Assembly: GCF_002798405.1 (NCBI RefSeq)
Contig: NZ_PGGV01000029.1
Coordinates: 248,001-312,000 of the forward strand
Source of the DNA: Glycomyces xiaoerkulensis
Lineage (GTDB): Bacteria > Actinomycetota > Actinomycetes > Mycobacteriales > Micromonosporaceae
Reading direction: 5' to 3'
DNA length: 64,000 nt
Shown: one piece after another, positions 1 to 64,000 of the stretch
Layout: the number at the start of each line of letters is the position of its first letter
Numbering within the stretch: the stretch's first letter is position 1
Made by a program: the position numbers and the translations under genes
Notes under the pieces: model-generated
What the model was told of the DNA's origin: nothing
The model's database searches: none
Seen by the model: the letters and a program-made list of their open reading frames with translations, nothing else

Positions 1-1326
1 CGGCGCCGGCGACCAGCGCGAGGGCGAACGGGACTTCTTGCATGCCTCGAGTCTGCCCGCGGCTGCCGGTTCGGAACGGGCGCCGGCTCGTATATCGGCC
101 TTACGGTGTTCTAAATTCGCGATCCAGCGCAGTTCGCGGGGGGTCAGCGTCCCGTACGGGGTGACGGCCGCCAGTTCGGCCCCGTGTTCGCCGGGGGTCG
201 GGTCGAGCTTCCAGGCTCCTTCGGTGTTCGGCTCGCCGCGCATGGCGCCGCCGACCGCGTACGGGTGGGTGGGGACGACCTTGACGGCCGGTTCGCCGTC
301 GATGGAGGTCACGGCCACGCCGATGTCGGACAGGCGCGGGTAGGCGTCGGCCGGGTCGCGCAGGAGCCGGTCGGTTTCGACCACGAACCGGCGCTGGAAG
401 TTCGGCATGAACCCCTGCGGGGCCCAGGCGGCGCCGGTGACCGAGGCGTGCCGGAAGTAGGCGGACCACAGCTCGGGGTCGTCTATGCCGCCTCGCGCGC
501 CCACGCCGATCGGTTTGGCCGGGTGCTCGCGGGCCTGCAGTTCGGGCAGGCTCAGCGGCCGGGACGCCTCGTCGATCCAGTAGACGCCGTGCTGGCCGTC
601 GAGCACCACCCAGGAGTCGAGGTCGTCGATCCACGCCTCGGCGACCGCGTGCCCCTTGCCGACCCCGTCGTGGTAGTCGTCGCGTCGCAGGTCGGCCTTG
701 CGGGCGGGGATGCCCAGGGCGTTGAGGCTCTGGGCGAGGACGAGGGAGTATTCGACGCAGGAGTAGCGCGCTCCGATGGCGACCTGTTCGAGGATGTCGA
801 GCGCGTCGCCGGCGTTGATCCGGGCGTTGGCGTGTCGCCAGAGCCCGTTGGTCCAGGCCAGGGACGTGCGGGTGGTCTCCCAGGCGGTGGTGCAGGGGCC
901 GGGCAGGCGGCGGCGGAGCGCCGCTTCCCGGTGGGGGGTGATGCACTCCAGTTCGAGCGGGGCCGTCGGTGCGGGCTCGGGCCAGTCGATCAGGCGCAGC
1001 GGCGGGCCGGGGACGTTGTGCCTGGCCCGCTCGGTCAGCTCGTCCCAGTCCGGGTCGCGTCCGAACGCCGCCGAGATCTCGGGTTCGAAGAGGTCGAGCT
1101 GGTGGAACCCGGCGTCGACGGCCTCGTCGAGGCGGTGGCGGGCCGCGGGGAGCCCGACCTTGTGGGCGGCGATGGCGAGGCTGGGGGCCCACAGGTCCCG
1201 CCAGAATTCGGTGTCGGCCCGGAGGGTCCGCTCGAGGTCGAGCAGCGTCCACCATCGCCCGCCGCGCATCGCGTCCTGTGCGATGGTCCGCACGCGGGCG
1301 AGCTTGGCGGGACGCGGAGTGTTCAT
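1..1326 (-). CDS. Transglutaminase-like domain protein (partial, 3' end off window)
   Basis: The reading frame starts at an ATG at 1326 and stays open for 442 codons to the left edge, so the C-terminus is missing. A transglutaminase-like papain-fold core is visible: C190 in YSCVEYSLVLAQ, H226 in GKGHAVAEAW and D243 in WVVLDGQHG have the order and spacing of the Cys-His-Asp triad. No signal peptide or membrane segment is seen in the N-terminal part, so it is probably cytoplasmic. The substrate is unknown; family members are peptidases or amidases as often as cross-linking enzymes. It lies downstream of the mannanase genes on the same strand, separated by a terminator-like hairpin, so co-transcription is doubtful. 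The fold is fairly sure, the function is not. Confidence 0.72.
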   Translation of the reverse strand, partial: MNTPRPAKLARVRTIAQDAMRGGRWWTLLDLERTLRADTEFWRDLWAPSLAIAAHKVGLPAARHRLDEAVDAGFHQLDLFEPEISAAFGRDPDWDELTERARHNVPGPPLRLIDWPEPAPTAPLELECITPHREAALRRRLPGPCTTAWETTRTSLAWTNGLWRHANARINAGDALDILEQVAIGARYSCVEYSLVLAQSLNALGIPARKADLRRDDYHDGVGKGHAVAEAWIDDLDSWVVLDGQHGVYWIDEASRPLSLPELQAREHPAKPIGVGARGGIDDPELWSAYFRHASVTGAAWAPQGFMPNFQRRFVVETDRLLRDPADAYPRLSDIGVAVTSIDGEPAVKVVPTHPYAVGGAMRGEPNTEGAWKLDPTPGEHGAELAAVTPYGTLTPRELRWIANLEHRKADIRAGARSEPAAAGRLEACKKSRSPSRWSPAP

Positions 1327-1407
1327 GTTGTATGAGCTTAGTCACGATTTCTGGAGAAGCAAAGTCCGCTGCCCCGCCGGGGCGGGCGGCGGGCGCTCCC
1401 GAACCGG

Positions 1408-1436
1408 ACGGGCGGCGGGGCGACTCCGCCGCCCGT
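1408..1436 (-). terminator. Intrinsic terminator hairpin after first mannanase
   Basis: An 11-bp perfect GC-rich stem (1408-1418 pairs with 1426-1436) with a 7-nt loop lies 18 bp beyond the stop codon of the mannanase at 1454. The second mannanase has a related hairpin in the same relative place. Confidence 0.65.
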
Positions 1437-1453
1437 TCTCAGTTCCCCGGGGT

Positions 1454-2857
1454 TCAGGCCGCGCTGCAGGTCACCTCGGGGCTGGCCGCGCCGTTGTCGG
1501 CGATGAAGCCGAAGACCCGGCGGCTCTCGCCGTCGGCGATCGAGCCGTTCCAGCCGACGTCGCCGGCGGTGACCTGGCTGCCGGACTGGTTCAGGTCGGC
1601 GTTCCAGTGGCTGCTGATGGACTGGCCTCCCGGCCAGGTCCAGGTCAGCGTCCAGCCGGAGAGGTCGCCCTGGTCGGCGGCGACGGTGACGTCGCCCTGC
1701 CAGCCGGAGCCCCAGTCGTTGACCACGTCGATCTCGGCCGAGCAGTCGCCTTCCCCGCCGGGAGTGGTGGTCGGGTCGTCCGGACTGGTGGTCTCGTCCG
1801 GGGGAGTGGTGGTCTCCGGCGGCTGGTCGCCGAAGACGCTCGCGCGCTCGGCGGTGTTCCCGATCCCGTACCGGCTGTCGAAGACCCGCTCGCCCCAGGT
1901 CGTCATCTGACCGGGGTCGAAGTCGAGCACCTGGTCGAGCTCGCCGTCGGAGTTGCCCGAGTAGGACCAGGCGATCCAGCCGATGCCGCGTTCCTGAGCC
2001 TCGGCCTGGACGGTGTCCCACGGGACCGACTCGCCCTGGAAGACGTCGCCGTACTCGCCGATGATGAGCGGCAGGCCCTTCGCCTCGAATGCGTCGAGGT
2101 AGTCGACCACGGTCTGCGGGTCGGAGTAGACGGCGTACATGTGGATCGAGAAGAGGGTGTTCGCGTCCTGGTCGGCTGCGAAGACCTGCTCGGCGTCGTC
2201 GAGCATGATCTGCTCCCAGTCCTGGCCCCAGTTGGGGGCGTCGACCACGAGGGTGTGTTCGAAGCCGATGTCCCGCATGCGTTCGATCGCGTCGACGGTG
2301 GCCTGGGTCCAGCCGGCGGTGTCCTCGTTGCCCCACGGCTCGTTGCCGATGTTGATGAGCGTGTAGGCCTCCTCGCCGTCGAGCACGTCGTACATGCCCT
2401 CCCAGAAGTCGACCGCCTGGTCCAGGCTGGCCGCGCCCTCCTGCTCGCCGTAACCGGTGGTGTCGTGGACCTCGAGCACGCAGATGACCTGCTGGGCCTT
2501 GCACTCGTCGACGATCGTCCGCAACCGGTCGGGGGTGGTGACGCCCCAGTCGCGTTCGCCGGAGCCGAGCACGACCCGGATGGTGTTGGCCCCCAGGTCG
2601 CTGATCTCGGCGATGCTCTCGAACTCCTGCTGGAACCAGACTTCGGGGTGCGAGGTGCCGCGCATGACGAACGGTTCGCCGTTCGCGTCGACCAGTTGAG
2701 TGCCGTCGATCTGGAAGCCGCCCTGCTGCTGCGCGCCGGCCGGCGCCAACTGCCAGAGGCCGGCGAGCGCGACGATCAGCGCCGACGCCGCCGCGAGCAG
2801 CCAGTTGCGGGCCGACCGATGCCGGGCCGGTCGGCCGCTGGATGTGCTGTTGTGCAT
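1454..2857 (-). CDS. Secreted endo-beta-1,4-mannanase, GH5 (subfamily 8-like) with CBM2
   Basis: This is predicted to hydrolyse internal beta-1,4 links of mannan outside the cell. The 467-residue product has a basic N-terminus and a hydrophobic export segment ending near APAGAQ (about residue 43). A GH5 catalytic domain spans roughly residues 47-335. Features typical of actinobacterial GH5_8 mannanases are ANTIRVVLGSG, CVLEVHDTTGYGE, the acid/base E173 in NIGNEPWGN, VVDAPNWGQDW and the nucleophile E268 in IIGEYG. A Thr/Pro/Asp linker (about 340-367) leads to a C-terminal CBM2 (about 368-467, NDWGSGWQG, SGWTLTWTWPGGQ). The ATG at 2857 follows an AAGGATC ribosome site. The next gene upstream is a close paralogue. 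The subfamily call rests on motif resemblance. Confidence 0.9.
   Translation of the reverse strand: MHNSTSSGRPARHRSARNWLLAAASALIVALAGLWQLAPAGAQQQGGFQIDGTQLVDANGEPFVMRGTSHPEVWFQQEFESIAEISDLGANTIRVVLGSGERDWGVTTPDRLRTIVDECKAQQVICVLEVHDTTGYGEQEGAASLDQAVDFWEGMYDVLDGEEAYTLINIGNEPWGNEDTAGWTQATVDAIERMRDIGFEHTLVVDAPNWGQDWEQIMLDDAEQVFAADQDANTLFSIHMYAVYSDPQTVVDYLDAFEAKGLPLIIGEYGDVFQGESVPWDTVQAEAQERGIGWIAWSYSGNSDGELDQVLDFDPGQMTTWGERVFDSRYGIGNTAERASVFGDQPPETTTPPDETTSPDDPTTTPGGEGDCSAEIDVVNDWGSGWQGDVTVAADQGDLSGWTLTWTWPGGQSISSHWNADLNQSGSQVTAGDVGWNGSIADGESRRVFGFIADNGAASPEVTCSAA
1545..1645. repeat. 101-nt identical repeat shared by the two mannanase CBM2 modules (copy 1)
   Basis: This stretch inside the CBM2 region is identical to 3097-3197 over 101 nt. 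Identity at synonymous sites suggests recent duplication or gene conversion between the tandem mannanase genes. Confidence 0.85.
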
Positions 2858-2878
2858 GTTGATCCTTCTATCGGTGGG

Positions 2879-2890
2879 TCAATCGGTGCT
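2879..2890. promoter_or_regulatory. Weak candidate LacI operator upstream of mannanase 1
   Basis: The sequence TCAATCGGTGCT matches 7 of 12 positions of the palindrome TTAACCGGTTAA found at the other mannan genes. It occupies the equivalent place in the duplicated leader (compare 4455-4466). This is the poorest match of the set. Confidence 0.35.
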
Positions 2891-2957
2891 TCCCAACCTC
2901 AAGACAGGGAAGCACAGATATCGATCGGTATCAACATTAGTTGGGACGGTAATTGAA

Positions 2958-2988
2958 ACGGGCGGCGGAGGTGACCTCCGCCGCCCGT
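2958..2988 (-). terminator. Intrinsic terminator hairpin after second mannanase
   Basis: A perfect 14-bp stem (2958-2971 with 2975-2988) with a 3-nt loop is followed on the minus strand by a T-rich tract. It lies 18 bp past the stop codon of the mannanase at 3006. Much of its stem is the same as in the hairpin at 1408-1436. Confidence 0.8.
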
Positions 2989-3005
2989 CCTCGTGCGTGG
3001 TGCGG

Positions 3006-4433
3006 TTACGCCGCGCTGCAGGTCACGGCCGGACTGGCCGCGCCGTTGTCGGCGATGAATCCGAACACGTCCCGCGTCTGACCGGAGGCGACGGACCCGT
3101 TCCAGCCGACGTCGCCGGCGGTGACCTGGCTGCCGGACTGGTTCAGGTCGGCGTTCCAGTGGCTGCTGATGGACTGGCCTCCCGGCCAGGTCCAGGTGAG
3201 CTGCCAGCCGTCCAGCCCGCCGCCGGTGGCGGTGACGGACACGTTGCCCTGCCAGCCGGAGCCCCAGTCGTTGACCACGTCGATCTCGGCCGAGCAGTCG
3301 CCCTCCCCGCCGGGAGTGGTGGTCGGGTCGTCCGGACTGGTGGTCGGGTCGTCGGGGCTGGTGGTCTCGTCCGGGGGAGTGGTGGTCTCCGGCGGCTGGT
3401 CGCCGAAGACGCTGGCGCGCTCGCCGGTGTTGACGGCGCCGTACTGGCTGTTGAACACGTCGTCGCCCCAGGCGGTCAACTGGTTCGGGTCGAAGTTCAG
3501 CACCTGGTCGAGGTTCTCGGCCCCGCCGCTGTTGCCCGAATAGGACCAGGCGATCCAGCCGATGCCGCGGGCCTCGGCCTCGCTCTGCACCGTCTGCCAG
3601 GCGACGGCCTGGTCGTTGTGCTCGTGGCCGTACTCGCCGACGATGAGCGGGAGGTTCATGGCCTCGAATGCGTCGAGGTAGTCGATGACGGTCTGCGGGT
3701 CGGAGTAGACCTCGTACATGTGGACCGAGAACACGGTGTTGCCGTGGCTGTCGGCGGCGGCGATCTCGGGCGCGTTGTCGCGCATGATCCCCTCCCAGTC
3801 CTGGCCCCAGTTGGGGGCGTCGACCACCAGGGTGTGGTCGAATCCGGACGAGCGCATCTCCTGGACGGCGGACCTGGTGGCCTCGGTCCACCCGGCGGTG
3901 TCCTGGTTGCCCCACGGCTCGTTGCCGATGTTGATCAGGACGTAGGCCTCCTGGCCGTCGACGGCGCTCTTGACGCTCTTCCAGTACTCGACGGCCTGGT
4001 CGAGGCTGGCGGCGGCGTCCTCCTCGCCGTAACCGGTGGTGTCGTGGACCTCGAGCACGCAGATGAGCTGGTGCGCCTTGCACTCGTCGATGATGTCGGC
4101 GACCTCGGATGCCGGGGTCGGCCCCCACTGCTGGCCGGAACCGAGGACGACGCGGACGGTGTTGGCGCCCAGGTCGCTGAGTTCGCCGTAACTGTCGAAC
4201 TCGCTCTGGTACCACACGTGCGGGTGGCTGGAGCCGCGCATGACGAACGGGTTGCCGTTGGCGTCGATCAACTGCGAGCCGCTGACGGAGAAGCCGCCCG
4301 TCTGCGCTCCGGCCGGCAGCAGGGCCCACATCCCGGCGACGGCGACGGCGAGCGCGGTGCCGGCGGCGAGCAGCCACCTGCGCCACGAGCGCCCGCCGCG
4401 TGCCGGGCGGTCGCTGGGTTGCTCAGTACTCAT
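3006..4433 (-). CDS. Secreted endo-beta-1,4-mannanase, GH5 (subfamily 8-like) with CBM2
   Basis: Paralogue of the gene at 1454, with the same layout: export segment (about residues 16-44), GH5 domain with acid/base E172 (NIGNEPWGN) and nucleophile E267 (IVGEYGHEHND), a longer Pro/Asp/Thr linker with an extra repeat unit, and a CBM2 ending at residue 475. The ATG at 4433 was chosen over an upstream in-frame start because AAGGATCC precedes it and the following residues form a normal signal peptide, whereas the upstream extension is not signal-like. The catalytic domains differ more than the CBM2 modules, part of which is identical at the DNA level. It is predicted to act outside the cell on mannan bound through the CBM2. 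Confidence 0.9.
   Translation of the reverse strand: MSTEQPSDRPARGGRSWRRWLLAAGTALAVAVAGMWALLPAGAQTGGFSVSGSQLIDANGNPFVMRGSSHPHVWYQSEFDSYGELSDLGANTVRVVLGSGQQWGPTPASEVADIIDECKAHQLICVLEVHDTTGYGEEDAAASLDQAVEYWKSVKSAVDGQEAYVLINIGNEPWGNQDTAGWTEATRSAVQEMRSSGFDHTLVVDAPNWGQDWEGIMRDNAPEIAAADSHGNTVFSVHMYEVYSDPQTVIDYLDAFEAMNLPLIVGEYGHEHNDQAVAWQTVQSEAEARGIGWIAWSYSGNSGGAENLDQVLNFDPNQLTAWGDDVFNSQYGAVNTGERASVFGDQPPETTTPPDETTSPDDPTTSPDDPTTTPGGEGDCSAEIDVVNDWGSGWQGNVSVTATGGGLDGWQLTWTWPGGQSISSHWNADLNQSGSQVTAGDVGWNGSVASGQTRDVFGFIADNGAASPAVTCSAA
3097..3197. repeat. 101-nt identical repeat shared by the two mannanase CBM2 modules (copy 2)
   Basis: Identical to 1545-1645; see copy 1. The flanking linker codons are also nearly the same in both genes. 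Confidence 0.85.
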
Positions 4434-4454
4434 TTTGGATCCTTCGATCTGAGG

Positions 4455-4466
4455 TGAATCGGTTAA
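4455..4466. promoter_or_regulatory. Candidate LacI operator upstream of mannanase 2
   Basis: TGAATCGGTTAA matches 10 of 12 positions of the palindrome TTAACCGGTTAA. It lies 22 bp upstream of the mannanase ATG, in the presumed 5' leader. Confidence 0.55.
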
Positions 4467-4589
4467 TCCCAACCTGAACATAGACAACCATATATATAGA
4501 TCGAGGTCAACAACCGGTGGGCGCCTCCGAATCCCCGATGCATTCGGCTGCGTGGCGGCTCTGCGGCTCGCGACCACTGGGCGCAACCC

Positions 4590-4601
4590 TGAACCGGTTT
4601 A
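4590..4601. promoter_or_regulatory. Second palindromic candidate LacI operator
   Basis: TGAACCGGTTTA is an imperfect palindrome around a central CG. It matches 10 of 12 positions of the TTAACCGGTTAA element and lies 157 bp upstream of the mannanase ATG. Two spaced sites would allow looping; that is inference. Confidence 0.5.
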
Positions 4602-4734
4602 CGCAGTGGCCTAAATCATATGGAAAGGCGCAGGGTGTCCGAGATCAAGGAGTGCCGGTGGAAGAGTCCCAGCTCGCACGCCGTATCCGTCCATGTCGGG
4701 CGGTCGAATTCGCAGAGTCGTGGAGCGATCACCT

Positions 4735-4743
4735 TGTTATAAT
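4735..4743 (+). promoter_or_regulatory. Extended -10 promoter for SARP-AKR
   Basis: The sequence TGTTATAAT is an exact TGn-TATAAT extended -10 element, without a convincing -35 box. Transcription from it would give a leader of about 180 nt before the SARP start. Confidence 0.55.
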
Positions 4744-4928
4744 GGACAGACCTCTATGGACCACACCCCTACCGCCCTTCACGTATCCCGGCCCACGGGC
4801 CGAGTCGGCGGACTGCGCCCTTCGCGCGGGCCGTGCCCATGGGAGCGCTATCAAAGGTGATCGGCCCCCTCGAGCCCTCCGTTCCCGCCGACCATCGACC
4901 CGAACACCCTTCGAACCGGAAGGAAAGC

Positions 4929-5741
4929 ATGCGAGCAAGCCCGACCGCCGTACGCCTGCTGGGGCCCATCGGCGCCGCCCGCGACGGCCGCGAGATCCAC
5001 TTGGGGCCGTCCCGCGAACGCGAATGCTTTGCCGCCCTGGTCCTGCGCTGCGGCGCCCCGGTCCTGGTGGAACAGCTCATCGACGACCTCTGGGACGCCG
5101 AGCCCCCCGCCAGCGCCGTCAACGTCGTCCACACCTACGTCAGCCGCCTGCGCGGCCGCCTGGTCGCCCCCGAGTCCCGCGACCACGCCCTCGTCCGCTC
5201 CCTCCACCCCGGATACTCGATCGCCCCGGACGCCGTGGAACTCGACGTCCACGAGTTCGAGTCCGAGCGCCGCAGCGGCATGGCCCTGCTGTGGGCCGGG
5301 CACCTCGATCAGGCGCACGAGGCGCTGCGGCGCGCCATCGACCACTGGTCGGGCACGATCGCCCTGCACGGAGCGGTCGGCCCCCTCGCCTGCCGGGAGC
5401 GCCAGCGACTGACCGAGCACTACCTCGACGCCGTCGAACACTGCCTCGCCCTGCAGATGAAGGAGGGCCGCGGACTCGACACCATCGCGGAACTGACCGC
5501 ACTGGTCGGCAAGCATCCGTTCCGGGAGCGCCTGTGGATGCTGTTCATGCTCGCCCTGGCAGTCGCCGACCGCCGGGGCGAGGCTTTGATCGCTTACCAC
5601 GACCTGCGCCGCCGCCTCAACGAGGACCTGGGCATCAACCCGTCCCAGCGCGTGCAGCGCTTGTTCGGCGACCTGGTCTCGGAGAAGCCTCCCGGCGAGG
5701 TCTGGGACGACCACTTCCGACTGACCACGCAAAACAGATGA
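4929..5741 (+). CDS. SARP-family transcriptional activator (BTAD domain)
   Basis: A 270-residue DNA-binding regulator of the AfsR/SARP type, short because it lacks the NB-ARC and TPR parts of large AfsR proteins. An OmpR-like winged helix (about residues 5-95, with REREC, VVHTYVSRLRGRL and HPGYSI) is followed by a bacterial transcriptional activation domain (about 100-260). The ATG at 4929 follows GGAAGGAAAGC. The stop codon overlaps a possible ATG of the aldo/keto reductase gene by four bases, so the two are probably one transcript. SARPs usually activate secondary-metabolite genes. The target here is not obvious; the reductase and the glycan cluster downstream are the nearest candidates. 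Confidence 0.85.
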   Translation: MRASPTAVRLLGPIGAARDGREIHLGPSRERECFAALVLRCGAPVLVEQLIDDLWDAEPPASAVNVVHTYVSRLRGRLVAPESRDHALVRSLHPGYSIAPDAVELDVHEFESERRSGMALLWAGHLDQAHEALRRAIDHWSGTIALHGAVGPLACRERQRLTEHYLDAVEHCLALQMKEGRGLDTIAELTALVGKHPFRERLWMLFMLALAVADRRGEALIAYHDLRRRLNEDLGINPSQRVQRLFGDLVSEKPPGEVWDDHFRLTTQNR

Positions 5742-5758
5742 ACCGAGAAAGGAAAGCG

Positions 5759-6757
5759 ATGCGCAAGCACGTCATGACCCCCTCCCCGCGCGCCGACGGC
5801 GAGGCCGACCTCGAAGTCTCGCGGCTGTGCCTGGGCACCATGGACTTCGGCACCAAGACCGGCCGCGACGAGGCATTCCGGATCCTCGACCGCTACGCCG
5901 AGGCCGGCGGCAACCTGCTCGACAGCGCCAACTGCTACGCGTTCTGGGCCGAAGGCGGCACCGGCACCGACAGCGAGCGGCTCATCGGCGAATGGCTGGC
6001 CGACCGCGGCATGGCCGGGCGCATGCAGGTGGCCACCAAGGTCGGCGCGGATCGGGCCCGGCCCGAGGAGCCCTACAGCGGCCGCAACCGCGAGGGGCTC
6101 GCGGCAGAGCGCGTCCGCGAACAGGCCGAGCAGAGCCGGGACCGGCTCGGCGTGGAGTCGATCGACCTGTACTACACCCACGTCGACGACCGGTCCACCG
6201 ACCAGGCCGAGACCGTCGAGGCCCTCGGTTCCCTGGTAGCCGACGGCACCGTCAAGGCGCTGGCCGCCAGCAACCACACCACCTGGCGGTTCCACCGGGC
6301 CCGCGCCATCGCCGCCGAGCGGAACCTGCCGGCCTACCGGGCGATCCAACTGCGCTACACGTACATGTACCCGCGCCCGTCGACGGTCCCGGTGCCCGAG
6401 GCGATCCAGTTGCCGGCCACCGACGAGCTGCTGGACTACGCCGAGTCCGAGAACGTGGCCGTCTTCGCCTACTCGCCGCTCTCCGGCGGCGCGTTCGACC
6501 GCGAAGACCGCCGGCCGCCGCCCGAGCCGGTCGACTACGATCACCCCGGGTCGGAGGCGCGCATCGCATTCGTCCGGAAGGTCGCCGCCGAACTGGGCGC
6601 CACCCCGGGGCAGGTGGTGCTGGCCTGGCTGATGGCCCACCGCGCCGCCGTCGTCCCGGTCATCGGGGTCAGCTCGGTCGCCCAGCTCGAACTGGCCCTG
6701 GGCGCCCTGGAGATCGAGCTGGACGCCGAGACCCTCGCCCGCCTCAACGCGGCCTGA
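5759..6757 (+). CDS. Aldo/keto reductase
   Basis: A 332-residue NADPH-dependent oxidoreductase of the TIM-barrel AKR family. The catalytic tetrad is visible as D55, Y60 (LLDSANCYA), K94 (ATKVGA) and H141 (YYTHVDD). The C-terminal cofactor region includes VIGVSSVAQLELA. The ATG at 5759 is preferred because AGAAAGGAAAGC sits just upstream; an alternative ATG at 5738 would overlap the SARP stop. Linkage to a SARP suggests a specialised-metabolism reduction, but the substrate cannot be told from sequence. The gene ends convergently with the glycosyltransferase at 6744, overlapping it by 14 bp. Confidence 0.9.
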   Translation: MRKHVMTPSPRADGEADLEVSRLCLGTMDFGTKTGRDEAFRILDRYAEAGGNLLDSANCYAFWAEGGTGTDSERLIGEWLADRGMAGRMQVATKVGADRARPEEPYSGRNREGLAAERVREQAEQSRDRLGVESIDLYYTHVDDRSTDQAETVEALGSLVADGTVKALAASNHTTWRFHRARAIAAERNLPAYRAIQLRYTYMYPRPSTVPVPEAIQLPATDELLDYAESENVAVFAYSPLSGGAFDREDRRPPPEPVDYDHPGSEARIAFVRKVAAELGATPGQVVLAWLMAHRAAVVPVIGVSSVAQLELALGALEIELDAETLARLNAA

Positions 6758-7772
6758 GCCGCACCCGCGGGCGGCGTCCGGGACGCGACCCGGACGCCGC
6801 CCGCCCCGCCAGTCCCACCGCGATGCCGCAGACGGTCACCGCCAGCACCGACAGGTGGATCAGGGCGAAGCCGCAGGCTGCCGGCAGACCGTAGTTGGCG
6901 CGGGCGAATCCGAGCAGTCCGCGCTCGCCGACCAGCGCCACGACCAGCGCCGCGGCGGTGACGAGGAGCAGGGGCGGGTAGAGGACGGCCGCCGCGGTCG
7001 CGGCGATCGCCGCGGCGATCGCGGCCAGCGTGGACAGCCGGTTCATCCGCTCGAACTTCATGTGCTTGAAGCGGGCGGCGATCTCGGGCAGCGGCACCGA
7101 CCGTCGCCACATCATCGCCAGGGCCCGCAGCAGATTCGGCTCGCCGTCGTGGCGCACCCGGAGGTCGGCGGCGATGGCGATGGCCGCGTCCCCGCCCAGC
7201 CGGGCGCTGTACTCCATGTCCTCGCAGTCTCGCAGGCCCTCGTCGAAGCCCCCGAACCGCTCGAAGACGGACGGGCGCGCCGCGGCCACCGAGAACCGTG
7301 CGAGCCGGGCCGGGCCGACCGAGCGGTGCAGCAGATGGGATTCGCGTCCGACCAGGTAGCGGCCGACGGCGCCGCTGCCCGGCAGGGGATGCGGGTCGAG
7401 TACGCCGTGCACGATGTCGAGGTCGGGGTCGCGCTCGAACGCCGCTACGGCGCGTTCGACGGCGTCGGGGTGCGGTTCGATGTCGGAGTCGAGAAAGAAC
7501 AGCAGATCGCCGAAGGCGGCCGCGATGCCCCGGTTGCGGGCGGCCGAGACGCCCCGGTTGCGCTCCTGCCGGATGATCCGGCAGCCGAACCGGGCGGCCA
7601 CGGCGGCCGAGGAGTCGGTGCTGGCGTCGTCGACGACGATCAGCTCGTCGGGGGGCCGGCTCTGGGCCTTGACGGCCTCCAGGCACAGCGGCAGCGCGTC
7701 CTCGTCGTTGAAGCACGGGATGATGACGCTGACGCTGGTGGCGGGGTGGGTCGGGTCCGGGGTCGTTTCCAC
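6744..7772 (-). CDS. GT2-family glycosyltransferase with C-terminal membrane segments
   Basis: A GT-A fold transferase using a nucleotide sugar. The N-terminal domain shows VSVIIPCFND, LIVVDDASTD, the NRGVSAARNRG loop and the LDSD metal-binding motif. Two or three hydrophobic stretches follow in the C-terminal 120 residues (AAIAATAAAVLYPPLLLVT and beyond), so it is probably anchored on the inner face of the membrane. The GTG at 7772 was chosen because GGAGCAG precedes it and it starts like its paralogue at 14668; an upstream ATG at 7847 would add a basic extension with no clear ribosome site. It is divergent from the aminotransferase operon and likely belongs to the same glycan cluster. Acceptor and sugar are unknown. 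Confidence 0.85.
   Translation of the reverse strand: METTPDPTHPATSVSVIIPCFNDEDALPLCLEAVKAQSRPPDELIVVDDASTDSSAAVAARFGCRIIRQERNRGVSAARNRGIAAAFGDLLFFLDSDIEPHPDAVERAVAAFERDPDLDIVHGVLDPHPLPGSGAVGRYLVGRESHLLHRSVGPARLARFSVAAARPSVFERFGGFDEGLRDCEDMEYSARLGGDAAIAIAADLRVRHDGEPNLLRALAMMWRRSVPLPEIAARFKHMKFERMNRLSTLAAIAAAIAATAAAVLYPPLLLVTAAALVVALVGERGLLGFARANYGLPAACGFALIHLSVLAVTVCGIAVGLAGRAASGSRPGRRPRVRLRPR
6767..6804. terminator. Bidirectional terminator hairpin inside the GT2 3' end
   Basis: A perfect 16-bp inverted repeat (6767-6782 with 6789-6804, loop ACGCGA) lies 10 bp past the aldo/keto reductase stop. It forms the last codons of the convergent glycosyltransferase. It probably ends the AKR transcript; the Arg/Pro-rich GT2 tail may be a by-product. 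Confidence 0.65.
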
Positions 7773-8076
7773 GCTCTGCTCCAAGTGGTCGCGGCGGTTT
7801 CGGACCCACGGTAGGCACCGGGCTTTGACGCGGCCCCGATCGCGCATGGAGCCGATCTGGACTACCCGGCGTCACCTCGCCGATGCGCCGATGGCGTCTT
7901 CATTGGAATGTCCTGACCGGAAGTCACCCGGTGGGCACGGTGGGTGGTTAAGGCGGGCTCTAGGTCAAGTCGAGTCCGGTTCCAGTACCGCCGCCTACGT
8001 TCGGAGAAGTGACCCTGACCAGTGGAACGAGGCCCGTCCCGGGACCCGTCCCCGGCGTCCGATCGGAGTTCCGGCC
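7773..8076. other. 304-bp divergent intergenic region
   Basis: It separates the GT2 gene from the aminotransferase operon and must hold both promoters. No -35/-10 pair with good spacing, operator or riboswitch was recognised. If the upstream GT2 start (7847) is used, it shrinks to 229 bp. Confidence 0.5.
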
Positions 8077-9489
8077 ATGCGACTGATTGACATCGAAGAA
8101 GCCGAGCAGCTTTCGCTCAAGGAGGTGCAGCAGCTCTACCGCGAATACGTCAACTCCAGCCAGGTCTCGCTGATGCGCTCGTTCGGCTTCGGCCGCGAGC
8201 TGGTCGAACGGGCCGAGGGCTGCTATCTGTACCTGAAGGACGGTCGGCGCATCACCGACCTCACCGGAGGGGTGGGGGTGCTCAACCACGGGCACAACCA
8301 CCCGCGCATCCTCGAGGCCCGCCGGCGCTTCGCCGAGCGCCGGCGCATGGAGGTCCACAAGACCTACTTCTCGCCGTACCTGGCGGCGCTGAGCCACAAC
8401 CTCGCCCAGATCCTCCCCGGAGACCTCGACCACGCCTTCTTCCCCAACTCCGGCGCCGAATCCATCGAGGGCGCGGTCAAGTGCGCCTACAAATACCACC
8501 GCGGCAAGCGCGGCACCGTCCTGCGCGCCACCACGGCCTTCCACGGCAAGCTGCTGGGCTCGGGCGGACTCACCGCGGCCCAGGGGCACAGCTTCAGCTT
8601 CCCGACCATCCCCGGCATCGCCGACTTCGAATACGACGACCTCGACTCGGTGCGCGAGGCCGTCGCCGCCCACAGCGGCGACGTGTACGCCCTCCTGATC
8701 GAGCCGTTCAGCGCCTCCACGATGCGGCAGTGCTCCGAGGAGTTCCTGCTGGGGCTGCGGGCGCTGTGCGATCAGGAGGACATCGTCCTGATCTACGACG
8801 AGATCTACACCGGCTGGGGCAAGACCGGGAGCATGTTCCACTTCACCCGGTACGAGGGGCTGGTCCCGGACATCCTGTGCACCTCCAAGGCGCTCGGCGG
8901 CGGGAAGTCCTCGATCTCCGGATTCGTGGTGCGCGGTCCGGTCTACCGCAGGGCCTACGACAACCTCGGCGACGCGCTGCTGCAGACGACCAGCACCACC
9001 TACTACGGCTTCGGCGAGGAGAACGCGACCGCCATTGAGGCCGTCCGCATCGCCGTCGAGGACGACTACCCGGCCCGCGCCCGCGACATCGAGGCGATCC
9101 TCGCGCCCGGTCTGGAGCGGATCGCCAAGGCGTTCCCCGACGACGTCGCCGACGTGCGCGGCTCGGGTGCGCTGTGGGGCCTGTTCCTCCAGGGCAATCC
9201 CGGCCTGGTCGAGTCGATGCTCAAGCTCGTGCCCGGGGGCCTGTCGAAGGACCCCGGATTCCGCAACAAGCTGCTGGCCTCGGCCTTCCTCCAGGCCATG
9301 TACGAGGACCACGGGATCTACCTGTACTACACCCTCAACGGCGACCATCCGGTGGTGATCGGGCCGCCGCTGGTGACCCCGCCGGACGAGATCCGTCGCT
9401 GCCTGGAGGCGATCGAGGCGACCCTGTCGATCGGCGTCGGGAAGCTGGTGCGCCGCTTCCTCAAGCAGAAGGTGAGCCACCTGTGGTGA
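8077..9489 (+). CDS. Class III (PLP-dependent) aminotransferase
   Basis: A 470-residue fold-type I aminotransferase. Visible features are the small-domain start GCYLYLKDGRRITDLTGG, the PLP phosphate site PNSGAESIEGAVKCA, LIYDEIYTGWGKTG with the ring-nitrogen Asp, and K271 in SKALGGGKSSISG as the likely Schiff-base lysine. It is the first gene of a tight operon: its stop overlaps the GTG of the epimerase gene by four bases, then UbiA, an EEP protein and a GT4 follow. In this setting it may aminate a sugar or cyclitol that ends up on a lipid carrier; that role is inference. The ATG at 8077 agrees with the family's N-terminal length. Confidence 0.87.
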   Translation: MRLIDIEEAEQLSLKEVQQLYREYVNSSQVSLMRSFGFGRELVERAEGCYLYLKDGRRITDLTGGVGVLNHGHNHPRILEARRRFAERRRMEVHKTYFSPYLAALSHNLAQILPGDLDHAFFPNSGAESIEGAVKCAYKYHRGKRGTVLRATTAFHGKLLGSGGLTAAQGHSFSFPTIPGIADFEYDDLDSVREAVAAHSGDVYALLIEPFSASTMRQCSEEFLLGLRALCDQEDIVLIYDEIYTGWGKTGSMFHFTRYEGLVPDILCTSKALGGGKSSISGFVVRGPVYRRAYDNLGDALLQTTSTTYYGFGEENATAIEAVRIAVEDDYPARARDIEAILAPGLERIAKAFPDDVADVRGSGALWGLFLQGNPGLVESMLKLVPGGLSKDPGFRNKLLASAFLQAMYEDHGIYLYYTLNGDHPVVIGPPLVTPPDEIRRCLEAIEATLSIGVGKLVRRFLKQKVSHLW

Positions 9490-10619
9490 ACGCGCTGCCC
9501 TCGCCGGTCCTGGTGACCGGCGCCGCCGGGGTCCTCGGCTCGAACCTGACCGACCGCCTGCTCTCGGCGGGGGCCGAGGTGGTTGCCTACGACCGCCGCG
9601 AGGTCCCGCCGGCCGACCGGCTCCGCGCCGTCACCGGCGACGTGCGCGACCGCGGCGAGCTGACCCGGGCCGCCTCGGGCTGCCGGGCCATCGTCCACTG
9701 CGCCGCGGCCCTGCCCTCCTACCCCAGGGCCGAGATCCGCTCGATCACGGTCGGCGGCGCCGAGTCGGTGCTGGAGGCGGCCGCGGCCGCGCGCGCGGAA
9801 CGGCTCGTCCACATCTCGTCGACGGCGGTCTACGGCTTGCCCGAACGCGTCCCCACCCCCGAGGACCATCCGCACGAGCCGGTCGACGCCTACAGCGCCG
9901 CCAAGGCCGAGGCCGAGCGCGCCGTCGCCGCCCGAGCCGCCGAACGCTGCACCTCGATCGTGCGGCCCAAGACCTTCCTGGGGCCGGGCCGCCTGGGCCT
10001 GTTCGGCATGCTGTTCGAGTGGGCCGAGGAGGGACGCGACTTCCCGATCATCGGCAAGGGCGACGTCCGTATCCAGATGCTCGACCTCGGCGACCTGGTC
10101 GAGGCGGTCGCGACCGTCCTGGCCGCACCCGACGAGACCGCCGCCGACACCTACAACATCGGAGCGGCCGACTTCGCCACCATCCGGGAGGACTTCCAGG
10201 CGGTCCTGGACGCGGCCGGGCACGGCCGGCGCGTCAGGTCCCTGCCGACCGGGCCGGCCGTGGCCGCCCTGCGCCTGGCCTCGGCCGCGGGGTTGTCACC
10301 GGTCTACGACCGGCTGGTCCGCAAGCTCAAGGCCGACTCCTATGTCGATATATCCAAGGCGCGCGAACGCCTCGGTTTCACGCCCCGCCACTCCAACCGC
10401 GAGGCCGTCCTGCGCACCTACCGGTGGTGGCGATCACTGCCGCAGTCCGACCCCGGCGCGGCCGGGGCCACCTCCGCCGACCGGTGGAAACAGGGCCTTC
10501 TCGCGAGCGCGAAGGTCTGCTTCCCCGCGCGAGCCAAGGGAACCGTCAAAGGGAGAGCCCATGACCAGCATCAAGACCGAGGCACCCTCACCGGTCGCGA
10601 CCGCGCTGGACCGGCCTAG
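9486..10619 (+). CDS. NAD-dependent epimerase/dehydratase (extended SDR)
   Basis: A 377-residue extended short-chain dehydrogenase. The Rossmann motif is LVTGAAGVLGSN, followed by GDVRD, the ISSTAVYG segment with the catalytic Ser/Thr, and YSAAKAEAE as the YxxxK pair. It likely epimerises, reduces or oxidises a nucleotide- or lipid-linked sugar. The GTG at 9486 overlaps the aminotransferase stop by four bases. The C-terminal 60 residues are rich in Arg, Lys and Ala and run 59 bp into the UbiA gene, an unusually long overlap for this compact operon. The last codons may be non-functional or the end may be disturbed. The UbiA partner recalls the epimerase pair of decaprenyl-phosphoryl arabinose synthesis. 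Confidence 0.82.
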   Translation: MNALPSPVLVTGAAGVLGSNLTDRLLSAGAEVVAYDRREVPPADRLRAVTGDVRDRGELTRAASGCRAIVHCAAALPSYPRAEIRSITVGGAESVLEAAAAARAERLVHISSTAVYGLPERVPTPEDHPHEPVDAYSAAKAEAERAVAARAAERCTSIVRPKTFLGPGRLGLFGMLFEWAEEGRDFPIIGKGDVRIQMLDLGDLVEAVATVLAAPDETAADTYNIGAADFATIREDFQAVLDAAGHGRRVRSLPTGPAVAALRLASAAGLSPVYDRLVRKLKADSYVDISKARERLGFTPRHSNREAVLRTYRWWRSLPQSDPGAAGATSADRWKQGLLASAKVCFPARAKGTVKGRAHDQHQDRGTLTGRDRAGPA

Positions 10620-11511
10620 CCGACCGAAGCGGGCCGGCGCCGCACTCGCGCTGCTGCGCCCGGTCCAGTGGGTCAAGAACCTCGCGGTCGGCCTGCCGCT
10701 GGTCGACCCCCGACTGTGGGCCCTCTCCTCCGGAGACGAGCTGGCCCTGGCCGTCGCCGCCTTCGCGGCGGCCTCGGCGATGGTATACGCGGTCAACGAC
10801 ATCGCCGACCGCGAACGCGACCGCCACCACCCGGTCAAGCGCCACCGCCCCGTCGCCTCCGGCGCGGTCTCGGTCCCGCGGGCGTGGATCCTGGCCGCCG
10901 TGTGCGCCGCCGCCTCGCTCGCCGCCGTGGCCGCGGCACCGATCCTGGCCGCCCCGGTCGCGGCGTACGCGGCGATCAACTTCGCCTACAGCCGCAAACT
11001 GCGCGAGATCCCCGTGCTCGAACTGTTCAGCGTCGCCTCCGGATTCCCACTGCGGGCCGTCGCAGGCTACCTCGCGCTGGGGGCCGCCCCTTCCGGCCTG
11101 GTCGTACTGTCGGTCCTGTTCGCCTCGCTGCTGCTGGTGCTCGGCAAGCGCAGGCGGGAACTGGTCGTCGCCGGAACCTCCCACCGATCGGCCCTCTCGG
11201 GCTACACGCCGACCCTGATCGACCAGTACGTCTCGATCACCGCCGGGCTCGCGACCGCCACGTTCCTGCTGTTCGCCCTCCACGGCCCCGGATCGCCCGG
11301 CGATGCGGGGCCGCTGCCGCTGCTGGGGGTTCCGCTGCTGGTCGCCGGCCTGTTCCGCTACCTGCAGCTCCTCACCGTGCGCGGGGGCGACGGCGACCCC
11401 ACCCGCATCCTGCTGCGCGACCCGGTACTGGTGGCCGTCGCCGTCTCCTGCGTGGCGCTGATCGCCGCCTACACCGCGATCGACCCTGCTCTGTGGACAG
11501 AAGGAAGATGA
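10561..11511 (+). CDS. UbiA-family prenyltransferase, DPPR-synthase-like
   Basis: A 316-residue membrane protein with about eight to nine hydrophobic helices. The first Asp-rich motif, NDIADRERDRHHPVKRHRP (starting at residue 79), closely resembles that of 5-phosphoribose-1-diphosphate:decaprenyl-phosphate phosphoribosyltransferases, so transfer of phosphoribose or a similar group to polyprenyl phosphate is the leading idea. A second motif region near NFAYSRKLREIPVLEL fits the family. The ATG at 10561 follows AAAGGGAGAGCCC. Ubiquinone- or menaquinone-type prenylation cannot be ruled out, but the neighbours (epimerase, glycosyltransferases, flippase-like protein) favour lipid-linked sugar synthesis. 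Confidence 0.85.
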   Translation: MTSIKTEAPSPVATALDRPSRPKRAGAALALLRPVQWVKNLAVGLPLVDPRLWALSSGDELALAVAAFAAASAMVYAVNDIADRERDRHHPVKRHRPVASGAVSVPRAWILAAVCAAASLAAVAAAPILAAPVAAYAAINFAYSRKLREIPVLELFSVASGFPLRAVAGYLALGAAPSGLVVLSVLFASLLLVLGKRRRELVVAGTSHRSALSGYTPTLIDQYVSITAGLATATFLLFALHGPGSPGDAGPLPLLGVPLLVAGLFRYLQLLTVRGGDGDPTRILLRDPVLVAVAVSCVALIAAYTAIDPALWTEGR

Positions 11512-11514
11512 ACC

Positions 11515-12642
11515 GTGACCGGACTGCTGGAAGACCGGCCCGCCGCCACCGAATCCCGTCGGCGCTGGTGCTGGGGGACCCGAATCGTCGTCGCCGCGGC
11601 GTCGGCCTGGACGGTGTTCCTGATCGCCCACCTGCTGCTGACAGGCGAAGTCTGGTGGTGGTCGGCCATCGAGATGACCCCGCCGCCGGCCTTGGCCCTC
11701 CCCCCGGCGGTCCTGGCCGTCGGCGCGCTGTGGGCCGCCCGCGGCGTGCGCTGGCGGGTGGAGGTCGTCGCCGCCACCACCGCCCTCATCGTCGCCCCCA
11801 TGACCGGTTTCAACCCGGCGGCGCTGCTCGAGGACGGTGAGCCCGACGGTGAGGCCGATCTGAGGGTGTTCTCGTGGAACACCGACTACTGGCACGTCAG
11901 GTTCGACGACCCGGAGGCGTTCTACGACCACCTGCTGGAACAGGACGCCGACGTCTACCTGCTCACCGAATACCTCACCCGGACGAACATGGTGGTGCCC
12001 ATCGACGACGAAGCGGCGCTGCGCGAGCACTTCGAGGGCTGGCACATCTCCATCGCCAGCGAGATGGTCACCATCTCCCGCCATCCGATCGTCGAGCAGC
12101 GCGCCATCGACACCACCGGCGTGATCGGCCCCGACGATCCGGGCGCCCCCGGCGAGGGCGACTGGGAGGAGTACTGGACCACCAAGGTCCTCCGCACCGA
12201 CGTCGAAGTGGACGGCCGGATCGCGTCGCTCTACAACCTGCACCTGGCGGTGCCGGTCCCCACCGAAGGGTCGAGCCCCTTCGGCGGCGAGTTCTGGGGC
12301 CACGTCCGCGCCCAGTACCAGCGCCGCTCCGCCCAGGTCGACCTGCTCCTGGAGGACCTGGCGGGCAATCCGCACCCGGTGCTGGTTGCCGGGGACCTCA
12401 ATTCCTCCGCACTGAGCGGGGCGGTCACCGCTCTGAAGAACCGGCTGGACTGCCCCGATCCCGACGGCGAATTCCTCCCCACAAGCTGGCCCCAGCGCCG
12501 CTTCGGCTTCCCCCAACTGTGGAGGCTCGACTGGGCCTGCACCGGCACCGGAGCCTCCATCGCCGGATACGGCTTCGGCACCGCCGCCGGCATGTCCGAC
12601 CACAAGTCCCAGCACATCGACCTGGTCCTGGGGGAGGCGTGA
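11515..12642 (+). CDS. Membrane-anchored endonuclease/exonuclease/phosphatase-fold protein
   Basis: The 375-residue product begins with three hydrophobic segments (about residues 24-95) and continues with an EEP domain. RVFSWNTDYW, DADVYLLTEY, AGDLNSS and the final SDHKSQHIDLVL match the family's Asn, Glu, Asp/Asn and Asp-His positions. The topology would put the catalytic domain outside the membrane or loosely attached to it. In a cluster with a DPPR-synthase-like enzyme, a phosphatase that removes phosphate from a lipid-linked sugar phosphate is an attractive role; nuclease activity is the alternative. The GTG at 11515 starts three bases after the UbiA stop, and its stop overlaps the GT4 start by four bases. 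Confidence 0.82.
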   Translation: MTGLLEDRPAATESRRRWCWGTRIVVAAASAWTVFLIAHLLLTGEVWWWSAIEMTPPPALALPPAVLAVGALWAARGVRWRVEVVAATTALIVAPMTGFNPAALLEDGEPDGEADLRVFSWNTDYWHVRFDDPEAFYDHLLEQDADVYLLTEYLTRTNMVVPIDDEAALREHFEGWHISIASEMVTISRHPIVEQRAIDTTGVIGPDDPGAPGEGDWEEYWTTKVLRTDVEVDGRIASLYNLHLAVPVPTEGSSPFGGEFWGHVRAQYQRRSAQVDLLLEDLAGNPHPVLVAGDLNSSALSGAVTALKNRLDCPDPDGEFLPTSWPQRRFGFPQLWRLDWACTGTGASIAGYGFGTAAGMSDHKSQHIDLVLGEA

Positions 12643-13775
12643 CCGAACGATTCGACGCCTGCGTCGTGCTCAACTACTACGCCCCCTACATCAGCGGACT
12701 CACCCAGGTCGCCCGCGACGTCGCCGAGTCCCTGGCCGGGCGCGGCCGCCGGGTGGCCGTGGTCGCCTCTCGGCACCACCCGGACCTGCCCCGCCGCGAG
12801 GAACTCGGCGGCGTGCACGTCTTCCGCTCCCGCGTGGCCGCCCGGATCGGCCGCGGTGTCATCAGTCCGGAGTTCATCGGGCTGGCCGGGCGCGTGGCGC
12901 GGCGATCGGCCGTGGTGAACCTGCACCTGCCGATGCTGGAGGCCGGACCGGTCGCCCGCGCGGCCGGGAACACCCCGATCGTGTGCCACCACCACGACGA
13001 CGTGTGGCTGCCCGGCGGCGCCCTGGCGTCGGCCCAGATCGCCGTGGTCGAGCGCTCGGTGGCCGCGTCGCTGCGCCGCAGCGCGGGCGTGGTCGTCTCC
13101 AACCTCGACCACGCCCGGGACTCGCGGCACTGGCACCTGATGCGGCGCCGGAAGGTCCACGAGATACCGCCGCCGTGCCGCCGGCGCGGCCTCGGTCGGC
13201 CGTCCTTCCGCGACGGGCCCGGCCCGCACGTGGGCTTCCTCGGCCGCATGGCCCCCGAGAAGGGCCTCCACCACCTGGTGGCTGCGTTCGGCCACTGGCC
13301 CGACCCCGAGGCGCGGCTGCTGCTGGCCGGGGAGGAGTCCGGCGTCGCCGGCGGCGGAGTCGCGGCCGAACTGCGCCGCCTCGCCGACGACGACCGGCGG
13401 GTTCGGTTCCTCGGGCGACTCGACGAGGCCGAGTTCGGCGACTTCCACGCCTCCATCGACGCCTTCGCACTGCCGTCGGTCGCCGAAGAGTCGTTCGGGA
13501 TCACTCAGACCGAGGCGCTGATGGCCGGAGTCCCGGTCGTCGCCAGCGACCTGCCCGGCATGCGGGTACCGGTGCGCACCACCGGATTCGGTGAGCTCGT
13601 GCCCGCCGGCAGCCCCGAGGGCCTGGCCGCGGCGCTGCGGAGGGTGTGCGCCTGGGGGGATGAACGCCGCGTCCGCGGCGCCGAAGCCGCCCGCGACACC
13701 TACTCCATGGAATCGACCTTGGAGTCGTATGCCGAGGCGCTCGACGAGGCCGCCGACCGCGCGGCCCACAGGTAG
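12639..13775 (+). CDS. GT4-family glycosyltransferase
   Basis: A 378-residue GT-B fold enzyme. The N-terminal acceptor domain begins VVLNYYAPYISGLTQV, and the C-terminal domain has VGFLGRMAPEKGLHHLV and the EX7E signature in EESFGITQTEALMAGVPVVAS. It likely transfers a hexose from a nucleotide sugar, retaining the anomeric form, to a lipid-linked acceptor on the cytoplasmic side. The GTG at 12639 overlaps the upstream stop by four bases, tying it to the aminotransferase-epimerase-UbiA-EEP operon. Its 3' end overlaps the convergent flippase-like gene by 76 bp. Confidence 0.88.
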   Translation: MTERFDACVVLNYYAPYISGLTQVARDVAESLAGRGRRVAVVASRHHPDLPRREELGGVHVFRSRVAARIGRGVISPEFIGLAGRVARRSAVVNLHLPMLEAGPVARAAGNTPIVCHHHDDVWLPGGALASAQIAVVERSVAASLRRSAGVVVSNLDHARDSRHWHLMRRRKVHEIPPPCRRRGLGRPSFRDGPGPHVGFLGRMAPEKGLHHLVAAFGHWPDPEARLLLAGEESGVAGGGVAAELRRLADDDRRVRFLGRLDEAEFGDFHASIDAFALPSVAEESFGITQTEALMAGVPVVASDLPGMRVPVRTTGFGELVPAGSPEGLAAALRRVCAWGDERRVRGAEAARDTYSMESTLESYAEALDEAADRAAHR

Positions 13776-14671
13776 ACCGCCAGGGCCGCCAGCAGCTCGC
13801 ACACCGTGGCCACGACCCGGCTGGTGATGGCGACCGCCGCGGCCATCGGCAGCGGTACCACCAGCGTGAGCGTCGCGGTCAGGATGCCCTCGCGCACCCC
13901 CAGGCCGTCGGGGACGATCAGGACCAGCGCCCCGACCACGGTCGCGAGCCCGAACAGGCCCACGCACAAGGCGTACGACTCGAGCGGGTCGGCGCCGGCG
14001 GCCACCACCAGCGCCCACAGGTGGTGCCCGCCGACGATCCACGACCCGGTCTGGAGCCCCAGCGCCCTCCGGATCGAGCCCGGCCCGTAGTCCAGCTCCA
14101 CCGGCGAGCGCCGGAACAGCCGGCACACCAGGCGCATCGCGACCTCCACCAGTTGCGGACGCGCGAACAGCACCAGAGCCGGCAGCGAGGCCGCGGCCAC
14201 CCACGCCCACCGGTCACCGAAGGCGGTCCGGGCCGCCAGCAGACCCACCAGCATGCCGGTCGCGACCATGACCACGATGTTGAGGAAGTACACGCCGGTC
14301 ATCCGGGAAGCGGGGATGCCCGCGCCCGCCCCCATCCGCAGATTGACCAGCAGCGTCCACAGGCGACCCGGCAGGTACTTCACCAGCATGCCCGCGAAGT
14401 AGATCTTCGCCGCCTCCGGAAGAGCCACCCGCGATCGGCCCCCGTCGGCCAGCGCGTGCCACGACAGCATCGCCAGCCCCAAACCCACCACGTTGACCGC
14501 CCCGGACACCGCGATGAGCGGCAGATGCTCGGCGTCGGCGAACGCCGCGGCCTCGCTCCAGTCCTGGCCGCGCATGGCCGTCCAGATCGCGACCGCCACC
14601 GCGACCATCACCGCCGCGCCCGAGACCCGCCACAGGATCCGGCGCACCCGCGCCCACCGGTTGCCACTCAC
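13700..14671 (-). CDS. Flippase-like integral membrane protein (LPG synthase TM / UPF0104 family)
   Basis: A 323-residue polytopic protein with about eight hydrophobic helices and the family's KYLPGRLWTLLVNLR and PDGLGVREGILTA segments. Only the transmembrane part is present; there is no cytosolic aminoacyl-transferase domain. Members next to glycosyltransferases are thought to move lipid-linked intermediates or help position them. The GTG at 14671 overlaps the stop of the upstream GT2 by four bases, so the two form a transcription unit that converges on the operon at 8077-13775. A role in exporting the lipid-linked product of that operon is inference from position. Confidence 0.8.
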   Translation of the reverse strand: MSGNRWARVRRILWRVSGAAVMVAVAVAIWTAMRGQDWSEAAAFADAEHLPLIAVSGAVNVVGLGLAMLSWHALADGGRSRVALPEAAKIYFAGMLVKYLPGRLWTLLVNLRMGAGAGIPASRMTGVYFLNIVVMVATGMLVGLLAARTAFGDRWAWVAAASLPALVLFARPQLVEVAMRLVCRLFRRSPVELDYGPGSIRRALGLQTGSWIVGGHHLWALVVAAGADPLESYALCVGLFGLATVVGALVLIVPDGLGVREGILTATLTLVVPLPMAAAVAITSRVVATVCELLAALAVYLWAARSAASSSASAYDSKVDSME

Positions 14672-15660
14672 GGCCGCACCGTCCAAACCGCCGGGCGCAG
14701 AACGCCGACCAGGGCGGCCAGACCGGCGGTAGCCACGTACAGCAGATGCAGGCCGAACACCGCCGCGACCCATCCCGGCCCCCGGACCGCCGCGCCCCGC
14801 AGCAGGCCGGTGTTGGCGACGCCGAACACCGCCGCCGCCGCAGGCGGCACCACCGCCAGCGGCGGCCACCACATCGCCAGCGGCAGCCCGGCCACCACCA
14901 ACGCGCACGACAGGACCGTGACCGGGCCGAGCGAGACGGTGCGGACCGACTGGCCCCCCTCGGCCGATCGCCGGGAGCGGATCAGCAGCTCGGCGAACCG
15001 CAGCGAGCGCTGCCACTGCTCGGCGAGCAGCCCGCCGAGCGTGTCGACGTCGTCGTGGCGGCCCCGGACGGCCGGATCGGTGCGGACGGTCCAGCGCGGC
15101 GGGAGGCGGGTGCCCAGTTCGACGTCCTCGCCGTCGCGCAGCGACTCGTCGAACCCGCCGGTATCGGCGAACGCCTTGGCGCGGATAGCGGTGAGCGCGA
15201 AGAGCGTGGCCGAGCCCGTCCCCGCGGCCCGAACCCGCCAGTGGTGTTCGAACAGGACCTTGTACCGCTCGACCGGACCGTCGTCGACCAGCGGTTCGGG
15301 AGCGTAGACGCCCTGCACGACGCCGGTGTCCGCGTCGGCCTCCAGCGCGTCCGCCGCCCGCTCGAGCGCGTCGGGCTCCAGCGCCAGATCGCTGTCGAGG
15401 AAGAACAGGACCTCGCCGGCGGCCGTGGCGGCGCCGAGGTTCCGCGCCGCCGCCGGACCCCGGTTCGGCCGCTGCTCGACCACGCGGCATCCGAACTCGG
15501 CGGCGATCGCCGCCGAGCCGTCGGTACCGGCGTCGTCGACCACGATGACCTCGCCCGGCGGGGCGGTCTGCGCGAACACCGACTCCAGGCACCGGCGCAG
15601 CGTCTTGGCCGCGTTGTGGCAGGGGATGACGACCGACCATTCGGTGAGCGGTGTGGACAT
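14668..15660 (-). CDS. GT2-family glycosyltransferase with C-terminal membrane segments
   Basis: A 330-residue paralogue of the transferase at 6744. The GT-A core shows WSVVIPCHNAAKTL, VIVVDDAGTDG, PNRGPAAARNLG and FFLDSDLALEPDALERA, then FDESLRDGEDVELG. Two or three hydrophobic stretches close the C-terminus (LAMWWPPLAVVPPAAAAVF and LHLLYVATAGLAALVG). The ATG at 15660 gives a standard N-terminus. The pairing of two similar GT2 enzymes at both ends of the cluster suggests successive sugar additions, or addition of polyprenyl-linked sugars; the donors are unknown. Confidence 0.87.
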   Translation of the reverse strand: MSTPLTEWSVVIPCHNAAKTLRRCLESVFAQTAPPGEVIVVDDAGTDGSAAIAAEFGCRVVEQRPNRGPAAARNLGAATAAGEVLFFLDSDLALEPDALERAADALEADADTGVVQGVYAPEPLVDDGPVERYKVLFEHHWRVRAAGTGSATLFALTAIRAKAFADTGGFDESLRDGEDVELGTRLPPRWTVRTDPAVRGRHDDVDTLGGLLAEQWQRSLRFAELLIRSRRSAEGGQSVRTVSLGPVTVLSCALVVAGLPLAMWWPPLAVVPPAAAAVFGVANTGLLRGAAVRGPGWVAAVFGLHLLYVATAGLAALVGVLRPAVWTVRP

Positions 15661-15735
15661 GCCCCGATCCTGGCGCAGGGGTCTGGAGGCGGCCCATATT
15701 CGGCCTGGATCGCAACGCCACCGGCCCCGATCCGG

Positions 15736-15764
15736 CCGGCCGCCTCAGCCGGAGGCGGGGCCGG
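15736..15764 (-). terminator. Hairpin at the end of the LacI gene
   Basis: An imperfect GC-rich stem (15736-15746 with 15752-15764, one 2-nt bulge) spans the LacI stop codon at the 3' end of the transporter operon. There is no clear T tract, so termination is only probable. Confidence 0.4.
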
Positions 15765-16779
15765 TGGAGCCGCGCGGCGACAACTGCGCCGCCGGGCTCT
15801 GGATCGAGGGAGGCTCCTCGTCCGGCGCGCGCTCCCCGGCCATGAGCGACAGGAGCAGCTCGGCCGCCCTCGAACCGTAGGCGGGGATGTCCCGGCTGAA
15901 GGCCGTCAGCGAGGGATGGGTCAGGCGGCACAGCGGCGAGTCGTCCCAGGCGATGATCGAGAGCTGATCGGGCACCGACAGCCCCAGTTCGTGGGCGACG
16001 CCGAGCCCCGACACGGCCATGACGTCGTTGTCGTAGACCAGGGCGGTCGGGCGCGACCGGGAGGTCAGCAGGCGCCTGGTCAGGCGCGCGCCCTGCTCGC
16101 CGGAGTAGTCGCTGTGGAGGGACTCGAACGCCTCCAGCTCCAAGCGCTTGGCCGCCTCGCCGAAGGCGGCGTCGCGGACGGTGGTGTGCAGCAGCCGCGG
16201 CAGCCCCGCCACGCGGGCGATGCGGCGGTGGCCGAGCGCGTAGAGGTACTCCAGCACCTCGCGGCACGGTTCGGCGTCGTCGTGCCAGACCGACGGGATC
16301 GGAGCGTGGTCGATCGGGCCGCCGACCGCCACCGCCGGCAGCCGCAGCTTCGCCACCGACTCCAGCCGCCGGTCCTCGGCACCCAGGTCGCACAGCAGTA
16401 CGCCGTCGACCCGCCGCTCGGCCCACCAGCGCCGGTAGACGTCGAGCTCCTCCTCGACGGTCCCGACGATCTGCAGGGTGAGGCCGAGCGAATGCGACGA
16501 CAGGGTCGCCTCGATACCGCTGATGAGCTCCATGAAGTACGGCTCGATGCCGAGCGTGCGGGCCGAGCGCCGCAGGGCGATGCCGACCGCCTCCGCCGAG
16601 GAGACCGACAGGGACCGGGCCGCGCGGTTGGGCACGAAACCCAGTTCGGCGGCGATGGCCAGGATCCGTTCCCGGGTGGCGTCCGAGACGCCGGGCCGCC
16701 CGTTGAGCGCATACGAGACCGCGCCCTTCGACACCCCGGCGGTCCGGGCGATGTCGGCGATGGTCGGCCGTCTGCTCAT
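15745..16779 (-). CDS. LacI-family transcriptional regulator of the mannan locus
   Basis: A 344-residue LacI/GalR-type repressor. The N-terminal helix-turn-helix (TIADIARTAGVSKGAVSYAL, about residues 6-25) and hinge (NRAARSLSVSSAEAVGIAL) are followed by a periplasmic-binding-protein-like effector domain (about 60-330). It is the last gene of the ABC importer operon, 39 bp after the second ATPase. The likely effector is a manno-oligosaccharide such as mannobiose. The likely operators are the TTAACCGGTTAA-like palindromes at 22414, 22661, 4455 and 4590. Both the effector and the operator assignment are inference from gene content and motif placement. Confidence 0.9.
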   Translation of the reverse strand: MSRRPTIADIARTAGVSKGAVSYALNGRPGVSDATRERILAIAAELGFVPNRAARSLSVSSAEAVGIALRRSARTLGIEPYFMELISGIEATLSSHSLGLTLQIVGTVEEELDVYRRWWAERRVDGVLLCDLGAEDRRLESVAKLRLPAVAVGGPIDHAPIPSVWHDDAEPCREVLEYLYALGHRRIARVAGLPRLLHTTVRDAAFGEAAKRLELEAFESLHSDYSGEQGARLTRRLLTSRSRPTALVYDNDVMAVSGLGVAHELGLSVPDQLSIIAWDDSPLCRLTHPSLTAFSRDIPAYGSRAAELLLSLMAGERAPDEEPPSIQSPAAQLSPRGSTGPASG

Positions 16780-16818
16780 GTCGTCTCGTCTCCTCGTAGC
16801 CTCGGCCGCCGGCCCGGT

Positions 16819-17706
16819 TCAGGCCGCCGCAGCCACCCAGTGGTCGGCGCCCACGCGGGCGAGCGGCGCCGGGTCGGCTTCGCGATCGCCGTCGGGTTCG
16901 AGATCCTCGAACTCGGTGGCGGCGTCGGACCACTTGCGATGGAGCTGCGGGACCGAGGCCAGCAGGTTCCTGGAGTAAGGATGCCTGGGGTCCCCGAAGA
17001 CCTTCCCCGTGGCTCCCATCTCGACCACGGCGCCGTGCCGCATGATAATGACCCGTTCGCTGATGTAGTTCGCCAGCGAAAGGTCGTGGGTGACGAAGAG
17101 GACGCCCAGGCCGCGCTCCTTGAGGGCGCCGAGCAGGTTGAGCACGTCGATCCGGGTCGAGGCGTCCAGCATGCTGATGATCTCGTCGGCGACCAGCAAC
17201 TCGATGTCGAGCAGCAGCGCCCGCGCGATGAGCATCCGCTGGAGCTGCCCGCCGCTGAGCTGGTGCGGGTACTTCCGCAGGACCGCGCCGGGCTCCAGCC
17301 CGACCGACGTGAGCGACCGGTCGACCTTGTCCTGCCATTCGGCCCGCTTGAGCCCGGGGAAGAAGGACTCGCGCACCGCATCGAAGACCCGGTCGGCCTT
17401 GAAGATCGGGTTGTAGCTGCTGAACGGGTCCTGGAACACGCCCTGCACGCGCCGGTAGTAGGCCTTCCGGTCGGAGTGCCGGCGCGCGGTGACCTCGCGG
17501 CCGTCGAGCCGGACGGCGCCCCGCGTGGGCGGGATCAGTTGCAGGACCATCTTGCCGATGGTGCTCTTGCCGCTTCCGGACTCGCCGACGACCGAGAGCA
17601 CCTCGCCGCGGGAGACCGAGAAGCTGACGTCCCTGACCGCGGTGAGCTTCTTCGAACCGAGCGCGCCGACCCGGTAGGACTTCCAGACGTTCTGAAGTTC
17701 GAGCAT
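16819..17706 (-). CDS. Opp/Dpp-type ABC importer, ATP-binding subunit (F-like)
   Basis: A 295-residue cytoplasmic ATPase. Walker A is GESGSGKSTIGK, the signature is LSGGQLQRMLIARAL, Walker B is LLVADEI, and the switch His lies in FVTHDLSLA. The C-terminal HPYSRNLLASVP segment is characteristic of oligopeptide/dipeptide-type importers. Walker B is followed by ISMLDAST rather than the usual TSALDVS. The gene begins one base after the other ATPase's stop. In this locus the transporter probably imports manno-oligosaccharides: Opp-family importers for beta-oligosaccharides are known in thermophiles and actinobacteria, and the next genes encode a LacI regulator and, divergently, a beta-mannosidase. 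Confidence 0.88.
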   Translation of the reverse strand: MLELQNVWKSYRVGALGSKKLTAVRDVSFSVSRGEVLSVVGESGSGKSTIGKMVLQLIPPTRGAVRLDGREVTARRHSDRKAYYRRVQGVFQDPFSSYNPIFKADRVFDAVRESFFPGLKRAEWQDKVDRSLTSVGLEPGAVLRKYPHQLSGGQLQRMLIARALLLDIELLVADEIISMLDASTRIDVLNLLGALKERGLGVLFVTHDLSLANYISERVIIMRHGAVVEMGATGKVFGDPRHPYSRNLLASVPQLHRKWSDAATEFEDLEPDGDREADPAPLARVGADHWVAAAA

Positions 17707-17707
17707 G

Positions 17708-18661
17708 TCAGTCCACCACCTTCCAGCACGAGGCCGTGTGGTCGGGGGCGAGGTCGACCGCCGGCGGGTCCTCGATGCACCGATCGTGCGCCAGCTCGCA
17801 GCGGTCGCGGAAGCGGCACCCGGTGGGCGGGTTCAGCAGTTGCGGCGGCTTGCCGGGGATGCTCTTGAGCCGCCTGTCGCCGTATTCGAGTCCGACCTCG
17901 GGCAGCGCCTCGATCAGTGCCCGGGTGTAGGGGTGCCGCGGGGCGTTGATGATGGTGTCGGCCGGGCCCTTCTCGACGATCCGGCCGGCGTACATGATCA
18001 TGATCGAGTCGGCGATCTGGTAGACCAGCGACAGATCGTGGGTCACCACGACCATGCTCTTGACGAATCCCAGCTCGCGGAACCGCACCAGCGTCTCGGC
18101 GACCGCCTTCTGGTTCGACACGTCGAGCGCCGAGGTCACCTCGTCGGCGATGAGCAGGCTGGGGTCGAGCAGGGTCGACAGCACCATGACCATCCGCTGC
18201 TTCATGCCGCCGGACAACTCGATCGGGTAATTGTCGAGCACCTGCTCGGACAGCCCCACCAGCTCCAGCCGCCGCACCAGCTCCGGACGCAGCTCCCGGA
18301 AGGACTCGCCCTTGGCGCGCAGCAGGTCGGCGGTGAGCTTGCCGATCTTGCGGGTCGGGTTCATCGCGCTCATCGAGTACTGCGGGATGATCGAAACGTC
18401 CCGGTAGCGGCGCCGGTTCATGGCCTTGTCGTCTGCGATCGGCAGCTCGCCGCCGTCGAGCACGGCCCGGCCGCCCACGTGCCGCATGCGGCCGTCGAGC
18501 CGGATCAGGCTCTTGCCGAGGGTGGTCTTGCCGCAGCCGGACTCGCCGGCCAGCCCCATGATCTCACCGTCGGCGAGGCCGAACGAGACCCCGTCCAGGG
18601 CGCGCACGTCGCCCCGGAGCGTCCGGTAGTGGACGCGGAGGTCCTCCACTTCCAGTGCCAT
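17708..18661 (-). CDS. Opp/Dpp-type ABC importer, ATP-binding subunit (D-like)
   Basis: A 317-residue ATPase with Walker A GESGCGKTTLGK, signature LSGGMKQRMVMVL, Walker B LLIADEVTSALD and switch His in VVTHDLSLVYQ. The C-terminal extension has the oligopeptide/dipeptide importer motif HPYTRALIEALPEVG and a Cys cluster (CRFRDRCELAHDRC) of the type that binds an iron-sulfur cluster or zinc in some family members. The ATG at 18661 lies two bases after the stop of the permease gene. It is expected to pair with the F-like subunit as a heterodimer powering import. Confidence 0.9.
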   Translation of the reverse strand: MALEVEDLRVHYRTLRGDVRALDGVSFGLADGEIMGLAGESGCGKTTLGKSLIRLDGRMRHVGGRAVLDGGELPIADDKAMNRRRYRDVSIIPQYSMSAMNPTRKIGKLTADLLRAKGESFRELRPELVRRLELVGLSEQVLDNYPIELSGGMKQRMVMVLSTLLDPSLLIADEVTSALDVSNQKAVAETLVRFRELGFVKSMVVVTHDLSLVYQIADSIMIMYAGRIVEKGPADTIINAPRHPYTRALIEALPEVGLEYGDRRLKSIPGKPPQLLNPPTGCRFRDRCELAHDRCIEDPPAVDLAPDHTASCWKVVD

Positions 18662-18663
18662 GG

Positions 18664-19545
18664 CTACATCTCTCTCAGTTTCGGGTTGAAGACCTCGTCG
18701 AGTCCGACGTTGGTGATGTACAGCGCTCCGACGATCGCGGTGATCGCCAGGCCGGGGGGGACGAACCACCACCAGAGTCCGAGGTGGATGGCGGCCCAGG
18801 CCATCGACTGCTGCATCATGGTGCCCAGCGAGACCGCGTTGGTCGGGCCCAGGCCGATGAAGTCGAGCATCGAGGCGAACAGGATCGCGCCGCCGAACAG
18901 CAGGATCATCGACATCAGCAGGTAGGAGGCCATGTTCGGCATGACCTCGCGGACGACGATCTGCGGGGACCGCTTGCCGGTCAGCCTCGCCAGGTCCACG
19001 TAGTCGCGGTTGCGCAGGGTGAACGTCTGGGCCCGCACGGCCCTGGCCACCCACGGCCAGGAGAACAGCCCGATGATGACCCCCTGCGTGACGACCCCGC
19101 GCACCTCCATGTAGGAGCTGATGACGATCAGGACCACCAGCGCCGGCAGCACCAGGACCACGTTGGTGAGCATGTTGAGGAATTCGTCGGTCAGCCCGCC
19201 GCGGTAGCCGGCGGTGAAGCCGATGGTCAGGCCGATCACGAACGCGATGCCGCCGCCGAGGAATCCGACCAGGTAGGACGAGCGCAGCCCGTGGGCGAAC
19301 TGCACGAACACGTCCCGGCCGTGGACGGTGGTGCCGAACCAGTAGTCGGCCGAGGGCGCCTCGGACTTGGGGCCGACGTATGCGGTCGGCGACGAGGACA
19401 GGAAGAGCGGGCCGATGAGTCCGAGCAGGAGCAGGCCCAGCACGATCGACAGCCCGATGACGACCTTGGGGTTGCGCAGCGCGAAGTACAGGTGCTCGTT
19501 GCGCTTGCCGATGACGTCGGCGTTGAGGGCGGCGTCGGTGGTCAC
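18664..19545 (-). CDS. Opp/Dpp-type ABC importer, permease subunit (C-like)
   Basis: A 293-residue inner-membrane permease with a first membrane helix near residues 30-50 and five more in the BPD transport domain. The coupling-helix region includes RGGLTDEFLNMLTNVVLVLPALV and VRAQTFTLRNRDYVDLARLTG (EAA-like loop). The GTG at 19545 overlaps the DppB-like stop by four bases. It forms the translocation pore with the B-like permease. Confidence 0.9.
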   Translation of the reverse strand: MTTDAALNADVIGKRNEHLYFALRNPKVVIGLSIVLGLLLLGLIGPLFLSSSPTAYVGPKSEAPSADYWFGTTVHGRDVFVQFAHGLRSSYLVGFLGGGIAFVIGLTIGFTAGYRGGLTDEFLNMLTNVVLVLPALVVLIVISSYMEVRGVVTQGVIIGLFSWPWVARAVRAQTFTLRNRDYVDLARLTGKRSPQIVVREVMPNMASYLLMSMILLFGGAILFASMLDFIGLGPTNAVSLGTMMQQSMAWAAIHLGLWWWFVPPGLAITAIVGALYITNVGLDEVFNPKLREM

Positions 19546-20540
19546 GACTGTCCTCCTTCGAGTCCGAGGCGGGTGCGCGGGTCGACCAGGACGAAGGCGA
19601 CGTCGGCCAGGAAGTTGAACAGCAGCACGCCGATCACGATGAACAGCAGGATGCCCTGCAGCAGGAAGAAGTCCTGGTTGTTGATGGCGTTGAGCAGCAG
19701 GCTCCCCAGTCCGGGGTAGGCGAATACCACCTCGGTGACCAGGGCCCCGCCGACGACGACCCCGAGTTGGAGGGCCAGGCCGCTGATCTGCGGGAGCATG
19801 GCGTTCCGGAAGGCGTAGCGCCGCACCAGCCGCCGGGGTGCCCCGAGCGCCTGCAGGTAGTTGCTGTAGTCCGATTCGAGCTCGTAGATCACCAGGTTCC
19901 GCATGCCGATGGCCCAGCCGCCGAGGGCGACGATGAACAGCGACAGGAACGGCAGGAACCAGTGGTGGACCAGGTCGACGAAGAACGCCCAGCTCAGGTT
20001 CGGTTGCATGGACAGGCTGTAACCTCGGGCGGCGGGGAACCAGTCGAGCAGGACGCCGCCCGACCAGACCAGTAGGATCGCCAGCCACATGTAGGGGACG
20101 GCGGTGAGCAGGTAGCCCAGCGGCAGGACGCTGTTGTCGAGCCACTTGCTGCGGGCGGCCATGGCGCCCAGGCCGTTGCCGACTATCCAGCTCAGCAGGA
20201 TCGCCGGGACCAGCAGGCCGATCGTGTAGGGGAGGGCGTCGAGCACGACCGAGGAGACCGGGGACGGGAACGCGAAGACGCTCACGCCCAGGTCGCCTTG
20301 GAGCAGCGCCGTCCAGTAGTTGAGGTACTGCTGCCACAGCGGCACGTCGAAGCCGAACACGTCCTCGAAGTAGGTGCGCAGCGCCGCGGCCGATTCGGAG
20401 TTGGACACCGAGTGGCGGTTGAGCATGCGCGCCACCGGATCCCCGGGCATGAGCCGGGGGATCGCGAAGTTGATCGTCACGGCGATGAAGAAGGTGACGC
20501 CGTAGATCAGCAGTTTGCGCCGGAAATAGCGGCCCATCAA
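19542..20540 (-). CDS. Opp/Dpp-type ABC importer, permease subunit (B-like)
   Basis: A 332-residue permease with six hydrophobic helices: the N-terminal RKLLIYGVTFFIAVTINF, the PRLMPGDPVARM motif typical of the B subunit, and a C-terminal VFAYPGLGSLLLNAI segment. It starts with a double ATG at 20540. It lies 58 bp downstream of the solute-binding protein gene, across a strong hairpin that may lower its expression relative to that gene. Confidence 0.9.
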   Translation of the reverse strand: MMGRYFRRKLLIYGVTFFIAVTINFAIPRLMPGDPVARMLNRHSVSNSESAAALRTYFEDVFGFDVPLWQQYLNYWTALLQGDLGVSVFAFPSPVSSVVLDALPYTIGLLVPAILLSWIVGNGLGAMAARSKWLDNSVLPLGYLLTAVPYMWLAILLVWSGGVLLDWFPAARGYSLSMQPNLSWAFFVDLVHHWFLPFLSLFIVALGGWAIGMRNLVIYELESDYSNYLQALGAPRRLVRRYAFRNAMLPQISGLALQLGVVVGGALVTEVVFAYPGLGSLLLNAINNQDFFLLQGILLFIVIGVLLFNFLADVAFVLVDPRTRLGLEGGQS

Positions 20541-20559
20541 GACTCCTCGCGGGTCGGGC

Positions 20560-20591
20560 GGGGTCCCGCCGCCGGGAGGCGGCGGGACCCC
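20560..20591 (-). terminator. Intra-operon hairpin between binding protein and permease genes
   Basis: A perfect 14-bp stem (20560-20573 with 20578-20591) with loop GGGA begins 8 bp after the binding-protein stop and ends 20 bp before the permease start. There is no T tract, so partial termination or stabilisation of the upstream mRNA end is likely. Confidence 0.65.
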
Positions 20592-20598
20592 GGGGCGG

Positions 20599-22317
20599 CT
20601 ACTGGGCGGGTTCGAGCTCGGTGAGCATCAGGATCGATCCCATGCGCCACATCTCGTTCCAGGTGGACGGGTAGGCGTTGGGGGTGTCGGAGCCCTCGGA
20701 CGGCCAGTTGGTCCACACGGCGTTGCTGGCCTGGGCCCAGACGCCGTTGTACCAGATCGGGATGGCCGGCAGCTCCTCGAGCGAGACGCGCTGGAGCTCG
20801 GACAGGAGCTCCTCGTAGCGCGGGTCGTCGGCGGCGGTGGCGGCGAGCTCCTGGGTCAGCGCCCAGCCTTCCTCGCTCTCCCAGCGGGAGAAGTTGGCCT
20901 CGTGCTGTTCGTCCTGGACCGGCTGCTGGAACAGGTACTGGTAGTGGCTCCACGGCGAGTGGGTCATGCCGCTCCAGTTGTTGATGATCAGCTCGAAGTC
21001 GCCGGAGACGCGGGCGTCGTCGACGGCGGCGGCGTCGATGAACTCCTCGGTGACGTTGATGCCGATGTCCCGCAGATCGCTGCTGATCGAGCGGGCCGCT
21101 TCCTCCCAGTCGCTCCATCCGGCGGGGACGTTGAGGGTCATCTCGACCGGCTCCCCGTCGAGGGTCTCGACGAAGCCGTCGCCGTCGGAGTCGGTGTAGC
21201 CGGCTTCGGCGAGGATCGACTCGGCCTCGGACGGCTCGAACTGCCAGCCGAGGTCGTTGAGGACCTCCTGGTCGTAATAGCGCTCCCAGATCGGCAGCAG
21301 GCCGGTGGGACTCGCCTCGGCGACGATGCCGTCGTAGACGGTGTCGACGATCTCGCCGGGGCTGATGGCGAAGGCCATGGCCCGGCGGAACGCGGGGTCG
21401 TCGAGCGGCGCGATCGTGGTGTTGGGGATGAGCATGGCCGCGTTGGCCGGCAGCATGTACGGCGGGCCGTCGAAGTAGGTCGACAGCTCCGGGCTGCCCT
21501 CGATGAGGTCCCCGATGCCGGGCAGGAAGTTGTTCGACAGGTCGATGTCGCCCTGAGCCAGCATGTTGAGCGTGACGTCGTTGCTGGAGTTGACGATGTC
21601 GACGATGTAGGTCGGTGCGACCTCGAGGTCGAGGTGCTCGGTGGCCCACCAGTCGTCGCGTTTGACCCAGGCGATGCGGTCCTGGTCGTAGCTGTGGACC
21701 GTGTAGGGGCCCGACACCACCGGGTCCTCGTTGGCCCCGGTGAGGATCTCCTCCTCGGAGCGGTCGGAGTAGATGTGCTCGGGCACGATCTGGTTCCAGT
21801 AGAGGAAGTTGTCCCACTCCTGGTGCCGGGCGTCGGAGAAGCTGACCCGGACGGTGAGGTCGTCCACGGCCTCGACGCCGTCGACCCAGTTCCAGATGTT
21901 GGAGTACGGGACCTCGTCGACCTGGCCGAGTTCGATCGTGTACTTCACGTCGTCGGCGTCCAGTTCCTCGCCGTCGCTCCAGGTGATGCCCTCGCGGAGG
22001 GTGAGCTCGTACTCCAGCTCCCCGGTCCACTCGCCGGACTCGGCCAGCCAAGGGGTCAGTTCGACCGCGTTGGGGTCGAACAGGAAAAGAGTCTCGTATC
22101 CGAGGCCGTTGAGTCCGGTCACCTGCCCCGGGATGATCGGGTTCCAGTCGCCGGGGGGCTCCCAGGCCGATCCGGTGGTGTAGAGGGTCTCGCTGCGCGG
22201 GAACTCGTCGATCTCGCGGTCTTCGGGATCTTGGTCGTCGGCCCCGTCGTCGGTGCAGGCCGTCACCGCCAGCGCGGTGCCGGCCATGAGGGCGATGAGG
22301 TTTCGCCGTTTGGTCAT
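20599..22317 (-). CDS. Extracellular solute-binding lipoprotein, family 5 (SBP of the mannan locus)
   Basis: A 572-residue substrate-binding protein of the oligopeptide-type family (SBP_bac_5). The signal ends in a lipobox, LAVTAC, giving a lipid-anchored Cys at about residue 21. The mature domain shows LREGITWSDGEELDADDVKYT and PAFRRAMAFAISPGEIV, both hallmarks of the family. The ATG at 22317 gives a normal lipoprotein signal; a GTG six codons upstream is the alternative. It is the first gene of the importer operon, behind a TTGACA/TTCAGT promoter and a candidate operator. The many Trp residues (WNWVDG, NWSGMTHSPWSHYQYLF) would suit sugar stacking. A manno-oligosaccharide ligand is inferred; peptides cannot be excluded. 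Confidence 0.85.
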   Translation of the reverse strand: MTKRRNLIALMAGTALAVTACTDDGADDQDPEDREIDEFPRSETLYTTGSAWEPPGDWNPIIPGQVTGLNGLGYETLFLFDPNAVELTPWLAESGEWTGELEYELTLREGITWSDGEELDADDVKYTIELGQVDEVPYSNIWNWVDGVEAVDDLTVRVSFSDARHQEWDNFLYWNQIVPEHIYSDRSEEEILTGANEDPVVSGPYTVHSYDQDRIAWVKRDDWWATEHLDLEVAPTYIVDIVNSSNDVTLNMLAQGDIDLSNNFLPGIGDLIEGSPELSTYFDGPPYMLPANAAMLIPNTTIAPLDDPAFRRAMAFAISPGEIVDTVYDGIVAEASPTGLLPIWERYYDQEVLNDLGWQFEPSEAESILAEAGYTDSDGDGFVETLDGEPVEMTLNVPAGWSDWEEAARSISSDLRDIGINVTEEFIDAAAVDDARVSGDFELIINNWSGMTHSPWSHYQYLFQQPVQDEQHEANFSRWESEEGWALTQELAATAADDPRYEELLSELQRVSLEELPAIPIWYNGVWAQASNAVWTNWPSEGSDTPNAYPSTWNEMWRMGSILMLTELEPAQ

Positions 22318-22413
22318 GTTCAGCTCAACTTTCACATCGAGGGATGCTCGGACCCCGGTGCGGTGGATGCCCGTTCGCCTGTGAAGTGTGCCGGAACTGT
22401 GACGCGAGGCATC

Positions 22414-22425
22414 TTAACCGGGTCA
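22414..22425. promoter_or_regulatory. Candidate LacI operator at the importer operon
   Basis: TTAACCGGGTCA matches 10 of 12 positions of TTAACCGGTTAA. It begins 9 bp after the -10 box of the leftward promoter, where a bound repressor would block transcription. Confidence 0.6.
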
Positions 22426-22434
22426 GTAGCTGAC

Positions 22435-22463
22435 ACTGAACCATGCGAGAATTTCACTGTCAA
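22435..22463 (-). promoter_or_regulatory. Promoter of the importer operon
   Basis: On the minus strand a perfect -35 TTGACA (22458-22463) is separated by 17 bp from a -10 TTCAGT (22435-22440). The start point would fall near 22428, next to the candidate operator. Confidence 0.6.
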
Positions 22464-22623
22464 GTGGGAGCGCGGCCCCCACCGGGCCGCGGGACGGTTG
22501 AAATAACCCCTCCAGAAACGGCACGATGCAGCCTTTGTGCTGGTGAAACACAGTGCTAACGGATTCTGGATTAACCATTGTCGATATTGACTGTTGCGAT
22601 TTCGTCACGGAAAGGGCAAGGTA

Positions 22624-22652
22624 TTGACTCAGACGGGCCCGGAAGCTAGATT
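22624..22652 (+). promoter_or_regulatory. Promoter of the beta-mannosidase gene
   Basis: The -35 TTGACT (22624-22629) and -10 TAGATT (22647-22652) are separated by exactly 17 bp. The expected start near 22660 coincides with the operator-like palindrome. Confidence 0.65.
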
Positions 22653-22660
22653 CAAGTCAC

Positions 22661-22672
22661 TTATACGGTTAA
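22661..22672. promoter_or_regulatory. Candidate LacI operator at the beta-mannosidase gene
   Basis: TTATACGGTTAA matches 10 of 12 positions of TTAACCGGTTAA. It starts 8 bp after the -10 box, the same geometry as at the importer operon. Confidence 0.6.
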
Positions 22673-22816
22673 GTACCCGATCGAACGCACCCGTCCCGGC
22701 GAGGCGCCGCGAGCTCGGGTGCGGGTCGCGTCGGCGGTCGCCCCATCACCGCCCGGCGAGCTTGCACCGAGGGCACCGTCCTGTCTGGAACCAAGGTAGA
22801 AGAACTAGGAGTCTCA

Positions 22817-25249
22817 TTGAGCGCCAAGCGAACCCTCCACGAAGGCTGGACCGTCGCCGCGGTCGGCGGCGGCCGCGCGGAGGTCGGGACCGTGCCGGCG
22901 AGCGTGCCGGGCTGCGTGCACACCGATCTGATGGCGGCCGGCCTCATCGGTGATCCGTACCTGGACGACGCCGAGCGGGAGCTGTCGTGGATCGGGCGTA
23001 CCGATTGGGTCTACCGGACCTCCTTCGAACACCACTCCGGGGTGCACGACGGCGTCGACCTCGTATTCGACGGCCTCGACACCGTCGCCCGCGTCAGCCT
23101 CAACGGGCGGGTGATCGGCGAGAGCGCCAACATGCACCGCCGGTACCGCTTCGACGCGCGCGAGGCGATCCGCGAGGGCGCCAATGAGCTCGAAGTGGCC
23201 TTCACCTCCCCGTACGAGTACGCCGAGGGTCATCGCGAGCGGCTGGGCGCCAGGCCCAACGCCTACGATCCCGAGCCGGGCAACTTCATCCGCAAGGCCG
23301 CCTGCGACTTCGGCTGGGACTGGGGGCCCAATCTGGCCGGGGCCGGGATCTGGCGGCCGGTCCGGCTGGAGGAGTGGGACACCGCCCGCATCGACCAGGT
23401 GGTACCGCGGGTCGACGTCGTGGACGGGCGCGGCGTGGTCGACCTGGCGGTCCGACTGCACCGGGCCGCGGCCGCCGACCTCGAACTGGTGTGCTCAGTG
23501 GACAGTGTGGAGTGGACTGTCCGAGTGGACGCCGGGTCCGACGGCGCCGACGTCCGCATGGAGGTGGAGGACCCGCGGCTGTGGTGGCCGCGCGGCCACG
23601 GCGACCAGCCGCGCTACGACGTCTCGGTCTCGCTGCGGTCTCGCGGCGCCGAGCTCGACGCCTGGAACCGGAGCATCGGATTCCGCACCGTCGAACTCGA
23701 CACCGAACCCGACGGCGAAGGCCGGCCCTACACGCTCAAGGTCAACGGCGAGCCGATCTGGGTACGGGGCGTCAACTGGATCCCCGACGACGCCTTCCAC
23801 GCCCGCGTCGACACCGCCCGCTACGAGCGCCGCCTGACCCAGGCGGCCGAGGCGAACGTCAACTACATCCGCGTCTGGGGCGGCGGCCTCTACGAGGCCG
23901 ACGAGTTCTACGACCTTTGCGACCGGATGGGCCTGATGGTGGCCCAGGACTTCCTGTTCGCCTGCGCGGCCTACCCCGAGGAGGAGCCGTTCTGGTCCGA
24001 GGTCGAGGCCGAGGCGCGCGACAACCTCGCCCGCCTCGCCCCGCACCCGAGCCTGGTGACCTGGACCGGCAACAACGAGAACATCTGGGGCTGGCACGAC
24101 TGGGGCTGGCAGCCGGACCTGGCCGGCGGCAGGACCTGGGGCGAGGGCTACTACCTGGATCTGCTGCCCAAGCTGGTCGCCGAGGTCGACGGCACCCGCC
24201 CCTACTGGCCCGGCAGCCCCTACTCGGGCGACCCGGCCCTGCACCCCAACGACCAGGCGAACGCCTCGAGCCACATCTGGGACGTGTGGAACGAGAAGGA
24301 CTACGCCCACTACCGGGACTGGAGGCCGCGGTTCGTCGCCGAATTCGGGTACCAGGCGCCGCCGTCCTGGGCGACGGTGCGCCGCATGGTCACCGACGAG
24401 CCGCTGCAGGCGGAGACGCCGAACATGCTCTGGCACCAGAAGGCCGACGACGGCCAGGCCAAGCTCCAGCGCGGCCTGGACGCCCACCTGCCGGCCCCGC
24501 GGGACTTCGACGACTGGCTGTACTTCACCCAGGTCAACCAGGCCCGCGCGATGCGGCTGGGCATCGAGTACTTCCGCTCGCTCCAGCCGTACTGCACCGG
24601 CGCGGTGATGTGGCAGCTCAACGACTGCTGGCCGGTGACCTCTTGGGCCGCCGTCGACGGCGAGGAGCGCCGCAAACCGCTCTGGTACGCCCTGCGGGAC
24701 GCCTTCGCCGACCGGATCGTCACCTTCCAGCCCTCCGGCGGCGGCGTGAAACTGGTGGCGGTCAACGACTCCGCCGAGCCCTGGAACGAAACGATCGGCT
24801 TCTGGAAGTGCGACCGGCGGGGCCGGATCCTCGGCCGCGCCACGCTCGGTCTGGAGATCGGCGCCCGCGCCCGCGACGAGGTCGAGCTGTCCGGGGGGAG
24901 CCTCCCGGCCGACGGCGAGTTCCTGACCACCGGTGCCGAGGACTTCCCGCGGGCGCTGTGGTTCACCGCCGAGGACCGGGACATGGACTGGCCGGAGGCC
25001 CGCTTCGAGGCCGAGACCGAACCGGTCGCCGGGGGAGTGGCCGTGACCGTCACCGCCGAGACGGTGCTCCGGGACCTGTGCCTGTTCGCCGACCGCCTCG
25101 ACCCGGACGCCGTGGTGGACCGGGCCCTGGTGAACCTGATCCCCGGCGAGCGAGCGACCTTCACCGTCCACAGCGACCAGATCAAGGACTCGGCGGCATT
25201 GACTCGCGCCCTAACCGAGAAGCCGGTCCTGCGGTCGGTCAACGACTGA
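22817..25249 (+). CDS. Intracellular beta-mannosidase, GH2
   Basis: An 810-residue enzyme predicted to release mannose from the non-reducing ends of imported beta-1,4-manno-oligosaccharides. The N-terminal sugar-binding domain (about 1-190) has VPGCVHTDLMAAGLI, RTDWVYRTSF and CDFGWDWGP, typical of beta-mannosidases. After a short beta-sandwich domain comes the TIM barrel with WVRGVNWIPDDAF, the acid/base E421 in WTGNNENIWGW and the nucleophile E509 in FVAEFGYQAPPSW. The start is TTG at 22817, five bases after AGGAG; no ATG or GTG is better placed. There is no signal peptide. It is divergent from the importer and shares its operator-like element. Confidence 0.92.
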   Translation: MSAKRTLHEGWTVAAVGGGRAEVGTVPASVPGCVHTDLMAAGLIGDPYLDDAERELSWIGRTDWVYRTSFEHHSGVHDGVDLVFDGLDTVARVSLNGRVIGESANMHRRYRFDAREAIREGANELEVAFTSPYEYAEGHRERLGARPNAYDPEPGNFIRKAACDFGWDWGPNLAGAGIWRPVRLEEWDTARIDQVVPRVDVVDGRGVVDLAVRLHRAAAADLELVCSVDSVEWTVRVDAGSDGADVRMEVEDPRLWWPRGHGDQPRYDVSVSLRSRGAELDAWNRSIGFRTVELDTEPDGEGRPYTLKVNGEPIWVRGVNWIPDDAFHARVDTARYERRLTQAAEANVNYIRVWGGGLYEADEFYDLCDRMGLMVAQDFLFACAAYPEEEPFWSEVEAEARDNLARLAPHPSLVTWTGNNENIWGWHDWGWQPDLAGGRTWGEGYYLDLLPKLVAEVDGTRPYWPGSPYSGDPALHPNDQANASSHIWDVWNEKDYAHYRDWRPRFVAEFGYQAPPSWATVRRMVTDEPLQAETPNMLWHQKADDGQAKLQRGLDAHLPAPRDFDDWLYFTQVNQARAMRLGIEYFRSLQPYCTGAVMWQLNDCWPVTSWAAVDGEERRKPLWYALRDAFADRIVTFQPSGGGVKLVAVNDSAEPWNETIGFWKCDRRGRILGRATLGLEIGARARDEVELSGGSLPADGEFLTTGAEDFPRALWFTAEDRDMDWPEARFEAETEPVAGGVAVTVTAETVLRDLCLFADRLDPDAVVDRALVNLIPGERATFTVHSDQIKDSAALTRALTEKPVLRSVND

Positions 25250-25284
25250 CCCGGGGCCACCGGGCCACCACTGGATGAGGGAGC

Positions 25285-25319
25285 CGCGGGCCCCCGCCGG
25301 CCACCGGCGGGGGCCCGCG
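25285..25319. terminator. Bidirectional terminator between GH2 and CobT-like genes
   Basis: A perfect 16-bp GC stem (25285-25300 with 25304-25319) with a 3-nt loop lies between two convergent genes and can end both transcripts. Confidence 0.8.
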
Positions 25320-25382
25320 CCGCCGAGGTGATCTACCGGCCTTGAGCCCCACCCGCCGAAGTCGGTTGCGGCCCGGAGGCCC

Positions 25383-26408
25383 TCAGTCGCCGGATCCGGA
25401 CGATTCCTCCGACTCCCGCTCGGCCATCGGCAGCGCCGCCGAGATCCGCAGGGACTGCTGCAGCAGGTCCCAGCCGACCAGCAGCCCCGGGCCGTCGCCC
25501 AGGTCCAGGCTCAGCCCGAAGTCCTCGGCCAGCCCGCCCTGCTTGGTCAGCTTCGCCACCACCGCGTGCGACGACCGGTTCGGCGCGTAGCACCACTTCG
25601 GGGCCGCCAGGGCGAAGTCGCGGGCGACCATCATCGCCGCCACCGCCGCCGGGCCGTCGATCAGTACCGGGACCGACCGGGACGCCGCGGTCACGATCGC
25701 GGCCGACATCGTGCCGATCGCCCCACCGGCCAGGCGCGTCACCAGCGCGTCCCCCTTGCGCTTGAAGCCGCGATTGAACGCCAGATGGTCCCGCAGCGCC
25801 GCCACCCGCGCCATCCACGAGGCGTCGTCGACCAGTCCGCCCGGGGCGTGGAGCTGCGGCATGAACGCGGTGACGTCCTCCTTGGCGATGAACGAGCACA
25901 CCGCCACCGCCGCCGACGCCGCCCCCGCGCCGAGCCCGGCCACGAGCAGGATGTCGGCCCCGCCGTCGATCGCGCGGTCGGCCGTCTCGCGGCCCAGCGC
26001 CAGCGTCCGGGTCAGCGACGTCCCGTCCAGCAGCGGCCCGTCCTCGCCGAGACTCGCCCGGGTCTGCACGACCTCCACCGGGATGCCGGCCCGGGCGGCC
26101 TGCTCGCCGAGCAGGCCCTCGTTGCGCTGGGCCGCCAGCACCTGCTCCGGCAGCTCGACGGGCTCGCCGGCCGCCCAGTCGTCGGGGTACTCCCCGGCGA
26201 ACAGCAGCATCCGCGGCGAGGCGAACGGCCGCGGGTCGTCGGTGCCCTGCATCCGCGCCGCCCACCCGACCGCGGGCCGGAGGTTCCCCAGGCCGGAGCC
26301 TTCGATCAGGGCGTTCTGGAGCCGGGTATTGGCTCGCGTGGTCCACACCCCGTTGGGGAATTTCGCCTTCAGGTCGTCGAGAGGTCCCGCATCGGTCGAA
26401 TCTGTCAC
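25383..26408 (-). CDS. CobT-like protein (nicotinate-nucleotide:dimethylbenzimidazole phosphoribosyltransferase family)
   Basis: A 341-residue cytosolic protein with the CobT fold: LGNLRPAVGWAARMQG resembles the GSLGRLE...LAGM start, RMLLFAGEYPDDW corresponds to the CADHG strand, and PVLIDGPAAVAAMMVA matches PVLLDGFLSYSAAL. CobT normally makes alpha-ribazole phosphate for the lower cobamide ligand. The C-terminal LGEGSGA motif, whose Glu is the catalytic base in Salmonella CobT, reads LGDGPGL here, with D305 in place of Glu. It may be a changed paralogue rather than a working CobT. The GTG at 26408 lies 42 bp from the divergent dapF. B12-dependent NrdJ is encoded 7 kb away. A strong terminator follows the gene. 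Confidence 0.75.
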   Translation of the reverse strand: MTDSTDAGPLDDLKAKFPNGVWTTRANTRLQNALIEGSGLGNLRPAVGWAARMQGTDDPRPFASPRMLLFAGEYPDDWAAGEPVELPEQVLAAQRNEGLLGEQAARAGIPVEVVQTRASLGEDGPLLDGTSLTRTLALGRETADRAIDGGADILLVAGLGAGAASAAVAVCSFIAKEDVTAFMPQLHAPGGLVDDASWMARVAALRDHLAFNRGFKRKGDALVTRLAGGAIGTMSAAIVTAASRSVPVLIDGPAAVAAMMVARDFALAAPKWCYAPNRSSHAVVAKLTKQGGLAEDFGLSLDLGDGPGLLVGWDLLQQSLRISAALPMAERESEESSGSGD

Positions 26409-26450
26409 GCGATAAGGCTAACGCGGCGCCGATGCGGCACAATTGCGGAC

Positions 26451-27253
26451 GTGACCACGATCGAGTTCGCCAAGGGGCACGGCACCGGGAACGACTTCGT
26501 CATCGTCCCCGACCTCGCCGACGAGCGCCCCCTCCGCGCCGACCAGGTGGCGGCCCTGTGCGACCGCCGCTTCGGCGTCGGCGGCGACGGCCTCCTCCGC
26601 GTGGTGCCCTCCGCCGAGCCCGGCGCCAAGTGGTTCATGGACTACCGCAACGCCGACGGCTCGGTCGCCGAGATGTGCGGCAACGGCGTGCGGGTGTTCG
26701 CCCGGTACCTCCTCGACCACGGCCTCGCCGACGGGCCCGAGATCCCCGTCGCCACCCGCGGCGGCATCAAGCACGTCGCCGTCGAAGGCGACCGCTTCAG
26801 CGTCGACATGGGACCGGCCGAGCTCGGACCGGCCTCCCGGGCGAGCCTCGGCGGCTCCACCTGGACCGGCCGGGCCGTGTCGATGGGCAACCCGCATCTG
26901 GTGTGCCACCTCGGCGACGACGAACGCCTCGACGAGCTCGAACTGTGCCACCGGCCGGAGCACGACCCCGCGGTCTTCCCCGACGGCGTCAACGTCGAGT
27001 TCGCGACCGGCACCGCCCCGCACGTGCGCATGCGCGTCCACGAGCGCGGCGTCGGCGAAACCGCCTCCTGCGGCACCGGCGCCTGCGCCGTCGCCGCGAT
27101 CGCGCTCCGCCGAGACGGCGCCGGAACCGGTGTCTGCGAGGTCGAACTGCCCGGCGGCACCCTGACCGCCACCGTCACCGACCGGACCGTCCACCTGGCC
27201 GGCCCGGCCGTGATCGTCGCCGAAGGCACCGCCCGGATCCCCGGCGGCCGCTC

Positions 27254-27257
<4 letters not shown>
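26451..27257 (+). CDS. dapF: Diaminopimelate epimerase
   Basis: A 268-residue cytosolic enzyme that interconverts LL- and meso-diaminopimelate for lysine and peptidoglycan. The two catalytic cysteines are C76 in AEMCGNGVRVFARYL and C207 in ETASCGTGACAVA. The N-terminal KGHGTGNDFVIV motif is intact, as are GNPHLV and DGVNVEFA. The GTG at 26451 is the only start that gives the normal N-terminus. It converges on the malic enzyme gene, and the two stop codons share the palindrome CTAG at 27254-27257. Confidence 0.95.
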
Positions 27258-28642
<1,385 letters not shown>

Positions 28643-28846
28643 GCCACTCCTTGCTGGACGGCCACGGCGACGCGCACAGAGCCCGGGGACCGGCCACGTC
28701 GTCGTGGACAAGCGGAACGAATACCTGTGATTCTGCCACCATCCCGCGTCCCCCCGCCCCCGGCCGGACCCGCCCCCGGCCGCCGGAGGTCCGCGGCGCC
28801 GAATATTCGCTTCTGTCGGCGCCCGAGACGTGTCAAGCTTGGGGTA

Positions 28847-30256
28847 ATGCTGAACCACGAACCACCCACCGGGTCCCCCTCCACCGGGGAACTGGACCTC
28901 GAGGCGCGACAAGCGCTGCGGCGCGTCTCCGGACTCGCCTCCACCGAGCTGGCCGACGTCACCGACGCCGAGTACCGGCGCCTGCGCATCGAGCAGGTGG
29001 TCCTGGTCGGCGTGTGGACCGAGGGCACCCCCGAGGACGCCGAGAACTCCATGGCCGAGCTGGCCGCGCTCGCCGAGACCGCCGGCGCGCTGGTCGTCGA
29101 CGGGCTGCTCCAGCGCCGCTCCAAGCCCGACGCCGGCACTTTCATCGGCGCCGGCAAGGTCCGAGAGGTCACCGAGACCGTCGAGGCGCTCGGCGCCGAC
29201 ACCGTCATCTGCGACGGCGAGCTGTCGCCGGGCCAACTGATCGCCCTGGAGAAGGCGATCAACGTCAAGGTCATCGACCGCACCGCCCTGATCCTGGACA
29301 TCTTCGCCCAGCACGCCAAAAGCTCCGAGGGCAAAGCCCAGGTCGAGCTGGCGCAGCTCCAGTACCTGCTGCCGCGTCTGCGCGGCTGGGGCCAGGCGAT
29401 GAGCCGCCAGGCCGGCGGCCGCGCCGGAGGCGGCACCGGCGGCGTGGGCCTGCGCGGCCCAGGTGAGACCAAGCTCGAGACCGACCGGCGCCGCATCCGC
29501 GCCAGGGTCGCCAAACTCCGGCGCGACCTCGCCAAGCTGACGGTCACCCGCGAGACCAAGCGCGATTCGCGCACCCGCAACCGCGTCCCGGGCGTGGCGA
29601 TCGCCGGCTACACCAACGCCGGCAAGTCCAGCGTCCTCAACTCCCTGACCGACGCCGGCATCCTGGTCCAGGACGCCCTGTTCGCGACCCTCGACACCGC
29701 CACGCGCCGCTCGCGCACCTCCGAGGGCCGCGAATACACCCTCTCCGACACCGTCGGCTTCGTCCGCCACCTGCCCCACCAGTTGGTCGAGGCATTCCGG
29801 TCCACCCTCGAGGAGGTCGCCGAGTCCGACCTCATCCTCCACGTGATCGACGGCTCCCACGCCGACCCGGTCGGCCAGGCCGACGCGGTCCGCGAGGTCC
29901 TCGCCGAGGTCGGCGCCGACGAGGTCCCCGAACTGCTGGTGGTCAACAAGGTCGACGCGGTCGAGCCCGACCTGCTGCTGCAGTTGCGCTCCGACTGGCC
30001 CGACGCGGTGTTCGTGTCCGCCCGGACCGGCGAAGGCGTCGACAAACTGCGGGACGCCATCGAGCGGACCCTCCCGCAGCCGGACGTCACGCTCGAAGTG
30101 TGCGTGCCCTACGTCCGCGGTGACCTGGTCTCCCGCGTGCGCTCCCGCGGTGAGGTGCTCTCGACCGAGCACCGGGGCGACGGGACGGCCATGACCGTCC
30201 GCGTCGACGCCGCCCTGGCGGGCGAATTGCGGCCGTTCGTCCGCCAATCCGACTGA
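28847..30256 (+). CDS. hflX: GTPase HflX
   Basis: A 469-residue ribosome-associated GTPase that can split stalled or hibernating 70S ribosomes. The N-terminal HflX domain contains DAGTFIGAGKVREV, DRTALILDIFAQHAKS and the GGRAGGGTGGVGLRGPGETKLE glycine-rich segment. The G domain starts with GYTNAGKSS (residues 254-262), then DTVGFVRHLPHQL (G3) and NKVD (G4). The ATG at 28847 follows a GGGG stretch; the annotated N-terminus of such proteins varies. The neighbours (dapF, lexA, nrdR) match the common actinobacterial order. Confidence 0.94.
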   Translation: MLNHEPPTGSPSTGELDLEARQALRRVSGLASTELADVTDAEYRRLRIEQVVLVGVWTEGTPEDAENSMAELAALAETAGALVVDGLLQRRSKPDAGTFIGAGKVREVTETVEALGADTVICDGELSPGQLIALEKAINVKVIDRTALILDIFAQHAKSSEGKAQVELAQLQYLLPRLRGWGQAMSRQAGGRAGGGTGGVGLRGPGETKLETDRRRIRARVAKLRRDLAKLTVTRETKRDSRTRNRVPGVAIAGYTNAGKSSVLNSLTDAGILVQDALFATLDTATRRSRTSEGREYTLSDTVGFVRHLPHQLVEAFRSTLEEVAESDLILHVIDGSHADPVGQADAVREVLAEVGADEVPELLVVNKVDAVEPDLLLQLRSDWPDAVFVSARTGEGVDKLRDAIERTLPQPDVTLEVCVPYVRGDLVSRVRSRGEVLSTEHRGDGTAMTVRVDAALAGELRPFVRQSD

Positions 30257-30327
30257 ATATTCGTGGTCCCGAACATGTCTCGCAGGGGTCTCGGCGCCTG
30301 CCCGCCGTGTTCTGGAACACTTGCCTG

Positions 30328-32031
30328 ATGCGAGAACGCCCTCGGGTATCCCCCACCTGGATGAAGCTGCGTATCGCCGCACTCGCGGCCTGCGCCGTCC
30401 TGGCGTCGACCGCATCCCCGGTGCTCGCGCAGGAAGAGGACGAGGACGAGCCCAGCGGAGAGAAGCTCTGCGACCTGCATGACAACCGGCTGCAGGAGGC
30501 CTCCGGCATCGCCGCCGACCCCGGCGGCGACGGCTGGTGGATCCTGCCCGACGGCGCCAGCGACCAGCAGGTCGGCGGGATGTGGATCTTCCGGGTCGGC
30601 GCCGACTGCAACGTGCGCGACTCCGAGAGCATCTACCTCGACCACCCGCCGCTCGACCCCCAGGCGCTGGCGGTCGACTCGGGCGGGTTCGTGTGGGCGG
30701 CCGACCTCGGCGAGCACGACGGCACCCGAACCACCGTGGCGATCACCCAGATCGAACCGGGGAACACCGCCAACAACGTGATCTTCCGCCTGGCCTATCC
30801 GGATGGACTCAAGCACGGCGAGGCGTTCATCCTGCTGCCCGACGGCAAGATCCCGCTGGTGATCCCCTCGGTCGAGGGCCAGGCCCCGATCTACATGCCC
30901 ACCACCGAGAAGCAGAGCCAGAACACCCCGACCCGACTGGCCGGCACCGTGCAGTTGACCGAGGGCGGCACCGTCACCGGCGCGGCCCTCAACGCCGACG
31001 CCACGAAGGTGGTCCTGCGCACCGCCACCCACGCCTACGAGTGGGAGGTCAAGGACGGCGACCCGGTCCAGGCGATGACCGACACCGAGCCGCTCATCAC
31101 CGAGCTCGGCGCCGAATCCCGGGGCCAGGACATCACCTACGGGGCCGACGGCGAGTTCGTCACCCTCGCCAAGTCCGACGAAGCGGGCACCTTCGCCACC
31201 ATCACGCGGTACACCCCGGCCGAGCCGGAGCCCGAGGAGCCGGCCGAGGACGAGGGCGGCGACGAGGCCGCCGCCGAGGGCGACGACGAGGGCTTCGTCG
31301 ACTGGCTGCTGGGCCTGGGCTTCACCACCATCGTCAGGATCCTGACCGGCATCGCGATCTTCGGCTTCCTGATCATGCTGGCGGGCATCCTCGTGATCCG
31401 CAAGCACCGCCGGGAGCACCGCGAAGCCGAAGCGGACGACGAGCCCGGCTTCGCCCGCGAGGAATCGGCCTTCGGCGACGTCGGAGACGACCCCCTCCCG
31501 CCCGATCCGGTCGACCTCGGCATCGACGCCGGCCAGCCCGACCCGGAGGTCGGGCAGCTCGCGCAGAGCGCCGGCTCGGTGTACGGCGGCCCGCAGGCCG
31601 AGCAGGGCGGCAACGTCTACGGCGCCCCCGCCGCGGAGGAGCCGTCGGGCACCGTCTACGGCGCGCCGAAGCAGGAGGCCCGGCCCGGTCCGGTCGGCCC
31701 GGTCTACGGCGCTCCCCGGCAGGAGCCCCGGTACGGCGCCTTCGAGGGCGCCGGACACGGCAGCATCTACAACGACGTCGGCGAGTCCTTCGCGGTCGAG
31801 CCACCGCCGCCGCCCCCGCCACCGGCGCCCGCCCCTCCCCGGCAGGCGGCACCCTCGCCACCGGCCCCGCCCGCGGGCGGGGGCCACGGTGCGCCGCGCG
31901 AAGAGGGCGGCAGCGTATACGGAGCGCAGCAGGAACCGGGCGGAACGGTCTACGGCGCGGGGAACCGGGAACGGACCCCGGAGCAGGACGACGACTACTG
32001 GGGCCCGCCCCAAGGCGGCCGGGGCCGCTAG
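30328..32031 (+). CDS. Secreted/membrane-anchored protein with propeller-like ectodomain and VYG-repeat cytoplasmic tail
   Basis: A 567-residue protein of unknown function. A signal peptide (MKLRIAALAACAVLASTASPVLAQ, preceded here by 11 residues) leads to an extracellular domain of about 260 residues with short repeated strand units (EASGIAADPGGDGWWIL, DPQALAVDSGGFVWAADLGEHD), suggesting a beta-propeller. An acidic stalk and one membrane helix (TTIVRILTGIAIFGFLIMLAGILVI, about residues 335-360) follow. The last 200 residues are cytoplasmic, low-complexity and proline-rich, with six xVYGxP-like repeats plus a Pro8 run. The ATG at 30328 has GGAAC upstream; an ATG at 30361 is an alternative. It may link an outside ligand to a tyrosine- or proline-binding partner inside; that is inference. 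Confidence 0.75.
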   Translation: MRERPRVSPTWMKLRIAALAACAVLASTASPVLAQEEDEDEPSGEKLCDLHDNRLQEASGIAADPGGDGWWILPDGASDQQVGGMWIFRVGADCNVRDSESIYLDHPPLDPQALAVDSGGFVWAADLGEHDGTRTTVAITQIEPGNTANNVIFRLAYPDGLKHGEAFILLPDGKIPLVIPSVEGQAPIYMPTTEKQSQNTPTRLAGTVQLTEGGTVTGAALNADATKVVLRTATHAYEWEVKDGDPVQAMTDTEPLITELGAESRGQDITYGADGEFVTLAKSDEAGTFATITRYTPAEPEPEEPAEDEGGDEAAAEGDDEGFVDWLLGLGFTTIVRILTGIAIFGFLIMLAGILVIRKHRREHREAEADDEPGFAREESAFGDVGDDPLPPDPVDLGIDAGQPDPEVGQLAQSAGSVYGGPQAEQGGNVYGAPAAEEPSGTVYGAPKQEARPGPVGPVYGAPRQEPRYGAFEGAGHGSIYNDVGESFAVEPPPPPPPPAPAPPRQAAPSPPAPPAGGGHGAPREEGGSVYGAQQEPGGTVYGAGNRERTPEQDDDYWGPPQGGRGR

Positions 32032-32074
32032 GCCGCACCCACTCACCGGTGCGGCCGCGGAGGTGCGTACCGGG

Positions 32075-32731
32075 TCAGATTCTGCGGAGGACGGCCACCA
32101 CGCGCCCCAGGATCTCGGCCTCGGTGGCGTCGATCGGATCGTAGAGCGCGTTGGCGGGCATCAGCCACGGCTGGCCGCTCTTGCGCTTCCAGGTCTTGAC
32201 GGTGGCCTCGCCGTCGATCATGGCGGCGACGATCTCCCCGTTGAGCGCGTCGGGCTGCTGTCGCACCACCACCCAGTCGCCGTCGGCGATGGCCGCCTCG
32301 ATCATCGAGTCGCCCTTCACCCGCAGCAGGAAGTGGACGCCTTCGCCCACGAACTCGGCCGGCAGCGGCATGACGTCGTAGTCGCGCTCCTCGGCCAGTA
32401 TCGGCTGCCCCGCGGCGATCTCGCCGACCATCGGGACGTAGCGCGGCCGCGGATGCTGCGAGCAGGTCTGGACGCCCCCCGGCGTGGCCTGCTTGACGCC
32501 GACCGCGCGCGGGCGCCCGGCCAGCCGGTTGAGGTAGCCCTTCCGTTCGAGCTGCTTCATCTGGTAGGCGACGCTGGAGGCCGACGCCAGCCCGACTTCG
32601 GCGCCGATCTCGCGGACGCTCGGCGGGTACCCCTTGTTGTTGATGAATTCCTCGATGTACTCGAGGACTTGCTGTTGCCGGCGAGTCAGCTTGCGCGTTT
32701 TCGTCCGGACTGAAGTGGTCTCGATAGCCAC
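32075..32731 (-). CDS. lexA: LexA repressor of the SOS response
   Basis: A 218-residue repressor with autoprotease domain. The N-terminal winged helix has LTRRQQQVLEYIEEFI and PSVREIGAEVGLASASSV. The cleavage site is within VGEIAAGQP (Ala-Gly bond), the catalytic Ser lies in KGDSMIEAAI and the catalytic Lys in GEATVKTW. The GTG at 32731 follows AGGAGCATCCT and gives the usual actinobacterial N-terminus; longer frames upstream run through the promoter. It is divergent from nrdR, and an SOS box overlaps its promoter, so it should repress itself. Confidence 0.95.
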   Translation of the reverse strand: MAIETTSVRTKTRKLTRRQQQVLEYIEEFINNKGYPPSVREIGAEVGLASASSVAYQMKQLERKGYLNRLAGRPRAVGVKQATPGGVQTCSQHPRPRYVPMVGEIAAGQPILAEERDYDVMPLPAEFVGEGVHFLLRVKGDSMIEAAIADGDWVVVRQQPDALNGEIVAAMIDGEATVKTWKRKSGQPWLMPANALYDPIDATEAEILGRVVAVLRRI

Positions 32732-32776
32732 AGGATGCTCCTGTAAGACAAATGGGACGGTATGTCTGATTCCGAC

Positions 32777-32805
32777 AATGTAGCTCAGGCTCTGTGTCAA
32801 GTCAA
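32777..32805 (-). promoter_or_regulatory. lexA promoter
   Basis: On the minus strand -35 TTGACT (32800-32805) and -10 TACATT (32777-32782) are 17 bp apart. The start point should be near 32770. Confidence 0.65.
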
Positions 32806-32817
32806 ACATTCGTGCGA
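32802..32817. promoter_or_regulatory. SOS box (LexA operator)
   Basis: TCAAACATTCGTGCGA matches 10 of 12 defined positions of the actinobacterial SOS box TCGAAC-N4-GTTCGA and overlaps the lexA -35 box. Confidence 0.65.
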
Positions 32818-32934
32818 CTTCGGCGTGTCGCGGGGCGTGTCCTAAGGGCGTACGACCTTGCTTACCACGGCCACCGGAGGCTCCCGCGCGCCGCACCGAA
32901 CGCACGGACGGGTGAAATCGAGCTAGGATCAAAT

Positions 32935-32976
32935 CAACATCTAGTGGTTTGCTGTATGGTTAGTCACTAGGTATTG
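32935..32976. promoter_or_regulatory. Pair of NrdR boxes upstream of nrdR-nrdJ
   Basis: The minus-strand site ACTAGATGTTG (32935-32945) and the plus-strand site ACTAGGTATTG (32966-32976) resemble the NrdR-box core ACTATATGTTG (10/11 and 8/11). Their centres are 31 bp apart, about three helical turns, the arrangement known for NrdR operators. Confidence 0.55.
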
Positions 32977-33102
32977 GGGTTCCGGTGCCGTCCGCCGGGC
33001 CGCAGGGCACACTGGGCCCCACGGCGCGCGACCGCCGGACGCGATCGCGGCGACCGAGCCTGTCGGACCCGGGCGGGAAGATCGCCCTGAAGGAGAATAG
33101 CT

Positions 33103-33567
33103 ATGCGATGCCCTTACTGTCGCCATCCCGACAGTCGTGTGGTCGACTCCCGTGAGGGCGAGGACGGCAAGCTCATCCGTCGCCGACGAGTCTGCCAGCA
33201 GTGCGAGAAGCGCTTCACCACCGTCGAGGAGTCGGTCCTCGCGGTCGTCAAGCGCAGCGGGGCCACCGAGCCGTTCAGCCGCGAGAAGGTGGCCCAGGGC
33301 GTCATGAAGGCCTGCCAGGGCCGGCCGGTCGACGCCGACGACGTCCAGAAGCTGTCCCAGCAGGTCGAGGACGAGATCCGTTCCCGCGGCGTCGCCGAGG
33401 TACCGAGCAACCAGGTCGGCCTGGCGATCCTGGAGCCGCTGCGGCGGCTCGACGAGGTCGCCTTCCTGCGCTTCGCCAGCGTCTACCGCAGCTTCGACTC
33501 GCTGGAGGACTTCGAGGCCGCCATCCAGCAGCTGCGCGAGCAGCACGCCGCCAACCACAGCGGCTAG
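33103..33567 (+). CDS. nrdR: Ribonucleotide reductase repressor NrdR
   Basis: A 154-residue regulator combining a zinc ribbon and an ATP-cone. The ribbon cysteines are in [13 protein letters not shown] and CQQCEKRF. The ATP-cone (about residues 48-140) includes [16 protein letters not shown] and the family end [15 protein letters not shown]. It senses ATP/dATP and represses ribonucleotide reductase genes. It lies 51 bp upstream of nrdJ on the same strand, so NrdR should control both through the paired boxes at 32935-32976. Confidence 0.96.
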
Positions 33568-33618
33568 ATCCCCCTCTCAACCAGCCAGGAAACGACGAGC
33601 AGACAAGGGCGAGGAGAC

Positions 33619-36600
33619 ATGCCGAAGACCAGCACCAAAGCCGGCGGCACGGCGAAGCGGGCGGCCGCGGGGCCGACCGGCGACAAACTGCGTATCGAAC
33701 GGGTGTTCACGACGGAGGGTGTGCATCCGTACGACGAGGTGAAATGGGACCGCCGCGACGTGGTCATGACCAACTGGCGCGACGGCTCGGTCAACTTCGA
33801 ACAGCGGGGCGTGGAGTTCCCCGAGTTCTGGAGCCAGAACGCCACCCAGATCGTGACCTCGAAGTACTTCCGCGGCGCCGTGGGCACCGACCAGCGCGAA
33901 TCGAGCCTCAAGCAGCTCATCGACCGGGTCGTCCACACCTACCGGAAGGCGGGGGAGGAGCACGGCTACTTCGCATCCGGCCAGGACGCCGGGATCTTCG
34001 CCGACGAACTCACCTGGCTCCTGCTCCACCAGTACTTCAGCTTCAACTCGCCGGTCTGGTTCAACGTCGGAACCGAAGCGGCAGAGCAGGTGTCGGCATG
34101 CTTTATCCTAAGTGTAGACGACACAATGGAATCCATTCTGGACTGGTATAAGGAAGAGGGGATGATCTTCAAGGGCGGCTCCGGGGCCGGGGTCAACCTC
34201 TCGAAGATCCGCGCCTCGGCCGAACTGCTCTCCAGCGGCGGCAACGCCTCCGGCCCGATCAGCTTCATGCGCGGGGCCGACGCCTCGGCCGGCACCATCA
34301 AATCAGGTGGGGCCACCCGCCGGGCCGCCAAGATGGTCGTGCTCGACGTCGAACACCCCGACATCGAGGAGTTCATCGACACCAAGGCCCGGGAAGAGGA
34401 GAAGATCCGTGCCCTGCGCGACGCCGGCTTCGACGTCGACCTCGGCGGCGCCGACATGTTCAGCGTCCAGTACCAGAACGCCAACAACTCCGTGCGCGTC
34501 TCCGACGAGTTCATGCGCGCGGTGGAGGCCGGCGGCGACTACGCCCTGACCGGACGTCTGGACGGCAAGGAGATCTCCCGCCGCGACGCCCGCGAGGTCT
34601 TCCGCAAGATGGCCGAGGCCGCCTGGGAGTGCGCCGACCCCGGCATCCAGTACGACGACACCATCAACGACTGGCACACCAACCCGAACACCGACCGCAT
34701 CTACGCGTCCAACCCGTGCTTCCCGGGCGACCAGCGTGTCGCGACCGACAAGGGCCTGATCAAGATCGGGGACCTGGTGCGGCGCTCCGCCGAAGGCGAG
34801 ACCTTCGCGGTGTTCACCAACGACGTCACCGCCGAGAACGACGCCGCCGACCGGGTCGTGGCGACGAACCCGGTGCGATACATGGTCACCGGCACCAACG
34901 AGATCATCGAACTGCGGTTCTCCGACGGCTCGCGCCTCCGCTGCACACCGAATCACCGGGTCTGGACGAAGAACCGCGGCTGGGTCCACGCCGACCGGCT
35001 CGAGCCCGAGGACCGGGTCGTGCGGTCGAACCAGTACGCACCGCGCTCCTCGGCGAGCACCGCGGTCCCGCGGGGGGCGATCGAGGCCGCGCATCGGGTG
35101 GCGGAAGCCGGCAACTCCGCGGTTCTCCTGCCTGAGAAGTGGGATGAGGATCCCGATCTCGCGCACTTCCTGGGCTGGGTCATCGGTGACGGTTGCGTGA
35201 AGCGGGACGGAGTCGTCACCGTCTACGGCACCGAAGAGGAGCAGCAAGAGGTCCTGCCGCGTCACCAGCGACTCCTCCAGCGGATCACCGGCCGGCTCAG
35301 CAAGCCGAGCCTGCAGTCCAACGGCACCGTTCAGCTTCGCTCGATGCGTTCGAGTCTCGCGGCCTTCTTCGGCGAGCTCGGATTCTCAACCGGTCGGGCC
35401 GGTGAGAAGACGTTGCCCGAAGCGCTCTTCGAAGCGGACGAGGACACCCTCGTCGACTTCCTCCAGGGCCTGTTCGACGCCGACGGCTGTGTGGTCGAGC
35501 AGAACAACGGAACCCGCTACATCGGCCTCAGCAGCAAGTCCGAAGAGCTGCTCCTCGGCGTGCAGGAGACGCTGGCGTCGCTGGGCGTCAGTGCCCGCAT
35601 TCACCGCACCGACGAGAAGAAGGCAACGTTCAAGTACACGAGGAAGGACGGCTCTGAGGTCGAGTACGCCCCCGAGGGCCCCTTCTTCGATCTGCGGATC
35701 AGCGGGCCCTCGATGGTCGAGTTCGCCTCGTTGATCGGCTTCGGAATCCAGAGCAAGACGGACAGGCTCGCCTCGGTGCTCGATTACAAGGTCCGGTACA
35801 ACACCGATCGGACCGTGCGCCTGGTCAGCCGCGAGAACGTCGGCTTCGAGACGACTTACAACCTGACAGAGCCGCGCAACCACTCCTACATCGTCGGCGG
35901 TGTCGTCGTCGCGAACTGCAGCGAGTACATGTCGCTCGACAACTCCTCGTGCAACCTCGCCAGCCTGAATCTGATGAAGTTCCTGGGCGAGGACGGCTCG
36001 TTCGACGTCGAGCGGTTCGTGAAGGCGGTCGAGTTCGTCATCACCGCCATGGAGATCTCGATCTCCTTCGCCGACTTCCCGACCGAGAAGATCGGCCGGA
36101 CCACCCGCGATTACCGGCAATTGGGCATCGGGTACTCCAATCTCGGTGCGCTGCTGATGAACTCCGGCCAGGCCTACGACTCCGAGGAGGGCCGCGCCAC
36201 GGCCGCGGCGATCACCGCGCTCATGACCGGCGCCTCCTACCGCCGCTCGGCCGAGATCGCCGGAGCGGTCGGGCCGTACGCCGGCTACGAGGTCAACGCC
36301 GAACCGCACCGGCGGGTCATGCGGAAGCACGCCGAGGCCTGCGAGGAGGTCCGCACCTTCGGGGACGTGGACGCCACGATCCTCCAGGCGGCCAAGGACG
36401 AGTGGGCCCGCGGCAACGAGATCGGCCGGACCAACGGCTGGCGCAACGCCCAGGCGAGTGTGATCGCTCCCACGGGCACTATCTCCTTCATGCTCGACTG
36501 CGACACCACGGGAATCGAGCCCGATCTCGCGTTGGTCAAGCACAAGAAGCTGGTCGGCGGCGGGTCGATGGAGATCGTCAACCAGTCGGTGCCCGGCGCC

Positions 36601-37662
36601 CTGTCCCGGCTCGGCTACGACGAGGAGGACGTCAAGGCGATCGTCGACCACATCGCCGAGCACGGCCACGTGATCGACGCCCCGGCCCTGGCCGAGGAGC
36701 ACTACTCCGTGTTCGACTGCGCCATGGGCGAACGCGCCATCTCGCCGATGGGGCACGTCAACATGATGGCCGCGGTGCAGCCATTCCTAAGCGGATCCGT
36801 GAGCAAGACCGTCAACCTGCCGGAGTCGGCCACCGTCGAGGACATCGAGCAGGTCTACTTCGAGAGCTGGAAGCTCGGCCTGAAGGCCCTGGCGGTCTAC
36901 CGCGACAACTGCAAGGTCGGCCAGCCGCTGTCGGCCAAGAAGAAGGAGATCGACACCGAGGTCGAAGAGGTCGTGGAGAAAGTCGTCGAGGAGATGTCGG
37001 TGCACTCGCCGGTGCGGCGCAAGCTGCCGAAGCGCCGCCCGTCGCACACGACCTCCTTCAGCGTCGGCGGCGCCGAAGGCTACATGACCGTCTCGACCTA
37101 TCCGGACAACGGGCCCGGCGAGGTCTTCCTGAAGATGTCGAAGCAGGGCTCGACCCTCGCGGGGGTCATGGACGCGCTGTCGGTGGCGATCTCGATCGCG
37201 ATGCAGTACGGCGTGCCGCTCGAGAAGTACGTCGAGAAGTTCACCAACATGCGGTTCGAGCCGGCGGGGATGACCGACGACCCGGACATCCGGATGGCGT
37301 CCTCGGTGGTCGACTACATCTTCCGCCGCCTGGCGCTCGACCACCTGCCGTACGAGGACCGGGCCGCACTGGGCATCCTGACCACGGCCGAGCGCACCGC
37401 CGAGATCAACGGCGAGGACCCGTCCAAGGTGGCGTCGGAGTCCCAGGTGGACCTCGACGAGCTCCGGTCCTCCGCCCCGGTCGCGGAGGCCGTCAAGGAG
37501 GAGCTGAAGCTCGAGCCCAAGCGCTCGCGGGCCGACGTCCTGCACTCGGCGCAGACCCGGAGCGCCGACGCGCCGCTGTGCGTCAACTGCGGCACGAAGA
37601 TGCGCCCGGCCGGATCGTGCTACACCTGCGAGGGCTGCGGCGCCACCAGCGGCTGCAGCTAA
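33619..37662 (+). CDS. nrdJ: Class II (adenosylcobalamin-dependent) ribonucleotide reductase NrdJ, with intein
   Basis: A 1347-codon precursor; removing a 400-residue intein (residues 367-766) leaves a 947-residue enzyme that reduces ribonucleotides using B12. In the host protein VSACFILSVDD holds the first redox cysteine. The intein separates ...YASNP from CSEYMSLDNSSCNLASLNL. By comparison with Thermotoga NrdJ, the first Cys of that segment (residue 767) is the thiyl-radical cysteine and the Cys 11 residues later is the second redox cysteine. The C-terminus has a Cys-rich tail (CVNCGTKMRPAGSCYTCEGCG) for re-reduction. Splicing is therefore needed before any activity. No class I nrd genes are seen in the window. 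A strong terminator follows. Confidence 0.95.
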   Translation: MPKTSTKAGGTAKRAAAGPTGDKLRIERVFTTEGVHPYDEVKWDRRDVVMTNWRDGSVNFEQRGVEFPEFWSQNATQIVTSKYFRGAVGTDQRESSLKQLIDRVVHTYRKAGEEHGYFASGQDAGIFADELTWLLLHQYFSFNSPVWFNVGTEAAEQVSACFILSVDDTMESILDWYKEEGMIFKGGSGAGVNLSKIRASAELLSSGGNASGPISFMRGADASAGTIKSGGATRRAAKMVVLDVEHPDIEEFIDTKAREEEKIRALRDAGFDVDLGGADMFSVQYQNANNSVRVSDEFMRAVEAGGDYALTGRLDGKEISRRDAREVFRKMAEAAWECADPGIQYDDTINDWHTNPNTDRIYASNPCFPGDQRVATDKGLIKIGDLVRRSAEGETFAVFTNDVTAENDAADRVVATNPVRYMVTGTNEIIELRFSDGSRLRCTPNHRVWTKNRGWVHADRLEPEDRVVRSNQYAPRSSASTAVPRGAIEAAHRVAEAGNSAVLLPEKWDEDPDLAHFLGWVIGDGCVKRDGVVTVYGTEEEQQEVLPRHQRLLQRITGRLSKPSLQSNGTVQLRSMRSSLAAFFGELGFSTGRAGEKTLPEALFEADEDTLVDFLQGLFDADGCVVEQNNGTRYIGLSSKSEELLLGVQETLASLGVSARIHRTDEKKATFKYTRKDGSEVEYAPEGPFFDLRISGPSMVEFASLIGFGIQSKTDRLASVLDYKVRYNTDRTVRLVSRENVGFETTYNLTEPRNHSYIVGGVVVANCSEYMSLDNSSCNLASLNLMKFLGEDGSFDVERFVKAVEFVITAMEISISFADFPTEKIGRTTRDYRQLGIGYSNLGALLMNSGQAYDSEEGRATAAAITALMTGASYRRSAEIAGAVGPYAGYEVNAEPHRRVMRKHAEACEEVRTFGDVDATILQAAKDEWARGNEIGRTNGWRNAQASVIAPTGTISFMLDCDTTGIEPDLALVKHKKLVGGGSMEIVNQSVPGALSRLGYDEEDVKAIVDHIAEHGHVIDAPALAEEHYSVFDCAMGERAISPMGHVNMMAAVQPFLSGSVSKTVNLPESATVEDIEQVYFESWKLGLKALAVYRDNCKVGQPLSAKKKEIDTEVEEVVEKVVEEMSVHSPVRRKLPKRRPSHTTSFSVGGAEGYMTVSTYPDNGPGEVFLKMSKQGSTLAGVMDALSVAISIAMQYGVPLEKYVEKFTNMRFEPAGMTDDPDIRMASSVVDYIFRRLALDHLPYEDRAALGILTTAERTAEINGEDPSKVASESQVDLDELRSSAPVAEAVKEELKLEPKRSRADVLHSAQTRSADAPLCVNCGTKMRPAGSCYTCEGCGATSGCS
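34717..35916 (+). other. Intein with LAGLIDADG homing endonuclease inside NrdJ
   Basis: Exactly 400 codons. Block A is CFPGDQRVATDKGLIKIGDLV with Cys1, and block B is GSRLRCTPNHRVWT with the TxxH motif. Two LAGLIDADG helices are seen as FLGWVIGDG and FLQGLFDADG, and block F is EPRNHSYIVGG. The end is VVVAN followed by extein Cys, so the terminal Asn is present but the usual penultimate His is Ala. Codon use (for example GAA, GAT and GTT codons at 35100-35850) appears less GC-biased than in the exteins, which would fit later arrival. Confidence 0.93.
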
Positions 37663-37670
37663 GACCGACG

Positions 37671-37699
37671 GCGGGGGCCGGGCGCCGCCCGGCCCCCGC
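37671..37699. terminator. Terminator after nrdJ
   Basis: A perfect 13-bp stem (37671-37683 with 37687-37699) with a 3-nt loop lies between the convergent nrdJ and PCD-VOC genes and can act in both directions. Confidence 0.82.
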
Positions 37700-37706
37700 T
37701 CGCCTC

Positions 37707-38372
37707 TCAGCCTCGCCCGAGCGCGGTGCAGACGCATGCCTCGTTCCCCTCGGGGTCGGCCAGGACCCACCAGGAGGGCGCGAATTCGCGCGAGAGCATG
37801 CGGCCGCCGGCGGCCAGCGCCGCCTCGATGCGCGCCTCGGCCCGGTCGTGAGGCACCCACACGTCGACGTGGATCCGGTTGCGCTGCGGGCGCGGCCGGT
37901 CCATCTGCTGGAACCAGAAGAAGGCGCCCCGGCCCCGGGGATCGATGAGGTCCTCGTCGGGGCTGTCGGCTCTGGGCTCGTATCCGAGCACCGCGCGCCA
38001 GAACGGCATCACCTCGGCTCGGTCCAGGGCGTCGATGCTGACCTGGATCGTCTGGATGCCCTCCGGTTCGGCCTCCAGCCCCTGATCCCGGGCCACCGCC
38101 GAGATCGCCTCGGCCAGCGCGAGGTCGGTCTCGCCGGGGCCGTAGTGGTCCTCGGTGATGGTGACCAGGCGGACGGTGGCGCCGTCGGCGCGGAGGTCGA
38201 TGGCCGGCGGGTGCCGGTCGGCGCCGTCGAGTCGGGCGACCGCCTCGGCGAACCGTATTCCGGCCGCGAGGGAACCGGTGCGGTAGTGGGCGCAGGCGCC
38301 TTCGCCGACCAGTCGCCAGTCTTGGAGGCCGTCGGCCTCGAGGAACGCTGTGATGGTGTTCTCTACTCCCAT
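37707..38372 (-). CDS. Pterin-dehydratase-like / VOC (glyoxalase-fold) fusion protein
   Basis: A 221-residue two-domain protein. The N-terminal half (about 1-95) resembles pterin-4a-carbinolamine dehydratase: EGACAHYRTGSLAAGIRFAEAV and the end TEDHYGPGETDLALAEAI. A standard PCD has two His residues in a loop (P-E-H-H-P); here that loop reads RHPPAIDL. The C-terminal half (about 108-221) is a VOC domain with IQVSIDALDRAEVMPFWRAVLGY, IHVDVWVP and WWVLADPEGNEACVC. Such fusions occur in actinomycetes but have no settled function. Start ATG at 38372. Confidence 0.75.
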   Translation of the reverse strand: MGVENTITAFLEADGLQDWRLVGEGACAHYRTGSLAAGIRFAEAVARLDGADRHPPAIDLRADGATVRLVTITEDHYGPGETDLALAEAISAVARDQGLEAEPEGIQTIQVSIDALDRAEVMPFWRAVLGYEPRADSPDEDLIDPRGRGAFFWFQQMDRPRPQRNRIHVDVWVPHDRAEARIEAALAAGGRMLSREFAPSWWVLADPEGNEACVCTALGRG

Positions 38373-38472
38373 GCCGCGAGGCTATCGGCCGCCTCCGACG
38401 TTGGGGCTCGGTTTCCTCCTGCGCCGGTGTTCGTCGTCCGCGGGGGTCGGCCCGCCGCGTTAGGGTTCCGGT

Positions 38473-39141
38473 GTGGAATTGATCGGTGTCGGCCGCGCCT
38501 CGCGGGTGTTCGCCCTGGATGAGCGCAGGGTGCTGCGGCGCTGTGCGTTCGATGTGGGCGCGGAGGCGCGGGTGATGCGCCTGGTGCGCGAGGCGGGCTG
38601 TCCGGTGCCGGAGGTCCTGGAGGCGTCCGGCGGCGACCTGGTGCTGGAGCGGCTGCGCGGGCCCACGCTCGCGGCCGAGCTGCTGGCCGGCGCCGTCCGG
38701 GTGGAGGCGGCCGCGGAGATGCTGCTGGGGCTGCATGAGCGGCTGCACGGTGTCGAGGCGCCCGCATGGGTGCCGCGTTCGACGCGGGGGATCGATATGG
38801 GCGGCGGGGCGGCGGGGGCCCGGATGCTGCATCTGGACCTGCATCCGGAGAACGTCGTCCTCACCGATCGGGGCCCGTATCTGATCGACTGGACCAATGC
38901 CGCCGCCGGGGCTCCGGCGTTCGATTTCGCCGTCACGTGGGCGATTCTCGCCGGGGCGGACTTCGCCGGTTTCGGTTTGGGGCCGGAACTGGTCGAGGCG
39001 GTCCGGACGGGGCTGGTGGAGCGGTTCCGCCAGGCGGCGCCGGCGGCCGCCAGGGCGGTCGCGGTCGAGTACCGGGCGGCCGATGCCGCGCTGGAGGAGG
39101 CCGAGATCGAGCGGATCCGGGGCGAGCTCGGCCGGGGGTGA
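38473..39141 (+). CDS. Small aminoglycoside phosphotransferase-fold protein
   Basis: A 222-residue protein with a kinase-like (APH/choline kinase) fold. The short N-lobe has GVGRASRVFALDERRVLRRC, in which a Lys is replaced by Arg. The catalytic loop is LHLDLHPENVVLTDRG and the metal site is LIDWTNAAAG. It is shorter than typical APH enzymes (about 260-300). The substrate is unknown. The start is GTG at 38473. It has no operon partner on its strand apart from the membrane protein 140 bp downstream. Confidence 0.78.
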   Translation: MELIGVGRASRVFALDERRVLRRCAFDVGAEARVMRLVREAGCPVPEVLEASGGDLVLERLRGPTLAAELLAGAVRVEAAAEMLLGLHERLHGVEAPAWVPRSTRGIDMGGGAAGARMLHLDLHPENVVLTDRGPYLIDWTNAAAGAPAFDFAVTWAILAGADFAGFGLGPELVEAVRTGLVERFRQAAPAAARAVAVEYRAADAALEEAEIERIRGELGRG

Positions 39142-39281
39142 CGGTCCGGATGGGAGCCTTGAGCGAGCTCAATGGATCCGGGTGTTCACATTCCGTGGTG
39201 AATCGGGGTCCTTTCCGCCCGAGCGGCGCAAAACCGCAATAGGGATCGAAGCGGCCCGATACGAGGTCATAGACTCTCTTC

Positions 39282-40523
39282 ATGCAATCCGTCTCGCCAT
39301 CCCCCGGCGCCGGAATCGACCCCGAAGCCGCCGCGGCCCGGTTCGCCGAGGTCGGCGGGCGCCCGCTGGATCCGGGAGCGGCGCTCGTGGTCTACCGGCT
39401 CGGCGAGGGTTGGTGCGAGGTCGCGGTGGTCCGCGAGGCCGGGGACCGGCACCTGGTGGCCGCCGGGCGGTCGGCGCCGATCGGGGGCCGGGATTTCGAC
39501 GAGCTCCTGCTCGCCTACCTCTCCGGTCGCCACCACGACGCCTCGCCGAGGTTCTGGGACCGCCTCGGCGGTCCGTCCGGCGCCGCCGACGACGATCTGC
39601 GGGCGATGCTGCTGGGCGAGATCAGGCGGGCCCGCGAGCGTCTGTCGGAGGCCGAGGAGGCGATCGTGTCGGTCCCCCGGGTCGACCTCGAGCTGGGGCT
39701 GGGCCGGGTCGAGCTCGAGACTCGGCTGCGCGATCTGGTCGGGCAGACCGTCGACCTGGTGGAGGCGGTTCTGGGCGACACCGGTCTGGCGGCGAGCGAG
39801 CTGTCCGGGCTGCTGCTGGCCGGGGGCGCCGCCCGGACGCCGCTGGTGCGCGCCGAGCTGCATCGGCGGCTCGACCTCGAGCCGGTGTTCACCGCGGGGA
39901 CGGTCGGTGCCGTCGGCGAGACCGCCTCGCCGTCGGCCGAGCCCGATGGTTCCGAGGGCGGGGTTCCGGACGGCCCGCCGCGGCGGCGGACGCCGCTGCG
40001 CGTGGGCGTGTTCGCCTCGGTGCTGCTGATGCTCCTCGTGGCCGGGGCGGCGTTCGGCACCAAGCTGGGCGACCACCCGCCGCCGGGGGCCGCCGACGTG
40101 AGCGATGGGGCGCCGGAGGGCCGGGATCCGAGCGGTACGCCCTCGGCCTCGCCCGGCGCCGGCGAGGCCGGCCAGGGCGGTGAGGAGTCCGAATCGCCGG
40201 GTTCCGGTGCCGGTGAGCCGGCCGACCCGCCCGCTTCGCCCGATGCCGACGCCGGTGAGGAGCCGACCACCGAGGCGGCCACGGCCGCGCCGGTCCCCGA
40301 CGTGGTGGGCGGGTCGGCCGGACAGGCCCGCGACGACCTGGACGAGGCCGGATTCACCGAGGTGGAGTTCGAGGGGCGGTGGAGCTCGATCTTCGATTTC
40401 TCCCGCGCGGACTGCGAGGTCATCGAGCAGGACCCCGCCGCCGGCGCCGAGCACGGGTTCTCGGACCGGGTCACGGTCACCTTCGCCTACCACGGGAGCG
40501 ATTCCTCCGACTGCTTCGATTGA
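39282..40523 (+). CDS. Membrane protein with Hsp70-lobe-like cytoplasmic domain and extracellular PASTA-like domain
   Basis: A 413-residue protein with an unusual layout. Residues about 25-205 resemble the second half of an Hsp70/DnaK ATPase domain: LVVYRLGEGWCEVAVVREAG, IGGRDFDELLLAYL, RRARERLSEAEEAIVSVP, then SGLLLAGGAARTPLVRAEL. The first lobe with the DLGTT phosphate loop is absent. One membrane helix (VGVFASVLLMLLVAGAAF, about 246-263) and a long Pro/Ser/Glu-rich spacer lead to a C-terminal PASTA-like domain (PDVVGGSAGQARDDLDEAGF). PASTA domains bind peptidoglycan or lipid II in kinases of the PknB type. A wall-sensing role with a reduced, perhaps non-hydrolysing Hsp70 module is inference. 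Confidence 0.75.
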   Translation: MQSVSPSPGAGIDPEAAAARFAEVGGRPLDPGAALVVYRLGEGWCEVAVVREAGDRHLVAAGRSAPIGGRDFDELLLAYLSGRHHDASPRFWDRLGGPSGAADDDLRAMLLGEIRRARERLSEAEEAIVSVPRVDLELGLGRVELETRLRDLVGQTVDLVEAVLGDTGLAASELSGLLLAGGAARTPLVRAELHRRLDLEPVFTAGTVGAVGETASPSAEPDGSEGGVPDGPPRRRTPLRVGVFASVLLMLLVAGAAFGTKLGDHPPPGAADVSDGAPEGRDPSGTPSASPGAGEAGQGGEESESPGSGAGEPADPPASPDADAGEEPTTEAATAAPVPDVVGGSAGQARDDLDEAGFTEVEFEGRWSSIFDFSRADCEVIEQDPAAGAEHGFSDRVTVTFAYHGSDSSDCFD

Positions 40524-40542
40524 GTCGTCCGCGGCACTGGGA

Positions 40543-40571
40543 TTGAGAGTGCAGCACGGTCGTGCTATTTT
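40543..40571 (+). promoter_or_regulatory. Leaderless promoter of the TetR-hydrolase gene
   Basis: The -35 TTGAGA (40543-40548) and -10 TATTTT (40566-40571) are separated by 17 bp. The GTG start codon is at 40578, seven bases after the -10, so transcription should begin at or next to the start codon. Confidence 0.65.
40553..40566. promoter_or_regulatory. Palindromic TetR-type operator within the promoter spacer
   Basis: AGCACGGTCGTGCT has perfect 6-bp arms (AGCACG/CGTGCT) around GT and fills the -35/-10 spacer. It is well placed for autorepression by the TetR-like protein encoded just downstream. Confidence 0.65.
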
Positions 40572-40577
40572 TACGGG

Positions 40578-42104
40578 GTGCGCAAGGGCGAACTCACCAG
40601 GCAGGCGATCCTCGACGTCGCCGTCCGCATGGCCCGCTACAACGGGCTGTCCGGGCTGACGATCGGGTCGCTGGCCGCCGCCTGTGACATGTCGAAGTCG
40701 GGCGTCTACGCCCACTTCAAGTCCAAAGAGGCCCTGCAAATGGCCTGCATGGACCGCAACGCCGAGCAGTTCTCCGACGAGGTCGTCCGCCCCGCGCTCG
40801 CCAAGCCGCGGGGGCTCTCCCGGCTCCGGGCCCTGGTGGAGAACTGGATGTACTGGTACTCGCGGCCCGGCGGCTGCCTCTACATGGCCGCCGCCGCCGA
40901 ATTCGACGACCTGGCGGGTCCCTTGCACGACAAGATGGTCGCCGACCAGCGCGACCTCATCGACGCCCTCGCCCGCATCGCCGACACCGCCGTCGCCGAA
41001 GGCGAGCTGCCCGAGACCACCGACGTCGCCCAGATGGCGCAGGAGGTCTTCGGCACCCTGTTGTCCTATAGCTGGATGCACCGCATCCTGGACGAACCCG
41101 ACGCCGCCGATCGAGCCTGGCGGGCGTTCAACCGCGTGGTCGAGAGTCGTGCGGAATTACGTCTCCGCGGCCGGCCGCGCGACCCGCTACTGAACCAGAA
41201 AGGCGCACCCATGGCGCAAACCGCACCGGGCAACGGCTCCAAACAAAAAAGCACGACCGTTCGCGCCCCTTGGCACCTGCGGGCCGCGTTCACCGCCGCC
41301 GAGCGCTTCGCACCCGCACCCGCGGCCAAGATCCTCAGCCGCATGTGGTTCAAGGTGCCCGGCGGCCCGCAGCGCCGACTGCGCGGGCAGGCCCCCGCCG
41401 GCGCCGAGGTCTTCGGCGTCGACTGCCTCGGCGAGGAGATCTGGGGATACGACTGGGGCGAGGGCCCCCTGGTCTATCTCGTCCACGGCTGGGGCGGTTC
41501 CACCGGCGACTTCCGGTACCTCGCCGCCTCCCTGGCGGCCGCGGGCATGAGGGTGGTCGCCTTCGACTCGCCCAGCCACGGCAACTCCGGGCCGAGCCCG
41601 TACGGCGAGCGCCACACCGACGCCTTGCACATGGCCGAGGCCATGCGGGTCGTGATCGACAAGTTCGGCCCGCCCGAGGCGGTCGTCGCGCACTCGCTGG
41701 GCTGCCTGACGGCCGTGCTCGGCATGCGCGAGGCCGGCATCGACCTGTCCGCGCCGCGCCTGGCGCTCATCGCCCCGTTCATCGGCGGCGTCACCGGCTT
41801 CGCCGACACGCTCGGCTCGATCGTCCCGGTCGGCCCTCGCATACTCGGGCGGTTCGTCCCGCTGGTCGAGGCGCGCGCCGGAGTGGCCCTGGGCGACGTC
41901 ACGCTCATGGACCCGGTGGTCGAGGCGCCCACGCTGATCGTCCACGACACCTGGGACCGGCCCAATCCCTTCCGGCACGGCAAGGCCCTGTCCGAGGCGT
42001 GGCCGAACGCCCGGCTGATGGCCACCGAGGGCCTGGGGCACCGCAAGGTCCTGGTCGGGCCCGAGGTCCACCGGCGGGTGACCGGCTTCGCCATGGGGGA
42101 TTGA
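40578..42104 (+). CDS. TetR/AcrR-type regulator joined in frame to an alpha/beta hydrolase
   Basis: One open frame of 508 codons. Residues 1-200 are a TetR-family regulator with HTH GLTIGSLAAACDMSKSGVYAHF. Residues about 230-508 are an alpha/beta hydrolase with oxyanion region VYLVHGWGG, nucleophile elbow VAHSLGC and late His in GLGHRKVL. The join (near 41140-41215) contains AGAAAGG and an ATG at 41212 that would start a separate hydrolase. In the +1 frame a plausible TetR tail (RVVRNYVSAAGRATRY) ends in TGA at 41191-41193, just before that site. This is therefore either a true fusion or two genes merged by a one- or two-base frameshift near 41140. Function: regulator controlling a neighbouring hydrolase; the substrate is unknown. 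Confidence 0.78.
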   Translation: MRKGELTRQAILDVAVRMARYNGLSGLTIGSLAAACDMSKSGVYAHFKSKEALQMACMDRNAEQFSDEVVRPALAKPRGLSRLRALVENWMYWYSRPGGCLYMAAAAEFDDLAGPLHDKMVADQRDLIDALARIADTAVAEGELPETTDVAQMAQEVFGTLLSYSWMHRILDEPDAADRAWRAFNRVVESRAELRLRGRPRDPLLNQKGAPMAQTAPGNGSKQKSTTVRAPWHLRAAFTAAERFAPAPAAKILSRMWFKVPGGPQRRLRGQAPAGAEVFGVDCLGEEIWGYDWGEGPLVYLVHGWGGSTGDFRYLAASLAAAGMRVVAFDSPSHGNSGPSPYGERHTDALHMAEAMRVVIDKFGPPEAVVAHSLGCLTAVLGMREAGIDLSAPRLALIAPFIGGVTGFADTLGSIVPVGPRILGRFVPLVEARAGVALGDVTLMDPVVEAPTLIVHDTWDRPNPFRHGKALSEAWPNARLMATEGLGHRKVLVGPEVHRRVTGFAMGD

Positions 42105-42109
42105 GCGAA

Positions 42110-42134
42110 AAGGCCCGGGCCGAGCCCGGGCCTT
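42110..42134. terminator. Bidirectional terminator between hydrolase and FHA genes
   Basis: An 11-bp perfect stem (42110-42120 with 42124-42134) with loop CGA is followed on the minus strand by TTTT. It ends the five-gene PknG operon and the TetR-hydrolase transcript. Confidence 0.82.
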
Positions 42135-42148
42135 CTCCGTCTCGCGGT

Positions 42149-43288
42149 TCAGCCTTCGAAGTGGATGGTCAACCGCGTCCAGGCCCCGATGTTGAGGTAG
42201 AGGCCGTCGCCGATCTGGATCTCCACGTTCGGCGCCAGCGGCTCGTCGGATCCGTTGAGGAACGTCCCGTTCGAGGAGCCGACGTCCATGATCGTCCAGG
42301 AGCCGTCGGGCTTGGCGAACAGCTTCGCGTGCTGCGCGCTCACGCCCGGGTCGGCCACGTCGCCGGACAGGTCGATGTCGGGACTGACGCCGCGCTTGGA
42401 GCTGTAGCGGCCGATCGTCAGCTCGCCCCGGTCGAGCGGGATGCGGCGCGGCTTGGCGAACGAAGGGAACTGGAGCTGCGAGGCCCCGTCGGAGGCGGCC
42501 ACCTTGTTGAAATAGCCCTGGTCGGCCGTTACCGCCACCACCCAGCGCGAGGTCGTCGCCGGCTGCCCGGGCGGGGCGTAGTTCGAGGCCAGGTCGCTCG
42601 GCTGCGCGTCCGGCATGCTGAACCCGCCGGTCTGGGGCGTCGCGGGCGGCGCGGAGGTCGGGGCGCCGAACGGCGCGGACGGCACCCCCGGGGGCGGTCC
42701 CCCGGAAGTCGGCGCCGGCGGCGCCGAGGCGGGCGCGCCGTACTGTTGCGCGTACGGGTCCTGTGGCTGGGGTTGCCCGTAGGGGTCCTGCCCGTATCCG
42801 GGCTGCTGTTGCGCGTACGGGTCCTGCTGTGGCGGTTGGCCGTAGGGGTCTTGTCCGTAGCCGGGTTGCTGGGCGTACGGGTCCTGGCCGTATCCGGGCT
42901 GCTGCTGGGCGTACGGGTCCTGCTGCGGCGGTTGGCCGTAGGGGTCCTGCCCGTAGCCCGGTTGCTGTTGCGCGTACGGGTCCTGTTGCGGCGGTTGGCC
43001 GTAGGGGTCTTGTCCGTAGCCGGGTTGCTGGGCGTACGGGTCCTGGCCGTATCCGGGCTGCTGCTGGGCGTACGGGTCCTGCTGCGGCTGCTGCCCGTAC
43101 GGGTCGTTCGGCGCGTAGCCCTGGCCGAAGGCGGCCGGAGACTGCGGCGGCTGTCCCTGCTGCTGCCAGGCCGGATTCGGCGTCCCGCACTGCTCGCAGA
43201 CCTGTCCCTGGGGGAACGCCCCGCAGGCACACTGGTAGCCGCCCGGCTGTGGGGCCCCGCCGCCGGGATAGGCTGGCTGGTAGGTCAA
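42149..43288 (-). CDS. FHA-domain protein with zinc-ribbon N-terminus and Tyr/Gln/Pro-rich repeats
   Basis: A 379-residue phosphothreonine-binding adaptor. A Cys-rich start ([16 protein letters not shown], about residues 19-34) is a likely zinc ribbon. Residues about 60-187 are tandem repeats of [24 protein letters not shown] type and probably disordered. The C-terminal FHA domain (about 285-379) shows [16 protein letters not shown] and [11 protein letters not shown], the residues that contact phosphothreonine. The start is TTG at 43288, overlapping the phosphatase stop by four bases and preceded by GGAGGGGGAAG. It is the last gene of the glnX-glnH-pknG-PP2C operon. By analogy with GarA/OdhI it may be a PknG substrate, though those are short and lack the repeats. 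Confidence 0.88.
42728..43108. repeat. In-frame tandem repeats encoding Tyr/Gln/Pro-rich units
   Basis: Units of 30-60 nt, for example GCGTACGGGTCCTG and GTAGCCGGGTTGCTG, recur about ten times with small changes. They encode alternating [11 protein letters not shown] and DPYGQPPQQ blocks. One block of about 130 nt appears twice (around 42845 and 43010). Copy number could vary by slippage. Confidence 0.85.
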
Positions 43289-44355
43289 GGTCTTCCCCCT
43301 CCAAGCAGTTCCGTGTACTCGGCCTCTCTGGCGACACCGAGCAGCGAACTGGAGTCGTCCTCCTGCCGGGAATCCGGGTCGGCTTGCGCCTGCTCGGGCT
43401 TTTCGACCTGGTCCGAACCGGGGGATTCGAGCTCCAGCACCGCGACACTGATGTTGTCGTGCCCGCCGTGCGCGAGCGCTTGTCGTGTCAACGCTACAGC
43501 CTTGTCGCCAACGGTACCGTCCGGCAACGGCAGCAAGTCCGAGTCGTTCTCAAAGTAGCGTGACAGTCCGTCACTGCACACTACGACATGGCCGCCGCCC
43601 GGACGCACCCGGAGCAGGTTCGGATTCAGCGTCGGCGCGTCGGCCCCCAGCCACGCGAGCAGCGCTTTCGCATACGGATTCCTGTAGCGGTCGTCGGACG
43701 GATCGACCCCCTGGTACTCCAGGCGGGCCAGGATCGTGTCGTCGACTGTGAGGCACTTCGCCTCCTGGTCACCGGCCCAGTACACCCGCGAGTCGCCCAC
43801 CCAGCACAGGACGGCCTCGTCGCCCTCGGCGATCACCGAGACGTAGGTGGACGACGGCGGCGACTGCGGGTACCGCTTGCCGACCGCGGCCACGGCCTGG
43901 TGCGCGGCCCCCACGCCCCGCCGGGCGGCCTCCTCGGCCGAAACGCCCTCGCCGAGCGCTTGTCGGATTTCGGTCACGGCGGCCTCGACCCCCGCCAGCG
44001 ACGCCCGCTCCGAGTCGCTGGCGCCGGAGACGCCGTCGCAGACCACGGCGATCCTGCGGCCGTCTTCGGCCAGACCGATCGCCAGCGAGTCCTGGTTGTA
44101 GTGGTGGCGCCTGCCGACGTCGGTGGCGGCGCCGATCCCCGGCAGCGCGAACGCGGCGTGGTCGTCCGAGCCGCCCGGGTGGCTGGGGTTGTCCTCGGTC
44201 GCGGCCGAGGACTGCCAGGCGGGCGTCTCGGGCCGGCGCCGGTCCTCCTCGAGTTCGCCCCCGCAGGCCTCGCAGTAGCGCCCGACGTCGGCCGGGAGCC
44301 CGCAGGCGGTGCAGTGCTTGGCGGGGCCTTGCATGGCGGTCGGTGAAGGCGGCAT
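43285..44355 (-). CDS. PP2C-family serine/threonine protein phosphatase
   Basis: A 356-residue metal-dependent phosphatase. An N-terminal zinc ribbon ([18 protein letters not shown]) precedes the PP2C core (about residues 75-315) with [53 protein letters not shown] and [13 protein letters not shown]; the metal-binding Asp residues are present. No membrane segment. The ATG at 44355 follows GGAGCCACGA, 14 bp after pknG, and its stop overlaps the FHA gene start. It probably reverses phosphorylation by the PknG-like kinase. The zinc ribbon is shared in kind with both its kinase and FHA neighbours. Confidence 0.92.
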
Positions 44356-44369
44356 TCGTGGCTCCTTCG

Positions 44370-46721
44370 CTACAGCATCGTGCGGGGGCGGTGCCGGTTG
44401 GCCTGGTCGAAGTAGTAGACCTGATCCTCGCGCCGGGTGCAGGTGTGGGCGAGCCTACGGTAGGCGGCCTCGAGCGCGAGACGAAGCTCCCGCTCCTCGG
44501 GCGCGGACCCGAACACGCGCGGCTCGGGTACCGGTCCGCCCCGCTCGACCAGGTCGAGCGCGGCGTGCAGGATCCGGGTCGACACCAGGTGGCGGCGCCG
44601 CGGCTCCAGCTTGAGTTCGTCCAGGCGGTCGGCCATGTGGTGCAGGTCCATCAGCGTCGGCGGGGCGGTGCGGCTGTGCAGCGAGGTCTGGATGGCCGCG
44701 GTCTGCGCGGTGCCGTACTGCGCGGCGGTCTTCGGCACCTGGTGCAGGGTGGTGATCGCCTCGGTCGAGTGCCCTTGGAGGTCGAGCAGCCGGGCCCGGC
44801 CGTACGCGGCCGAGACGAACCGGCGGTCGCACGCCCAGATGCGGGTGTAGTGCGGCAGCGCCAGGTCCCGGCGGTCGGCCAGCTCGGCGCACGCGGCCAG
44901 CGCCAGCCGCGGGGCGAGCTCGCCGGGCAGGTGCGAGTAGACCGCGTCGAAGTGCGCCGCGGCGGTGGGGAAGTCCGCCGCCAGGAGCGAGATGATGCCG
45001 CGCAGCCACGTCACCTGCCAGGTGTTGCCCTCCTGGGCGGCGAACGCCTCGAGCGTCGCGTGCGCCTGGTGCAGGTCGCCGGCGCTGACGAGGGTGCGCA
45101 CGCGCCGCATCTGAACCTCCGGGCTCTGGACCGGCGCGGCGGCCAGCTCGGTGAGGATGCCGACCGCGTCGGTCGCCTGGAGCGTGGCCAGGAACGCCGC
45201 GGACGGGTCGGCGACGTCCACCATCGGCATCGGCAGGGCGTGGGCGACGTCGAAGTGGCCGCCGATCCAGGAGCGGTCGTACTCCACGTCCGGCTCGCCG
45301 AACACGGCCTGTTCGCCGGAGAACAGGGTCGAGGGCTCGAACCGCGGCTCGCCCTGCCGGATCGACTGCACCTCGTGGAGGACGCCGTGCACCTGGTTGC
45401 GCATCTCGTCGGCGTCCTGGAACCGCGAGCGCGGATCGGGGTGGCACGAGCGCAGCAGGAGCCGGTGGAACGAGCCGAACTCGGCGAACAGCGGCGTCTC
45501 GTCCGCCGGCGGGAAGGAGTCCTTGAACTCGCCGGTGAAGCCCTTGAAGTCCAGCGCCAGCACGGCCATCGACCGGCCGATGGTGTACAGGTCCGAGGTG
45601 ACCGACGGGCCGACCGACAGGAGCTCGTCGTTGGGCACCGAGAAGCCGGGGGTGCCGTAGATCGCCGATTCCTCGTCGTCGAGGCGGCGCACCGCCCCCA
45701 GGTCGATGAGCTTGAGCCAGGTCTCCACGTGGATGACGTTGTCGGGCTTGAAGTCGCAGAACAGCAGGCCCCGGTCGTGCAGGTAGGAGAACGCCGGCAG
45801 CAGCTCGGCGGTGTAGGTCAGCACCTGGTCGAGCGGCAGCGGCCGGCGTTCGCCGTCTTCGCCGGCGGCGTCGCGGATGTCGCGCAGCGACTTCCCGGCG
45901 ATGTACTCCATGACGATGTAGGACTGGAGGCGGCCCGAGCGCGGGTCGGCGGCGGTGATGAAGTCGTGGATGTTGACCACGTTCGGGTGGTCGATGCCCA
46001 CCAGGAAGCGCCGCTCGTTGATCGCCGCCTCGATCGCGTCCTCGTCGGTGGTGTTGATGAGCCCCTTGATGACCACCCACCGCTGGGTCAGGTCGTCGGC
46101 GAAGTTCTTGTCGTTGGCCAGGTAGATCCAGCCCAGGCCGCCGTGCGCGATCGCGCCGAGGATCTCGTAGCGCTCGGAGAGCATGTCGCCCGGCTGCAGC
46201 GAAGGGGTGAACCAGTAGCGGCTCCGGCAGTAGGGGCAGTACCCGTCGACGCGTCCGGCGCGCCCGGCCTGCGGGCGCCCGACCGGCTTGCCGCAGGAGC
46301 CGCAGAACCGCTTGTGCTCGGGCACCTGCGGGTGCTCCATGATCGCCCCGGCCGGGTCGCGCGGCGGCACCGGCGGCATGTCCGACAGGCCGCCGCGCCG
46401 GCGGGCGCTGGAGGTCGCCGACCGGGTCACCGGGCCGGTGATCGGCTGCGGCTGCGGCGCGGCCGGCGCTCGGTGCGGGGCCGGCGGCGGCGAGGCCACC
46501 TGGGGGAGGGAGGCCGCCTGCGGGGACGCCGTGGCCGGGAGGGCCATGGTGCCGTCCTGACGCTCCGGAGCGAACCCCGGTGGGGGCGATGGCGGCGACG
46601 AGAGCTTCTTGCGCACCCGGAGCGTGTCCGAACCGTCCTCATCGGGCGGCGGCCGGTCCCGGTGGGCGCTCGGGTCGTACCGCAGGGTGTGGTCGGGCTG
46701 CTGATCGCTCATCGCGCTCAC
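44370..46721 (-). CDS. pknG: Serine/threonine protein kinase PknG
   Basis: A 783-residue soluble kinase with the PknG layout. A disordered N-terminus with Thr-rich candidate phosphosites is followed by a rubredoxin-like metal site (CGSCGKP...CPYCRSRYWF, about residues 135-170). The kinase domain (about 185-430) has GGLGWIYLAND, the VVIKG lysine, CDFKPDNVI and LIDLGAVRR, and a TPR-rich C-terminal half follows. In mycobacteria PknG phosphorylates GarA and couples glutamate levels to the TCA cycle. The GTG at 46721 overlaps the glnH stop by four bases (an ATG at 46712 is the alternative). The flanking glnH and glnX orthologues make the assignment secure; here PP2C and FHA genes are added to the operon. 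Confidence 0.95.
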   Translation of the reverse strand: MSAMSDQQPDHTLRYDPSAHRDRPPPDEDGSDTLRVRKKLSSPPSPPPGFAPERQDGTMALPATASPQAASLPQVASPPPAPHRAPAAPQPQPITGPVTRSATSSARRRGGLSDMPPVPPRDPAGAIMEHPQVPEHKRFCGSCGKPVGRPQAGRAGRVDGYCPYCRSRYWFTPSLQPGDMLSERYEILGAIAHGGLGWIYLANDKNFADDLTQRWVVIKGLINTTDEDAIEAAINERRFLVGIDHPNVVNIHDFITAADPRSGRLQSYIVMEYIAGKSLRDIRDAAGEDGERRPLPLDQVLTYTAELLPAFSYLHDRGLLFCDFKPDNVIHVETWLKLIDLGAVRRLDDEESAIYGTPGFSVPNDELLSVGPSVTSDLYTIGRSMAVLALDFKGFTGEFKDSFPPADETPLFAEFGSFHRLLLRSCHPDPRSRFQDADEMRNQVHGVLHEVQSIRQGEPRFEPSTLFSGEQAVFGEPDVEYDRSWIGGHFDVAHALPMPMVDVADPSAAFLATLQATDAVGILTELAAAPVQSPEVQMRRVRTLVSAGDLHQAHATLEAFAAQEGNTWQVTWLRGIISLLAADFPTAAAHFDAVYSHLPGELAPRLALAACAELADRRDLALPHYTRIWACDRRFVSAAYGRARLLDLQGHSTEAITTLHQVPKTAAQYGTAQTAAIQTSLHSRTAPPTLMDLHHMADRLDELKLEPRRRHLVSTRILHAALDLVERGGPVPEPRVFGSAPEERELRLALEAAYRRLAHTCTRREDQVYYFDQANRHRPRTML

Positions 46722-47677
46722 TCATCCTGGTACTTGGTCTGCAGGTCCGGGGGCTCCGCACCGAGGTGGGGGGCGAGCCAGCGGTCGTAGATCTCCTGCC
46801 AGGTGCCGTCGTCGATCATGTCCTCGAGCGCGCCGTTGACGAACCGGGCCAGGTCGGTGTCGCCCTTGGCGAAGGCCACCCCGTAGGGCTCCTCGGAGAA
46901 CGCCTCGCCGACGACCTCGAGCGTCGGGTCCTGGATCGCCATCCCCGCCAGGATGGTGTCGTCGGTGGTGATCGCGTCGACCACTCCCTGCTGGAGCAGC
47001 ACCAGGCAGTCGTTGAAGTCGGGCACGGTCACCGGCTGGGCCTCGGAGTCGTCGGCGATGTTGCGCGGGGAGGTCGAGCCCGCCCCGGTGCACACCAGGT
47101 GGTCGCCGGTCAGGTCCTGCAGGCCCTCGATGCCGGAGTCCGAGGCGACCAGCAGGCGCTGGCCGGCGTGGTAGTACTCGGTGGAGAACTCCACCTCCTC
47201 CCAGCGGCTGCAGTTCATCGTCATGGTGCGCACCACCATGTCGACCCGGCCGGAGTTGACCGCCTCCTCCCGCTCGCCGGAGGTCATCGGCACCCACTGG
47301 ACGTCGTCGGCGCTGCCGACGAGCCGCTCGACCAGCTCCTTGGCGATGTCGACGTCGAAGCCGGAGAGGTCGCCCGAGACCGGGTCGCGGTAGCCCATGA
47401 GGTTGGTCGACTGGCTGATGCCCACGACCACGCGGTCGGGGTCGTCGAGCTGCTCGCGGGCCTCCGCGGCGCCGATCGAATCGGGCTCGTACGACGCCAG
47501 CGGGTCGCAGCCGGTGTCGGCCGGGTCGGAGCCGATGTCCGGATCGAAGTCGATCCCGTCGGGCAGGGGCACCGGCACCTCGACCTCCGGCGACGGGGGC
47601 GGCTCGGGGTTGGCGCAGGCGGTCAGGGCCAGGCAGCCGGTCAGCGCGGCGGCCCACAGGGTTCTGAATCGGATCAT
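46718..47677 (-). CDS. glnH: Amino-acid-binding lipoprotein GlnH of the PknG system
   Basis: A 319-residue family 3 solute-binding lipoprotein. The signal ends in the lipobox ALTAC (Cys about residue 21), and a Pro/Glu-rich linker leads to the binding domain with GYRDPVSGDLSGFDVDIAKEL, SGREEAVNSGRVDMVVRTMT and DLTGDHLVCTGAGSTS. In mycobacteria this protein binds aspartate or glutamate outside the membrane and signals through GlnX to PknG; there is no permease or ATPase nearby, which fits sensing rather than transport. The ATG at 47677 overlaps the glnX stop by four bases and was chosen over an upstream GTG because the lipoprotein signal starts there. Confidence 0.92.
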   Translation of the reverse strand: MIRFRTLWAAALTGCLALTACANPEPPPSPEVEVPVPLPDGIDFDPDIGSDPADTGCDPLASYEPDSIGAAEAREQLDDPDRVVVGISQSTNLMGYRDPVSGDLSGFDVDIAKELVERLVGSADDVQWVPMTSGEREEAVNSGRVDMVVRTMTMNCSRWEEVEFSTEYYHAGQRLLVASDSGIEGLQDLTGDHLVCTGAGSTSPRNIADDSEAQPVTVPDFNDCLVLLQQGVVDAITTDDTILAGMAIQDPTLEVVGEAFSEEPYGVAFAKGDTDLARFVNGALEDMIDDGTWQEIYDRWLAPHLGAEPPDLQTKYQDE

Positions 47678-49029
47678 GCGTGGTACTCCGCCACTCGCAT
47701 CTGGATGCCGATCGCGGAACTCACCAGCGCCAGCAGGCACAGGGCCGAGAGCCCGACCGCGGCTCCCGACAGGGACCGCTGCGCGTCGCCGGTGGCGCTG
47801 ACGAACCGGTCGGCGCTGATCCGGGTCGCCTCGGTGAGCTTCCGGTCGAGCATGTCGAAGGAGGCGGCCAGGCTCTGGTCGTCGTCGCCGACGGCCAGGT
47901 CGACCGCCTCGGTGTAGGAGCCGTCCTTGGCGAGCTTGATGACCTCGTCGTGGCCCTGGCTCCAGGTGGCCGCCGATTCCCGGGCCTCGGCCAGCGGTTC
48001 CGACAGCGCCGGGTCGTCGCCGTAGGCCTCGCCGAGTCGGTCGAGCAGGCCGCCGTCGTCGATGAGCAGGGCCGTCTGCTCGGCGTAGCGTTCGGCGGCG
48101 GCGGCGTCCTCGCCGCGGGCGATGAGCAGCAGCGACTCCTCGGCGCGCGCCTGCTGGGCGGTGATGTGGGCCTCGGCCAGCAGCTCGAGCGGCTCCGCGC
48201 CGTCCTCATGGGACCGATCGGTGTGGCTCGCCGAGGCCAGCGCCACCAGCGTCAGCCACCCGGCGAAGCCGATGAGCGCCACCGTCGCACCCAGCAGTCC
48301 GAGGTTGAACACGCGGTTGGTCCTGCCGGTCAGCCAGAGCTGCGCCCAGATCAGCACGCCCAGGGCCAGGGCGGTGAGCACCACGGCGGGCCACGGGAAC
48401 GCCGCCGCGGCGCTGCGGGCCTCGCTCAACTGGTTGATCGCGTTGTGCTGCAGCGTGTTCGCGGCCGGCAGCATCTCGCTCCGCATCACCGTGGAGGCCT
48501 GCCGCTGATAGGTGGCGCCGACCGGCTCGCCGAGCCGGTTGAACGTGCGCGCGGACTCGACCAGTCCGGTGTAGACCGGCAACCGGGCGTTGAGCTCGGC
48601 GATCAGTTGCGCGTCCTCGGCGGTCTCGACCTCGCCGGCGGCGGTGGTGAGCGCCACGGTGGCGTCCCGCAGCGCCTCCTGGTGGGCCGCGCGGGCCTCC
48701 TCGGAGGCCGTCCCGGCGGTCAGATACGAACTGGCCGCCGTCGAGTCGGCCTGCGACAGCGCCTGGTACAGCTCGAGGGCCGCCACCGACAGGCGACCCG
48801 ACTGGGTGGTGGTCTCCTCGATCACGGCCGACTTGCCGAGGATCGCGGTCATGCCGGTGACGCCGGCGCCCAGGATCAGGACGACCAGGACCGCCAGCAG
48901 GCCCCGGAGCCGCCCGGGCGTGTACCGCAGGGCCGCCAGCGCGCGCGAGAAGCGCCGCCCGCCCGGGTCGGCGGCGGGCGCGGTCGGCGCCTGCGGCGGG
49001 GCGGGAGGGGACTGGACAGTCAACTTCAC
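47674..49029 (-). CDS. glnX: GlnX-like membrane sensor of the PknG system
   Basis: A 451-residue protein with four hydrophobic segments: one near residue 38-60 (GLLAVLVVLILGAGVTGM), two in the middle (about 208-265) and one near the end (about 425-447). Two long helical extracellular regions lie between them, as in chemoreceptor-like sensors. There is no HAMP or kinase domain. Position directly upstream of glnH and pknG is the conserved arrangement of the mycobacterial Rv0412c-Rv0411c-pknG operon. It probably transmits the ligand state of GlnH to PknG. The start is GTG at 49029 (a TTG two codons later is possible). First gene of the five-gene operon. Confidence 0.88.
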   Translation of the reverse strand: MKLTVQSPPAPPQAPTAPAADPGGRRFSRALAALRYTPGRLRGLLAVLVVLILGAGVTGMTAILGKSAVIEETTTQSGRLSVAALELYQALSQADSTAASSYLTAGTASEEARAAHQEALRDATVALTTAAGEVETAEDAQLIAELNARLPVYTGLVESARTFNRLGEPVGATYQRQASTVMRSEMLPAANTLQHNAINQLSEARSAAAAFPWPAVVLTALALGVLIWAQLWLTGRTNRVFNLGLLGATVALIGFAGWLTLVALASASHTDRSHEDGAEPLELLAEAHITAQQARAEESLLLIARGEDAAAAERYAEQTALLIDDGGLLDRLGEAYGDDPALSEPLAEARESAATWSQGHDEVIKLAKDGSYTEAVDLAVGDDDQSLAASFDMLDRKLTEATRISADRFVSATGDAQRSLSGAAVGLSALCLLALVSSAIGIQMRVAEYHA

Positions 49030-49120
49030 CTCACAGTTTCGGGGCCTGCATCATGGTATCGACACCGCACCACGCGCGGTGGCGGACGTCATCGGGCCGG
49101 ACCCGATGTAGGTTGAGGCG

Positions 49121-49561
49121 GTGCTGATCTCCGAAGAAGACGCGCGCTGGATGGAGCGGGCCCTCGAGCAGGCCGAACGGTGCCCGCCCTCCGCGACCGC
49201 GTTCAGCGTGGGGGCGGTGATCGTGGTCGGGGGCCGGGCGGTCGCCGAGGGCCGCTCGCGCGCCGAACAGCCGGCCGACCACGCCGAGGAGGTCGCGCTG
49301 CGGCGCGCCGCCGCCCCGGTCGCGGGCGCCACCGTCTACTCGACGATGGAGCCGTGCGGCCGTCGCGCCTCCCGCCCCGAGCCTTGCGCCCGGCTGCTGA
49401 TCGAGGCGCGGGTCGCCCGCGTCGTCTACGCCCTGGCCGAACCGGACCGCTTCGTCGGCGACCCCGGCGGCGCCCGCATGCTCCGCGAAGCGGGGATCGA
49501 GGTCGAGGCCATGACGGAGTTCGCAGCAGCGGCCGAACGGCCCAATGTGCACCTCCGATAG
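49121..49561 (+). CDS. Cytidine/deoxycytidylate deaminase-family protein (RibD-like)
   Basis: A 146-residue zinc-dependent deaminase. The motif HAEEVALRR gives the His-Ala-Glu zinc and catalytic residues, and MEPCGRRASRPEPCARLL gives the PCxxxxxxxxC zinc cysteines. The DPGG and AGIEVEAM segments resemble the N-terminal deaminase domain of RibD, but there is no reductase domain. A riboflavin-type or nucleoside substrate is possible; a specific substrate cannot be assigned. The start is GTG at 49121, and the gene is divergent from glnX with a 91-bp gap. Confidence 0.85.
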   Translation: MLISEEDARWMERALEQAERCPPSATAFSVGAVIVVGGRAVAEGRSRAEQPADHAEEVALRRAAAPVAGATVYSTMEPCGRRASRPEPCARLLIEARVARVVYALAEPDRFVGDPGGARMLREAGIEVEAMTEFAAAAERPNVHLR

Positions 49562-49571
49562 TCTGTTGCCC

Positions 49572-50381
49572 ATGAGGCCACTAATCGGTGCCGGACAGGT
49601 CGCCGGACTCGCCCGGCCGGTCCTGCTGGACGTCCGCTGGACGCTCGGCGGCCCCTCCCGGGAGGCCGACTACCGCCGGGGCCACCTGCCGGACGCGGTC
49701 TGGATCGACTTCGAGCACCAGGTGTGCGGGCCGGTCGGCGAGACCGGCGGCCGGCACCCGCTGCCGGACCCCGCCGCGTTCCAGGAAGCCATGCGCGAGG
49801 CGGGCGTCGACCAGGACTCGAGCGTGGTCGTCTACGACGACGGCGACGGCATGGCCGCCGCCCGCACCTGGTGGACCCTCCGCTGGGCCGGCCACGACGA
49901 CGTCCGCGTCCTCGACGGCGGCCTGCGCGCCTGGACCGAGGCCGGCCACCCCCTGGACCGCACCGAGCCCGCGCCCGAACGCGGCGACTTCACCGTCCGT
50001 CCCGGGCGGCTGGAGGTCCTCGACGCCGAATCGGCCGCCCGCTGGGCCGCCGAGCGCGAACTGGTCGATGTGCGAGCGCCCGAGCGATACCGGGGTGAGA
50101 ATGAACCGGTGGACCCCGTCGCCGGACACATCCCCGGAGCGGTGAACCTGCCGATCAGCGGCGACGGCGCCCCCGAGGGCGGCTTCGCCGACGCCGACTC
50201 GCTCCGGGCACGATACGAGCCGCACCGCGAGGCGGCCTTCTACTGCGGTTCGGGGGTCGGCGCGGCGCGCGCGGCGCTGGCGGCCACGGCCGCCGGCCTG
50301 CCGACGCCGCCGGTCTACGTCGGGTCGTGGAGCGACTGGATCTCACGGGACCGCGCGATCGCCACTGGGGAGGAACATTGA
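49572..50381 (+). CDS. Thiosulfate/3-mercaptopyruvate sulfurtransferase
   Basis: A 269-residue enzyme with two rhodanese domains (about 5-120 and 140-265). The first has LLDVRWTLGG, DYRRGHLPDAVWIDFE and lacks the active-site Cys; the second has LVDVRAPERYRGENEPVDP, AGHIPGAVNLP and the catalytic C225 in FYCGSGVGAARAALA. It moves sulfur from thiosulfate or 3-mercaptopyruvate to an acceptor thiol or cyanide. The ATG at 49572 lies 10 bp after the deaminase stop. Its stop overlaps the TTG start of the lipoprotein gene by four bases. Confidence 0.92.
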   Translation: MRPLIGAGQVAGLARPVLLDVRWTLGGPSREADYRRGHLPDAVWIDFEHQVCGPVGETGGRHPLPDPAAFQEAMREAGVDQDSSVVVYDDGDGMAAARTWWTLRWAGHDDVRVLDGGLRAWTEAGHPLDRTEPAPERGDFTVRPGRLEVLDAESAARWAAERELVDVRAPERYRGENEPVDPVAGHIPGAVNLPISGDGAPEGGFADADSLRARYEPHREAAFYCGSGVGAARAALAATAAGLPTPPVYVGSWSDWISRDRAIATGEEH

Positions 50382-51013
50382 GAAGACTCGTGATCGCCTC
50401 GGCGGCGCTGCTGGCGCTGGCCGGGTGCGGCGGCGACGACGAGAACGGCGAGCCCGAGCCCGAGGACCCGGTCGACACCGCCGTCAACGACGAATCGCCC
50501 ACCGAACCGGCGAGCGAGCCGGTCGAACTTGACCTGACCGAGGCAGGCGGGGCCTGCACGCTGATCGACGGCCCGCGGCTCAACGAGCTGACCGGGTACG
50601 ACTTCAGTTTCGCCTCGGGCGGGCCGAACCAGAACGGCGAAGACGGCGAGGAAGCGGAGGACGCTCCCGACCAGTCCACGTGCGCGGTCCAGACCGCCGA
50701 GGCCGCCTACCCCGACCTGACCCTGTTCGTCATCGGCACCGACGCCTCCGCCGAGGTCTACGAGGAAGAGCTGCCCGAGGACGCCGAGACCCTCGACGAC
50801 CTGGGCGAGGCCGCCTACTGGATCGTGCACTCCGAGGACACCGGGGCGGGCCCGGCCCTGGAGATGGGCTGGTACGACGGCGGCGACATCTTCGAGCTGC
50901 GCTACACGACCCCCGAGGGCACCGAGAGCGACGCGGTCGGGGACCTGGTCGGCGGTTTCGCCGATCTGGCCGCGAGCATCAACGACGCGCACGACCGGGA
51001 GTCGGAGGACTGA
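50378..51013 (+). CDS. Small secreted lipoprotein (DUF3558-like)
   Basis: A 211-residue protein with a short signal and lipobox LALAGC (Cys about residue 17), an acidic linker rich in Glu, Pro and Asp, and a domain of about 150 residues (GGACTLIDGPRLNELTGYDF to the end) that resembles the DUF3558 lipoprotein family. The start is TTG at 50378, directly after GGGGAGGAACA, and overlaps the sulfurtransferase stop. The function is not known. Confidence 0.72.
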   Translation: MRRLVIASAALLALAGCGGDDENGEPEPEDPVDTAVNDESPTEPASEPVELDLTEAGGACTLIDGPRLNELTGYDFSFASGGPNQNGEDGEEAEDAPDQSTCAVQTAEAAYPDLTLFVIGTDASAEVYEEELPEDAETLDDLGEAAYWIVHSEDTGAGPALEMGWYDGGDIFELRYTTPEGTESDAVGDLVGGFADLAASINDAHDRESED

Positions 51014-51018
51014 GCGCT

Positions 51019-51705
51019 CTACTGCATCGGGGTGGCGAAGACCCTCGCGGCGTCGTCGACGACCAGCCGCAGCGTGTCGCCGCCGGTCGTGAGCACGATC
51101 TCGCCGTCGGAGCGGTCGACCATGACCTCGGCGCCGGGGTCGACCCCGGCCCCGTGCAGGTCCGACAGCAGGTCCGGGTGGGTCTGCACCGACTCGCACA
51201 GGCGCGTCACGCGGACCTTCGCGCCCGGCGAGACCACGCTCAGCGGCCGCTCGTCGGCCTCCGAGCCGGCGACCAGCGCTTTGGCGTCGAGCTCGGTGAG
51301 CCCGGGGATGGTGTTGCCGTAAGGCGAATGCGTGGGGTGCTGGAGCAGCTCGTAGACGCGCTTCTCGACCGAGTCGCTCATGACGTGCTCCCACTTGCAC
51401 GCCTCCTCGTGGGCCTCGACGTAGGACATGCCGATCACGTCGACCAGGAGCCGCTCGGCCAGGCGGTGCTTGCGCATGACGGCCACCGCCTGCTTCCGGC
51501 CCTCCTCGGTCAACTCGAGATGTCGGTCGCTCTTGACGTTCAGCAGCCCGTGGCGCTGCATGCGCCCGACCGTCTGGGAGACCGTCGGGCCGCTCTGCTC
51601 GAGGCGTTCGGCGATCCGGGCCCTGAGTGCCGGGACGCCCTCCTCCTCCAGCTCGAGGATGGTGCGCAGGTACATCTCGGTGGTGTCGACGAGGTCTGTG
51701 GTCAC
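51019..51705 (-). CDS. ideR: Iron-dependent repressor IdeR/DtxR
   Basis: A 228-residue metal-activated repressor. The winged helix (about residues 4-70) includes MYLRTILELEEEG, RLEQSGPTVSQTVGRMQR, and the dimer/metal domain has ERLLVDVIGMSYVEAHEEACKWEHVMSD with the expected Cys, Glu and His ligands. A C-terminal SH3-like FeoA domain (about 145-228) is present. With ferrous iron it represses siderophore and iron-uptake genes. The GTG at 51705 follows AAGAAGGAACGAAGCT. The pair with sigB immediately upstream repeats the mycobacterial order, which supports IdeR over the Mn-type homologue. Confidence 0.93.
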   Translation of the reverse strand: MTTDLVDTTEMYLRTILELEEEGVPALRARIAERLEQSGPTVSQTVGRMQRHGLLNVKSDRHLELTEEGRKQAVAVMRKHRLAERLLVDVIGMSYVEAHEEACKWEHVMSDSVEKRVYELLQHPTHSPYGNTIPGLTELDAKALVAGSEADERPLSVVSPGAKVRVTRLCESVQTHPDLLSDLHGAGVDPGAEVMVDRSDGEIVLTTGGDTLRLVVDDAARVFATPMQ

Positions 51706-51794
51706 AGCTTCGTTCCTTCTTTAGGTCCGCCCGCGGGGCGGGGGTGGGTCAGGTAGCCGCCAGACCCCCTGTCAACCCCAATGATATACGCCGG

Positions 51795-52751
51795 TCAGGC
51801 CACATAGTCAGCGAGCCGCCCCGCATAGTCGGGTTGGCGCAGGCGGTGGAGGGCGTTCTTCTCGATCTGGCGGACCCGCTCCCGGGAGAGCCCGAAGTCG
51901 GCCGAGACCTCCTCGAGGGTGCGCTGGCGGCCGTCGTCGATGCCGAACCGCAGCCGCAGGACCTTCTGCTCGCGCTCGGGCAGGCTCGCCAGCACCGACG
52001 CGATGTGGCGCCGCAGCAGTGCGTAGGTGACCGACTCCTCGGTGGCGGCCGCGCGGGGCATGTGCGCGATCAGGTCGCCCAGGGCGGTCGAGTCGTCCTC
52101 GCCGACGGTCTGGTCGAGGCTCACCGGTTCGCGGTCGTAGCTCATCAGCTCGAGGACCTTGCCCGGGGTCGTCTCCATCGACTCGGCGACCTCCTCGTAC
52201 CGCGGCTCGCGGCCCAGCTCGGCCAGCAGCTCCTGCCGCACGCGGTTCATGCGCTTGATCTGGTCGACGGTGTGGGCCGGGACCCGGATGGTGCGGGACT
52301 GGTCGGTCACGGCCCGGTTGATGGCCTGCCGGATCCACCAGGTCGCGTAGGTGGAGAACTTGTAGCCCTTCTGGTAGTCGAACTTCTCCACCGCCCGGAT
52401 CAGCCCCAGGTTGCCCTCCTGGATCAGGTCGAGCAGGCCCATCCCGTGCCCGGTGTAGCGCTTGGCGACGCTGACGACCAGGCGCAGGTTCGACTCCAGC
52501 ATCCGCTGCTTGGCGGCCCGGCCCTCGGCGGCGATCTTGGCCAGTTCGCCGCGCAGGTCCGGATCGGTGGTTTCGCTGATGCGCCGGCCGGCCATCAGGC
52601 CCGCCTCGATCGCTTTGGCGCAGTCGACCTCTTCGGAGGCGGTGAGGAGGCGGTGCTTGCCGATGCCGTTGAGGTAGGCGCGGACCGGGTCCCCGGAGTA
52701 TTCGGCCGCGGGCTGGGCCGGCCGCTGACGGATGCTGTCGACGGGTGCCAT
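51795..52751 (-). CDS. sigB: RNA polymerase sigma factor, SigB/HrdA-type (group 2)
   Basis: A 318-residue sigma-70 protein with regions 1.2, 2, 3 and 4 but no long N-terminal extension. Region 2 has [31 protein letters not shown] and [10 protein letters not shown]; region 4 has [19 protein letters not shown]. It should direct polymerase to promoters similar to those of HrdB under stress or in stationary phase. The ATG at 52751 follows AAAGGCG. Its place next to ideR fits sigB. Absence of region 1.1 and the lower similarity to the gene at 56658 rule out the primary sigma factor. Confidence 0.92.
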
Positions 52752-53129
52752 CGTTGTCGCCTTTCGCTGCAGTCGGACACTGGTGGGTGTTCCTCCCTGT
52801 CCGGCGATCGCCGGTGGGGTGGGATACCAGCTTGCAGCGGAAATCGGCTGATGAGATCCCTCAGCCGGAAGGGTGGCACGAACCCGGGATACAGCCTCGG
52901 AGGTTCCGATCGCGGTCATGCCGGCGACACCCGAAGGCCACCGGCCGTACGGCGAAGCACACCACGGCGGGGCGCGGGCGCCCGGCCGGAAGCCACCGCC
53001 CGCACCGGAGCGTACTCCGGCGGTGCAAGCGGCCGAGGCCGCGCGGCACCGCGGCGACGGCCGGTTCGGCCACCGGAGTGAGAACGAAGAGCTCCGCCCC
53101 AGGGGGTGCGGCGGGCGGAGCCGGGTCGG
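52752..53129. other. Gene-poor stretch upstream of sigB
   Basis: About 380 bp without a supported gene, between sigB and the DUF3039 terminator. It must hold the sigB promoter. Open frames here are short and lack family features. No clear -35/-10 pair was found. Confidence 0.5.
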
Positions 53130-53155
53130 CTCGCCCCTCGGCCGGGAGGGGCGAG
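53130..53155 (-). terminator. Terminator after DUF3039 gene
   Basis: A perfect 10-bp stem (53130-53139 with 53146-53155) with loop GGCCGG lies 5 bp beyond the stop codon. Confidence 0.75.
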
Positions 53156-53160
53156 GCGGC

Positions 53161-53415
53161 CTACTTCTTCATGTGCTTGAAGATCTCTTTGCAGCTCGGG
53201 CAGATCGGGAAGCGGTCGGGGTCGCGCGAGGGCACCCACATCTTTCCGCAGAGGGCCTTGACCGGAACGCCGTCGACCATGGCGGCCATGAGCTTGTCCT
53301 TCGGCACGTAGTGCGAGAAGCGCTCCTCATCGCCGTCCTCGTAGGTGTAATCCGGCTGGATCTCGGTCTGCTCTTCGAGCGCTGTGGAACCACCAGTGGT
53401 AGGAAGCTCGCTCAC
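53161..53415 (-). CDS. DUF3039 family protein
   Basis: An 84-residue actinobacterial protein with a conserved [15 protein letters not shown] start, [27 protein letters not shown] with three cysteines that probably bind zinc, and a basic end. The function is unknown; it is usually encoded near sigma and helicase genes, as here. The GTG at 53415 follows GAGGAG. Confidence 0.9.
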
Positions 53416-53473
53416 GTCAACTCACTCCTCGTTCACGCTAAAGACCCGTCAAGTCTGCCACGTCCGGCGCGCT

Positions 53474-53800
53474 TTAGTCGGATTCGATCATGCGGTGTTC
53501 AGGGGCCGATAGCGTCCGGGCACGCCGCCGATGGGGTCGGAACAGGCTGCGGCCCCGCTTGGGCAGGCGATCGTTGGCCAGCAGCACCGCCAGCCAGGGC
53601 AGCGCCACCATGCCGACCAGCGTCGCCGGCAGCCACAGCCACAGCAGAGGGGCCCGGACCATGAGCAGGACACCGCACAGAACCACCAGGAAGGCGCGGA
53701 TAGACATCATCCAGACATACCTGACGGTCCGGATGCGCCGCTCCTCGGCGGGGGACATGCCGGCATCGGTGATGAGCTGCGTCTGCTCTCGACGTCCCAC
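53474..53800 (-). CDS. DUF3099 family membrane protein
   Basis: A 108-residue protein with two membrane helices (about residues 32-48 and 51-73) and a basic cytoplasmic tail. The opening [24 protein letters not shown] is characteristic of DUF3099. The function is unknown. It is divergent from dtd with a 41-bp gap. Confidence 0.85.
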
Positions 53801-53841
53801 CCTTCGAGCCTACTCCGGTCGGCTGCGGCATGATCGAGCAC

Positions 53842-54264
53842 ATGAAGGCAGTTGTGCAGACCGTGAGCGAAGCCGAAGTCACCGTCGAGGGGACCGCCGT
53901 GGGCGCCGTCCGCGACGGCTTGCTGGTGCTGCTCGGCGTCACCCATTCGGACGGTCCTGAACAGGCGCGCTGGATCGCCGACAAGATCTGGAGACTCAGG
54001 ATCATCGGCGAGGAGCAGTCGGCATCCGATCTGGACGCCCCGATCCTCCTGGTCAGCCAGTTCACCCTCTACGCCGACACCCGCAAGGGCCGCCGCCCGT
54101 CCTGGAAGGACGCCGCTCCGGGGCCGGTGGCCGAGCCGCTGGTCGACGCCGTCGCCCAGGCCCTGCGCGACCTCGGCGCCCACGTCGAGACCGGCAAGTT
54201 CGGCGCCATGATGGACGTCCGCAGCACCAACGTCGGCCCCAACACCATCCTCCTGGAGCGCTGA
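53842..54264 (+). CDS. dtd: D-aminoacyl-tRNA deacylase
   Basis: A 140-residue enzyme that removes D-amino acids and glycine from mischarged tRNA. Both family motifs are present: SQFTLYAD (SQxTL) and NVGPNT (NxGPxT, the cross-subunit Gly-cisPro motif). The ATG at 53842 gives the normal [11 protein letters not shown] start; an upstream in-frame ATG (53830) would add four residues. The segment [11 protein letters not shown] differs from the more common FGAxMxVxLVND form, so the C-terminal strand is diverged. Confidence 0.92.
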
Positions 54265-54328
54265 ACTCGGGCGGATCGGCACCCTAGAATCGAGCGGTCC
54301 GTCCGTCTCGAGACAGTGAGGAGTCCCG

Positions 54329-56041
54329 ATGATCCCGGCCGCCCCGCCCGAGTCGCTTCCGTCGCTTCGGGTCTGGCAGCGCAAGGCGATGGTCGACTAC
54401 CACCGGGGGCAGAGCCGGGACTTCCTGGCGGTGGCGACGCCGGGCGCGGGCAAGACCACCTTCGCCCTGCGCATCGCCTACGACCTGCTGGCCGACGGCA
54501 CGGTCGACACCGTCACCGTCGTCTGCCCCACCGAGCACCTCAAGACCCAGTGGTCGATCGCCGCGGCCGGCTTCGGCATCCAACTCGACCCGGCCTTCCG
54601 CAACAGCGACGTCCACAGCGCCGCCGACTACCACGGCGTGGCCCTCACCTATGCGCAGGTCGGGGCCGACCCGGCGGTCCACCGCCGCCGGACCCTGGCC
54701 CGGCGCACCCTGGTGATCCTCGACGAGATCCACCACGCCGGCGACTCGCGCTCCTGGGGCGAGGGCGTCCAGACCGCCTTCGAAGAGGCCGAGCGCCGGC
54801 TGGCGCTGACCGGCACGCCCTTCCGCAGCGACGACAACCCGATCCCGTTCGTGGAGTACGAGGAGTATCCCGACGGCTCCAAACGCTCGAAGTCCGAGGC
54901 GCTCTACGGCTACCGGGACGCGCTGGCCGACGGCGTGGTCCGGCCGGTCATCTTCATGGCCTACTCCGGCGAGGCCAAGTGGCGCTCCAGCGCCGGCGAC
55001 GAACTGGCGGTGCGGCTGGGCCAGCCGCTGACCAAGGACCTCACCAGCCAGGCCTGGCGCACCGCGCTGGACCCGGCGGGGGAGTGGATCAGGCAGGTCA
55101 TCGCCGGGGCCGACCGGCGGCTGGAGTCGCTGCGGGCGGCCGGGATGCCCGACGCCGCCGGGCTCGTCATCGCCTCCGACCAGAACAGCGCCCGCGCCTA
55201 CGCCGGCATCCTCAAGCGCGTCACCGGGAAGACCGCCACGGTGGTCCTCTCGGACGACGCCGGCTCCTCGGATCGGATCGCCAAGTTCGCCGAGTCCGAC
55301 GACGAGTGGCTCGTCGCCGTCCGCATGGTCTCCGAGGGCGTCGACATCCCGCGCCTGGCCGTCGGGGTGTACGCCACCAACGCGCACACCCCGCTGTACT
55401 TCGCCCAGGTCATCGGGCGGTTCGTGCGCTCGCGCCGCCAGGGCGAGACCGCCTCGGTGTTCCTGCCGAGCGTGGTGCCGCTCCTGGAGCTCGCCGAGGG
55501 CCTCGAGGCCGACCGCGACCACGTGATCAAGGCGCGGAGCGAGGACGCCGATCCCGAGGCGCTCCTGGAGCGGGCGCAGCGGCAACTGAACGAGGGCACC
55601 GAGCTCGACGGTGCGCGCGAGACGCTCGAGAGCAGCGCCGAGCTCGATCAGGTGATCTTCGAGGGCGGCTCGTTCGGCATGCCGGTGCAGGCCGGCAGCG
55701 CCGAGGAGCAGGAGTACCTGGGCCTGCCGGGGCTGCTGACCTCCGAGCAGGTCCACCTGCTGCTGCAGAAGCGGCAGCGGGAGCAGTTGGCCAAGCAGCG
55801 CGGGAAATCCGCCGGCGAGGGCGCCGAGCGACCGCGGGCCGAGCCGCCGATGACGAACGCGCAGCGGCGGTTGAAACTGCGCAAGCAGTTGAACCAGCTC
55901 GTCGGCGCCCAGGCGTTCGCCACCGGCGAGCCCCACGGGAAGATCCACGCCAGGCTCCGCTCGAGCTGCGGCGGGCCGCCGAGCGCTCAGGCGACGATCG
56001 AGCAGTTGGAGGAGCGGATCGCGACCATCCGGTCGTGGTAG
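54329..56041 (+). CDS. SF2 DEAD/DEAH-box helicase
   Basis: A 570-residue superfamily 2 helicase. RecA1 has the Q-like RVWQRKAMVDYHRG, Walker A ATPGAGKTT, DEIHH (motif II, DExH) and LTGTPFRSD (motif III). RecA2 has VRMVSEGVDIPRLAVG (V) and YFAQVIGRFVRSRR (VI). A C-terminal helical part of about 170 residues contains LLLQKRQREQLAKQ. It is widespread in actinobacteria near hrdB and DUF3039, with no defined role; DNA repair is often assumed. The ATG at 54329 follows GAGGAG. Confidence 0.9.
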   Translation: MIPAAPPESLPSLRVWQRKAMVDYHRGQSRDFLAVATPGAGKTTFALRIAYDLLADGTVDTVTVVCPTEHLKTQWSIAAAGFGIQLDPAFRNSDVHSAADYHGVALTYAQVGADPAVHRRRTLARRTLVILDEIHHAGDSRSWGEGVQTAFEEAERRLALTGTPFRSDDNPIPFVEYEEYPDGSKRSKSEALYGYRDALADGVVRPVIFMAYSGEAKWRSSAGDELAVRLGQPLTKDLTSQAWRTALDPAGEWIRQVIAGADRRLESLRAAGMPDAAGLVIASDQNSARAYAGILKRVTGKTATVVLSDDAGSSDRIAKFAESDDEWLVAVRMVSEGVDIPRLAVGVYATNAHTPLYFAQVIGRFVRSRRQGETASVFLPSVVPLLELAEGLEADRDHVIKARSEDADPEALLERAQRQLNEGTELDGARETLESSAELDQVIFEGGSFGMPVQAGSAEEQEYLGLPGLLTSEQVHLLLQKRQREQLAKQRGKSAGEGAERPRAEPPMTNAQRRLKLRKQLNQLVGAQAFATGEPHGKIHARLRSSCGGPPSAQATIEQLEERIATIRSW

Positions 56042-56112
56042 CGGAGCCGGACCCGAACACACGGGCACCGGCGGCGTTCGCCGGGAGCGAACAGCGCTCG
56101 CCCGAGACGAGT

Positions 56113-56142
56113 CGAGCCCGGACGGTTCCCCGTCCGGGCTCG
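56113..56142. terminator. Bidirectional terminator between helicase and DUF7455 genes
   Basis: A perfect 12-bp stem (56113-56124 with 56131-56142) with a 6-nt loop lies between convergent genes. Confidence 0.8.
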
Positions 56143-56168
56143 CTCTCAAGCTGTCTCGGTCGTGCTCG

Positions 56169-56408
56169 TCAGTTCTCCGATGCCATAAGGTCCATGCCGC
56201 GCCACTCGAACTCGGGGGCGACATTGAAATCGATGGCGATCGGTACGAGCTTCTCGGCGTACTGGTTCGCGTGGTGTCCGCAGAAGACGAGATCGCTGCC
56301 TTCCGCGAGCGTCACGCGCAGCTTGGCCGCGGCGCTACACCGATCGCAGCGCTCGCCCGAGATCGGACGTTCCTCCGTCTGGGGCGGGGGCGTCAGGGTG
56401 GATGTCAT
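56169..56408 (-). CDS. DUF7455 family small protein
   Basis: A 79-residue actinobacterial protein with a conserved core CDRCSAAAKLRV, LVFCGHHANQYAEKL; two Cys, one Cys and paired His suggest a zinc site. The ATG at 56408 follows GGAGGACCTGGT. It lies downstream of the primary sigma gene on the same strand, a common arrangement. The function is unknown. Confidence 0.88.
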   Translation of the reverse strand: MTSTLTPPPQTEERPISGERCDRCSAAAKLRVTLAEGSDLVFCGHHANQYAEKLVPIAIDFNVAPEFEWRGMDLMASEN

Positions 56409-56657
56409 ACCAGGTCCTCCGCTGCGTTCGGTCGGTGGTTGTCTTTCGCCGTTGACCGGCTCATCCCGTTCAACGCCTGCACTGTACTACCTCTTCCCTA
56501 GTCGGGCTTGGTGAGACCGGGCTCACTGACCCCCTGGGGACGCGATAGTTGTTCCACACCGTAGCCGACGAACCGGCCGATCGGCAACCTGGCGCCTGGT
56601 GCGATCTCTCGCCCGTTCGGGTGATACGGGATCGGCCGAGGCGCGGTCTCCGGCGGC

Positions 56658-58280
56658 TCAGTCCAGATAGTCCCGCAGCACCTGCGAGCGCGACGGGTGG
56701 CGCAGTTTCGACATCGTCTTGGACTCGATCTGGCGGATCCGCTCGCGGGTGACGCCGTAGACCTGGCCGATCTCGTCGAGCGTGCGAGGCTGGCCGTCGG
56801 TGAGGCCGAACCGCAGCCGCACCACGCCGGCCTCGCGCTCGGAGAGGGTCTGGAGCACCTGCTGGAGCTGCCCCTGCAGGAGCGAGAACGAGACCGCGTC
56901 GACGGCGACGATCGCCTCGGAGTCCTCGATGAAGTCGCCGAGCTGGCTGTCGCCCTCGTCGCCGATCGTCTGGTCGAGGCTGATCGGCTCGCGCGCGTAC
57001 TGCTGTATCTCCAGGACCTTCTCCGGGGAGATGTCCATCTCCTTGGCCAGCTCCTCGGGCGTGGGCTCGCGGCCCAGATCCTGCAGCAGCTCACGCTGTA
57101 TGCGGCCGAGCTTGTTGATGACCTCGACCATGTGGACCGGTATACGGATGGTCCGGGCCTGGTCGGCCATGGCGCGGGTGATGGCCTGCCGGATCCACCA
57201 GGTGGCGTAGGTGGAGAACTTGTAGCCCTTGGTGTAGTCGAACTTCTCGACCGCGCGGATGAGGCCGAGGTTGCCCTCCTGGATCAGGTCGAGGAAGGCC
57301 ATGCCGCGGCCGGTGTAGCGCTTGGCGAGGCTGACCACCAGCCGCAGGTTCGCCTCCAGGAGGTGGTCCTTGGCGCGGTCGCCGTCGCGGATGATCCACT
57401 CCAGGTCGCGCCGGAGCTGGGTGGGGATCTCCTCGCCGGAGGCCCGGAGCTGCTTGAGCCGCTCCACGGCGTACAGGCCGGCCTCTATGCGCTTGGCGAG
57501 CTCGACCTCCTGGGCCGCGTTCAGCAGCGGCACCTTGCCGATCTGCTTGAGGTAGGCGCGGACCGAGTCGGCCGAGGCGGTCATCTCGGCGTCCTTGCGG
57601 GCCTGCTTGAGGGCCTCGGAGTCCTCTTCGTCCCACTCGAAGTCGTTCTCGACGGGCTCGTCGGGGTCGAGCGGGTCCTGTTTGGACTTCTTCGCGGCCT
57701 TCTTGGCGGCCTTCTTGCGGGTGGTCTTCTTGGCGGGCTTGGGGGCCTTCTCCTCGTCGGCCGCGGCGGCCTCCTCGGCGGCCAGGGCCGCGAGCGCCTC
57801 GTCGTCGAGGTCCTCGACCGGCTTCTTCTTGGCGGCGGCCTTCTTGGTGCTCTTGCGGGCGGCCTTCTTGGCGGTCTTCTTGGCCGCGGCCTTCTTCGCC
57901 TTCTTCGGCGCCGGGGCCTCTTCGGACTCCTCCTCGGCGCCCTCGGCGGCGTCGGGCTTCTTCGCTGCGGTCTTCTTGGCCGCGGTCTTCTTGGTCGCCT
58001 TCTTGGCGGCCTTGGCGGTGGCGGCGGTGCGCGAAGATGTGGCGGTGCGGGCGGCGGGGACGCGCTTCCTGCCGGCGCTCGAGCCGTCGACCACAACGGT
58101 GACCTCGGCCTCGGCGAGCGCCTTGAGCACCAGTTTGCCGTCGGCGGGGGAGGCCTGAGCCGTCTCCAAGACCTGGGCGACCTTCGCGGACGTCAGCTGT
58201 CCGTCGCTCTCACGGGCCAGTTCGAGCAATGAGTCGGTCAGGGAGTTGACGTCAGTGCCGTTGGGACGTGCGTCAGTCAC
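56658..58280 (-). CDS. rpoD: Primary RNA polymerase sigma factor (HrdB/SigA)
   Basis: A 540-residue group 1 sigma factor. Region 1.1-like residues (about 1-65) are followed by a Lys/Ala-rich insert with repeated KKxAKK blocks (about 70-215) and an acidic stretch. Then come regions 1.2 to 4: [53 protein letters not shown] split across region 2, [13 protein letters not shown], and [15 protein letters not shown] in the region 4.2 helix-turn-helix. The GTG at 58280 follows GGAAGGTTGCTC. It directs housekeeping transcription. The insert resembles the extended N-termini of other actinomycete HrdB proteins. Confidence 0.95.
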
Positions 58281-58387
58281 GAGCAACCTTCCGAGGCAAT
58301 GGCGGGCACGGCGAAGCCGGGCTCCATGGCGGGTGAGCTGAATATTGGGTCGGCAGCCACGGCCGGAACACGACCGGGCAGGCGTGA

Positions 58388-58393
58388 ATTGTA
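58388..58393 (-). promoter_or_regulatory. -10 box of rpoD promoter
   Basis: TACAAT on the minus strand, about 105 bp upstream of the rpoD start. No matching -35 box was found, so it is tentative. Confidence 0.35.
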
Positions 58394-58492
58394 GCGCTGA
58401 AATGCGCGATCGGCCCGTCCGTGTAGCCGTTTCGAGCTGTGTTTCCGCATTATTGGTGGCGATGTCTTCGGTTCGAGGGGCGTGACGGCGGT

Positions 58493-59005
58493 CTATTCTA
58501 CCGTGCAGGTGCCTTCGGGTGCGGTGATGCCGCCGCCGAGCGAGAACGACAGGCGTGCATCGGAGGTCGACCGGACCTCGACGAAGTCCTCGCCGATGAC
58601 CACCGTGACCGGATCCTCCCACTCCAGGTCGAATTCATCGCGACCCTGGTAGAAGTAGGCATGGGTGTGGAGGCCGGCGGGGTAGTCGTCGGGCCCGTAC
58701 CTGATGAGCGCCGAGCCCTCGTACTCCTCGTCGGTCTCGTCGACCTCGAGGACGTTGAAGCCGCGGTCCTCCAACTGCCGGCCGGCCTGCTCGGCCAGCC
58801 CGGAGTTGTCGGTGCCGTTGAGAACCACCACCTCGATCTCCTCCGGGGCCGGAATGGGAGCGGTTTTGATCTCCACCGCCCCGGGCTCGCAGTCGCTGCC
58901 GGCGGCGAGCTGCGAGTCGTTCTGGATCGCCCACAGGGTCACCACGCCCGCCACCAGCGCCAATACGCACAACACGATCAGAGCGCGAATACGAGCGATA
59001 CGCAC
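58493..59005 (-). CDS. LytR_C-domain membrane protein
   Basis: A 170-residue protein with one N-terminal membrane helix ([20 protein letters not shown]) and an extracytoplasmic LytR C-terminal domain (about 60-125, [33 protein letters not shown]). It lacks the LCP phosphotransferase domain, so it is an accessory protein rather than a wall-polymer ligase. The start is GTG at 59005. It is divergent from the DUF4193 gene. Confidence 0.85.
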
Positions 59006-59324
59006 TGAGGCCTCCCCGAGTCTCGAAGTTGACCAAAGGCTATCGTGCGCTCCGCGTCCGCGTGGGGCAGAGGCGCTACACTCGCTGCACGTGCCACACG
59101 AGTGATTCTCGCCACATTAGGGATGAAAATGTGGGTCCCATGATGTATACGAATGGACTGCACGCGGTAAGGTACCCCGCCTGCAGGGACGGACAGAACC
59201 CGCCAGGAAACCGAAGTCGAAACCGAGCGTCACCGACAATGCCTCCAGCGGCACCGCCGCAGCCATCGGAGTCGCGCCGCTTCGACGCGCCTGTGCCAGA
59301 AGAAATCAATTGGAGTGGAAGACG
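59006..59324. other. 319-bp intergenic region
   Basis: No gene is supported here. A TACACT hexamer at 59077-59082 could be a -10 box for the DUF4193 gene but lacks a partner. The stretch 59100-59170 is lower in G+C than its surroundings. Confidence 0.45.
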
Positions 59325-59621
59325 ATGGCAACCGACTATGACGCCCCGCGCCGGGACAAGGAAGAGGCCCCCGGCGCCGACAGCATCGAGGCGCTCGCCA
59401 AGAGCCGCAGCGATCAGTCGGGGTCGGTGGACGTCGACGAGGCCGAGGTGGCCGAGAACTTCGAGCTGCCCGGCGCCGATCTCGGCGACGAGGAGCTCTC
59501 GGTCAAGGTCCTGCCGATGCAGAACGACGAGTTCCGCTGCTCGAGCTGCTTCCTGGTCCACCACCGGAGCCAGTACGCCAAGGAGAAGAACGGGCAGCCG
59601 GTCTGCAAGGACTGCGTCTAG
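59325..59621 (+). CDS. DUF4193 family protein
   Basis: A 98-residue actinobacterial protein. The N-terminal part is acidic and probably flexible; the C-terminal zinc ribbon is FRCSSCFLVHHRSQYA...PVCKDCV. The ATG at 59325 follows GGAGTGGAAGACG. The function is unknown; a nucleic-acid or polymerase partner is plausible from the acidic-plus-ribbon layout. Confidence 0.9.
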   Translation: MATDYDAPRRDKEEAPGADSIEALAKSRSDQSGSVDVDEAEVAENFELPGADLGDEELSVKVLPMQNDEFRCSSCFLVHHRSQYAKEKNGQPVCKDCV

Positions 59622-59699
59622 CCCGGCGAGGAGCGCACCCGGAACCAGGGGGACCACTTGCCCGTAGATCCCCCGGGAACGCCCCTCGGAGCGCCCGGC

Positions 59700-60191
59700 C
59701 TACGCCGCCTCGGCGGGCCGAGCGACCGCAAGCGCCTCCCGCAGCCTCTCGGGGTTGCGGGAGGAGACCACCCAGTACGGCGTCGGATCGTCCGGATCGT
59801 CCAGGACGACACGGATCCCGCGCCGGATCCACGGCCGCTGCACCACGAACGCGAGCGGATGCAGGGCCACCCCCAGCGAATCCGAGTAGGCCGTCGGCTC
59901 GAGCACCTCGACCCGGTCGATCGCCGAGACCGGCAGTCTCGCGTCGTCGACGTGGAGCCACCGCCCCTCGCCGTGCTCGACCACCCGCACCGGGAGCCGA
60001 CCCAGCCACCACGCCCCGATCAGCGGCACGAGGAAGACGGCGACGCTGAGCGTCAGCCGCCACCAGCGCAGATCCCCGAAGTTCGACAGCCCCGCGGCCA
60101 CGGCCGCGGCCGCGACGGTGCCGATCCACCCGGCCCACGGCATTCGCATCCGCTCGGCGTAGCGCACTCCGCTCTCCATGTCTGAGACCAT
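59700..60191 (-). CDS. DUF3093 family membrane protein
   Basis: A 163-residue protein with two membrane helices near the N-terminus (about 20-36 and 45-65) and a cytoplasmic domain with [22 protein letters not shown] and [17 protein letters not shown]. These segments define DUF3093. It is divergent from the dUTPase gene, a conserved arrangement. An ATG at 60179 is an alternative start. The function is unknown. Confidence 0.85.
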
Positions 60192-60254
60192 AGCTCAGTC
60201 ACGGCTGCGCCTTCGGAGCCGCGAGCGAGTGCCGTCGAGAGGAAGTTTGAGACT

Positions 60255-60731
60255 GTGAACGCCGATGTGCCGGTCGCCATCAGGCGGCTCGATCCCGACC
60301 TGCCGATCCCGGCCTACGCCAACCCCGGCGACGCCGGGGCCGACCTGTACGCCGCCGAGGGCGTCGAACTGGGCCCCGGGCGCCGCACCCTGGTGCCCAC
60401 CGGCGTCGCGGTGGCCATCCCCGACGGCTACGTCGGGTTCATAACCCCGCGCTCGGGCCTGGCGCACCGGCTCGGCGTCACCGGCGTCAACGCCCCCGGC
60501 ACGATCGACTCCGGCTACCGGGGCGAGATCAAGTGCAACCTCATCAATCTCGATCCGGAGCGGACCGCCGTCATCGAGCGCGGGGACCGTATCGCACAAT
60601 TGGTTGTCCAACCGGTAGTACGAGCCCGATTCACCGAGGTCGACGACCTGGCCCCCACCCAGCGGGGCGAGAACGGCCACGGATCGACCGGCGGACACCG
60701 CCGACTCGCAGAGGAGAACGAACGTGTTTAG
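60255..60731 (+). CDS. dut: Deoxyuridine 5'-triphosphate nucleotidohydrolase
   Basis: A 158-residue trimeric dUTPase that lowers dUTP and supplies dUMP. Conserved motifs are DAGADLYA (1), [12 protein letters not shown] (2), [14 protein letters not shown] (3), GDRIAQLVV (4) and the C-terminal GxxGHGSTGG arm (5). The GTG at 60255 gives the normal length. Its stop overlaps the DUF3710 start by eight bases. Confidence 0.96.
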
Positions 60732-61470
60732 ACGGCGACGGTCGTCGAAGAAGCAGCGCCCGGCCGAGGGCGCGGTCCTCGACTCGCTGGCCGAGTCCGG
60801 CGAGGAGCCCACCTGGGAGGCCACCGAGGGCCCCTTTGACATCGCCGACGCCCCCGAGGACGAGCTCCGGCGCCTGGACCTCGGTTCGATCCGGCTGCCG
60901 GTGCCCAAGGGGGTGGGCTTCCAGGCCCAGACCGACGCCAAGGGCAACATCAGCCAGGTCGTGCTCACCACCGGCTCCTCCGCGCTCCAGTTGCTGGCGC
61001 GCGCCGCGCCCCGCAGCGAGGGCATCTGGGAGGAGATGCAGGAGGAGCTCACCGGCCAGGTCACCGACCAGGGCGGCAAGGTGGAGCCGGTCGAGGGCCG
61101 GTGGGGCACCGAACTCATCGCCAAGGTCGCCGCCAAGAAGGGCACCAACTCGGTGCGCTTCGTCGGCATCGACGGGCCGCGCTGGTTCATCCAGGCCACC
61201 TTCCAGGGCGACCGCGCCCTCGACGAGGAGGCCGCGCCCGAACTGGACGAGGCGCTGCGCAACGTGGTCATCGACCGCGGCAACCTCGCCATGCCCGCGC
61301 GCGAGCCGCTGCCGCTCAAGCTCCCGCCGAAGATGGCCGAGGAGGCCGCCTCGCGCATCGCCCAGCGGAAGGCCGAGGGCGGCGACGGCTCCCGCGCGAT
61401 CGTCGCGGCCGGCGACACCCCGAAGCCGAACGTACGGCGCAAGCCGTCCCCGCGTCCGCGCAAACGATAG
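60724..61470 (+). CDS. DUF3710 family protein
   Basis: A 248-residue cytosolic protein. The region [17 protein letters not shown] through [18 protein letters not shown] contains the DUF3710 core, and the C-terminus is basic ([15 protein letters not shown]). The start is GTG at 60724 inside the dut 3' end. The dut-DUF3710-OB-DUF3159 order is conserved in actinobacteria. The function is unknown. Confidence 0.9.
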
Positions 61471-61478
61471 GCCGCGCC

Positions 61479-61865
61479 GTGGCACGGCGCCGGGAGAACG
61501 GACGGACCGTCGGCCGACGGCTCCGCCGGCTGGCCGCGCCCTCGCAGGAGCTGTTCGCCGAGGACGTCCGGCGGGAGGCCGAGGTCGACTACACCCCGGT
61601 CGAGGAGCTGCGGGCCCGGCAGCGGGCCACGGTGGCCGGCCGCCTGCGCACGGTCGTGCTGCGCACCGAGGGCCGCTCGCCGTCGGTCGAGGCCGAACTG
61701 TTCGACGGCACCGGCCAGGTGGGCCTGGTCTGGATGGGCCGGCGGCGTATCGTGGGACTCGAGGCCGGGACCAGGCTCGTCGCCGAGGGCCGGGTGGCCC
61801 GGGGCGATGACGGCCGCCTCGTCATCTACAACCCGACCTACGAGCTCCGCCCCTCCGGGCAGTGA
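61479..61865 (+). CDS. OB-fold nucleic-acid-binding protein
   Basis: A 128-residue protein. A basic N-terminus leads to a single OB-fold (about 40-120) with TVAGRLRTVVLRTE, VEAELFDGTGQVGLVWMGRR, IVGLEAGTRLVAEGRV and LVIYNPTYEL, similar to the wedge OB domain of RecG. The GTG at 61479 gives it the correct length. It sits within the dut-DUF3710-DUF3159 operon and overlaps the next gene by four bases. Confidence 0.87.
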   Translation: MARRRENGRTVGRRLRRLAAPSQELFAEDVRREAEVDYTPVEELRARQRATVAGRLRTVVLRTEGRSPSVEAELFDGTGQVGLVWMGRRRIVGLEAGTRLVAEGRVARGDDGRLVIYNPTYELRPSGQ

Positions 61866-62566
61866 AAGGCCACGTTTTGAGCACCGAGACGCCGCCGCAG
61901 ACCGACCCCGACCAACTGCCCCCCTTCACCGAGCAGCTCTCCCAGCAGCTCGGCGGCGTCCGAGGCGTGGTCGAGGCCGCCGTCCCGATCACGCTGTTCG
62001 TCATCCTGAACCCGATCCTCGGCGATCGCGTCCTCGGGCCGCTCAACGGTCTCCAATGGGCGATCGTGATATCGGCCTCCAGCGCGGTGGCCATCGCGAT
62101 CTGGCGCGCGGTCCGCAAGGAGCCGATCCGCTACGCGCTCAACGGCCTGTTCGGCATCGCACTCGGCGCGTTCCTGGCCTGGCGCAGCGACGACGCCCGC
62201 GACTTCTATCTGCCCGGGATCATCCAGGGCGGGATCTACGGGTTCCTCCTGATCGGCTCGGCGCTCATCCGGCACCCCATCATCGGCTGGATCTACGCCG
62301 TGGTCGCCCAGGGCGGCAAGAAGGAGTGGCGCGACAACGAGCCGCTGGTGGACGTGCTCAGCAAGATCACCATCCTGTGGGGGGCGGTGTTCCTGGTCAA
62401 GAACGCCGGGCGGCTGTGGCTCTACTTCGCCGACATGGACCACGCACTGGGCTATGTGACCCTCTTCGGGGGCTGGCCGGTGACGATCGCGCTGACGGCC
62501 TTCACGATTTGGGCGGTGAGGCGCAAAATGAAGGCGGTCCAGGCCGCTGGGGCCGGGACCGCCTGA
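61862..62566 (+). CDS. DUF3159 family membrane protein
   Basis: A 234-residue protein with six hydrophobic segments and the DUF3159 features VVEAAVPITLFVILNPI, RYALNGLFGIALGAFLAWRSDDARDFYLPGII and HPIIGWIYA. The open frame begins with GTG at 61862 in overlap with the OB-fold stop. A TTG at 61877 is just as likely, because GAAAGGCC lies 6 bp before it. The function is unknown, though the family is often followed by TrkA-type potassium genes, as here after one inserted gene. Confidence 0.9.
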   Translation: MKGHVLSTETPPQTDPDQLPPFTEQLSQQLGGVRGVVEAAVPITLFVILNPILGDRVLGPLNGLQWAIVISASSAVAIAIWRAVRKEPIRYALNGLFGIALGAFLAWRSDDARDFYLPGIIQGGIYGFLLIGSALIRHPIIGWIYAVVAQGGKKEWRDNEPLVDVLSKITILWGAVFLVKNAGRLWLYFADMDHALGYVTLFGGWPVTIALTAFTIWAVRRKMKAVQAAGAGTA

Positions 62567-62582
62567 CAACCTGAGTCGTCGG

Positions 62583-63659
62583 TCAGCCGATGCTGCAGGT
62601 CAGTTCGGGTACGTCGTTGGAACCGCTGTAATTGCCGTTGAACCCGAACGAGGTCGACCCTCCGTTGGAGAGGGTGCTGTTGTAGGACTCGCCGGTGGCG
62701 GTGACCGAGGAGCCGGACTGGTCGAGCGTGCCGGACCAGGAGTTGGTGATCTGCTGGTCGCCGTTCCAGTTCCAGCTCACCTCCCAGGTGCCGGAGCCGC
62801 CGGTGCTGGTGACCTCGACGTTGGCGGTGAAGCCCGAGCCCCAGTCGTTGGCGATCTGGTAGTCGGCCTCGCAGTCGCCCGATGCGGGCGGATCGGTCGG
62901 CTCGGTCGGCTCGGGGTCCGTCGGCTCGGGGTCCGTCGGTTCCGGCTCGGTCGGCTCGGGGTCGGTCGGTTCCGGGTCCGGAGGTGCGCCGTCGCCGAAC
63001 CACACGTCCGAGCAGGAGTAGAAGCTCTGGTCGATGTGGCTGGCCTGCCAGACCACGTAGACCACGTGGTGGCCGGTGCGTCCGGGGGCGCTGACCGGGA
63101 TGTCGACCGCCTCGCCGGGCTCGTAGACGCCGGTCTCCACGACCCGTTCCAGGTCGCCCCAGCCCAGGGGCTGGGTCTCGGCGTCGTAGCCCTGCCGGGT
63201 GACGTACACCCAGTAATAGTCGCCGCCGTGGGTGGCGGTGTCCTCGTAGTGGAGGGTGAAGTTGTTGTTCACCTGCGTGGTGTGCCACGGGCCCGGCTCG
63301 TCGAGCGAGGCGTAGCGGCCGCCCTCGGCGTTGCCGCCGGAGCAGAGCTGACCGTCGGGGATCCGCTGCTCGTGCTGCCCCTGCATGCCTTCGCGCAGGA
63401 GGCCGTTCCAGTTCCACATGGTGTTGGGGTTCTCCTGCCAGGCCTGCCAGCACATGGGGTCCTCGTCCGCCATGTCGGGGTTCTGGTGGTCGTCGCCCCA
63501 CCGGTCCCAGCAGGAGTAGTGGCGGGCGGGCGGCGAGGTGGCGGTGCCGTGAGCCGACGCCGACTGCGTGGTGATGAAGAACGCGGACGTCCCGGCGATC
63601 ACCACGGCGGCCGCCGCCATGATGAGGCCTCTGAGTCGGCCTCTTCTCGATTTGAGCAT
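62583..63659 (-). CDS. Secreted AA10 lytic polysaccharide monooxygenase with CBM2
   Basis: A 358-residue copper enzyme that cleaves cellulose or chitin by oxidation. The signal peptide ends ASA before H37, which becomes the N-terminal His of the copper brace (HGTATSPPARHYSCW). H126 in PGPWHTTQV is the likely second ligand, and the domain ends QSFYSCSDVWF with the axial aromatic position. The resemblance is to the cellulose-active C1 type of Streptomyces. A linker of repeated DPEPTEPEP units precedes a CBM2 (about 255-358, NDWGSGFTANVEV, NGDQQITNSWSG). The ATG at 63659 follows GGGAGCGATACC. It converges on the DUF3159 gene and interrupts the usual DUF3159-TrkA neighbourhood. Confidence 0.92.
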   Translation of the reverse strand: MLKSRRGRLRGLIMAAAAVVIAGTSAFFITTQSASAHGTATSPPARHYSCWDRWGDDHQNPDMADEDPMCWQAWQENPNTMWNWNGLLREGMQGQHEQRIPDGQLCSGGNAEGGRYASLDEPGPWHTTQVNNNFTLHYEDTATHGGDYYWVYVTRQGYDAETQPLGWGDLERVVETGVYEPGEAVDIPVSAPGRTGHHVVYVVWQASHIDQSFYSCSDVWFGDGAPPDPEPTDPEPTEPEPTDPEPTDPEPTEPTDPPASGDCEADYQIANDWGSGFTANVEVTSTGGSGTWEVSWNWNGDQQITNSWSGTLDQSGSSVTATGESYNSTLSNGGSTSFGFNGNYSGSNDVPELTCSIG

Positions 63660-63699
63660 GGTATCGCTCCCAAGTAAAATGGAAACATTGACAAACATA

Positions 63700-63729
63700 A
63701 ATTTATCCTACCCATGCCCGTTATGTCAA
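63700..63729 (-). promoter_or_regulatory. Promoter of the LPMO gene
   Basis: On the minus strand a perfect -35 TTGACA (63724-63729) lies 18 bp from -10 TAAATT (63700-63705). The 5' leader would be about 35 nt. The region is AT-rich against its surroundings. No copy of the TTAACCGGTTAA element was found here. Confidence 0.6.
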
Positions 63730-63753
63730 AGAACCCGCGTTGACCAGCGGTTT

Positions 63754-64000
63754 CTACCGGGATTTCCCGAGGATGACCGCTCGCGTCGCGTCCTCGGCAT
63801 CCTCGTTGCAGACGAAAATGAGCTCGTCACCCGCCTCCAGGCTGTCCTCACCACTGGGAGCGATTACCCGCCGACCCCGGATGATCGCCACCAGCGCCAC
63901 GTCGTGCGGCAGCGGCACCTCCGAGACGATCGCGCCCACGTGCGGGGCGTCCTGCGGCAGGGTGATCTCGACCAGGTTCGCCTGGGACTGCCGGAAACTC
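63754..64000 (-). CDS. TrkA-type protein, C-terminal RCK domain (partial, 5' end off window)
   Basis: The open frame enters from the right edge and ends at 63754, giving the last 81 residues. They match a TrkA_C/RCK_C ligand-binding domain: ANLVEITLPQDAPHVGAIVSEV, DVALVAIIRGRRVIAPSGED and LEAGDELIFVCNEDAEDA. Such proteins gate Trk/Ktr potassium uptake in response to nucleotides such as cyclic di-AMP or NAD. The N-terminal Rossmann domain should lie beyond the window. Confidence 0.85.
   Translation of the reverse strand, partial: SFRQSQANLVEITLPQDAPHVGAIVSEVPLPHDVALVAIIRGRRVIAPSGEDSLEAGDELIFVCNEDAEDATRAVILGKSR

Follow-up and report, generated by a model that had tools for sequence, protein, structure and literature searches.

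The closest described counterparts of the gene set considered here are the three-component extracytoplasmic pentofuranose systems reported for Citrobacter youngae O1/O2 (Kelly et al., 2024; PMC11127046). According to that work, the ribofuranose of glycans is derived from PRPP rather than from nucleotide sugars, with one route passing via a lipid carrier, and a single SDR decides between xylofuranose and ribofuranose, as seen by mutation, complementation and NMR; that this SDR acts on lipid-linked ribose is the inference of those authors. The paper also presents PPPRS plus an SDR as sufficient for a lipid-linked plain pentofuranose, notes that the phosphatase family differs between systems, and lists among the components a HAD phosphatase fused to UbiA, a MATE flippase and a GT-C glycosyltransferase of family GT136; its main text mentions no aminotransferase. 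A preliminary description of the present locus had used arabinan synthesis as its yardstick, to which the three-component systems are to be preferred as the closer match.

The window (the whole stretch of 64,000 nucleotides from Glycomyces that was analyzed) encodes eight proteins at 6744-15660 by coding-potential gene calling and Pfam/NCBIfam scans, and all the genes previously listed there are present at their places. The forward strand encodes a class III PLP aminotransferase (8077..9489; PF00202, E 3e-62), an extended SDR of the NAD-dependent epimerase/dehydratase type (9483..10619; PF01370, E 5e-38), a UbiA-superfamily protein assigned to the PPPRS/DPPRS type by structure match and PRPP-site residues (10561..11511; PF01040, E 1e-21), a membrane EEP-superfamily phosphatase/phosphodiesterase (11515..12642, starting at 11515 or 11614; PF03372, E 2e-11) and a GT4 glycosyltransferase (12639..13775; PF00534, E 6e-23). 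Encoded on the reverse strand are the glycosyltransferase GT2a (6744..7847; PF00535, E 1e-34), a UPF0104/LPG_synthase_TM membrane protein that is a flippase candidate (13700..14647, start possibly up to 14686; PF03706, E 3e-9) and a further GT2 glycosyltransferase (14668..15660; PF00535, E 1e-33), which marks the right border of the conserved unit. Synteny extends this unit leftward (4929-6757), on the forward strand, to an aldo-keto reductase (AKR; 5759..6757; PF00248, E 6e-56) and, at the left border, a SARP-type regulator with Trans_reg_C and BTAD domains (4929..5741; PF03704, E 2e-33), both genes being co-linear in same-genus loci and in the MAG L043. Judging by gene content, this is a block of about ten genes common to many soil actinomycetes.

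Like the three-component systems, the block combines a predicted UbiA-type PPPRS, a putatively pentofuranose-deciding SDR, a flippase candidate and a putative phosphatase. It differs from them in its class III aminotransferase, EEP and MprF-fold proteins, GT4 and GT2 enzymes, SARP and AKR; a Pfam scan of the window unit returned no MATE, GT-C or HAD match, and the candidate phosphatase is the EEP protein, whose domain is predicted to lie outside. With the mycobacterial decaprenyl-phosphoryl-arabinose pathway it shares a first enzyme of the Rv3806c type with a mostly conserved PRPP site, whereas in comparison to DprE1/DprE2 the window SDR is of the extended type and an aminotransferase is added. 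We lean slightly towards the view that these genes specify an accessory, probably SARP-controlled pathway in which an amino-sugar is made on a membrane lipid carrier. By analogy, it would resemble the three-component pentofuranose pathway in its working, with the aminotransferase, the MprF-fold candidate and the EEP protein setting it apart.

Conservation of the cluster elsewhere had been set beforehand as the check that could refute the proposal, and the cluster is indeed conserved: six core families (aminotransferase, SDR, UbiA, GT2, EEP and UPF0104) occur together in 63 of 65 full-length loci. An aminotransferase-profile scan recovered 187 relatives, and these loci come from the 80 best of them, the 15 of the 80 that are not full length being excluded from the counts. 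SDR, EEP and UPF0104 are each present in 65/65, UbiA and GT2 each in 64/65, and tblastn of each locus found no UbiA in L107 and no GT2 in L119. Eight loci with a gap were rechecked by tblastn and the counts corrected, the gene caller having skipped the UPF0104 gene of six full-length loci and the UbiA gene of one; counts for AKR, SARP, GT4, NodB, GT87 and methyltransferase come from gene calls and are lower bounds. Five control loci of other class III aminotransferases, one of them only 7.7 kb long, contained none of the other families. The SDR gene is directly 3' of the aminotransferase gene in 80/80 loci of this aminotransferase-selected set, and the two overlap, as called, in 54 of 73 loci and by 7 bases in the window. 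The distance matrices of aminotransferase, SDR and UbiA correlate (r 0.84-0.87, 73 loci, 0/999 permutations), and by this measure the three are co-inherited. Loci with the gene set were recovered from Streptomyces, Micromonospora, Salinispora, Nonomuraea, Herbidospora, Kitasatospora, Amycolatopsis, Actinosynnema and Glycomyces. Within the last genus the pathway is accessory and patchy, being found in 7 of 22 genomes, while in the other 15 a search with the window UbiA found nothing at E 1e-10; no phage-borne relative was found among 50,697 phage records.

In a PDB profile search the best solved match of the window UbiA is Rv3806c (DPPRS; 8j8j, E 2e-59, and 8j8k, the same protein, 6e-45), the mycobacterial PRPP:decaprenyl-phosphate phosphoribosyltransferase; other UbiA structures match at E 7e-10 or weaker. 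The nearest of the NCBIfam models, as the best of three, is decaprenyl-phosphate phosphoribosyltransferase at 180.5 bits, which misses the equivalog cut-off of 207, and quinone-, heme- or chlorophyll-type models score no higher than 39.5 bits, none above cut-off. PMC10994848 names the Rv3806c residues binding PRPP, Mg or lipid phosphate and reports that other UbiA enzymes do not conserve the phosphoribose site. Across 86 UbiA proteins from the cluster loci, comprising 80 distinct sequences and excluding five shorter gene calls, Y70, N73, D77, K87, R90, Y138 and K191 are kept in all 86, R22 in 81 and K28 in 84 with gaps in the remainder, and K143 is K or R throughout. The exceptions are Q135, which becomes N, S or T, Y157, which is F in 86/86, and K208, which is not retained; PMC10994848 has Q135 contacting ribose O3 and Y157 as F in some mycobacteria too. 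Since N73 and D77 are common to the whole UbiA superfamily, the argument for a PPPRS rests on the other residues. The model score, the 8j8j match and the kept PRPP-site residues back the earlier designation of this protein as DPPR-synthase-like: on sequence grounds it is of the PPPRS/DPPRS type and not of the quinone type, and an entry into the pathway via polyprenyl-phosphoribose from the predicted UbiA activity is well supported. The three other UbiA-superfamily proteins of the genome are a heme O synthase, a protein of the MqnP/4-hydroxybenzoate-prenyltransferase type and an unassigned one, and at E 1e-10 the genome yields no further match to the window UbiA. The arabinan (DPA) pathway itself was considered and rejected on two grounds: no DprE1 equivalog was found in the genome (97.65% complete), its two ALO-family matches scoring 91 and 42 bits where the cut-off is 500, and the window UbiA lacks a match in the 15 genomes of the genus mentioned above.

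In the aminotransferase, K271, presumably the expected PLP lysine by the class III motif, is present along with D241 and E242 in 97/97 aligned proteins (90 distinct sequences). The nearest solved relative is putrescine aminotransferase (E 6e-59), and as the closest solved aminotransferases use terminal amines (substrates being taken from the molecule names), an aldehyde carbon would be favored. The SDR retains S112, D37 and, of its YxxxK motif, Y137 and K141 in 97/97 aligned proteins; of its TGxxGxxG motif, G19 is present in all 97 and T12, G13 and G16 in 77, with gaps in the other 20, and the protein also carries a conserved C-terminal tail. The hopanoid epimerase HpnA was rejected as an identity for it at 91.3 bits against a cut-off of 367.65. 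The putative amination of a lipid-linked pentose by the aminotransferase is our best inference.

The EEP protein is modeled with a pLDDT of 91, EEP-fold matches and three N-terminal helices, one of which is accepted by a simple hydropathy scan. Of 29 N termini, 19 carry a positive excess, as do 23 of the 29 second loops; the topology drawn from these loop charges and the model is only likely, and the catalytic domain is probably extracytoplasmic. This predicted location speaks against the simplest scheme, and the EEP protein might not fill the role of cytoplasmic phosphatase given to it earlier. If the 5-phosphate is retained, amination at C5 would be unlikely. Two or more EEP copies occur in 34 of the 65 full-length loci. 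We assume a resemblance to the VanJ-type membrane-anchored EEP proteins of Streptomyces. VanJ is placed by PMC6001138 in the van cluster and tied to teicoplanin resistance, whereas the EEP protein here lies within a biosynthetic set.

The UPF0104 protein scores 37.3 bits with PF03706 (LPG_synthase_TM; cut-off 33.4). Its model (pLDDT 88.5) retrieves MprF at all of Foldseek ranks 1-5, with TM-scores by query of 0.55-0.63 and E values from 1e-3 to 6e-2, none reaching E 0.001, and we regard it as an MprF-fold flippase candidate. In 45 of 65 full-length loci the immediate neighbor of the UPF0104 gene is a GT2 gene. Both window GT2 proteins have two C-terminal hydrophobic stretches, and the two are related, GT2b of L043 matching the window GT2a region at 47%; the window GT2a gene is inverted relative to related loci and resembles the gene at the corresponding place in L043 by only about 50%. 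GT4 was called in at least 17 of the 65 loci. A search beside the cluster for GT-C proteins (at least 330 residues and at least 6 hydrophobic stretches, within 3 kb) recovered GT87 as the sole GT-C among the flanking families scanned, that is, all except four small ones (L047/L057, L072, L094 and L034/L116), with MMPL, CstA, SSF and MFS making up the rest. GT87 occurs in at least seven of the 65 loci (six from Micromonosporaceae, one from Nonomuraea), and both GT87 matches of the present genome sit on another contig. Together with the NodB-like deacetylases near the cluster in at least nine of the 65 loci, GT87 would fit a glycan product. A SARP was called in at least 27 of these loci, none being called in 38, and an AKR in at least 45; other regulators adjoin some other loci. 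SARP-type 11-base repeats were sought in ten stretches upstream of candidate operons with nothing convincing found.

Beyond two actinomycete records, relatives of the SDR (33-41% identity) are found in 13 plasmid records, of which four were examined. The plasmid of Natronococcus sp. CG52 encodes an SDR relative (41% identity) with a same-type UbiA within about 6 kb, and a stretch of about 7 kb there holds UPF0104, a PHP protein, two polyprenyl-sugar-transferase-type proteins (PMT/Mannosyl_trans4) and the window-type UbiA. In two of the three rhizobial plasmids examined a UbiA lies within about 6 kb of the SDR relative; that of pNGR234a, whose SDR relative has 36% identity, is HAD-fused. Natronococcus and pNGR234a are thus like the window in having an SDR relative with a window-type UbiA, joined in Natronococcus by UPF0104, but they differ from it in that a PHP protein or a HAD domain, respectively, replaces the phosphatase. 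The UPF0104 partner, earlier held to be distinctive, loses that standing with its presence near a same-type UbiA on the haloarchaeal plasmid; the window UPF0104 profile matches the haloarchaeal one weakly (probability 13.6%).

In the proposed pathway, UbiA would move 5-phosphoribose from PRPP to polyprenyl phosphate, a step well supported by its sequence features. The SDR may then oxidize this lipid-linked ribofuranose, C3 or C2 being the likeliest positions by analogy with what is proposed for published pentofuranose epimerases, and the adjacent aminotransferase may convert the ketone to an amine in place of re-reduction, which would yield a polyprenyl-phosphate-linked amino-pentofuranose. 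The GT4 and GT2 enzymes might lengthen this or make more lipid-linked sugars, the UPF0104 protein, with its predicted MprF-like fold, might carry the product across the membrane, and the EEP protein, predicted outside, might strip the 5-phosphate or free or recycle the lipid carrier. Where GT87 is present, it could take the lipid-linked sugar as donor. The stronger claim that the aminotransferase intercepts a keto intermediate on the carrier, so that widespread natural products or surface glycolipids are built on a polyprenyl-phosphate-linked amino-pentofuranose borne on lipid and not on nucleotide, is one that we put forward tentatively, rating its chances at somewhat under even.

UbiA and the SDR might instead make a plain lipid-linked pentofuranose (ribose or an epimer), with the aminotransferase and AKR building another part, e.g. 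an amino-alcohol or a later-joined amino-sugar. PPPRS and SDR are enough in published systems (PMC11127046), an aminotransferase is listed in none of the four haloarchaeal and rhizobial stretches examined, and Streptomyces SAT1 (L026) has an SDR-UbiA operon without an orthologous aminotransferase, only a 34% one being found on the opposite strand; the fixed and frequently overlapping position of the aminotransferase gene 5' of the SDR gene, and the co-inheritance of both with UbiA, nevertheless make this rather unlikely in our estimate. We judge it improbable that the product is a small secreted, SARP-controlled secondary metabolite, freed by a phosphodiesterase-like EEP protein from a lipid that is a scaffold only: the core includes no exporter, most of the full-length loci have no SARP call, and the flippase-like protein and the GT2 and GT4 enzymes equally suit a surface glycan, even if the SARP and other regulators, the predicted outside location and multiple copies of EEP, and the patchy occurrence in the genus are what such a metabolite would lead one to expect.

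Pfam assigns only the broad UbiA family, which would accommodate an ordinary quinone or aromatic prenyltransferase in a meroterpenoid or lipid pathway; this was rejected, and we give it very little credence, on the gap between the quinone, heme and chlorophyll model scores and the 180.5 bits noted above, and on the largely kept phosphoribose site. That unrelated genes have come together by chance, a reading to which the inversion of the window GT2a might be taken to point, has a negligible probability given the recurrence of the six core families and their absence, aminotransferase apart, from the controls.

If, as in the preferred reading, the aminotransferase acts on lipid-linked ribose, the cluster would represent a new amino-sugar route, and its product a new class either of activated donor or of glycolipid, in host genera that have been heavily mined for antibiotics. 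Its characterization as an undescribed gene set agrees with a partial literature search (titles and abstract openings, with subscription journals mostly outside it), which found neither a published description of the cluster nor any named product. A UbiA signature with an adjoining aminotransferase-SDR pair offers a simple search handle.

Solo relatives of the SDR form a distant actinobacterial family (f32), found in 29 of 396 genomes searched, with no cluster genes in any of the eight loci examined. In six of these eight the SDR lies near genes identified in one of them (L151) as zwf, opcA, pgl and 6-phosphogluconate dehydrogenase, a neighborhood that hints at pentose metabolism.

The gene unit containing the proposed pathway spans 4929-15660. 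The eight genes of the preliminary description (6744-15660) were recovered at the same coordinates by gene calling from codon-position composition and by Pfam and NCBIfam scans, and are joined by two further members: the gene at 4929-5741 codes for a SARP regulator, that at 5759-6757 for an aldo-keto reductase (AKR). A single gene order is shared by five loci from this genus (L028, L029, and L044-L046 from Glycomyces, to which the nearest named relatives belong; L029 and L046 probably represent one genome) and the locus of a MAG, L043: SARP, AKR, GT2, aminotransferase, SDR, UbiA, EEP and GT4, with UPF0104 and GT2 on the opposite strand. The left GT2 of the window (6744-7847) is inverted, and its likeness to the gene in the same position in L043 is only about 50%, whereas the remaining nine genes show 72-90% identity, the aminotransferase having 90%; the GT2 has undergone a local replacement or inversion. 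Elsewhere in the window, ARAGORN calls a tRNA-Glu(ttc) candidate (152-246), which may be false given its unusual length of 95 bases and the recovery of zero RNAs across the window by Rfam at the gathering threshold.

When the species-genome collection was searched with the aminotransferase profile, 187 relatives came up. The analysis continued with the best 80, and 65 of their loci are full length, all with the aminotransferase by construction of the set. Based on gene calling and a tblastn recheck of eight incomplete loci, SDR, EEP and UPF0104 are each present in 65/65 of these full-length loci, and UbiA (in L058 and L100 counted from shorter or gapped matches) and GT2 in 64/65 each. All six core families co-occur in 63 of the 65, while none of the other core families was found at five control loci of different class III aminotransferases; hence, the clustering originally proposed for these genes holds beyond chance. 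Around this core, the same best-80 sample shows optional genes, namely AKR (at least 45/65), SARP (at least 27), GT4 (at least 17), NodB-like deacetylases and methyltransferases (at least 9 each) and GT87 (at least 7); two or more EEP genes are seen in 34/65 and a GT2 immediately adjoining UPF0104 in 45/65. Across 73 loci the distance matrices of the aminotransferase, SDR and UbiA correlate with r of 0.84-0.87, and none of 999 permutations reached that level, a figure that overstates independence because the loci share kinship; the three genes were inherited together. The pathway itself is accessory: of the 298 genomes of the order, 14 (its own among them) have an aminotransferase ortholog of at least 62% identity, and the window UbiA is matched in 7 of 22 genomes of the genus, once in each (neighborhoods viewed for three of the seven).

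The cluster UbiA is very probably a polyprenyl phosphoribose synthase, as suggested by both profile comparisons and active-site residues. Its profile matches the structure of the mycobacterial PRPP:polyprenyl-phosphate phosphoribosyltransferase (PPPRS) Rv3806c (8j8j) with E 2e-59, as against 7e-10 or weaker for other solved UbiA structures. The Rv3806c residues reported in PMC10994848 to bind PRPP, Mg or the lipid phosphate were compared in 86 cluster UbiA proteins (80 distinct; five shorter gene calls excluded): Y70, N73, D77, K87, R90, Y138 and K191 are invariant, R22 is kept in 81 and K28 in 84 (the remainder being gaps), and the K143 position is K or R. Departures from Rv3806c are Q135 to N, S or T, Y157 to F, and the loss of K208. 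According to the same source, N73 and D77 occur throughout the superfamily, unlike the phosphoribose site, so the argument depends on the other residues. The window protein scores 180.5 bits, below the NCBIfam equivalog cut-off of 207. No other PPPRS candidate was found in the genome: its three further UbiA-superfamily proteins comprise a heme O synthase, one of MqnP/4-hydroxybenzoate-prenyltransferase type and one unassigned, and no second match to the window UbiA appeared at E 1e-10. A role in arabinan synthesis by the known route seems not to apply, with neither of the genome's ALO-family matches qualifying as an equivalog of the oxidase DprE1.

The window unit would work like the pentofuranose systems described in PMC11127046, in which a three-component pathway combines a UbiA-type polyprenyl phosphoribose synthase with a HAD phosphatase, a candidate MATE flippase and a GT-C enzyme, the structural family of the phosphatase differing between systems. 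It is nevertheless not classed with them, because two defining features, the MATE flippase and a GT-C enzyme, are absent from the locus. The element that is novel relative to these published systems is the class III aminotransferase; the main text of PMC11127046 nowhere uses the word aminotransferase. In the same work one SDR, ORF13, which carries the motifs TGxxGxxG and YxxxK, determines xylofuranose versus ribofuranose addition; its action on lipid-linked ribose is the authors' own deduction.

The aminotransferase and SDR genes overlap by 7 bases in 36 of 73 loci, as in the window. The lysine that we take, from a general motif rule, to bind PLP and the D-E pair preceding it are invariant in 97/97 aminotransferases; equally invariant in 97/97 SDR proteins are the S-Y-K residues and aspartate 37, the latter presumably indicating NAD use. 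In the simplest chemistry, the SDR would oxidize the lipid-linked pentose to a ketone, which the aminotransferase would then aminate. By analogy to the ORF13 precedent (ribose to xylose) the ketone would lie at C3; amination at the terminal carbon C5 would be favored by the nearest solved aminotransferases, those for putrescine and acetylornithine. Overall, the balance tilts slightly toward an aminotransferase acting on a lipid-linked pentose. The earlier interpretation as a lipid-linked amino-sugar pathway is upheld in part: the phosphoribosyltransferase type of UbiA is borne out by the 8j8j match and the PRPP-site residues; the kind of end product stays doubtful.

At the membrane, EEP is modeled (pLDDT 91) with three helices at its N-terminus, of which one is just 15 residues long, and with an EEP-fold domain that resembles, among others, neutral sphingomyelinase, Tdp2 and a mannosyl-6-phosphatase; the first helix alone passed a hydropathy scan. 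Positive-charge excess marks the N-terminus (19/29 sequences) and second loop (23/29) but does not predominate in the first loop (8/29) or linker (6/29), a pattern by which the catalytic domain is predicted to lie outside. EEP would then remove the 5-phosphate after flipping, or release or recycle the carrier. For the UPF0104 model (pLDDT 88.5), the five best Foldseek matches are all MprF (TM-score by query 0.55-0.63), none reaching E 0.001.

The role of the SDR on a lipid-linked pentose is drawn from context and precedent, as its relatives recur in such surroundings. A tblastn search of plasmids gave 15 records, two being actinomycete loci already in the set; four of the other 13 were inspected. 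On a plasmid of the haloarchaeon Natronococcus sp. CG52 (L168:6962-14185), a relative of 41% identity lies within about 7 kb of DolP-mannose-mannosyltransferase family (Mannosyl_trans4), UPF0104, PHP, UbiA and PMT-family proteins. This UbiA is of the window type (hhalign probability 100%, 29% identity), the UPF0104 protein is matched only weakly by the cluster's UPF0104 profile, and the locus is apparently an archaeal pentofuranose system with the PHP protein in the phosphatase's place. Three rhizobial plasmids encode relatives of 34-36% identity beside an SMR transporter and a GMC oxidoreductase, with a UbiA on the opposite strand within about 6 kb in pNGR234a, where it is HAD-fused, and S. 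garamanticum; none occurs in the stretch viewed around the relative in Mesorhizobium pMLa. The pNGR234a locus (L166:7247-16910) resembles a system for a lipid-linked pentose carried by a symbiosis plasmid. It has nodS and nodU upstream and also encodes another oxidoreductase and a protein of 658 residues that has no Pfam match. In a distant actinobacterial family (f32), SDR relatives occur as a solo gene in 29 genomes; in six of eight loci viewed (L151, at 9486-10535, L152, L153, L154, L157, L165) their neighbors are genes that in L151 were identified as zwf, opcA, pgl and a 6-phosphogluconate dehydrogenase.

The accessory genes suggest related yet diversified glycans, and the SARP genes control as a specialized metabolite, though naming the kind of product is tentative. 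The NodB-like deacetylases, GT87 and methyltransferases are found for the most part in Micromonosporaceae. In a Streptomyces group an MMPL-family protein, scanned in one member (L083), directly follows the cluster in 12 loci (L070, L075, L080, L083, L085-L087, L105, L108, L112, L114, L120), some of which carry sugar ABC transporter and GH3 genes on its far side. In Nonomuraea gerenzanensis, the cluster is followed by a gene for a NAGPA-type phosphodiester glycosidase (L025:25024-26595).
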